Shown one piece after another: positions 1-29,402 of a DNA stretch of 29,402 bases. Below the pieces are notes generated by a model. The model saw only the letters and a program-made list of their open reading frames with translations. It was not told the DNA's origin and made no database searches. A program made the position numbers and the translations under genes. The stretch spans positions 1-29,402 of IMG/VR virus record IMGVR_UViG_3300030329_000604, one strand, 5' to 3'. Within the stretch, counting starts at the first letter, position 1. Each line of letters starts with the position of its first letter. The DNA comes from a virus.

Positions 1-207
1 TTCTACTTCTGCTATATTGTCAAATCTCTTTTGTAGTTTCTTATAAATATAATTTTCTATATTATCATTTTTTTTCAAATCTCGTAAAACAAAAGACATC
101 TCTGCACCAGAATCAAACAAAATTGTAAACAACCAATTGTTAGTATCTGTGTAATCCCAGAACAATCTTTCGTTTCTACTATTAAAAAATGTTCTTTTAG
201 CTTTCAA
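1..207 (-). CDS. Partial hypothetical protein, second allele of the 29001-29282 gene
   Basis: The reading frame is open from a TTG at 207-205 to the window edge (69 codons, 3' end cut off). The TTG overlaps the TGA stop of the methyltransferase upstream as TTGA, which mirrors the ATGA joins elsewhere. The protein is the same family as the 93-aa product of 29001-29282: both contain a TFFN start region followed by LFTILFDSGAEMSFVLRDL. The nucleotide match is complete over 1-97 and breaks down toward the 5' end next to the methyltransferase, where residues 1-25 differ at many positions. Function is unknown. I read it as the other allele of the same locus on a circular map rather than a true paralogue. 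Confidence 0.75.
   Translation of the reverse strand, partial: MKAKRTFFNSRNERLFWDYTDTNNWLFTILFDSGAEMSFVLRDLKKNDNIENYIYKKLQKRFDNIAEVE
1..207. repeat. Left terminal overlap matching 29076-29282
   Basis: Base 1 aligns to base 29076. Bases 1-97 are identical to the right-end copy, base 98 or so differs once, the match resumes to about 142, and then the copies diverge up to the start codon of the encoded gene. This is what an assembly of a circular genome gives when its two ends run into alternative alleles. Confidence 0.9.
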
Positions 208-944
208 AATAAAGTATTTTTATTATTATAGTCATCTATTCTTTGTTCAGCTATTTTAAAATACTCTTTATCAAGTTCAATACCAATAAAATCTCTATTA
301 GTATTACAACAAGCAACACCTGTTGTTCCGCTTCCCATTGTGGGATCAAGCACAATATCATTTTCATTGGAATACATTTTTATCAACCACTCAAATAATT
401 TGACTGGCTTTTGTGTAGGGTGGTAGCCACCTTCTCTTTCTGCGGTTGTAAAATACTTAACGCTTCTTGGGTATCTTAAACCAGATTCATTTTTCACATT
501 GATTGATTTGGTTTGTGTTGCATAAGACTCGGTGTCCCTTACGGCAGTTCCTTTATTGTATGGCACGCCCTTTGTCATTTGTGGATTATATGTCGGTAAT
601 TTTTTATAAAATACAACAATGTCCTCATGCGCCACCAAAGGAATCTTTTTAGAGTTCAAGTAACCTGTTGCCTTTGACTTTTCCCAGACCATAGTATATC
701 TAAAGTCTTTTAAGTTGCTCATAATAAGTTGCGAAGTGAAGGGCTGTTTTGCTGTGGTTATAAAAGCAGTATTATCTTTGCTTATTCTGTCAAACTCAAA
801 CCACATATCTTCAAAAGGTATAATGTTATCCCATTTAGTTCTTTGATTTAATACACCATAGGGAAGGTCTGTAAGTATTAAATTGACACTTTTATCTTCA
901 ATACACTTCATTAGTTCTAAACAATCTCCGTTATATAATTTCAT
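204..944 (-). CDS. DNA methyltransferase 1, beta-class (N6-adenine/N4-cytosine type)
   Basis: 246 aa, S-adenosylmethionine-dependent DNA methyltransferase that would modify an amino group of adenine or cytosine in a short target site. The catalytic motif is TDLPYG (residues 25-30, a DPPY variant), HPTQKP is at 175-180, and the SAM-binding loop is DPTMGSGTTG (200-209). The catalytic motif precedes the SAM loop, the order seen in the beta class. It starts two bases downstream of the expected spacing from a nuclease-gene remnant (951-1028) and overlaps the next gene by TTGA. No restriction endonuclease is adjacent, so an orphan phage enzyme protecting DNA against host restriction is likely. The target sequence cannot be read from the protein. 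Confidence 0.92.
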   Translation of the reverse strand: MKLYNGDCLELMKCIEDKSVNLILTDLPYGVLNQRTKWDNIIPFEDMWFEFDRISKDNTAFITTAKQPFTSQLIMSNLKDFRYTMVWEKSKATGYLNSKKIPLVAHEDIVVFYKKLPTYNPQMTKGVPYNKGTAVRDTESYATQTKSINVKNESGLRYPRSVKYFTTAEREGGYHPTQKPVKLFEWLIKMYSNENDIVLDPTMGSGTTGVACCNTNRDFIGIELDKEYFKIAEQRIDDYNNKNTLF

Positions 945-950
945 TATTAA

Positions 951-1028
951 TCACTTTATAAATCCGACCATATATGTCTCTATTACACTAATTGCATTGT
1001 CTAAATCGTAGCAGACTTCTGCATTGGT
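951..1028 (-). pseudogene. Remnant of the 3' end of a second VRR-NUC nuclease gene
   Basis: Between the two methyltransferase genes, the minus strand encodes an open 25-residue tail ending in TGA at 951. It matches the C-terminus of the intact VRR-NUC protein (1753-2118): 17 of 23 aligned residues agree, including CYDLD, VIETYM and the final IK. There is no start codon and no catalytic part. The remnant begins immediately after the TAG stop of methyltransferase 2. It is best explained as a recombination scar left when a [nuclease 3' end + methyltransferase] unit was added in front of an existing nuclease-methyltransferase pair. Confidence 0.85.
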
Positions 1029-1030
1029 TA

Positions 1031-1756
1031 CTATTTTTTTAATTCATTTATTTTTTTATTTATTAATTCACAAAATTTTTTACTTATTTCGGAACCTATA
1101 AAATATCTATTAGTTTTTAAACAAGCAATAGCTGTCGTTCCACTACCCATATAAGGATCAAATACTATATCATTTTCATTTGTGCAAGACAGAATACAAT
1201 TTAAAGGAATTTCAATCGGAAATGGTGCAGAAAATTTGTTTTTAGTGTCTGGCGAAATCTCCCAAATGCACTTATTAAATAATGATTTTTTTCTATCAAA
1301 CTTAACTCTGCTTTTTTTCGTTTTTTGAATCCAATATATATACTCTATAATTGGAAAAAAATAACTTTTATCTAATTTAGGTGTGTTCTTTCTGTTCCAA
1401 ATTATAGTTTGTTTTACAGGAAAATCATACACATACAATGGATTAATTTCTTGATGTAGTTTTTGAATTGGTTGATGATTATAAAACAATGATCCTGTAG
1501 GTTTTAAAATTCTTAAACATTCTTTAATAATTATTTTTTGATTTTTAATATAATCTTTTGGTTTTAAACAATCAATAAAAGTGTCATATTCTATCCTTCT
1601 TGATTTAGTTTTAAAACCATTATTTACGTTTCTATTGCTTGACCAATATCCTTTATTATAAGGCGGACTTGTAACAATTAAGTCTATAGAATTATTTGGA
1701 ATCTTTAACATTGTTTCTAAACAATCTTCATTATACAATTTATTAAGTTCTATCAT
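1031..1756 (-). CDS. DNA methyltransferase 2, beta-class with TSPPY motif
   Basis: 241 aa, SAM-dependent DNA methyltransferase, not closely similar to methyltransferase 1. The catalytic motif is TSPPYN (29-34), a conserved SAPFP element lies near 176-180 and the SAM loop is DPYMGSGTT (200-208). TSPPY with this order occurs in both N4-cytosine and N6-adenine enzymes, so the modified base is uncertain. Its ATG overlaps the TGA of the VRR-NUC gene (ATGA at 1756-1753), exactly as the 93-aa gene does in the other allele at 29282-29279. It is part of a cassette absent from the right-end allele. Probable role: modification of phage DNA against host restriction. Confidence 0.92.
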   Translation of the reverse strand: MIELNKLYNEDCLETMLKIPNNSIDLIVTSPPYNKGYWSSNRNVNNGFKTKSRRIEYDTFIDCLKPKDYIKNQKIIIKECLRILKPTGSLFYNHQPIQKLHQEINPLYVYDFPVKQTIIWNRKNTPKLDKSYFFPIIEYIYWIQKTKKSRVKFDRKKSLFNKCIWEISPDTKNKFSAPFPIEIPLNCILSCTNENDIVFDPYMGSGTTAIACLKTNRYFIGSEISKKFCELINKKINELKK

Positions 1757-2118
1757 TTTATATATCCACTCATATAGGTTTCTATAACAGCAATTGCAGT
1801 GTCTAAGTCATAGCATATTTCTGATATATAACCACGTTTATTTAATTGTTCATTCCAATACCATTGATGCTGTGTAGGTTTATTATAACCAACTTTTAAT
1901 TCTATTGCCAACCCATGCCAATACTCATTTTCTGATTTATATTTTTTTATAGGCTCATAGATTATTATATCAGGTATCCCTTTTTTATAACCTGTCGCTT
2001 TGGCTTTGTTTCTTTGGCTGTGGTATTTTTGGTATTGCCCACCCATTGTTGAACAATATAAATACCCTTGTAAGTCTAAATACTTACAGACTGCTTTTTG
2101 TAATTGGTATTCTTTCAT
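1753..2118 (-). CDS. VRR-NUC domain nuclease
   Basis: 121 aa, the normal length for a stand-alone VRR-NUC (PD-(D/E)XK superfamily) protein. The family's signature is visible: a basic TGYKKGIPD stretch with G47, P49 and D50, then the E73-L-K75 active-site strand, followed by Q83. Family members cut branched DNA such as Holliday junctions or flaps and are common in phage replication modules. Here it lies downstream of the DUF4373 gene and a tiny membrane-protein gene, whose TGA overlaps this ATG as ATGA. A second partial copy is at 29279-29402 and a C-terminal remnant at 951-1028. A role in recombination-dependent replication or resolving DNA before packaging is inferred. Confidence 0.9.
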   Translation of the reverse strand: MKEYQLQKAVCKYLDLQGYLYCSTMGGQYQKYHSQRNKAKATGYKKGIPDIIIYEPIKKYKSENEYWHGLAIELKVGYNKPTQHQWYWNEQLNKRGYISEICYDLDTAIAVIETYMSGYIK

Positions 2119-2231
2119 CTATAAAATTTATATATTATATAACTAATAAAAGGTGTAGAAAATAATAGTGTAATTATATTAATATGCGGTTCACCGCAGA
2201 TACCTATTATGTGCTTTATTATTTCCATCAT
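2115..2231 (-). CDS. Small membrane protein, 38 aa
   Basis: An open frame fills the gap between two larger genes and is coupled to both by 4-base overlaps: its first ATG (2231-2229) overlaps the TGA of the DUF4373 gene, and its TGA (2117-2115) overlaps the ATG of the VRR-NUC gene. A second ATG follows at once. After a short N-terminus that includes a CGEPH stretch, residues 17-37 are hydrophobic (INIITLLFSTPFISYIIYKF), giving one predicted membrane segment and a basic end. No family recognised. The double coupling is the best argument that it is translated. Confidence 0.7.
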   Translation of the reverse strand: MMEIIKHIIGICGEPHINIITLLFSTPFISYIIYKFYR

Positions 2232-2980
2232 TTCTTAACCCATTTAGCACCTGCATTTGGATTGTATTCAGTAACATATCCAATAGCTTTTAAGTGTTGT
2301 TCATATTCTTTTTGTGCAGAAGTATCAAGTCTTTTCATTAGTAAACTATCGTAATGATCTGGAAACCTATTCTTTTGCTTATTAAAGCCATTACTTGCCC
2401 ACCTCTTTAATCTTCTACCAATATCAAATGTCTTTTCCATTTCTGCTCTAAACTTACTTCCTGACTTATTCTTTTCAGTCCAATATAAAAAGAAGTCTTT
2501 TTTATCACTATCACTAATATCTTCTATTGCGTGTATGGAATTTTTAAATTCCACTATTCTTTTTTCTATACTTTTATTTACTTTACTTATACTCTTATTT
2601 ACTTTACTAGCATTGCCGTTGCTATGCGGTTGCATTGCGACTGCATTATTCCAACGCTTATTAGCGTTCTCTTTAGCTTTAATGCTCTTTGTATTTATTT
2701 GTTCTATATGATTATTTAAACGCCTTGAATAAAAGCAACCATCTTCTATAACAAATAAATCAAAATCTTCTATTACTGCTCTTAATTTATCAGGTTCACA
2801 TTGCAAACCATAAGCTAATATATCATATTGATTTGTGCAAATTTTATTTTCTTCTGAGAATAATAATTCTAATACTGCCCAGAATATACCATATCCTTTA
2901 TAACCAAGACTTGCCCTTAGTTTTATTATTCTAATATCATTTCTTGCAGATGAATCGTGATTGAAGTATGTTTTTTTCAT
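2228..2980 (-). CDS. DUF4373 (Lin1244/Lin1753-like) replication-type protein
   Basis: 250 aa. The N-terminus, with KKTYFNHDSSARND followed by a GYKGYGIFWAVLELL stretch, is typical of the DUF4373 domain found in phage and prophage replication regions, where a winged-helix DnaD-like role in replication initiation is suspected. Residues 100-145 are a low-complexity linker rich in Lys, Asn and Ser (repeated SKVNKSI), and the C-terminal part is basic. It sits between the ssDNA-binding-like gene and the VRR-NUC gene, which fits an early replication module. No helicase or polymerase gene is seen, so the phage probably depends on host enzymes. The function is inferred from family and context only. 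Confidence 0.8.
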   Translation of the reverse strand: MKKTYFNHDSSARNDIRIIKLRASLGYKGYGIFWAVLELLFSEENKICTNQYDILAYGLQCEPDKLRAVIEDFDLFVIEDGCFYSRRLNNHIEQINTKSIKAKENANKRWNNAVAMQPHSNGNASKVNKSISKVNKSIEKRIVEFKNSIHAIEDISDSDKKDFFLYWTEKNKSGSKFRAEMEKTFDIGRRLKRWASNGFNKQKNRFPDHYDSLLMKRLDTSAQKEYEQHLKAIGYVTEYNPNAGAKWVKK

Positions 2981-3033
2981 AGTAATTTATTTATGATAAT
3001 GCCTGTGCTATAGAGAAAAAAAAGTAAAAACAT
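2977..3033 (-). CDS. Possible 18-aa hydrophobic micro-ORF
   Basis: A short frame starting at ATG 3033-3031 encodes an almost wholly hydrophobic peptide and ends in TGA that overlaps the ATG of the DUF4373 gene (ATGA), the same coupling used by the other tiny genes in this genome. It is very short, and poly-T runs alone could give such a frame. Listed as tentative. Confidence 0.25.
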   Translation of the reverse strand: MFLLFFLYSTGIIINKLL

Positions 3034-3055
3034 ATAAACAAGAATAACACAGGCA
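3000..3055. repeat. Inverted repeat TGCCTGTG...CACAGGCA
   Basis: Perfect 8-base arms at 3000-3007 and 3048-3055 flank a 40-base A-rich spacer, in the gap between the ssDNA-binding-like gene and the DUF4373 gene. Each arm is followed on the plus strand by CTAT. It could be a protein-binding site, an mRNA hairpin or a replication element. Nothing in the sequence decides between these. Confidence 0.5.
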
Positions 3056-3068
3056 CTATCGAAGTTAA

Positions 3069-3374
3069 CTAAAACGGGGGATTAGTCATATTAAGATCGT
3101 CCTCAACAATAATATCTTTTATTGCTAAAGTAGTAAAAAATTTGTCTTTCCATTGATTGCATTTAATGTAAAATTCAATTCTAGCAAATTTGTCTACCTT
3201 AATACTTTTTCTTCTAACATCAATAGATGCTTTTCCAAATATCTCAAATTGATATTTATTCTCAAAATCTGTATCATCAATTATTGTAATGAACATCTTT
3301 TCAGCTTGATCACCATTTTTTAATGTTATGTTTTCATTTTTTATGTCTATTATTTTACCTCGTATATTATACAT
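3069..3374 (-). CDS. ssDNA-binding-like protein (DUF3127-like OB fold)
   Basis: 101 aa. The layout (GKIIDI near the start, a central FEIFGKA strand, then FYIKCNQWKDKFFTTLAIKDI) resembles the small DUF3127 proteins of Bacteroidetes and their phages, which are predicted OB-fold ssDNA-binding proteins. The short acidic tail (EDDLNMTNPPF, ending in aromatic Phe) resembles the acidic, hydrophobic C-terminal tip that SSB proteins use for partner binding. It lies between the annealing-type gene and the DUF4373 gene, as expected for a replication or recombination accessory. Confidence is moderate because the similarity is remembered, not computed. Confidence 0.65.
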   Translation of the reverse strand: MYNIRGKIIDIKNENITLKNGDQAEKMFITIIDDTDFENKYQFEIFGKASIDVRRKSIKVDKFARIEFYIKCNQWKDKFFTTLAIKDIIVEDDLNMTNPPF

Positions 3375-3385
3375 ATCTATTTATT

Positions 3386-3784
3386 TTATTGATTATTATT
3401 TCTTTTAAATTGTTCGCTTTCATCTTCTCCGAAATGTCCTAAAGCTGATAGTCCGACGAGCTTAAGACACGCTCTACTCATTGAACGTTTTTCTGCCATT
3501 TCCATTACATACCAACTGCTAGTATTACCCTCATTATAGGTTTTTCCTTTTTTAGCACTACCAAATGTTTCTATTTTTTTATCACCTAATGTTGCTCGTG
3601 CCTTAACACAAGCAAAATTATCTTCACATTTAATAACATCATATTGAATTTCTATATTATTATTAGCCATAATCTTCTCGATACCTGCTCTAGTAATAAT
3701 TTTATAATGCTGATGTGAAAATACATCTTCTTCTGTTAGATTATTTTCTATATATAATCTATTTAAAATTTCTTTCTTTGTCAT
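3386..3784 (-). CDS. Putative recombination/annealing-associated phage protein
   Basis: 132 aa. The C-terminal half carries a block, GKTYNEGNTSSWYVMEMAEKR followed by SMSRACLKLVGL, that is common in phage proteins encoded next to SSB genes; the AEKR(A/S)xxRAxLKL stretch recurs in proteins linked to single-strand annealing or recombination. That placement holds here, with an ssDNA-binding-like gene just downstream. I cannot assign a specific family, and the protein is shorter than Erf, RecT or Rad52-type annealers, so an accessory role is equally possible. The final 15 residues are acidic then polar. It starts only two bases after the stop of the HTH gene. Confidence 0.5.
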   Translation of the reverse strand: MTKKEILNRLYIENNLTEEDVFSHQHYKIITRAGIEKIMANNNIEIQYDVIKCEDNFACVKARATLGDKKIETFGSAKKGKTYNEGNTSSWYVMEMAEKRSMSRACLKLVGLSALGHFGEDESEQFKRNNNQ

Positions 3785-3786
3785 AA

Positions 3787-3996
3787 TTAAAATGGTTTTA
3801 TAAATTTAACAATATCCAAGTCTATTAAGTCACATAATCTTTCTGCATCTGTGACAGTTAATTTACAAGGGTCCTCTAATTTTTTTAAAGTTGTAGGGTA
3901 TGACCAATCTAATGCTTTAGCCACCTGCATCTTATTCATTTCTTTTACAGACATAGCAATTCTAATTACTTGTCTACGCATCATTCGTGAATTCAT
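3787..3996 (-). CDS. Small helix-turn-helix regulator, first gene of the leftward series
   Basis: 69 aa. Residues 22-60 read as a Cro/CI-type HTH: KMQVAKALDWSYPTTLKKLE gives a turn and recognition helix, followed by TVTDAERLCDLIDLD as a supporting helix. The basic N-terminus (MNSRMMRRQVIRIAM) precedes it. It is the first gene of the leftward transcription series and diverges from the plus-strand module at 4167 across a palindrome-rich region, so it is a good candidate for a repressor acting on both promoters. It is short for a full CI repressor and has no dimerisation or cleavage domain, so it is more Cro-like. Confidence 0.7.
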   Translation of the reverse strand: MNSRMMRRQVIRIAMSVKEMNKMQVAKALDWSYPTTLKKLEDPCKLTVTDAERLCDLIDLDIVKFIKPF

Positions 3997-4067
3997 ATAT
4001 ATTTATTTTAAATTAAAAGACAATTATAATAATTATATTTAACATTATATAAACTATATGCCAATAG

Positions 4068-4092
4068 TTATTAACAATTATAATGTTAATAA
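4068..4092. promoter_or_regulatory. Operator-like 25-base palindrome
   Basis: TTATTAAC at 4068-4075 and its exact complement GTTAATAA at 4085-4092 flank a 9-base AT spacer, itself nearly symmetric. The right arm overlaps one arm of the wider 4039-4089 repeat, so two alternative pairings exist. The size fits a dimeric HTH repressor site lying between the two divergent genes. Binding by the 3787-3996 or 4408-4860 product is inferred. Confidence 0.55.
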
Positions 4093-4132
4093 ATAAAAAC
4101 AAACGTTTATAAAAAATAAAGATTATTTTATA

Positions 4133-4140
4133 TATATTTG
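4133..4140 (+). promoter_or_regulatory. Bacteroidetes-type -7 promoter box for the rightward module
   Basis: TATATTTG matches the TAnnTTTG consensus used by the Bacteroidetes primary sigma factor exactly, 26 bases before the ATG at 4167. A plausible -33 element is weak (the GTTTA near 4105 lies slightly far). Transcription would start about 5-7 bases downstream. Confidence 0.6.
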
Positions 4141-4166
4141 TTGTATTAATTTTAAAACATATAACA

Positions 4167-4328
4167 ATGACTGAATTTAAACCAATATATACTAAAGAAA
4201 AATTATTATTAACAGACAAAGATTTTTTAGCAGATATAATTATAAGTCAAGAAAGAGACATACATAATTTACGCGAAGAAAAAATATCACTTATTAAAGA
4301 ATGGAAAGAATCATTAAAATTAAAATAA
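4167..4328 (+). CDS. Hypothetical protein, 53 aa
   Basis: First gene behind the rightward promoter. The protein is charged, predicted helical and has no membrane segment; the second half (SQERDIHNLREEKISLIKEW) has a heptad-like pattern suggesting a short coiled coil. The stop at 4326-4328 lies two bases before the ATG of the next tiny gene. No family recognised. A small regulatory or anti-host protein expressed apart from the main series is possible, but nothing in the sequence shows it. Confidence 0.65.
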   Translation: MTEFKPIYTKEKLLLTDKDFLADIIISQERDIHNLREEKISLIKEWKESLKLK

Positions 4329-4330
4329 TT

Positions 4331-4411
4331 ATGAAAGCAAGAATACTATTAATAATATGTGCAACCTATATAATAGGTAGATTTTTAACTACAATAATTT
4401 TTGGAATATGA
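4331..4411 (+). CDS. Tiny membrane peptide, 26 aa
   Basis: A single hydrophobic span (ILLIICATYIIGRFLTTIIF) with a basic MKAR start. Its TGA overlaps the ATG of the winged-helix gene as ATGA (4408-4411), so the two are translationally coupled. Short membrane peptides of this sort occur in several places in this phage (2115-2231, 28422-28511). Function unknown. Confidence 0.6.
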   Translation: MKARILLIICATYIIGRFLTTIIFGI

Positions 4412-4860
4412 AAGACTTTAATTTTAAAACAGGTACTCATAAACAGATTCTATATGACTATCTATCATTAGGAAAATCAATTACAACCAGAGATGCTATT
4501 ATTGATTTAGGAATTGCAGACCTTCAAGGCGTAATTAGAGATTTAAAAAAAGAAGGTGTATGTATTGAAACCAGAGATCAAAAAGTTAGCACTAGATACT
4601 ATAAGGCAGATGGCTCACCTAAATACGCTTATGTGCGTTCTTATAGACTTGAAACGATATTTAATAGAAACATACATACAAGTGTTTATAGAACCGCAGA
4701 AGAACAGGCAGAATGGGATATTTGTTCTGATGTGCCAGATGATGTTATAGAAGATATGGAAAAAAGGCATCAAGAACATCATAGTGGTAATTGTTCTTAT
4801 TTGGGAATAGACAAAGGAATGGTGTCTGTCCTGCAAGACAGGTTAGACAGAAACAAGTAA
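4408..4860 (+). CDS. Winged helix-turn-helix protein (HTH_39-like)
   Basis: 150 aa. Residues 6-75 have the pattern of the phage winged-helix family: a first helix (HKQILYDYLSLGKSITTRDAI), a recognition helix (IADLQGVIRDLKKEGVCIE) and a beta wing carrying ETRDQKVSTRYYK. The C-terminal half is acidic and His-rich (EKRHQEHHSGNC) and unassigned. It is the last and largest gene of the only rightward module, opposite the rest of the genome, suggesting a regulator of the early/late or host/phage switch. The family is often just described as DNA-binding, so its actual target is unknown. Confidence 0.75.
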   Translation: MKDFNFKTGTHKQILYDYLSLGKSITTRDAIIDLGIADLQGVIRDLKKEGVCIETRDQKVSTRYYKADGSPKYAYVRSYRLETIFNRNIHTSVYRTAEEQAEWDICSDVPDDVIEDMEKRHQEHHSGNCSYLGIDKGMVSVLQDRLDRNK

Positions 4861-4871
4861 AATTACTTATT

Positions 4872-5009
4872 CTATTTAAGGTTTTTAATCAATTCTCTAA
4901 AACGCTTACTCATACCTTTAGTGTCATAAACTTTGTTATAGTTTTTGTCATAGGTATAGTAGGCGTTTAGCTTGATTTCTTCGCTATATATGTTACTATC
5001 TTTGCTCAT
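4872..5009 (-). CDS. Hypothetical protein, 45 aa, last gene of the leftward series
   Basis: An ATG at 5009-5007, four bases after the metallophosphoesterase stop, opens a frame that ends with TAG at 4872. The protein is Lys/Tyr/Asn-rich (IKLNAYYTYDKNYNKVYD) and basic at the end (MSKRFRELIKNLK), with no membrane segment. It converges on the winged-helix gene with an 11-base gap. No family recognised; coding status rests on spacing, composition and gap filling. Confidence 0.6.
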   Translation of the reverse strand: MSKDSNIYSEEIKLNAYYTYDKNYNKVYDTKGMSKRFRELIKNLK

Positions 5010-5013
5010 ATTA

Positions 5014-5751
5014 TTATAATTCCATTAACAAATTTATAGGTAATTTCCCATTTTTCAAAACTACTGCACAACCAATAGCAGGTTTCTTGCCTGTTTTAGC
5101 ATAGGCAAAACTATATTCAGAAAATTTTATACCTGTTCCAACTTGCATTCCAAATACCCTAAAATTCTGTCCTACATAGTGTTCACAATATGCTTGTGTG
5201 TGTAAATGTCCTTGTACAGTATTCATCATATCTGCCCTACATTTAGTTCTTGCAGTACCACCTTCGCCGTGAATGTATTGTACACCATCTTTTACATATC
5301 TTTCTACAAAGTTCCAACCAGGCACTTCTAAAACTTCTTTATATGATTTAATCCATTTGCTAGGTATTGCAGATGTTTGTGCTTTACGCATAACCATTCT
5401 ATCGTGATTTCCAATAATTACAGTAGCTACAGGAAAAGCTTTATACCACCTAGCAATTCGTTTAATTGCATATTCTAATTCATCAGCACCACCCATACCA
5501 TCAGCAGATGTTTCGTGATAGCTTGAATAATGATTATCAATTACATCGCCAATAAACACAACTTCTGTGCAGTCATATTCATCGTATTTAGATATGCAAA
5601 ATTCTAAGTATTTATTTAAGGAAAATGGTTCGTGAAGGTCGCCAATTACAAGAACATTATTATATCCTTCACCATTATTTTTTCTATTGGCTTTTATTAA
5701 GTCATATTCTGACTCTGTAAGTCTAGGTCTGTATGGTCGTAAATTATCTAT
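5014..5751 (-). CDS. Calcineurin-type metallophosphoesterase, start codon apparently not ATG/GTG/TTG
   Basis: The frame encodes about 245 aa with the full metallophosphoesterase motif series: GDLHEP (D38, H40), GDVID (68-72), GNHD (114-117), a His in YIHG (near 161) and GHLH (181-184). These bind two metals and hydrolyse phosphoesters; phage members are proposed to act on nucleotides, DNA ends or RNA. The frame is open back to a TAG at 5760-5758 but contains no ATG, GTG or TTG before GTG 5559, and that GTG would remove the first metal-binding motif. The best start is ATA at 5751-5749, which overlaps the holin TAG stop as ATAG, in the place where ATGA occurs at other joins. A rare ATA start, reinitiation, or a -1 shift from the holin gene are the options; a base error is also possible. 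Confidence 0.85.
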   Translation of the reverse strand: MDNLRPYRPRLTESEYDLIKANRKNNGEGYNNVLVIGDLHEPFSLNKYLEFCISKYDEYDCTEVVFIGDVIDNHYSSYHETSADGMGGADELEYAIKRIARWYKAFPVATVIIGNHDRMVMRKAQTSAIPSKWIKSYKEVLEVPGWNFVERYVKDGVQYIHGEGGTARTKCRADMMNTVQGHLHTQAYCEHYVGQNFRVFGMQVGTGIKFSEYSFAYAKTGKKPAIGCAVVLKNGKLPINLLMEL

Positions 5752-6128
5752 TTGTTTCTAACTTTTTCAATACTTCGCCCACCAAAGTAAGCACCAATCA
5801 CCGTTATAAGTGTTAATTGTAACAAGTCTATCCAATTACTTTTAACTTCAAAATTAATTGCACCTGCTTCAATAAAAATTAGTAGCACAGTAGATACCAC
5901 TAAAAAAGCTAATGTCAAAGGTCTTATGTTTGCAGGTAACCAACCTGCTTTAGCATCTGCTTCCCATCTTCTTGTAATTTGTTCTTCTGCATTTGCTTTA
6001 GCTTGTAAGAATACCTGTTCAAATTTAATCTTTAATTCTTCACGTTCTTCCTTAGTAGTAACAACATTATCAACAAGATTATTAACATCAAGCGACATAT
6101 TTCCAAATAGTTTAGTTAAGAATTTCAT
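5748..6128 (-). CDS. Holin, 3TM-type
   Basis: 126 aa. The cytoplasmic N-terminal half is charged and helical, then the signature RRWEADAKAGWLPANIRPLTL leads into the membrane domain with segments near 68-90 and 98-119, ending in a basic tail (EKVRNK). This matches the GTA/3TM holin family, which accumulates in the inner membrane and opens it so the endolysin can reach the cell wall. The ATG overlaps the endolysin TGA as ATGA (6128-6125), a normal lysis-gene arrangement. Only two or three spans can be drawn, as in the family. Confidence 0.85.
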   Translation of the reverse strand: MKFLTKLFGNMSLDVNNLVDNVVTTKEEREELKIKFEQVFLQAKANAEEQITRRWEADAKAGWLPANIRPLTLAFLVVSTVLLIFIEAGAINFEVKSNWIDLLQLTLITVIGAYFGGRSIEKVRNK

Positions 6129-6619
6129 AATGAATTGTATTTAATTAGTGGTCTATATTTTGTTTTATTATTTTCATCTTTATAAGCTATAAGCACTTCA
6201 CGTCTATTATCAGTAACTTTCCAACTTAAATGCACCCAATCAGGGTGCGTAGGATCAATGTATTCTGTAGCATTTCCAAACTCTAATATACATTGGTCAA
6301 AGTCTAAATCTAAATCTACAAGCGTTTTATAGATTTTAATGTTATCCATTTTGCCACGCTTAAAGTATTGCAGGTCTACTGCTTCATATCTACAATGTTG
6401 TGAGTTGCTACTTGATCCAATAGCTTTAGATAAATTAGGGCTTCTGTAACCGCTTGTAATTCTCAAAGGTCCTAATCGTTCCCGAATGGTCTGGAGAAAA
6501 GCAGCCAGAAGCCTTAACTTGATAATGCCTTCTTTTGTAGGCGTATTATTTATATTTAAGCGTAATGCGGTTGCACTTTTTGTGAACTCATTAAGCGTAA
6601 AATTTTTCGATAATCTCAT
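6125..6619 (-). CDS. Endolysin, M15 peptidase family (D-Ala-type peptidase)
   Basis: 164 aa, typical for a single-domain phage M15_3 peptidase. SGYRS is at 56-60, the zinc ligands are H75 and D82 (SQHCRYEAVD) and H130 (WVHLS); family members cleave peptide bonds in peptidoglycan. The usual small residue in SQHxxGxAxD is replaced by Y78 here. No signal peptide is present, so release depends on the holin downstream. The ATG overlaps the stop of the thioredoxin-fold gene as ATGA. Together with the holin it forms the core lysis cassette. Confidence 0.9.
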   Translation of the reverse strand: MRLSKNFTLNEFTKSATALRLNINNTPTKEGIIKLRLLAAFLQTIRERLGPLRITSGYRSPNLSKAIGSSSNSQHCRYEAVDLQYFKRGKMDNIKIYKTLVDLDLDFDQCILEFGNATEYIDPTHPDWVHLSWKVTDNRREVLIAYKDENNKTKYRPLIKYNSL

Positions 6620-6951
6620 TCAAATTTAGTTAAATAAATAGAATCTATTTCTTTTTGTATGTCTTTTTTTGTAATATCTAACTGCATCAATATATTTCCC
6701 TCAAATCTTATTACTTCCTGCTGCTCATCAAATACAATAATAGTAGGCACAGATTTTATCTTGTGTTTGTCTTTCATATCAAGATTGTGGCATATTACAA
6801 CATCTGTTTTTTTACAATCTTTTAAAACTGATATGTCAAAGTTATTATCACTATTCCAATCGCTATTAAAATGAATTACCGATACTTGCCCAAAGCAACT
6901 ACCAATACAAAAGAAAAACAAACCTAAAAATATATATGGAAAATACTTCAT
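6616..6951 (-). CDS. Secreted thioredoxin-fold protein lacking the CxxC motif
   Basis: 111 aa. A signal sequence covers residues 1-21 (hydrophobic IFLGLFFFCIGSC); IGSC (16-19) could serve as a lipobox, or cleavage could follow CFG before Q22. The mature part starts like a thioredoxin (VIHFNSDW, 25-32) and keeps the cis-proline loop (KSVPTIIVF, 66-74), but the redox CxxC is absent, so disulfide exchange is unlikely. It sits directly upstream of the endolysin by an ATGA overlap, which suggests a role in the envelope at lysis or during infection. If lipidated it could be an outer-membrane lipoprotein acting as an o-spanin substitute; that is a guess. Confidence 0.65.
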   Translation of the reverse strand: MKYFPYIFLGLFFFCIGSCFGQVSVIHFNSDWNSDNNFDISVLKDCKKTDVVICHNLDMKDKHKIKSVPTIIVFDEQQEVIRFEGNILMQLDITKKDIQKEIDSIYLTKFE

Positions 6952-6953
6952 AT

Positions 6954-7232
6954 CTATTTGTTTAAGTTGTATAATCTGTTGTCAATAGTGTTTAATTTAG
7001 TTTCTATTGCATCTAGTTTTTTGCTATTGCCCATAATCGTTGTGCGGATTAGTTCATCTTTTAATTCATATTCTGTTGAACTTACCCAATTACCTTGTTC
7101 TAACGCTTTTTTATTTTCGTCAATATCAGCTTTTAAAGTAAAGTATGTACTTGATACTGATACTGCCATAGCAACTACAATGCCAATAGTCTTTAAGTCT
7201 AAAGTAAATTCTGATTTTTCTGTTATCTTCAT
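6954..7232 (-). CDS. Membrane-anchored coiled-coil protein in the lysis region
   Basis: 92 aa. One membrane segment at about 14-33 (TIGIVVAMAVSVSSTYFTL) follows a short charged N-terminus; the remainder is charged and helical with heptads, ending NRLYNLNK. A single anchor with a long coiled coil outside the inner membrane is the layout of an i-spanin and also of several XhlA-type lysis accessory proteins. The neighbours (secreted protein, endolysin, holin downstream; micropeptide and outer-membrane-like protein upstream) fit a role in lysis. No sequence family recognised. Confidence 0.6.
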   Translation of the reverse strand: MKITEKSEFTLDLKTIGIVVAMAVSVSSTYFTLKADIDENKKALEQGNWVSSTEYELKDELIRTTIMGNSKKLDAIETKLNTIDNRLYNLNK

Positions 7233-7312
7233 TTGTCACATTTATTACAGCAATTAATACAAAAATTGCCAAAGGTTAAAAATTTAATGATTCTGCAAAT
7301 TAATTTTTTCAT
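7229..7312 (-). CDS. Cys-rich micropeptide, 27 aa
   Basis: A frame too short for ordinary gene calling exactly bridges its neighbours: ATG at 7312-7310 overlaps the stop of the barrel-like gene and TGA at 7231-7229 overlaps the ATG of the coiled-coil gene (both ATGA). The peptide is basic with five Cys (C6, C18, C21, C22, C25). The end, NFCINCCNKCDK, gives CxxCCxxC, suited to bind zinc or another metal. The double coupling and strong Cys clustering make it likely to be real. Function unknown. Confidence 0.65.
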   Translation of the reverse strand: MKKLICRIIKFLTFGNFCINCCNKCDK

Positions 7313-8331
7313 AATATAATATAATTTATTCCGAAGTTAATTGTATGATTTTCTCTACCAAAATAGCTAAGGTATTCCACCTGCGAATATAATGATAGTG
7401 TTTTTGTTATTTTTAAATTTCCTATAATGCCATAGTCATAATCATTTGTGGTTGATCCATATTCTGTTAGCTTGTGATTTATAAAGAAATAATTACCATA
7501 AGCTAAGACAAAGAAGTTGTCTAAATGTAAATAATAAGATAAACCGACAACGCCAGATAATGTGTTTTGATTGCCTAATTCAGATAGTATTCTTCTATTA
7601 TAATCAACAGGGATTAATCCATAGTGTTGTAAGAATTGTGCAGTATTTTGTGCTATTACTTGACCATCTAAAATCCATCTATAGAATGATTGTTCTAGTC
7701 TGTCTAAATAGCCATTTCCATTAGCATCTATAAAATAGAATTCCTTTACATACCCTAATTCTGTAGCTACTGCTTCAAAATCATCTGCATTTGGAAAATC
7801 GTTTCTAAAAGGATTTAGGTTATATATAGGGTGATTCCTAACTACACCGCCTAAAGACGCTCTAAAACGCTTAAAATCACGCTTAAAACGAAACTCTATT
7901 GCGTTAAAACTTAAATCAATATAACCATTGTTAGAAAATTGTATCTTTGATATTGTATGGTTGCCTACATATCTTAACCAAATATCGTGTGATTTATATT
8001 CACGCCCTCGGTTTTTTATCTGCTCATATTGTAATAGGTATTCAAATTTATCTACAGGTGATCTATGTATTGATGCGTTCTTTTCGTTGCCATCATAGTA
8101 GAATTTAGGTTTACGTTCAAACTTAAATCGTGATAATTTCTTAACACCAACAAAGTACCTATAATTAGCACCTTCATCAATAGTAGTTTCTATTAATTGA
8201 TTGTCTATATACTGATAAGATTCTTGTGCAGTCATCATAGCACTTGAATTTCCACCTGCATAGATAGTGGCATATTTATAAAATTGACCACTACAGAAAA
8301 ATGGTAATAATAGAAATATATATTTTATCAT
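7309..8331 (-). CDS. Secreted protein, outer-membrane beta-barrel-like, with an EF-hand loop
   Basis: 340 aa. A signal peptide (KYIFLLLPFFCSG, cleavage likely before Q16) is followed by a mature region of alternating polar/aromatic strands ending in strand-like NHTINFGINYIIL, a pattern typical of outer-membrane barrels of Bacteroidetes. Residues 202-213 (DANGNGYLDRLE) fit a canonical 12-residue EF-hand calcium loop, with D1, N3, N5, G6, L8 and E12 all in place. It is encoded between virion genes and the lysis genes. It could change the host surface (superinfection exclusion), weaken the outer membrane at lysis, or be a virion component. Topology is predicted by eye only. Confidence 0.65.
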   Translation of the reverse strand: MIKYIFLLLPFFCSGQFYKYATIYAGGNSSAMMTAQESYQYIDNQLIETTIDEGANYRYFVGVKKLSRFKFERKPKFYYDGNEKNASIHRSPVDKFEYLLQYEQIKNRGREYKSHDIWLRYVGNHTISKIQFSNNGYIDLSFNAIEFRFKRDFKRFRASLGGVVRNHPIYNLNPFRNDFPNADDFEAVATELGYVKEFYFIDANGNGYLDRLEQSFYRWILDGQVIAQNTAQFLQHYGLIPVDYNRRILSELGNQNTLSGVVGLSYYLHLDNFFVLAYGNYFFINHKLTEYGSTTNDYDYGIIGNLKITKTLSLYSQVEYLSYFGRENHTINFGINYIIL

Positions 8332-8864
8332 AAAACTTTAGTGTAAGCGTATGTAACATAAATATCACAAGACCAACCACCTAAAAAACCTGCACTACTT
8401 GCCCAACAAATAAAAGGTGTGTTAATTATAGAAGTATTTTTAACAGGTGTTCGTGGTGCACCTTGAGCATGAACCACGTATGTACAATCAGTTGATTCAG
8501 AACTCATAATTCTGTCTACTTTTCCCCAATAGTCAGTATCTACTGTGCTATCAAAACCAAATAATAACCCATTATTAGATGCTTCTGTTGCTGCTGCGTA
8601 TGTGCATAAAACAGTTACATTATATATTGTGGGCATATAACCACTCAATGCACCTATCAATGTTTTTGGTGTGTTTTCTAAATCTAAAACTTCTGCGTTA
8701 GATAATGAGAATTTATCTGTTTGAATAACAAATTTTGAATCAATAGATTTTGATGTACCTGCACTACTGCCTGTAGTGTCGTTTACATCGACAACCATAT
8801 ACAGGTCGCCACTACCTGTCTGCTCTGCTAATGCTGTTTTGTCTGTTAGTCTTTGTCCTGCCAT
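8328..8864 (-). CDS. Virion-associated or tail-fibre-like protein
   Basis: 178 aa. The start, MAGQRLTDKTALAEQTGSGD followed by YMVVDVNDTTGSSAGTSKSI, is the pattern seen at the N-terminus of many phage fibre or trailer-type virion proteins (a short attachment segment ending in GT-(T/S)K-(K/S)I). The remainder is Ser/Thr/Gly-rich and predicted beta, ending TYAYTKVL. It lies between the head-tail connector and the barrel-like protein, with ATGA coupling downstream. No enzyme domain seen. It could carry host-recognition function, but this is inferred from composition and N-terminal pattern. Confidence 0.55.
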   Translation of the reverse strand: MAGQRLTDKTALAEQTGSGDLYMVVDVNDTTGSSAGTSKSIDSKFVIQTDKFSLSNAEVLDLENTPKTLIGALSGYMPTIYNVTVLCTYAAATEASNNGLLFGFDSTVDTDYWGKVDRIMSSESTDCTYVVHAQGAPRTPVKNTSIINTPFICWASSAGFLGGWSCDIYVTYAYTKVL

Positions 8865-8946
8865 TGTTTAATTTTTTAATATAATTTTTTAGCTTTTTAA
8901 AGTTTTCCAAACTGCTTGGATATTTTCTGTGTTCTTTAGCAGCCAT
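8812..8946 (-). CDS. Doubtful 44-aa basic ORF in the connector-fibre gap
   Basis: ATG at 8946-8944 inside the end of the connector gene opens a Lys/Asn-rich basic frame (KNYIKKLNNGRTKTNRQ) ending TAG at 8812, overlapping the next gene by 53 bases. It would fill an otherwise 71-base gap. The large overlap with a clearly coding gene argues against the 3' part being selected, so it is a low-confidence call. Confidence 0.25.
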   Translation of the reverse strand: MAAKEHRKYPSSLENFKKLKNYIKKLNNGRTKTNRQNSISRADR

Positions 8947-9523
8947 ATATAGTAATATCTGCACCTTGTAAGAAACTCTTTAATTTATTGCTTCTTGGTG
9001 CGTTAATATCTAAATTCATTCCTGCATAATAGTTTCTTGTTGTAGGTGATAATTCTCCTGCATCATTGTTACTAGCATATTCAGGAAATGCTGCACTTCC
9101 TTTATCAATTAAGTAATCTATCATTCTTTGTCGGTAAAATTCTGCTGCATCTTTTGCCCTATCCATTAGCGGTTTTATATCTTCATAACTTGCACTACTT
9201 GATTGGTCTGTAGCACCCATAACAACGATGGCGTTATTTACAAACCTTAACCGCATAAAAGGTGCAAGTTCTGTAAAAGCGAACTGCACTAATGCTTTCT
9301 GTAAATAATCTTCTACAAGCGTTTTGTAATCACCTGATAATGTTCCACCTTGTATGTCTGATTTTAGTTTAGTATCTAAATCAGTTCCTAGAATTGGCAG
9401 AATGTACATATCCTGTGCCAATAATATATAAGGCATAATAAGGTTATCATCTACTGATCCACCTAATGCAGTATCTTTTTTTAGTCTTGTTGCTGATATA
9501 TATAATGTATGTTGTATTGCCAT
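8936..9523 (-). CDS. Head-tail connector-like protein (DUF6712-like)
   Basis: 195 aa. The helical layout with VDDNLIMPYILLAQDMYILP and the PFMRLRF turn matches connector-type proteins of Bacteroidetes phages (DUF6712), which sit below the portal and join head to tail. It directly follows the portal gene with 8 bases between. Length and position both fit. The C-terminal INAPRSNKLKSFLQGA stretch is consistent with that family as I recall it. Confidence 0.65.
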   Translation of the reverse strand: MAIQHTLYISATRLKKDTALGGSVDDNLIMPYILLAQDMYILPILGTDLDTKLKSDIQGGTLSGDYKTLVEDYLQKALVQFAFTELAPFMRLRFVNNAIVVMGATDQSSSASYEDIKPLMDRAKDAAEFYRQRMIDYLIDKGSAAFPEYASNNDAGELSPTTRNYYAGMNLDINAPRSNKLKSFLQGADITIYGC

Positions 9524-9531
9524 AGTTTATT

Positions 9532-11682
9532 TTATTTTACTCCTGGATAATGTCCTTGATTTGGCATATTTTCAGGTGCTATTACTGCATCTTTTATTCC
9601 TCTTGGTTTTGGTGTGTATGTTTTAGGTATGCTATCTACTTTTTTATAGTCATCTAAACTTTGTCCTTCTTTTAATTCAGTTCCTTCTTTAAGTCTATAT
9701 AAAATCACCTTCCAGGCATGGCGGCAGTAAACCCCGCCTTTAAAACGAAATAAATCATAAGGTCTGCCCTTGTGTCCTAATTGTCTATTTACACCCTCTC
9801 TACTTGCTTTGTCAATATCTTCTATTCTATAAACAAAACCTGCTCTTGATAATTGCATCATATTCTTGCAAAATGTTCTTGTAGATTTGCTTGGCTTTCT
9901 ACTTTTTTTGATATACTTAAAACGTACTCTATAATATGATTTATCTAAATAACTAAAAGAATCTTCTTTGCTTCTTATTTCATCTGCAAACTTTTCTATG
10001 TCTTTTGGTTCTATTAAACTATCCGCCCAATCATCGTAGTCTTCTACATAGTCTTGCTCATCTACAATTTCCCATTTTTCTTTATCAATCTTTTCACCTT
10101 TTAAATTATCTAATAATTCACTAAATTGGTCATCTGACAAATCATCTCTGACACCTTCTATTTCTTTAACTTTTTTTTTTGCCCAAGATTGTCCTGCATC
10201 ACCACCCCATAATGCCCAAGCTATTCTACCTGCACTTGGAAAGCCATCTTCACCTATTTCAAAACCTTCTGCTTTTTTATCAACTTCGTGTCTTGCAAAA
10301 AAGCTATTTATTCTTTTAATCGTGTCAAACGATAGATTGTCACCATTCTTAATGTTCGTGGCACGAGCAACTGCAACCTGTGTTCCACCTCTACCATATT
10401 CTCTACGCCATTCTAAACCTTTTTTAGCTTCTTCTATCATTCCTTTCGTAGGTTTAGTATCTATATCTTGTAAGTCTTTAAATTCTTGCTTTAAATTATC
10501 AGTATCTATATCTTCATTTGTAACACCTTCTTTTTCTTGATCTTCTTCTGATTGTGTTTCGGTAACTTCTAAATCAATAAAATCAGCAGGTTTAAGCGTT
10601 TTAAAGTACAAATCAAGGTTTATATCATTAACTCTAAATATCTTGTCTAAACCTTTTAAAAGCGTATTTTGAAATGGTACTATGACAGTATTATTAAATA
10701 AGCTAAACGCATCACGCAGTTCATCTGCATTATTACCTAATCCACCACCCTCTGCTCGTATTCCAAATAGTATTGGTGATGTAACTCTATGCCCTGCCAA
10801 AATTTGATTTACTGCCTGTTTGCTCATACCTTCCCAAGCACTTTGAGCATCATTCATTTGTATAGGTTCTATTGTAGGTGCAGTTTCTTTACCATCACTA
10901 AATGTGATGAGTATTTTTCCTGCGTTTCCTGATCCTGCAAATTTTTGATTTAGTTGTCTTTCTATTGTTCTTCTTTCTTCTTCTGTTGGAACACCTTGAT
11001 TGAACGAGCAGTGCATCGAAGGTGTCATTCCTGATGTGATATTAGATAAATGAAATTGAGCAATCTCTAATTCCATTTGAATCCAATCTGTAGCTGCAAC
11101 ATAATCAGGTGCAAATCCATAGAATAAAGCAGGGTTCTTATCTCTAATCATTAAGATTTGACTTGCGTTGCTTCTGTCTTCTGTGGAAAATGCACTATAA
11201 GGTCTTGGCTTGTATTCACCTTTTTTTGCTTTTGACCAATCTGCACTATAATAATATGTCCTTATTTCGCCATCAATCATTTTACCTGATCTTATGTATT
11301 GAGCAGGTATATGTAATATCTTTGCAATCTTGCTTCTATCTCTTGACCATATAACATTAACGTAACACCCACCAAATAGCTTTAAGTCCATAGCTAGGTC
11401 TTTTAATACATCATCATCAGAATTGTGTAATAGTTCCGTTAAACGTAAATAAGATTCCTTAGTGTCTGTATTATCATCAACATTTGTAGCTGCTAACCCT
11501 TCACCATAAATCATAGCACCAATAGACTTAATTAATGCACCATTAATAGCACTACCTAAAAATAATTCTAATAAGTAATTAGGGTATAAATTATCTTCAC
11601 CAAAACTAATCCATTCGTTTCTAGGGTCTTCTACTAAATGAGGTATATTATAATGTGATAATTTTATTAAGTCTAAATTCAT
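9532..11682 (-). CDS. Portal protein with two extra C-terminal domains
   Basis: 716 aa, longer than usual portals (about 400-500 aa). Residues 1 to about 375 read as a portal: early HYNIPHLVED and FGEDNLYPNYLLELF, an IPAQYIR stretch and the long helix QMNDAQSAWEGMSKQAVNQI near 275-295; the portal forms the dodecameric DNA gate at the head vertex. After an acidic linker (380-410), residues 420-510 carry a domain (WRREYGRGGTQVAVARA, FFARHEVDKK, PSAGRIAWALWGGDAG) seen in many phage head proteins. Residues 583-665 hold a third segment (SKSTRTFCKNMMQLSRAGFVY) that resembles minor-head/MuF-type tails. It appears as a natural fusion of portal and minor head functions. Confidence 0.85.
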   Translation of the reverse strand: MNLDLIKLSHYNIPHLVEDPRNEWISFGEDNLYPNYLLELFLGSAINGALIKSIGAMIYGEGLAATNVDDNTDTKESYLRLTELLHNSDDDVLKDLAMDLKLFGGCYVNVIWSRDRSKIAKILHIPAQYIRSGKMIDGEIRTYYYSADWSKAKKGEYKPRPYSAFSTEDRSNASQILMIRDKNPALFYGFAPDYVAATDWIQMELEIAQFHLSNITSGMTPSMHCSFNQGVPTEEERRTIERQLNQKFAGSGNAGKILITFSDGKETAPTIEPIQMNDAQSAWEGMSKQAVNQILAGHRVTSPILFGIRAEGGGLGNNADELRDAFSLFNNTVIVPFQNTLLKGLDKIFRVNDINLDLYFKTLKPADFIDLEVTETQSEEDQEKEGVTNEDIDTDNLKQEFKDLQDIDTKPTKGMIEEAKKGLEWRREYGRGGTQVAVARATNIKNGDNLSFDTIKRINSFFARHEVDKKAEGFEIGEDGFPSAGRIAWALWGGDAGQSWAKKKVKEIEGVRDDLSDDQFSELLDNLKGEKIDKEKWEIVDEQDYVEDYDDWADSLIEPKDIEKFADEIRSKEDSFSYLDKSYYRVRFKYIKKSRKPSKSTRTFCKNMMQLSRAGFVYRIEDIDKASREGVNRQLGHKGRPYDLFRFKGGVYCRHAWKVILYRLKEGTELKEGQSLDDYKKVDSIPKTYTPKPRGIKDAVIAPENMPNQGHYPGVK

Positions 11683-11684
11683 AA

Positions 11685-12143
11685 TTAAAATGTTATATAA
11701 ACGCTTTCTGTATCAGAATCGTTTGTTGTATATTCACTATATTGGACAGGATTTGTAGCATCTGTATTGCCTGTTACATTGGCTAAACCTGTATAAACTA
11801 CATCTAACCCTGAAGGATCGTAGTTATCATTAGCAGTATTTTTATAAATTGTAACATCATAAAAACCTAAAGGAAAATTAGTAGTTCCAAATTTTACAAT
11901 TCCTGTTTCTAAATTTTCAGGTAATTGTCCTCTAGTAGATATTACTTGCATTTGAACATATCTGTCTTTATTTGTTTTTACGTTGCTTGATGATAAAGTT
12001 TTAGAGTATTTTGTAACCTGATTTGTTAAGGTTATCAATGACCTATACATTGTGTCAGGTGTAATTTTATCATAAACATTAAGATAAATGTCATTAGATA
12101 TAATTGCAGCACTAGCATCTTGAGGGCATTTAATCTGTAACAT
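11685..12143 (-). CDS. Hypothetical virion protein between tail-tube candidate and portal
   Basis: 152 aa, predicted mainly beta. No cysteine cluster, no membrane segment and no known motif, other than a GFYDVTIYKNTANDNYDPSG stretch that looks like a beta-sandwich edge. Its place within the head gene block and the 2-base gap before the portal argue for a head or neck component. Its start overlaps the end of a small lysine-rich gene by 14 bases. Function not assigned. Confidence 0.6.
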   Translation of the reverse strand: MLQIKCPQDASAAIISNDIYLNVYDKITPDTMYRSLITLTNQVTKYSKTLSSSNVKTNKDRYVQMQVISTRGQLPENLETGIVKFGTTNFPLGFYDVTIYKNTANDNYDPSGLDVVYTGLANVTGNTDATNPVQYSEYTTNDSDTESVYITF

Positions 12144-12297
12144 CTTTCTTTTTCTTCTTTGGTTTATCTTCTACAAATAAAGCACTTCTAACAGAATCGT
12201 TTAGTCCTGCTATTTGCTTTTGTGTTAAGTCATCTAATGGTACATTTAAAGAATCAATAGATTTTCCTTGCCATTCTTTTTTAAGTTTCCAAGCCAT
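12130..12297 (-). CDS. Small lysine-rich protein, 55 aa
   Basis: ATG at 12297-12295 and TAA at 12132-12130. It begins MAWKLKKEWQGKSI, has an LDDLTQKQIAGL helix and ends in a Lys run (EDKPKKKKKDV). The start lies 7-20 bases after an AT-rich leader that is also found before other structural genes. Small proteins of this kind with a basic tail occur in head modules of related phages; a role in head completion is plausible but unproven. Confidence 0.7.
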   Translation of the reverse strand: MAWKLKKEWQGKSIDSLNVPLDDLTQKQIAGLNDSVRSALFVEDKPKKKKKDVTD

Positions 12298-12341
12298 AGT
12301 GTTTTATTATAAATATAAATAATTATTATTTGTTTTTTAGT
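12298..12341 (-). promoter_or_regulatory. AT-rich leader with TATATTTAT element before the 55-aa gene
   Basis: Read on the minus strand, the gap contains TTTATATTTATAATAAAACACT just before the ATG, the same type of leader as at 14724-14762, 15764-15795 and 24535-24568. It lies downstream of an intrinsic terminator, so a new promoter is expected here. TATATTTA differs by one base from the Bacteroidetes -7 consensus TAnnTTTG. Confidence 0.4.
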
Positions 12342-12343
12342 GT

Positions 12344-12373
12344 ACAAAAAAAGGGGTAATAAAACCCCTTTCT
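12344..12373 (-). terminator. Intrinsic terminator after the 12394-12987 gene
   Basis: On the minus strand AAAGGGG (complement of 12365-12371) pairs with CCCCTTT (complement of 12350-12356) across an 8-base loop and is followed by a T run. It lies about 20 bases after the stop of the abundant-type structural gene. A Rho-independent terminator is clear from sequence. Confidence 0.85.
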
Positions 12374-12393
12374 TCTTTTAAATTGAGTAACGA

Positions 12394-12987
12394 TTAAGTT
12401 CCTGAAGTAATAGTTAAATTAGCCTCATCAGCTAATCCATCAAATGGATATTTATCAGTAGCAGCACCTGCACTTGCAGGAAGCTGAATTAAAGCGTTCT
12501 TTTCTTCTGCACCCCATTCTATAGTATAACCATTCATATCACCTTTTGCAGTTCCTGTAACTACTGTACCACCTGTTACATAGCAACCACCATCAATACC
12601 TAACAAAAATACATTGTCATTTGCATCTTGTACGAATATCTGTGATCTTGAATATGCCATTAACCTAAGTTCATTAGTCATATCGTGGTCAATCTTTTGA
12701 AGCGTTACACTAAGTGTTTGCTCAAAAAATGTAGTACCATTAGCATTATCAGAATTAATGTTTACTGTCAAACTTGACAAGTTCTGCACTAAATCATATT
12801 TAAATACTTCTACAGTACCACCACAACAAGACCAAGTAGCAAAACCCGCAGTAGTCATTTCAGTAGTATTTATAGTAGCTACTGCAGATACATTATTACT
12901 ATATGATTTAGCAATAAAGATTGCTTTTAGGCCACCTATGGTGTCCTTGCAGTCTATTAATCGTCCTCTTGTAATATCACAAGCCAT
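12394..12987 (-). CDS. Probable abundant structural protein, tail-tube or decoration candidate
   Basis: 197 aa. The start MACDITRGRLIDCKDTIGGLKAIF is a pattern I associate with a conserved structural protein of Bacteroidetes phages. Predicted mostly beta with several Thr/Gly-rich strands and the hydrophobic FLLGIDGGCYVTGGT centre. It follows the capsid gene and is bracketed by two intrinsic terminators, an arrangement used for proteins needed in many copies. That favours a major tail-tube or decoration protein, but I cannot choose between them by sequence. Confidence 0.6.
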   Translation of the reverse strand: MACDITRGRLIDCKDTIGGLKAIFIAKSYSNNVSAVATINTTEMTTAGFATWSCCGGTVEVFKYDLVQNLSSLTVNINSDNANGTTFFEQTLSVTLQKIDHDMTNELRLMAYSRSQIFVQDANDNVFLLGIDGGCYVTGGTVVTGTAKGDMNGYTIEWGAEEKNALIQLPASAGAATDKYPFDGLADEANLTITSGT

Positions 12988-13010
12988 ATCTTTTATTTAT
13001 TTAAAGGTTA

Positions 13011-13040
13011 ATAAAAGGCAGGTATATTTCAACCTGCCAT
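13011..13040 (-). terminator. Intrinsic terminator after the capsid gene
   Basis: GGCAGGT (13017-13023) and ACCTGCC (13032-13038) form a perfect 7-base stem with an 8-base loop; on the minus strand the hairpin is followed by TTTTATT. It lies 14 bases after the capsid stop. It would uncouple capsid mRNA from the genes after it. Confidence 0.85.
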
Positions 13041-13053
13041 TTTAAAGTATCTA

Positions 13054-14040
13054 TTAAGTCCAAACAGATGTAGCAAATACACCGTCTGTTGCTACCGCAG
13101 TCTGAACACCCATAGCAAAGTTCATAACAATTCTAACATTGTCTGAACCGTCATACTGATATGTAGGTATAACTCTTGCTTCCGTCCAATCAGTTGCAAG
13201 GTTTGTTCCTACTACAAGGTTTTCAGGATATGTAGCAACGATAGTATCATTAAACATACCAGGGCAAACATAAATAGGAAATCCCATATAAGTCAAATTT
13301 GTAAAATCTCCTGCTGCACCTAATTGTTGGTATGTAGTTGCTGCTGCTAATTTTTGAGCATAAAGAGCGTAAGTTTTGTGATTCATATAAAATCCAAATC
13401 CTGGTTTAGATAAAATTCCTTGAACACTTGCAACAACTTTATCATAAACTGCTGCCAAATCATCTAAAATATCAGCAGTAGTGATTGCACCATCTAAATC
13501 TACTTCGTGAAAATCTTTCATAGCAGAAGCATCAGCACCTGTTTCATCTAAAGAACCATCATTAGATTGAAAACCAACACCAAAAGGTGATGATCCTTTC
13601 CAAATCATATTTTCAATATGCGCACCTGCTTTTGCAGCAACAGTAGATAATAAAAAGTCCTCAAACGTCCCTGGTAAATTTCCGTTTCTGTCCATATTTT
13701 CACCAACCCAGGTAGGGAAAAGTGTGCCTCGGCATACCTCTTGATTTACTTTCATATCAGCCAAAGTCAGAACTTGCTCAGTTAATGCTAAATTTGCAGG
13801 AGCATCACTTGTAGAAAAATCACAAGCTGCTGCTTGAACAGGATCAGAAATTCCTAAATTAGATATAACTGCTTTTGAATTTAAACCGTCTATTTGTCTT
13901 ACATATCCTTTTGCAATTGTGTCGGGTGACTTAACCGCAGCAGTTACATATGGTAAAGCCAATTTACCCGCATAGGTGTTATCAGTAACGGTTATATTAA
14001 ACTGATAATCTTTACTTAAATTATATTGATTGTTTGCCAT
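13054..14040 (-). CDS. Major capsid protein (HK97-fold type)
   Basis: 328 aa. Position (after protease and scaffold-like genes), length, and features such as the early LALPYVTAAVKSPDTIAKGY segment, an alpha-helical VYDKVVASVQGI region, GFYMNHKTYALYAQKL (a P-domain-type helix) and MGFPIYVCPGM fit a HK97-type major capsid subunit. No long cleaved delta domain is obvious, which agrees with a separate scaffold-like gene. It ends at an intrinsic terminator, as expected for a highly expressed gene. No alternative candidate in this window has a comparable profile. Confidence 0.8.
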   Translation of the reverse strand: MANNQYNLSKDYQFNITVTDNTYAGKLALPYVTAAVKSPDTIAKGYVRQIDGLNSKAVISNLGISDPVQAAACDFSTSDAPANLALTEQVLTLADMKVNQEVCRGTLFPTWVGENMDRNGNLPGTFEDFLLSTVAAKAGAHIENMIWKGSSPFGVGFQSNDGSLDETGADASAMKDFHEVDLDGAITTADILDDLAAVYDKVVASVQGILSKPGFGFYMNHKTYALYAQKLAAATTYQQLGAAGDFTNLTYMGFPIYVCPGMFNDTIVATYPENLVVGTNLATDWTEARVIPTYQYDGSDNVRIVMNFAMGVQTAVATDGVFATSVWT

Positions 14041-14048
14041 TTTTAAAA

Positions 14049-14723
14049 TTATTTATTGTTAATGTAATATGCTGCCCTCTCTTTAGTAGACAGTTTCTTT
14101 AAGTCAATAGTTGAACTAAAATGCTCTCCCTCAGGATTGTAATTAATACCCTCCGTAGCAGGTTCGCCACTTAATTCTACTATTTTACTTTTTAATTCTT
14201 CAATTTGTGTCATAAGTTCACCAATCACTTCATTAGACATTTCTGTCTTTTCTTCTTCAACTTCTTCTGATAATTCAGCAGATGCTTCTACTTTGTCAGC
14301 TTTTAGATCAGCTACGGCATCTTCAAGATTTTTAATTCTCTTTTCCATACCTGCCCAATCTGCAACATCAGCTTCATCGTGTCCTGGTTCGTGTTCCATT
14401 TCTTCTTTTGTTTCTTCTGACATTTCTTCTTCTGATGCTTCAACATCTTCTGCTTCCTTTTCTTCGCCTAAATCAAGAATTTCAGATGAATCACCTATTG
14501 TCATTTCATTGCCATTTTCCATTTTATAGTTTCCTGCGGATAATGCTTCTGCTTCGCCATCGTCACCAATAGCAAATACTTTAGACCCAATCATAAATTG
14601 CTCATCTTCTGTAGCAACTACACGACCATCATCTAATTTCATTTCAGCGTACATTTTTACGCTATAAGATTTAGCTTCGTTTTTCATTTTTATAAGATTT
14701 AAAATTTTTTCTAGTGTTCCCAT
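14049..14723 (-). CDS. Scaffold-like acidic coiled-coil protein
   Basis: 224 aa. Residues 1-75 form a small compact region (KDDGRVVATEDE-like turn and GNYKMENG), the middle (80-120) is extremely Glu-rich (EKEAEDVEASEEEMSEE), and 125-185 is coiled coil (EKRIKNLEDAVADLKADK, TQIEELKSKIVEL). The end (STIDLKKLSTKERAAYYINN) may touch the capsid. The gene lies between protease and capsid, the classic place for a scaffold. It is probably degraded by the XkdF protease after head assembly. A head-fibre or decoration role is less likely but not excluded. Confidence 0.65.
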   Translation of the reverse strand: MGTLEKILNLIKMKNEAKSYSVKMYAEMKLDDGRVVATEDEQFMIGSKVFAIGDDGEAEALSAGNYKMENGNEMTIGDSSEILDLGEEKEAEDVEASEEEMSEETKEEMEHEPGHDEADVADWAGMEKRIKNLEDAVADLKADKVEASAELSEEVEEEKTEMSNEVIGELMTQIEELKSKIVELSGEPATEGINYNPEGEHFSSTIDLKKLSTKERAAYYINNK

Positions 14724-14762
14724 AACATTAATAAATATAAAGGTGTTTAAATTGTTTACTTC
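14724..14762 (-). promoter_or_regulatory. Repeated leader before the scaffold-like gene
   Basis: On the minus strand the gap reads GTAAACAATTTAAACACC then TTTATATTTATTAATGTT and the ATG. About 31 of 40 bases match the leader before the protease gene (15764-15800). It may be a promoter (TATATTTA close to TAnnTTTG, giving a very short leader) or a translation-enhancing A/T leader. Confidence 0.45.
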
Positions 14763-14764
14763 TT

Positions 14765-15763
14765 TTAGCGTTTTACTGTTCTATTTTTGATAGCTGCACA
14801 GACTTTTGCAGCAGTTTCTTTGTTGCCATATTCTTTTATTTGGTCTCTCATACATTCGTCCCAAGAATACTTTAACATAGCTTTACGCTTTGCATAAGCA
14901 ACATATTCTAACATTTTGTATTTTCTTTTTCTTTTCTTTTTGCCTGATTTTGTATATAATTCTTCTTTCATTGTAGCGGAACTATGGTCAACACAAGGCA
15001 TGAATAATTTTGTGCCATCTACTGTATGAGGGTGTGAACCTGTGCAACCTTTAAACATTTCAGCATATATTTCAGCTTCCTCTTTTGTTCTAAATAATGG
15101 TTCACCATCTAAAGCACCTACAGGTTGTAATTCGTTTTGTAAGATAACGTCTTTAATTTTGCCTAATAATAATTCATCAGGACATTCATCGCAAACCTCA
15201 TCTAATATATCTACTTCCTTTGACGCTTCTATTAACTTGTCTGTGAAATATCCTTCAATGCTAAAACCTCTAACCTCTTTGTTTTTTATAGAATCCCAAA
15301 TTTCAGGATTGTTTTCTGCACTTACTTGCACAAACCACGTTCCGATGGGAAGATTCTTGAATCCGTACATCAAACTTTTGTCATATTTTTTATCTTCTTT
15401 AATCCAAGACTCTACGACAGTCAAGCCCTGTATTGGCTCTTTATGCTCAAGCGTGTGATTATTGTTGTTTAAACTAGCCATAAATAACTTCTGTGCTTGT
15501 TTAATAGTTTCTTTAGTAAAAAACACATCGTATTCTTCGTTAGTTTCTTTGTCTAGTCTTGGTATCTTTTTATCAGGAATAAGTATTGCACCTATTAACT
15601 GTTTCTTTTCTTCATCTACTTTAGCTAGACTTAAAAAGTCATTATTAAAGAATACAAAGTTTTCTTCTATTGCAGGAAATTTAACTACGCTGATTGCATC
15701 AACCCCGAAGTGGTCCGCAGTTTCATCTATAATTAATTCTATAAGTTTTTTCTTTTTTGCCAT
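14765..15763 (-). CDS. Prohead protease, XkdF-like serine protease
   Basis: 332 aa. Residues 50-180 contain the XkdF-type protease: H107 in TLEHKEPIQGLTVVESW and S168 in GFSIEGYF fit the His/Ser of the catalytic centre, with GTWFVQVSAEN between. It would process the scaffold and capsid during head maturation. After a linker with Cys and His (GCTGSHPHTVDG, 242-253) the C-terminal 40 residues (SWDECMRDQIKEYGNKETAAKVCAAIKNRT) form a small domain often attached to phage head proteases. Gene order protease, scaffold, capsid is standard. Confidence 0.85.
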   Translation of the reverse strand: MAKKKKLIELIIDETADHFGVDAISVVKFPAIEENFVFFNNDFLSLAKVDEEKKQLIGAILIPDKKIPRLDKETNEEYDVFFTKETIKQAQKLFMASLNNNNHTLEHKEPIQGLTVVESWIKEDKKYDKSLMYGFKNLPIGTWFVQVSAENNPEIWDSIKNKEVRGFSIEGYFTDKLIEASKEVDILDEVCDECPDELLLGKIKDVILQNELQPVGALDGEPLFRTKEEAEIYAEMFKGCTGSHPHTVDGTKLFMPCVDHSSATMKEELYTKSGKKKRKRKYKMLEYVAYAKRKAMLKYSWDECMRDQIKEYGNKETAAKVCAAIKNRTVKR

Positions 15764-15795
15764 AACACTAATAAATATAAAAGTTTGATTTTTGT
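15764..15795 (-). promoter_or_regulatory. Repeated leader before the protease gene
   Basis: Minus-strand text is GTAAACAAAAATCAAACTT then TTATATTTATTAGTGTT and the ATG. A TTG sits 19 bases before TATATTTA, near the -33/-7 spacing of Bacteroidetes promoters. Close match to the leader at 14724-14762, and partial match to those at 12298-12341 and 24535-24568. Confidence 0.45.
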
Positions 15796-17427
15796 TTACA
15801 ATGTAGCTTGTGTGTCTAATTCTTGTTGTAATGCTTGTGCGTTACTTATATCATTTTCTACTACAAATGCTTGTACTGTTGTATCGCCGCCTACTGTAGG
15901 TTGTTCTACATTTTCCATATTAGGTACTAAAGGACCCATTCCACCTGCTGCTGCAGGAGATGGTGTAGGCATAGAAACATTATCATCACCACCGCCACCG
16001 CCACCACCACCAGGCACTTTAGCAAATACAGCTTTCGCTTGTGCAATACCTGCTAATACAGTTGCAACACCTGAAAAGATAGCACCTAGATTGGCAGGGA
16101 ATGGTACACCTGCACCTGCTGCAATAGCACCTGAAATACCTCTTGCAGTATCAATTAGTATTCCTGCTAATGCTGCTGCTTTTGCTGTCGCTGTTCCTTC
16201 ACCTGCTAATTGTGATACTGAAGATAATATATCTTGCCCTGAACTAACAATCATTGCTCTACTAGCATCTTCCCTTGCTTGTTGTATTGCTAATAAATCT
16301 GCTGCTTTTTGATCTTCTATTGCTTTTAATGCGTCTGCTTGTGCTTGTGCATCTTCTAATTCTTTATCTCTAGCTGCCTGTTCATCAGCTAACCTTTGGT
16401 TTTCAGCATCTATCCTTGCTTGTTCTTCATCTGCTTGTTCTTGTTCTAAAGCCCTTAGGTTTGTTAATTGTTCAGACTTTTGTCCTGTGATTCTTTCTTC
16501 TAAATCAATTAATTCTGTTTTAGCATTTATTAAAGCAACCTGCAAATCTATATTGCCTTGATTTTGGTCTGCTTCCATTTGTGCCAATTCAACTTTCCTT
16601 TGTGCTAATGCTTGTTCTTCTGCAAATTGTTCATCTAAAATTCTACCTAATTCTTCATTAGCTGCAATACGTTCTTCAAAAGTTAAGCTAATATCATCTC
16701 TAATTTGCCTTTGTAATTCTGCATCTTTTTGGTACGCTAATTGTAACTGCCTTTGGTTTGCTTCTGCTAACTTAACTTCATTCCTTAACGCTACTAATGC
16801 TTGTGCATATTTATTAGCTTCTGTAACAGTATCAACTAATTCATTTTTAGTTTTTACAAGTTTATCTACAAATTCATTCTGTTCTACTTCTGTCATTCCT
16901 GTAGCTAGTTGTATAAAACCTGTTTTAGCATCACTTAAACTTTCTTTAAGCAAATCCATATCCCTTGTAAATACACCCTTAATAACACCACCCAAAGCAC
17001 CAAAAGAATCTATTAAACCTTGCATTCTATCTACTAGGTTTTGCTTTATTGATTGCCATAAATCAGCTATAGCTTGTTTAGGGTCAGTAAATGCACCTGT
17101 CATCTTTTGACCTACTTCAATAGCTGCCTGTATTACTTTTTGAAATACCGCATTTACAGTTTCTGTAGCTATGCTTAAATTATCCATAACCACCTGATTT
17201 TGACTTAACATTTCTTTTAAGTCCATAAAAGCATTTAAGATAATACCTATTCCCATAGCTTTGAATGCTAAATTAACTGCACTAATACCGCCTTTCATTT
17301 TATCAAAACTAGATTTTGAATTAGCAGCAGCTTGGTTAGTTTTTTGTACGCCTTGCTTTAATTCATCAACCTTTTCTATTGCTTCATCTGCATCTGCTAT
17401 TAATTTGACTTTAAATTCTTTTGCCAT
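15796..17427 (-). CDS. Tail tape-measure protein
   Basis: 543 aa. It begins with a KVKLIADADEAIEKVDEL helix and a hydrophobic IGIILNAFMDL stretch; 200-390 is a long coiled coil rich in Gln, Ala and Glu (AEEQALAQRKVELAQMEADQ); residues 395-460 are hydrophobic (ISGAIAAGAGVPFPANLG), and a poly-Gly run follows near 470-477. These are usual tape-measure traits. The protein sets the tail length; at about 0.15 nm per residue this gives a tail of about 80 nm. It lies after the large tail genes and before the protease gene. The antisense strand also has a long open frame, which I treat as an artefact of Ala/Gly-rich codons. Confidence 0.8.
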   Translation of the reverse strand: MAKEFKVKLIADADEAIEKVDELKQGVQKTNQAAANSKSSFDKMKGGISAVNLAFKAMGIGIILNAFMDLKEMLSQNQVVMDNLSIATETVNAVFQKVIQAAIEVGQKMTGAFTDPKQAIADLWQSIKQNLVDRMQGLIDSFGALGGVIKGVFTRDMDLLKESLSDAKTGFIQLATGMTEVEQNEFVDKLVKTKNELVDTVTEANKYAQALVALRNEVKLAEANQRQLQLAYQKDAELQRQIRDDISLTFEERIAANEELGRILDEQFAEEQALAQRKVELAQMEADQNQGNIDLQVALINAKTELIDLEERITGQKSEQLTNLRALEQEQADEEQARIDAENQRLADEQAARDKELEDAQAQADALKAIEDQKAADLLAIQQAREDASRAMIVSSGQDILSSVSQLAGEGTATAKAAALAGILIDTARGISGAIAAGAGVPFPANLGAIFSGVATVLAGIAQAKAVFAKVPGGGGGGGGDDNVSMPTPSPAAAGGMGPLVPNMENVEQPTVGGDTTVQAFVVENDISNAQALQQELDTQATL

Positions 17428-17432
17428 ATTAT

Positions 17433-17606
17433 TTATCTAAAAAGTATTCTTATTATTTGTTTAAACATTCTTCTAAAACTTGAATGGTATTCTTCCATAC
17501 CATAAGCAAAGTCTAATTCTTTTTCTTTGTATTCTACTAACTGCAAATGGTCAATAGAAGGTATTATAACCTTTGCTACATTTTCTATATATTTTTTTAA
17601 TTCCAT
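17433..17606 (-). CDS. Hypothetical small protein, 57 aa, between tail protein and tape measure
   Basis: The ATG at 17606-17604 (MELKKYIENVAKV) overlaps the end of the 1227-aa gene by 10 bases. A longer frame to 17675 is open but reads antisense-free only through the big gene's 3' end, so the internal ATG is preferred. The protein is helical, with a basic C-terminus (SSFRRMFKQIIRILFR) that could be amphipathic. Its position just before the tape-measure gene would suit a tail-assembly accessory. No family recognised. Confidence 0.6.
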   Translation of the reverse strand: MELKKYIENVAKVIIPSIDHLQLVEYKEKELDFAYGMEEYHSSFRRMFKQIIRILFR

Positions 17607-20600
17607 ATTAAATAATTTCCATCTTGTAATGTGATTTGTCTGTAATCTTGGTACAACGCCCAATTTTCCTGCCAACCACGTTTCATATTAAATACTTGAT
17701 TAACATCCATATCTACTGATAATTGCCATACCCTATTAGTATCTGATTGACTATCATCTAAACCAAAAGTAATTGCATTGTCCACGACAGATATATATAA
17801 TGTACATACAGAAATTGAACCTGATTCTTTAATAGCAAATTCAGGTGTACCACCTGCCGTACCTAATTGTTCTATTTGATATTGTTTTTTAAACGCCGTA
17901 TAATATGCAAAACCTTCTGTGTGTCCTATTGGATAACTTGAGTTAGTACTACTAACTACAGTAGCTATACCTTTTACTCTAATTATTATATTTGAATTAT
18001 CAGGCACAATTAACTTATTAGATTTACTATCACCCTCTGGGTAAGCAAAACCCCTTGTGTTACCTAATGTAAAACCTGATAATACCATTTTATGAGATTC
18101 ACCACTTATCTGCGGAAACTCTTTTATTTTAGTACTATACTTAATAACTAAATCGTTACCATATAAAGGCATCAAAGAATTAGCATATTTAGTTCTATTT
18201 GTACCAATCACCATTGGGTAATTTAAACCTTCTATTTTACCTGTTATAATGCTTTTTAAATTATTAGATGTAAAACCTCTAGGTGCTATAATGTTTTTCA
18301 TAGGTACAGATAGACTACCTGTTGCATAAGCACAAGTACCTAACCCTATTAAATCAGAAGCAAGACCACCATCATTTACAAAGGCATTAAATGTTCCACC
18401 AACACATTCGCAGCACTCCGAAGTAGTAGCTAAAGATGTGGGTATATTAATAGCACAATCAGGATCATTATCAGGACACCAAAGATAAATATCATTAAAT
18501 ACATTTTGTGCAGCAGGATTATCAGCAACTACATAATTACAATCAACACAACTTCCTGCATAAATATCTATAGACTTTAATAAAGTAACTTTAGTTGATG
18601 CTTTGCTGCCAACTTGATAATTAGATATATTTAATACACGCCAATATGAATCCTTAATAAAAATTTCATCATTAAACTTAAAGTTAAATATGTCAACTTC
18701 ATTTAAGTTTAAATAGCATTCCATAATTCTACCTTCATCAGTATATATTTGATTAAGGTATTGCGACCAATATGTAAAATACAAGCTATTGTAGCTAATT
18801 GTACTATTGTTATTTATTCCTGAATTAAATACAGATAGTTCAGGTACAACAGGCGGTGCTTGATTCCAATACAAAGACTTTGTTCCATTAGATAATGATG
18901 CAAGGCCTGTAGTTGCACTAGCAGTTAAATCGTATGGTGTGCATAATGGGTAAGTTGTAAAAGAATGTGCAGTCCAAGTTCCAAACATAAACTCAGGATC
19001 TAAATTTCCTGAATATGTCCATTGATGCATATGTATTGTAGCAGCAGTAGACCCTGTTGTGCTTGATGTTCCTAGTATTGGTGTAGGAATACCACTATAA
19101 TAGAATAATTTTGGCTTTGTAGTAGCTAATTCATTTTCGTAACCTGTTTCTACTTTCTTATAAGAATACTCATATTGTACCGCCATATTACCTAAATTGG
19201 TAGGTATAGAATCATCATTACTTGCAAAAACCTTTTGATTTATATATGGTGCAAATACAGGACTGTTTTTCATTTCACCTGCTGCAAACTCATTGTTTGT
19301 ATCTCTTATGTTTATATTACCGTATACATTTTTGTCTGGCAATTCTTCCTTAATAGACTTATTCATTAAATCATCATCTTCTAAATCAGTAAAGACAATC
19401 TGTCTTTTTTGTATTGAAGTAGTATCTTTAACTATAATTTCTTTGTCTAAATCTAATTTATCAGTCCAATACTTTTGCCCACCTGCTGCTAAATAAGTAT
19501 CATAGGTTTCTATAATTAAATTATTTTGATCGTCAGGATCAGGCACAATTACCAAATTAAACCGTTCTATTATGTCTTTTAAAAACGCTTTCTGTGTTAA
19601 TTTATCATCAATGCAAAAAGGCACATTAACTGTCTGTCCATATATATTACTATCGTAGCCATCCCAAGAGCAACTTATTTCATTATACAAACCTGCAAAT
19701 ATAAAATTCTCAGAAGAACACGCACCTGTATTATCTGAAAAGTCTATACATTGTGCAGCACCTAATTTAACAAAACCCTCTTGACTTTCATCTACTTTTC
19801 TAAGCATTGAAAATTTTACCTGTATTGATACTGTTTGGTTTAGTTGAACACCACCATATATATTATCACCAATTAAACTTATTTCATCATCAAAATAAAA
19901 GGCACTATTTTGCCCCATAGCATATTGTTCTGAAAAATTTATATCATCATCCCAATACTGTAAAACATTTCCTGATGTATCTACTAACCTGTAATGTATT
20001 CTAAAAGAATTATTTTCAGGGTCGCCACAACCACAATTATCGCAGTTACCCTCATCAACAGCAGCAAAGTTTCTTATTTCAGCAACATACCTAACTCTTA
20101 ATGCTAATTGATTGTGGTCTGTTTTAGTAAATGTTTGTGTAGTAGTATTCCATAAACTATAAGGGTCATAAGGCGTTGTGTAACCTGTAGTCGGTGAAGT
20201 GGTATCAGCAGTGAAAGTCATCCAATCCGTACCATTCCATACGTTAGTTTGTGGGTTACCTGTATTACAAGGTGAAAAGTTTTGCCCTGCTGCCATTACA
20301 AATTGTGCAAAGTATTGTTGACTGCTTCCAACTATCATAGCACCTGTAGCTTGTCCTGGCGTATTAATTATTGTAGGACATGGATTCTGTGTATGATTTC
20401 CTGTAGTCATAAATAGCTTACAGAAATAACCACCATCGGCAGATGTTTTATCAATAAATGTAGATGTATAACTAAAACCTGCTTTAGCTAAAATTAGTTT
20501 AAATAATGCCTTTAATTGTATAGCAGGTCTAAATTGTGTAATAGGTACAGTATAGTACATTAACGGCACATCACCTTCTTCTAAATTTTCTGGGTCAAAA

Positions 20601-21280
20601 GCATCTAATTCTGCTTGTGTTAGGTTTAAGTATTGCCCTGTGTTTTCGCCTAAATAATAAAACTTAGGCACAGTAATAGACATAGGATAGACTACTTTTT
20701 GAACTTGACCATCTGCATCTTGTATAGAAGCACCTTGTGAACCATCAGCATTTACAGAATAAAAGTCAGTAGCTGAACCATCCCAAGATTTAGCTAAGTT
20801 AGAAGCGTTATAAGTGTGATTAAGTTGTGTGTCATAAGAAGGTACGCCATTTGCATCTTCTTTTCTAAAAACATCTCTAAGTAAATTGTTTCCAATTATA
20901 TTAAATAAGTCAGCAGCACTAGACATTAACACTACTTCATAATATCCGCCTTTTTGGTATACTGACCTTAATTGTAAAACACCTTCAAATTGTGGCACAG
21001 TTCCTACATATAACGTAGCGTTAAACCTTTTACGGGTATTGAATATAAGACTAGCTAAATTAACATCATACCAATTTTGAAAAAACTCGTTATTTGCTTT
21101 TGTAAATGGTAACTTGAAAGTTTGGCTGTAATTGGCTTTCCTTTTTTCAGGTTCTCTAATATCTGCGAATTGGTAATTTAAGCTGATATTAGGTGCTTCT
21201 TGTAAGTCTAATTCAAATGTTGCATCAAGTGTGTCTGTGCTTTGTTTTTTCCTATATGCTACTAACCTTATTTTTGACAT
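17597..21280 (-). CDS. Large tail protein, baseplate or tip component, 1227 aa
   Basis: 1227 aa. The N-terminal 120 residues (FELDLQEAPNISLNYQFADI, then SQTFKLPFTKANNEFFQNWY) look like the conserved start of large tail proteins of Bacteroidetes phages. The rest is predicted beta-rich, with Thr/Ser/Asn-rich segments. Several Cys groups occur: CDNCGC near 413-419, CVDC near 912 and CCEC near 956, perhaps metal sites or disulfides. The last 230 residues (HTEGFAYYTAFKKQYQIEQL) may be a receptor-binding part. The gene lies just before the tape-measure region, so a distal-tail/hub role is likely; exact position in the tail is not certain. Start TAATG overlaps the preceding stop by one base. Confidence 0.65.
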   Translation of the reverse strand: MSKIRLVAYRKKQSTDTLDATFELDLQEAPNISLNYQFADIREPEKRKANYSQTFKLPFTKANNEFFQNWYDVNLASLIFNTRKRFNATLYVGTVPQFEGVLQLRSVYQKGGYYEVVLMSSAADLFNIIGNNLLRDVFRKEDANGVPSYDTQLNHTYNASNLAKSWDGSATDFYSVNADGSQGASIQDADGQVQKVVYPMSITVPKFYYLGENTGQYLNLTQAELDAFDPENLEEGDVPLMYYTVPITQFRPAIQLKALFKLILAKAGFSYTSTFIDKTSADGGYFCKLFMTTGNHTQNPCPTIINTPGQATGAMIVGSSQQYFAQFVMAAGQNFSPCNTGNPQTNVWNGTDWMTFTADTTSPTTGYTTPYDPYSLWNTTTQTFTKTDHNQLALRVRYVAEIRNFAAVDEGNCDNCGCGDPENNSFRIHYRLVDTSGNVLQYWDDDINFSEQYAMGQNSAFYFDDEISLIGDNIYGGVQLNQTVSIQVKFSMLRKVDESQEGFVKLGAAQCIDFSDNTGACSSENFIFAGLYNEISCSWDGYDSNIYGQTVNVPFCIDDKLTQKAFLKDIIERFNLVIVPDPDDQNNLIIETYDTYLAAGGQKYWTDKLDLDKEIIVKDTTSIQKRQIVFTDLEDDDLMNKSIKEELPDKNVYGNINIRDTNNEFAAGEMKNSPVFAPYINQKVFASNDDSIPTNLGNMAVQYEYSYKKVETGYENELATTKPKLFYYSGIPTPILGTSSTTGSTAATIHMHQWTYSGNLDPEFMFGTWTAHSFTTYPLCTPYDLTASATTGLASLSNGTKSLYWNQAPPVVPELSVFNSGINNNSTISYNSLYFTYWSQYLNQIYTDEGRIMECYLNLNEVDIFNFKFNDEIFIKDSYWRVLNISNYQVGSKASTKVTLLKSIDIYAGSCVDCNYVVADNPAAQNVFNDIYLWCPDNDPDCAINIPTSLATTSECCECVGGTFNAFVNDGGLASDLIGLGTCAYATGSLSVPMKNIIAPRGFTSNNLKSIITGKIEGLNYPMVIGTNRTKYANSLMPLYGNDLVIKYSTKIKEFPQISGESHKMVLSGFTLGNTRGFAYPEGDSKSNKLIVPDNSNIIIRVKGIATVVSSTNSSYPIGHTEGFAYYTAFKKQYQIEQLGTAGGTPEFAIKESGSISVCTLYISVVDNAITFGLDDSQSDTNRVWQLSVDMDVNQVFNMKRGWQENWALYQDYRQITLQDGNYLIWN

Positions 21281-22749
21281 TATGAATTGGTATTAAGTGG
21301 ATTAGCGTATTCTATTTTAATACTATATCTTATTTTAACACCATCATTAGCTACTGTTTTTCTAATAAAAGTACTATCAGTAACCATTACAGGTTGTGTA
21401 AATTCTGTATCACTATTTTCTAAAATTATTACATTAGTAGATTTAATTAGGTTTTCTATAAGTATTGTATCATCTTCTTCTAACCAATCTGTGTTTAATG
21501 TTTCTTCTAGCATAGCTGTAGTTTGGCGTGTATTTTTACCTCTATCAGAATTTGTATATGTGTAAACGCTATCGTTAAATTCACCTAATAAAGTGGAAAA
21601 AGTATTGCGTTCTACTTTTACTGTTTGTGTTGATTTTTTGTTAAAATTAAAATAATCATAGCAACCTAAACTATTACGCCACGCTAATCTTCTTGTTTTA
21701 TAACCTTTACAACTAGCATCTTGTTTAACAAACTTGTATGTTTTACTAACAATTAGTTCTGAGGGTGCAGTTCTAATCCCTGTAACCTTATAATACGCCC
21801 AACCTGAATTGTTTGAAGGTCTTTGTAAATTTGTGCCACCATTATCATAAGCTTCAAGGTTACCTGGGCCGCAGCCAAAATATATAATTCTTTCACTATC
21901 AGTACTGACAGTTGAAGGTGCTTCTCCACCATTAGCAGTTGAATTAGCTATATTAGTAGTATTTATTGCACTATCTGATGAATCGTAGTATGTTATTCTC
22001 ATAGTGTCTAACTCTGTTTGAAAATTTGTTCTATCATTCAAAAAAGCAATAGTATGAAAATTGTTGTCTTGCACCTTTTGTTCTATAACACCTGTTTCTG
22101 ATTCATATTTAGCATCACTTAAAAATAAATCAGTTGATCCATTCATTTTATATTTGTCAAATGCGCTGCTTGATTGAATATATTGAGTATCACTATCCCT
22201 TGCAGTTTGTAACGGAAGTGAAGCTGCCATATACCACCAATCATCTGTTATAGCACCTGTTTCAACATCTGCGGGTGATGATGATACAGAAGATGAATAA
22301 TTTTGGTAACCCCTTACTCTACAACCTAATATCTGCGTTTTAGTAGTTGTTCCATCACCATAGACTTGAGTTTTATCTCCATTTTCACTAAAAATCTTAT
22401 CATTGTCATTAGCACCTACAAAGTGAATAGTTTTATTTGTTGTAACATTTTGGTCATATAAAGTATCAACTAATAAGCTATTTATAATATCTCTTAAATC
22501 AAAAAATGCCCTTGCATAATTATTTGTTAAGTCTGCAGAATATCCGTTCCGTCTTTGTTTTATTTTAGCTACTAAATTTGTTGCAGTTGTAGCTTGTCCT
22601 GAATAAACCTCTAACACTAATTTATAATAAAAAAATGATGCTATTGATGCGTTTTGATATAACATATAACCAATAACAGGATTCCAATTTGTTATTACAG
22701 GTAACTTGTCCGATGAATTTATTGGTTTTTGTGCAAATGATAATGCCAT
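21280..22749 (-). CDS. Structural tail protein, 489 aa
   Basis: 489 aa. It starts MALSFAQKPINSSDKLPVIT and contains the SKTYKFVKQDASCKGYKTRR and LAWRNSLGCYDYFNF segments that I recall from uncharacterised tail proteins of Bacteroidetes phages. Predicted mostly beta with Ser/Thr-rich loops. The placement after the neck protein and directly upstream of the 1227-aa gene fits a tail-tip or baseplate protein. No catalytic motif is visible. It is probably part of the adsorption apparatus, but that is from context. Confidence 0.55.
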   Translation of the reverse strand: MALSFAQKPINSSDKLPVITNWNPVIGYMLYQNASIASFFYYKLVLEVYSGQATTATNLVAKIKQRRNGYSADLTNNYARAFFDLRDIINSLLVDTLYDQNVTTNKTIHFVGANDNDKIFSENGDKTQVYGDGTTTKTQILGCRVRGYQNYSSSVSSSPADVETGAITDDWWYMAASLPLQTARDSDTQYIQSSSAFDKYKMNGSTDLFLSDAKYESETGVIEQKVQDNNFHTIAFLNDRTNFQTELDTMRITYYDSSDSAINTTNIANSTANGGEAPSTVSTDSERIIYFGCGPGNLEAYDNGGTNLQRPSNNSGWAYYKVTGIRTAPSELIVSKTYKFVKQDASCKGYKTRRLAWRNSLGCYDYFNFNKKSTQTVKVERNTFSTLLGEFNDSVYTYTNSDRGKNTRQTTAMLEETLNTDWLEEDDTILIENLIKSTNVIILENSDTEFTQPVMVTDSTFIRKTVANDGVKIRYSIKIEYANPLNTNS

Positions 22750-22753
22750 AATT

Positions 22754-23308
22754 TTAATTTCCTATTATTAAATCTAATTGTTTTTCTAAGTCATTGCCAA
22801 ACGCATCTAATATAGCGTCTGATTGTTTTTCTAATTCTTCTGTAAATGGTTTACTAAAGAATTGTGTTCTTTCTAATCCCCTTTGTGCTATTGCTCTACC
22901 TATTAAAAAAGCAGCACTCTTTATATTGTTTTTTGTTTTAGCCAAAAATTTACCATCAGAACCTCTTAGTTTTAATGGTTTGTTAGCTATCCATTTTTCT
23001 ACTACACCTTTTGCTATGTTTTTTTTTCTAAACCTAAATGGACTTCCTTGTCCTCTCATTCTTCCTGACCCTTTAAAACCACCTGATCCTTTAACACCTT
23101 CATCTACGAACATCCAATAGTCTGATGCTTTGCCAAAGTCAAAAGTGAGTGTAACGCTTGTATTATTAGAAGTAACTAAATAATCAAATTCATTATAAAG
23201 CGTGTTTGCTCTAGTAGTCTTATTCTTTCTTTTAAGAATAGACTTACCTTCCTTAACAACTTTATTGCCAAGCATCTGCATTTCTTGTATGGTGTTGTCT
23301 AATTCCAT
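22754..23308 (-). CDS. Neck/tail-completion protein, HK97 gp10-like
   Basis: 184 aa. The order helix (TRANTLYNEFDYLVTSNNTS), a strand with FVDEGVKGSGGFKGSG and SPFRFRKKNIAKGVVEKW, then an alpha tail (KSAAFLIGRAIAQRGLERTQFF, SKPFTEELEKQS) matches the HK97 gp10 family, proteins at the head-tail junction. Typical members are 110-150 aa, so it is somewhat long. Its TAA overlaps by one base or abuts the neighbours, as expected for tail-completion genes. It lies next to the tail-terminator candidate. Confidence 0.7.
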   Translation of the reverse strand: MELDNTIQEMQMLGNKVVKEGKSILKRKNKTTRANTLYNEFDYLVTSNNTSVTLTFDFGKASDYWMFVDEGVKGSGGFKGSGRMRGQGSPFRFRKKNIAKGVVEKWIANKPLKLRGSDGKFLAKTKNNIKSAAFLIGRAIAQRGLERTQFFSKPFTEELEKQSDAILDAFGNDLEKQLDLIIGN

Positions 23309-23799
23309 TAACTATTAGGTGCTATTGGTACAATACAAAGATTGTTCTTATTATTTACTTGCATACTTATCGTAGAGGACCAACCTGTTAAAAGATTGTC
23401 AAAACGTGCAGTAAAAGGTTCTGCATTGATTGGCAAGTTTAAAACCACTTCACCATCTACCCACGATGTAGAGTATAAACTATGCTGAAACTCATTAATA
23501 ACATCTTGCATAATTTGTAGATTTTCACTTAGTGTATCTAACCTGCCTAATCTTTCTTTATTAGGTGCATCACCTACTTCATCATTTATCATATCTAGCA
23601 CATAAATTGTAAAGTTATATGTCAATACACCTTTGTCAATTACTGCGGTTCCTGGTTCTGCATAAAGTATAACATAATCTGTAGCACCAAGTTTATTAAT
23701 ATCTACTTCATCTAAGAAACCACTATGAAAAGAATTAATCATATAATGCTTTTCTGCTATTGTTTCTAAATATCCTACTACGTTTCTAAAAGTTATCAT
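23308..23799 (-). CDS. Tail-terminator candidate
   Basis: 163 aa. N-terminal amphipathic helix (ITFRNVVGYLETIAEKHYMI), a beta core (DYVILYAEPGTA, NFTIYVLDMIND), a central helix (LSENLQIMQDVINEFQHSLY) and a final strand pair (FTARFDNLLTGWSSTISMQV) follow the fold of tail-terminator proteins that cap the tail tube. The gene is next to a gp10-like neck protein and a chaperone, which agrees. Its 5' end overlaps the small chaperone-region gene by 14 bases. Confidence 0.55.
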   Translation of the reverse strand: MITFRNVVGYLETIAEKHYMINSFHSGFLDEVDINKLGATDYVILYAEPGTAVIDKGVLTYNFTIYVLDMINDEVGDAPNKERLGRLDTLSENLQIMQDVINEFQHSLYSTSWVDGEVVLNLPINAEPFTARFDNLLTGWSSTISMQVNNKNNLCIVPIAPNS

Positions 23800-23950
23800 A
23801 GTTACTACGTTGTTTATTATTGTAATCTTGAGAAAATGACAAATAAGTCAATACCTCTAAAATTGGTAATCTTGTTATCTTTTCTATGTTTAATATATTG
23901 TTATTAGCTAAGGAATATAATACATTGTACCAACCCCATTTAGACTGCAT
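23786..23950 (-). CDS. Small downstream part of the tail-chaperone pair, 54 aa or C-terminus of a frameshift product
   Basis: From the ATG at 23950-23948 the product is 54 aa (MQSKWGWYNVLYSLA to NF). It is in the -1 frame relative to the 23953-24534 gene, and the -1 frame stays open upstream to the nine-T run at 24029-24037. The WGWYNVLYSLANNNILNIEK stretch resembles the T-part of lambda GT-type proteins, encoded by frameshift in many phages. It may be made on its own from the ATG or only as part of the fusion. It is probably involved in recruiting tail tube subunits to the tape-measure. Confidence 0.65.
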   Translation of the reverse strand: MQSKWGWYNVLYSLANNNILNIEKITRLPILEVLTYLSFSQDYNNKQRSNYDNF

Positions 23951-23952
23951 CG

Positions 23953-24534
23953 TTATCCCCTTTGTAGTTTCTTTTCCTGTGCTACTAAATAACTGTGCGA
24001 AGTCTTGGCTAATTGTTCGCCTAAAGTCAAAAAAAAACCTAAACAATTTAATGCTATATCCATAGGACAATCTTTAAATAATTCTTCCTTAAACTCATCA
24101 GGATTGTATTCTTCTATGGCATATCTTTCATTCCTTTTAAATGTAATTTTTCTGTATAGTATTGACATTATAATATGTAAATTAACTATAGGTTCTTTGC
24201 AATAGCTTTCTAAATCAATATATTCACCTGTCGTAATGTTACTTAAATTAGGACAGAATCCATATTCTTCTTTGTTAAATGTAAATATCTTTCTAAAATC
24301 TTCTTTCTTAGGTTCAGTATCAATCATCTTCTTTACTATGTCCATTATTTCTAATAAGTCTTTGTAAGGCATTTTCTTTACTACAAATGGTGTAGTATTG
24401 CATAATAACGCTATGCTTTTAATTACTTTGTTTTTTTCACTTCCTTTTCCTTCTTGTATTTTTAAATACTTTTGATACGTTCCTATTGTTATATCTGCCC
24501 AATTATCAGGTATTATTAATTTAACTTCCTTCAT
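23953..24534 (-). CDS. Tail-assembly chaperone (G-like), 193 aa
   Basis: The preferred ATG is 24534-24532 (MKEVKLIIPDNWADITIGTY), because the frame upstream runs into terminase coding and includes an unlikely 19-residue lead. The protein is helical, with GEYIDLESYCKEPIVNLHII and an end GFFLTLGEQLAKTSHSYL, typical for tail-assembly chaperones of Bacteroidetes phages. Its 3' part contains the run T TTT TTT TTG which permits a -1 shift into the downstream frame, making a product of about 249 aa. It lies after the terminase genes, unusually early in the morphogenesis series. Confidence 0.7.
   Translation of the reverse strand: MKEVKLIIPDNWADITIGTYQKYLKIQEGKGSEKNKVIKSIALLCNTTPFVVKKMPYKDLLEIMDIVKKMIDTEPKKEDFRKIFTFNKEEYGFCPNLSNITTGEYIDLESYCKEPIVNLHIIMSILYRKITFKRNERYAIEEYNPDEFKEELFKDCPMDIALNCLGFFLTLGEQLAKTSHSYLVAQEKKLQRG
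24029..24037 (-). promoter_or_regulatory. Putative -1 programmed frameshift slippery site (nine T)
   Basis: On the minus strand the codons GGT TTT TTT TTG form T-TTT-TTT, an X-XXY-YYZ heptamer. Sliding back one base continues as TTT GAC TTT AGG and stays open through to the stop at 23786, joining the chaperone to the MQSKWGWY part. Gene order and family match known G/GT frameshifts. Confidence 0.65.
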
Positions 24535-24568
24535 TACTAATAAATATAAATTATGATTATTTGTTTTT
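24535..24568 (-). promoter_or_regulatory. AT-rich leader with TTTATATTTATTAGT before the tail chaperone
   Basis: The minus strand reads AAATAATCATAATTTATATT then TATTAGTA and the ATG at 24534. It contains the same TATATTTATTAG element as the leaders before 14723 and 15763. This also supports the internal ATG at 24534 as the start, and the leader may be a promoter for the morphogenesis genes. Confidence 0.4.
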
Positions 24569-25726
24569 TTACAATATATAATACTTGCCACTATGATTTA
24601 TAGATAGCTTATTTAAGCATAGATAACGCACAGCATCAACTAAGTGATCGTTTACTTTTACAGGTGCATTTAAAACATCGCCATTTTTATCTGTTGCCCA
24701 TTTGTAGCTACGAAATTCCTTAATAGCATTAAGACTATCTTTAGTTATGTTTAGCTTGTATCTACGCATTATATCTATGCCTAAATGTATTCCTGCGCCT
24801 TTTTTAGCAGGTTTTATATTAAACCCTTGTCTATATATTTCTTCTATTGATTTAGGTTCTGCTGAATCGCCTATTATTTCTGTTGTCCTATCTATGCCAA
24901 GTTCTTTCATTTTGTTAGCAAGATCAGTATTAGTTAATCTTTTCTTATATAGCAATTCTCTAATATATAGACTATCATCTAATTGCCTTACTTCTACTAA
25001 TGCAGTAGGACTATTAGTAAAGCCAAAGTCTAAACCATAGCCAATTAATCTACCTTGCACATCATCTACTAAATTAAACTGCCTAAATATCTGTGTGCTA
25101 ACACTACCGATTTCACCCATACCATAAACACGCCAATACTCTGGATCAAGGTCTTTTAATCTTTCAATCTCTGCTATTGTGTCTTTATCTAAAAATGGAT
25201 TAGCTAAATATGTTGATTTTAAAAATGTGCAATCATCTCTAGTAATTACCTTTTCATATATCCAAGAATAAGGATCAGAAGGATTATAGTCTAAATATAT
25301 TTTTCCTGAACATCTTAACGTAAGTTGCACCCAAGATTCAAAATCAAATTCATTTGCTTCGTTAAGCCATAAATAATCACGTTTACGCCCTCTAATCTTC
25401 TGCGGTTGATCTACACTAATAAACTCTAATAAATTGCCATTAAGCATATAAGACAGTTCAGACTTATTATGGTTAGCTTCTGAATATAATTCTAACTCTT
25501 TAAGAATAGAAATTACATCACGATATGCAGTACCCTTTAATGCAGGAAGTGTTTTTCTACATATTGTAAATACTTTGCCTGTTTCTTCTAAACACTTTAC
25601 AATAAATAACTGACAAAGCGAATAGGTCTTAGAACTTCGTGTACCCCCTTGTAAACACGTTATTCTTGTATTAGACCTATACGCCTTGTGGAATACATTA
25701 GTAGTTTTAATCTTTCCCTGTATCAA
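24569..25726 (-). CDS. terL: Large terminase subunit
   Basis: 385 aa. The ATPase has GGTRSSKT (27-34, Walker A) and YLWLNEANE (118-126, Walker B); the nuclease has D233 in GLDFGFTN, D287 in IIGDSAEP and D364 in NDHLVDAVRY. It powers DNA into the prohead and cuts the concatemer. It is on the short side, typical for Bacteroidetes phage terminases. The start overlaps the small subunit gene by 20 bases. A circularly overlapping contig would suit headful packaging, but the same would be seen for a cos phage. Confidence 0.95.
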   Translation of the reverse strand: MIQGKIKTTNVFHKAYRSNTRITCLQGGTRSSKTYSLCQLFIVKCLEETGKVFTICRKTLPALKGTAYRDVISILKELELYSEANHNKSELSYMLNGNLLEFISVDQPQKIRGRKRDYLWLNEANEFDFESWVQLTLRCSGKIYLDYNPSDPYSWIYEKVITRDDCTFLKSTYLANPFLDKDTIAEIERLKDLDPEYWRVYGMGEIGSVSTQIFRQFNLVDDVQGRLIGYGLDFGFTNSPTALVEVRQLDDSLYIRELLYKKRLTNTDLANKMKELGIDRTTEIIGDSAEPKSIEEIYRQGFNIKPAKKGAGIHLGIDIMRRYKLNITKDSLNAIKEFRSYKWATDKNGDVLNAPVKVNDHLVDAVRYLCLNKLSINHSGKYYIL

Positions 25727-26054
25727 TAACTTCTATTTTAAGTTCAGTTAATGGTTTGCCACCACTTGTAATGTCTAGCTTTTCAGCATATCCTCTATCT
25801 TTAGCTTTTGACTTTAGATAGAATATGATACTTGTTTCTTTTCCAGAAGATATATTCTTTATTAATTGCCCTTCTACATAATCAATCTGTGCTTCTTTAA
25901 TATCTTCTACTGCTTTAGCAAATTCCGCATCTTCTTTTAAGTATCTATAGTATGTGCTTCTGCTTATATTACCTGCCTTTTTACAAGCGTGATATATTAG
26001 TCCTTGCGTTTCTTGTAACGCTTTTAATAATTTCTCTTTTTTATTCTGTGCCAT
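25707..26054 (-). CDS. terS: Small terminase subunit
   Basis: 115 aa. An N-terminal HTH (LLKALQETQGLIYHACKKAG followed by NISRSTYYRYL) is followed by an oligomerisation helix (KAVEDIKEAQIDYVEGQLIK) and a beta/extended C-term (SKAKDRGYAEKLDITSGGKP). These are features of the small terminase that recognises phage DNA and gives it to the large subunit. Overlap with terL and common family layout make the call firm. Confidence 0.85.
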   Translation of the reverse strand: MAQNKKEKLLKALQETQGLIYHACKKAGNISRSTYYRYLKEDAEFAKAVEDIKEAQIDYVEGQLIKNISSGKETSIIFYLKSKAKDRGYAEKLDITSGGKPLTELKIEVIDTGKD

Positions 26055-26071
26055 TTGTATTATTTAATCTA

Positions 26072-27166
26072 TTATAATTTAACTGCCTTTTGTCCTGTAA
26101 ACTGTTCCCATCTTTCTATAATTACATCACAGTATTTAGTATCTAATTCCATTCCATAACATATTCTATTAGTTTTTTCACAAGCTATTAATGTTGAACC
26201 ACTACCAAGAAATAAATCAACTATTTTTTCTGTATCTTTTCCAATATCTTTTAAAATATCAACAAACAGTTTTGTTGGTTTTTGTGTTGGGTGTAATCTT
26301 TTCCCACCATCTGAATTTACAAAACCCCCGTGAACTACCTTATAAAATCTATCAAAGCCACTTTCTATATCAATCCAAGCCAATTCAAATGGACTTCCTA
26401 ATGCTTTCTCTGCACCTTCCCCTCTTTTATACCACACAAGCCACCTACCTCTATGTGGTAATTTAGATGGAAAACAATTAGCACCAAATACTACTTTTAC
26501 ACAATCAAATAAAAAAACTGTGTCTAAATTAATTTCTTTATCATCATTTTTTATAACATCAAAAGTATTAGAAGTTTTATATCCTGAATTTTTAGAAGAA
26601 TAATTTATTCCATAGGGAGGATCTGTTAATACCATATCTGCTTTTTCCCCATTCATTAATTTATTAACATCACTTTCTTTTGTGCTATCTCCGCACATCA
26701 ATCTGTGCTTTCCTAATTGCCAAACATCACCAAGTTTAACCCTGCTTTCTTTTACTTCTGGTATATGGTCATCTTCTGTATTGCCCTCTGTAATTTTATC
26801 AATGTTAATATCAAGGTCAATGTGTTTAAAACCCCAATCAGTAAGTTCATCTATATCAAATTCATTAGCTAAAATATCCATATCAAAGTCACCTGTGTTT
26901 TTATTTAGTCTAATGTTTAATTCTCTTTCTTCTTCTTTGCTTAAATCTAATACTACACAATCTAATTCTGTGTGCTTTAATTCTTTACAAATTTTATAAC
27001 GCTGATGCCCACCAATAATAGTCATATCTTTATTTACAACAATTGGTTCTACTAAAGAAAATTTAGATAGTGACTTTTTTAAGTCATTATATTGCTTTGT
27101 GCTAATCTGTCTAGGATTATACGTTGCAGGTTTTAATTTATTTATTTTTATTAATTCTATTTTCAT
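26072..27166 (-). CDS. ParB-like domain fused to DNA methyltransferase
   Basis: 364 aa. Residues 1-95 form a ParB/sulfiredoxin-like domain (LKPATYNPRQIS at 11-22, GGHQR at 52-56). Residues 140-364 form a beta-class methyltransferase: TDPPYG (181-186), HPTQKP (292-297), DLFLGSGST (317-325). The combination is common in phages; the ParB-like part may help DNA binding or hydrolyse NTP. It lies immediately upstream of the small terminase, in contrast to the other two methyltransferases in the variable site, and probably belongs to the core genome. Packaging-linked modification is possible but speculative. Confidence 0.92.
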   Translation of the reverse strand: MKIELIKINKLKPATYNPRQISTKQYNDLKKSLSKFSLVEPIVVNKDMTIIGGHQRYKICKELKHTELDCVVLDLSKEEERELNIRLNKNTGDFDMDILANEFDIDELTDWGFKHIDLDINIDKITEGNTEDDHIPEVKESRVKLGDVWQLGKHRLMCGDSTKESDVNKLMNGEKADMVLTDPPYGINYSSKNSGYKTSNTFDVIKNDDKEINLDTVFLFDCVKVVFGANCFPSKLPHRGRWLVWYKRGEGAEKALGSPFELAWIDIESGFDRFYKVVHGGFVNSDGGKRLHPTQKPTKLFVDILKDIGKDTEKIVDLFLGSGSTLIACEKTNRICYGMELDTKYCDVIIERWEQFTGQKAVKL

Positions 27167-27425
27167 ATCTTTTATTCATTACTGATTTAAAAGAATCTAA
27201 CATTTGTTGTCTTGTTCTTTTTATTTTTTTATTTCTTTCAACATATAAATATGTATGTATTGGTTCACCTGTTTTTTTGTCTGCAAAAAATATGTTTTTA
27301 GTTCCTTCACAATATAATAACATTACATCTTTTTTAAAATGTTCAGACGCCTTAAATTCTATAAATTCCCAATCATTGAAAATCCACCATTTAGCTTCAT
27401 TGTATGTCATTTCTTCTATTTTCAT
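27138..27425 (-). CDS. Hypothetical protein, 95 aa
   Basis: Alpha/beta composition: N-terminal acidic helix with TYNEAKWWIFNDWEFIEF, central strand (KDVMLLYCEGTKNIFFADKK) and a highly basic C-terminal helix (ERNKKIKRTRQQMLDSFKSV). No family recognised. The gene overlaps the ParB-methyltransferase gene by 29 bases and the HNH gene by 29 bases, so the three are closely coupled. The basic end may bind nucleic acid. Confidence 0.65.
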   Translation of the reverse strand: MKIEEMTYNEAKWWIFNDWEFIEFKASEHFKKDVMLLYCEGTKNIFFADKKTGEPIHTYLYVERNKKIKRTRQQMLDSFKSVMNKRYENRINKNK

Positions 27426-27687
27426 ATTTTTTTAAGTATTCTATGTTGTAATATATTTGCTGACAGACTAATTCCAAATGCTTTATTCTGCAAAACATAT
27501 TAAATGCAGAATCCGATTCAGCTTTATTATGACAATCCCTGCATAAACCCATTAGATTTTCTATATAATCTTTTGAACTTGAACCACCCATACCACGCCC
27601 TTCTAAATGGTGTATGTCAACTGCCCTGTCCTGCTGACACATTTCGCACATTATGAAGTCTGTTTCCCCATAATTAAAAAATGTCAT
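27397..27687 (-). CDS. HNH endonuclease
   Basis: 96 aa from ATG 27687-27685. C14-x-x-C17 and C49-x-x-C52 form the zinc knuckle; H26-H27, N44 and H53 fit the HNH catalytic order in IHHLEGRGMGG...LCRDCHNK. HNH proteins near terminase genes cut or nick DNA and often stimulate packaging. A longer frame to 27768 is open but overlaps the zinc-ribbon gene, so the internal start, seven bases after that gene's stop, is preferred. It could also be a homing-type enzyme but there is no sign of an interrupted gene. Confidence 0.85.
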   Translation of the reverse strand: MTFFNYGETDFIMCEMCQQDRAVDIHHLEGRGMGGSSSKDYIENLMGLCRDCHNKAESDSAFNMFCRIKHLELVCQQIYYNIEYLKKYENRRNDIQ

Positions 27688-27694
27688 ATATACT

Positions 27695-27853
27695 TTAGTA
27701 TGCTTTTTCAACTCTCTTTGGCATTTTATGTAAATCATCACTAGGCAAAGACAATATAAAATCACCATTACAGAAGCAGCACTTACCTTTCTTAATTAAA
27801 CTAACCCTTGTACAACTAATGCAGAATCTAAATATCTGTTTAACCTTATTCAT
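27695..27853 (-). CDS. Zinc-ribbon peptide, 52 aa
   Basis: ATG at 27853-27851 overlaps the upstream gene by 8 bases, stop TAA at 27697-27695. C11-x-x-C14 and C25-C26-x-C28 (FCISC, then KCCFCNGD) give a zinc ribbon, followed by a short basic helix (HKMPKRVEKAY). It lies directly before the HNH nuclease. It may be an accessory to the nuclease or to transcription. Function unknown; the four suitably spaced Cys and tight packing support its reality. Confidence 0.7.
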   Translation of the reverse strand: MNKVKQIFRFCISCTRVSLIKKGKCCFCNGDFILSLPSDDLHKMPKRVEKAY

Positions 27854-28199
27854 TTTTGCAGCTATTTTCATATACCTTTTTTAATTTGCTTAATGTTTGT
27901 TGAACACAACTACCACAACCTGATGCTTTTTTATTAGCGTTAAAAACTTTATTATATAGCTTAACCATAATAGCTTGATCCTGTGCGGTTATTCTATCGT
28001 GTATTCTAGGTAATACTTCCTCGTATATTTTCATTTCATCTTCTGTAAATTGTCTTGAATATGGGTATAATTTATTAAGAGCTTGTTTACGTTCTTCACA
28101 ACCACAATCATCACCTAATACTTTTTTAGCTACCTTGTCAATTCCTGTAGCTTTAAATACTTTTTCTACTGAATCACCAAGTCCTTTACTTTTTGTCAT
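27846..28199 (-). CDS. Conserved hypothetical phage protein with Cys pairs, 117 aa
   Basis: Begins MTKSKGLGDSVEKVFKATGI, with CGC at 32-34 (DDCGCEERKQALNKLYPYS) and CGSC at about 95-98. I recall similar proteins with GLGD...VEKV and GDDCGC from Bacteroidetes phages, always unassigned. The Cys pairs could bind zinc. It overlaps the upstream gene by 14 bases and the zinc-ribbon gene by 8. It may be a structural or packaging accessory in the gene set before the terminases. Confidence 0.65.
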   Translation of the reverse strand: MTKSKGLGDSVEKVFKATGIDKVAKKVLGDDCGCEERKQALNKLYPYSRQFTEDEMKIYEEVLPRIHDRITAQDQAIMVKLYNKVFNANKKASGCGSCVQQTLSKLKKVYENSCKNE

Positions 28200-28425
28200 T
28201 TTGTAACTTTTTTAAAATTTTATCTTTTACTTTTTCATCATCTATAATATCCAGAAGTTTGTGCAAGGCATAAGAAGCAGCTTCATTTATCTGCATATCA
28301 AAACCTTCTTTAGTTCCTAATACATAAGTCTGACCTTTCTCATCACCAAAAGAAACCATATTATACTTCTTAATCAATGTAGTATCTGCTTTTTTTATGG
28401 CTCTAAGTATTCTGCTTTTCTTCAT
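28186..28425 (-). CDS. Hypothetical protein, 79 aa
   Basis: Basic start (MKKSRILRAIKKADTTLIKK), a short beta region (YNMVSFGDEKGQTYVLGTKE), then helix (EAASYALHKLLDIIDDEKVK) and basic end. No family recognised. Its ATG overlaps the stop of a tiny membrane-protein gene as ATGA, and its 3' end overlaps the following gene by 14 bases. Confidence 0.65.
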   Translation of the reverse strand: MKKSRILRAIKKADTTLIKKYNMVSFGDEKGQTYVLGTKEGFDMQINEAASYALHKLLDIIDDEKVKDKILKKLQNDKK

Positions 28426-28511
28426 AATATAGCTGCTAATAATAAACCAAACACTACAAATGTAACTATGCCAACAAATAAGTCAGCAATAATATCTTCT
28501 TTATCTTTCAT
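28422..28511 (-). CDS. Tiny membrane protein, 29 aa
   Basis: A charged start (MKDKEDIIAD) and one hydrophobic segment (LFVGIVTFVVFGLLLAAIL) to the end. ATG lies inside the end of the sigma-like gene (11-base overlap), and TGA overlaps the next ATG as ATGA. The gene fills what would otherwise be a 75-base gap. Function unknown. Confidence 0.65.
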   Translation of the reverse strand: MKDKEDIIADLFVGIVTFVVFGLLLAAIL

Positions 28512-29007
28512 TTTTTAAATAGTTTTTTACGTTCTTAATTGCCTTGTAAATAGTAGCCCTAGATATTCTAGTTGCTTTAGCTAATGAATTTAAACTATGC
28601 GAATCTCTATAATATATTCTAAATAATTCTGCATCAAACCAATATAAATCTTGTAGCTTTTTTTCAATCCATTCTAAGCGTTCTTCTACTTCTTTTTTAT
28701 CTTTTATCGTATATGTAGTATTATCAGCAGTAATGCTTTCTATAGTAGTTGTAGTATGAAATTCATAATACTTATTGTATTTGTAATAGTACCTGCTTGT
28801 TTTAGAATGATATTGATTTAGCATTACTCTGGCTATGTAGAATGTTAATTGTTTTTTCTTTATTATTTCATTTATCCTGTCCTGATCACATTTATAAAGT
28901 TCTTCAATTACAAAACTTAATAAATCATCTTTGCCCTTTTCACCTGCTATATTGTAAGCCATATCTTTTAGCTTGTCATAGTTCTCTATCAGGTATTTAT
29001 TTAGCAT
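28501..29007 (-). CDS. Sigma-factor-like HTH protein
   Basis: 168 aa. N-terminal helices (NKYLIENYDKLKDMAYNIAG, KDDLLSFVIEELYK) resemble region 2 of small sigma factors; KKKQLTFYIARVMLNQYHSK fits the helix that follows. The C-terminal HTH (HSLNSLAKATRISRATIYKA, about 134-156) resembles region 4. Such proteins occur in Bacteroidetes phages and may be phage sigma factors or degenerate relatives. It is placed at the end of the early genes and before the morphogenesis genes, so control of late transcription is an attractive idea. Confidence 0.6.
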   Translation of the reverse strand: MLNKYLIENYDKLKDMAYNIAGEKGKDDLLSFVIEELYKCDQDRINEIIKKKQLTFYIARVMLNQYHSKTSRYYYKYNKYYEFHTTTTIESITADNTTYTIKDKKEVEERLEWIEKKLQDLYWFDAELFRIYYRDSHSLNSLAKATRISRATIYKAIKNVKNYLKNER

Positions 29008-29282
29008 ATTTTAATTATAGAAGGTATATTTAATTGCTTTAATAAGTTGTATTCTACATTAGATATTTTACCTATTTCTACTTCTGCTATATTGTCAAAT
29101 CTCTTTTGTAGTTTCTTATAAATATAATTTTCTATATTATCATTTTTTTTCAAATCTCGTAAAACAAACGACATCTCTGCACCAGAATCAAACAAAATTG
29201 TAAACAATAGGCTGTTAGTATCTACATAATTCCAATATAATCTGTCCTTTCTTGTATTAAAAAATGTTGGCTTTCTTTTCAT
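29001..29282 (-). CDS. Hypothetical protein, 93 aa (complete allele)
   Basis: Start ATG 29282-29280 overlaps the VRR-NUC stop as ATGA. Contains TILFDSGAEMSFVLRDLKKN and a basic middle, ending PSIIKIC. No family recognised. A second copy with a different N-terminus and TTG start occurs at 1-207, where methyltransferase 1 stands before it. It overlaps the sigma-like gene by 7 bases. Confidence 0.7.
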   Translation of the reverse strand: MKRKPTFFNTRKDRLYWNYVDTNSLLFTILFDSGAEMSFVLRDLKKNDNIENYIYKKLQKRFDNIAEVEIGKISNVEYNLLKQLNIPSIIKIC

Positions 29283-29402
29283 TTTATATATCCACTCATA
29301 TACGTTTCTATAACAGCAATAGCAGTATCTAAGTCATAGCATATTTCTGATATATAACCACGTTTATTTAATTGTTCATTCCAATACCATTGGTGCTGTG
29401 TA
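29076..29402. repeat. Right terminal overlap with 1-207 and 1753-1876
   Basis: Bases 29076-29282 match 1-207 and bases 29279-29402 match 1753-1876 (4 differences in 124 bases). The two matches are adjacent here but separated by 1.55 kb at the left end, the methyltransferase cassette. The end is thus an alternative, cassette-free allele of the left end. Confidence 0.9.
29279..29402 (-). CDS. Partial VRR-NUC nuclease (C-terminal 40 residues), cassette-free allele
   Basis: The frame from the window edge to TGA at 29281-29279 encodes the C-terminal part of the nuclease encoded at 1753-2118 with four nucleotide differences. It includes the QHQWYWNEQLNKR stretch but not the catalytic GIPD or ELK. 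It is cut by the window end only; there is no sign that it is broken. Confidence 0.85.
   Translation of the reverse strand, partial: TQHQWYWNEQLNKRGYISEICYDLDTAIAVIETYMSGYIK

Follow-up and report, generated by a model that had tools for sequence, protein, structure and literature searches.

Sites at which phages exchange cargo genes, including sites for methyltransferase genes, are already known. As outlined for P2 and P4 phages, small loci of high gene turnover lie between two conserved genes, with homologous recombination proposed as the second step of exchange (PMC9122126). Likewise, for the lactococcal 936-type phages a hotspot of methyltransferase insertion has been described in the terS-terL region, and methyltransferases of this packaging module have been shown to confer protection from restriction enzymes (PMC4190342).

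The locus analysed here surrounds a VRR-NUC-like nuclease gene on a virus contig of 29,402 bases (the whole of which is referred to as the window). Compared with the account of the P2/P4 hotspot (PMC9122126), it is also a small locus of high turnover between two conserved phage genes; however, the cargo described there consists of anti-phage defence genes next to cos, whereas here orphan DNA-modification genes are found on both sides of the nuclease, and readable scars at the joints are a feature of the window slot. With the 936-type phages, as outlined in PMC4190342, it shares the presence of orphan methyltransferase genes at a fixed, otherwise empty place in a phage of approximately 30 kb. 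The position and the phage group are different, the cargo additionally includes Mom, SspD-like and thymidylate-synthase-like genes, exchange extends across approximately 70 lineages, and scars identify lineages that are close to the parents. No island around a VRR-NUC gene was described in the titles and abstracts of the literature found. Notable features of this locus are the narrow theme of the cargo, the two slots around one nuclease and the scars, the origins of which can be followed to identified lineages.

Most simply, the ends of the contig indicate a permuted or circular phage genome of approximately 29 kb, like those of its relatives, with the empty and the loaded haplotype of one junction carried at opposite ends (Table 1). 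The empty form consists of the nuclease followed by a gene for a 93-aa protein, and the loaded form of the nuclease, MTase1, a nuclease remnant, MTase2 and the 93-aa gene. Both end alleles listed in the initial annotation were recovered, namely a second nuclease 3’ end at one end of the contig (97% identical to positions 1753-1876) and the start of another 93-aa allele at the other. Judging from these ends, the empty and loaded forms would coexist in the sampled population. In the loaded form the stop codon of MTase2 and the TTG start codon of the 93-aa allele overlap. The 37-aa protein encoded upstream of the nuclease is conserved and hydrophobic-looking, its start and stop codons overlap the neighbouring genes at both ends, and cargo in relatives sits on either side of it. 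A palindrome within the spacer that precedes the nuclease gene was considered as a possible recombination site and rejected, as it is coding sequence of this 37-aa gene.

Table 1. Features of the exchange slot and its surroundings in the window (coordinates are those of the 29,402-base contig)
Feature	Position	Strand	Remarks
93-aa gene, 5’ part, loaded haplotype	1..208	(-)	mosaic
MTase2 (N6_N4_Mtase, PF01555), second cargo	204..944	(-)	directly behind remnant
Remnant assigned to the 3’ end of a foreign VRR-NUC nuclease	951..1028	(-)	69 nt at 98.6% to L012 nuclease tail
Strict homology of remnant	955-1023	(-)	in-frame stop TGA 951-953
Left joint	1024..1033	(-)	MTase1 stop TAG 1031-1033, then few bases, then nuclease tail
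MTase1 (N6_N4_Mtase, PF01555), first cargo	1031..1756	(-)	start overlaps nuclease stop (ATGA)
Intact VRR-NUC-like nuclease	1753..2118	(-)	PD..ExK residues GIPD / ELK readable in translation
37-aa small gene	2115..2228	(-)	between replication-initiation-like gene and nuclease
p250 (Lin1244_N, replication-initiation-like)	2228..2980	(-)	left edge of upstream cargo slot
93-aa gene, intact	29001..29282	(-)	right edge of slot, without known family
Nuclease 3’ end, empty haplotype	29279..29402	(-)	fused directly (ATGA) to 93-aa gene

Between MTase2 and MTase1 an open tail of 25 residues resembling the nuclease C-terminus had been reported, and translation of positions 945-1040 of the minus strand, which ends in VTNAEVCYDLDNAISVIETYMVGFIK and a stop, agrees with this exactly. 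The frame is open from the 3’ end of MTase1 up to the TGA stop, with MTase2 directly downstream. Using blastn, the homologous segment was matched to the 3’ end of the nuclease gene of the related locus L012 (IMG/VR contig 3300030329_001968; E 1.6e-31), and 22/23 residues were identical to the nuclease tail of the L012 lineage, as against 17/23 to the window’s intact nuclease, the latter figure being exactly that first given. The local score of the remnant against a library of nuclease tails was 69 (maximum of 21 in 200 shuffles), and an exact 33-base piece of it was found in only one other contig, that of L012. On this comparison the remnant is assigned to another nuclease lineage, of the L012 type, as the initial annotation had proposed without naming a source. 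The candidate explanation that it is an independent small gene was rejected. No ATG, GTG or TTG start able to make it a gene is present in its frame, and no free-standing homologue was identified in a profile scan of approximately 20,000 frames, in which all partial nuclease matches were located at contig ends, except for the window’s contig-end copy and the remnant itself (listed again through loci that re-cover the window). The remnant presumably makes no protein.

The sequence on either side of the remnant was compared with that of relatives, all of them, like the window, assembled metagenome contigs. The nuclease, MTase1 and the bases that follow were identical to L005 at 1044/1087 positions (96% at the DNA level). 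L005 is a relative of the same lineage with MTase1 alone at the site, in the order nuclease-MTase1-93aa, its MTase1 protein being 98% identical; in L145, MTase1 is found behind a different nuclease. As L005 displays the single-cargo state within the same lineage, MTase1 was probably in place before MTase2. At the left joint, approximately 8 bases match neither parent, and no long homology is common to both. Behind MTase2, the first ~94 nt of the 93-aa gene match L099 (92/94, 98%), and the rest matches L006 of the A lineage, which is that of the window phage itself, at 110/111 positions. The remnant and the mosaic 93-aa gene together point to an added segment comprising a foreign nuclease tail, MTase2 and a foreign 93-aa head, the left border of which appears to be illegitimate and the right border to lie in homologous sequence. 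No locus with the complete donor arrangement (nuclease’-MTase2-93aa’) was found among the virus contigs searched; the closest MTase2 matches reached up to 67% and came from loci without nuclease or 93-aa profile matches.

It is very likely that the remnant is the scar of gene stacking at an exchange slot, left by a two-joint addition of MTase2 behind MTase1. A donor with MTase2 behind its own nuclease and a phage with the arrangement nuclease-MTase1-93aa would have co-infected a cell, and their DNA would have been joined there. An illegitimate join just past the MTase1 stop would have left the donor’s nuclease tail as a scar, and homologous recombination within the 93-aa gene would have formed the right join, the outcome being two methyltransferases in series, of which MTase1 would have been loaded before MTase2. 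The tail would have been retained only through its linkage to the MTase2 start codon in the donor.

Three other explanations of this arrangement were weighed. The sample appears to hold several junction haplotypes and the contig ends differ, so that MTase1 might stem from one phage and the nuclease tail with MTase2 from a second, the two having been fused by the assembler. Such a chimera is nevertheless very unlikely, as no exact stretch of k-mer length is common to the parents (MTase1 of L005 and the tail of L012 share a few bases), the joint lies approximately 1 kb inside the contig with bases found in neither parent, and an equivalent scar arises independently on another contig, in L012. 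Local duplication of the phage’s own nuclease end followed by divergence would account for the clear homology between the remnant and the intact tail, but the remnant is 98.6% identical to L012 and far less so to its own nuclease, and the 93-aa head downstream is foreign too, making a duplication exceedingly improbable.

The tail might also have been kept for a function, either as leader or translation-initiation context for MTase2 or as a deliberate homology anchor for loading. The start codon of the cargo often overlaps the nuclease stop in single-cargo phages, so that the tail would be a native leader, the second cargo of L012 also retains a nuclease tail, and the nuclease 3’ end does recombine (in L114, see below). 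Against this, the double-cargo loci L015, L022 and L145 are free of scars and have no tail between their genes, and the ATG of MTase2 in the window is situated a few bases beyond the tail stop with no overlap; retention for function is regarded as unlikely.

The stacking reading is joined by two further scars, and the earlier suggestion that genes are added one after another is supported by their occurrence. In L012, the stretch behind Mom consists of 112 nt from the head of a 93-aa gene (92.9% to L117) followed by a nuclease tail of the L022 type, the crossing having taken place at an 8-base microhomology (AAATTATA); a 68-aa gene follows this tail, and L022 carries the same gene behind that tail. 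In L048, the scar is located upstream of the nuclease, where 29 nt of a nuclease head separate a 72-aa gene from a methyltransferase, with TATG at the joint. A similar search for scars of p250 tails gave output swamped by intact p250 homologues.

Exchange was also identified within and around the nuclease gene itself. The nuclease of L114 has a body like that of L017 and last ~60 bases like those of L089/L012, indicating that exchange can be confined to the 3’ end. Between L080 and the window, the flanks share 88-94% DNA identity and the nuclease has been replaced wholesale (~43% protein identity), L080 having an extra upstream methyltransferase. Nuclease-tail identity was 0.89 in pairs with different cargo versus 0.95 otherwise, a weak trend among non-independent pairs. 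The proposal that the nuclease 3’ end serves as the recombination anchor thus held in part. It agrees with the tail exchange of L114 and with the alternative genes behind the nuclease in many relatives; however, the left joint of the window appears illegitimate, with the homologous crossover in the 93-aa gene instead, and the 3’ end is not the sole site, given the upstream slot, the ParB-methyltransferase-terS slot and the whole-nuclease exchange of L080.

For the comparison of slots, approximately 90 related contigs were gathered by two protein scans, and nucleases were grouped into lineages at 95% DNA identity. The nuclease and the 93-aa gene were either almost adjacent, at a distance near zero, or 120-1312 bases apart. 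Among 70 nuclease lineages this slot was empty in 35, with large cargo in 17, small cargo in 14 and mixed cargo in three (one lineage being left unassigned), so that relatives with other cargo at the junction, the check proposed at the outset, account for 34/70 lineages. Gaps of more than 450 bases were found between nuclease and 93-aa gene in 23/88 loci and between p250 and nuclease in 20/58, in comparison to none in the control pairs 93aa-p168 (0/89) and p79-p117 (0/55); the spacings of terS-terL and 93aa-p168 were constant, and those of p250-nuclease and nuclease-93aa variable. Across ten near-complete genomes most gene borders barely varied, with single outliers elsewhere, the clearly variable borders being p250-nuclease, nuclease-93aa, ParB-methyltransferase-terS and that upstream of a 69-aa gene (3787-3996). 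A second slot, equal in standing, is situated upstream of the nuclease, and the ParB-methyltransferase-terS interval forms a third.

Comparison of closely related nucleases indicates that cargo moves between lineages. The nucleases of L058 and L059 are 96% identical, with a C5 methyltransferase in the slot of L058 and an empty slot in L059; the very close nucleases of L008 and L009 are accompanied by Mom and a C5 methyltransferase, and those of L053 and L062 by a long C5 methyltransferase and a small gene, respectively. Conversely, L089 and L079 have C5 methyltransferase cargo that is 92.6% identical with nucleases only 45% identical, the shared gene preceding the nuclease in one of the two phages and following it in the other. 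With respect to an integron-type cassette array, no shared element was seen by eye at the cargo edges inspected, which begin at start codons, and no integrase was noticed among the genes searched.

Several observations concern the third slot. In L146 (1333-2799), a relative of MTase1 (89%) adjoins a relative of MTase2 (48% to that of the window), and the pair is flanked by the ParB-methyltransferase gene on one side and the terminase genes on the other, with no nuclease scar. In some genomes the ParB gene (26072-27166 in the window) is fused to a methyltransferase domain; in others it is seemingly short and lacks this domain. The p364-terS site was compared in G001-G020, and G001 possesses a separate 210-aa gene at this site, Mom-like by eye.

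Counted by cluster, with cluster representatives searched, 53/56 cargo proteins of at least 100 aa from the two nuclease-flanking slots were placed in clusters of DNA-modification type, the 56 proteins being counted without dereplication. The families represented were C5 methyltransferases, N4/N6 methyltransferases, Dam, MT-A70, Mom (PF25680), one thymidylate-synthase homologue and one SspD/DndC-like protein. The other three were a GNAT protein, a tRNA-methyltransferase-like protein and an OB-fold DUF3127-like protein, the last so called by resemblance to the DUF3127 gene of the window. PADLOC, run on ten cargo proteins, returned essentially only methyltransferase and DndC/SspD-like matches. 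Judging from these gene families, protection of phage DNA from host restriction is the most likely role of the cargo.

The lone SspD/DndC-like gene of L081 (4336-5202; PADLOC SspD E 8.8e-12) possibly acts in sulfur-based modification of DNA, the other components of the known system being absent, and the product of a short thymidylate-synthase homologue in the cargo slot of L066 (4333-4968; PF00303, E 3.3e-18) may make a modified pyrimidine. A gene of 68-70 aa with no assigned family (MRLPITFDLTPKG...) was found in L010, L011, L015, L022, L061, L062, L093 and L145, travelling through the same slot either alone or with methyltransferases.

The intact nuclease was matched to PHROG 5702 (Holliday junction resolvase; E 1.8e-12) and to Pfam PF08774 (E 6.8e-5; 23.3 bits, the curated cut-off being 23.8). 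It is thus a distant match to VRR-NUC and phage Holliday junction resolvase-like nucleases such as PmgM of P1. No relative above 60% identity was found among named phages, whose VRR-NUC-type nucleases gave best matches below this value, and no relatives were found in bacterial genomes (tblastn); its role is putative. With respect to a restriction-modification unit of nuclease and methyltransferase, the downstream slot is empty in half of the nuclease lineages, but some lineages have modification genes in the upstream slot or fused to ParB. The resolvase-like matches leave room for, but do not support, an active role of the nuclease as the engine of exchange, promoting crossovers around its own gene together with the phage single-strand DNA-binding protein. 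If true, this would make the locus an island dedicated to the exchange of DNA-modification genes, in which these can be stacked. This role is unlikely, and the compared loci showed no dedicated loading machinery.

The best-supported explanation involves ordinary phage recombination, acting at a slot in which the turnover of DNA-modification genes is favoured by selection. Cargo would be swapped through homologous exchange within the flanking genes, and would be stacked, with a scar left behind, when two loaded phages are occasionally joined illegitimately. The addition of a second gene is rarely visible, and the three scars in three phages show additive stacking. The slot also represents a natural repository of DNA-modification genes from uncultured phages that probably serve to evade restriction, comprising Mom, SspD-like, thymidylate-synthase-like and many methyltransferase genes, along with families that have no assigned modification.
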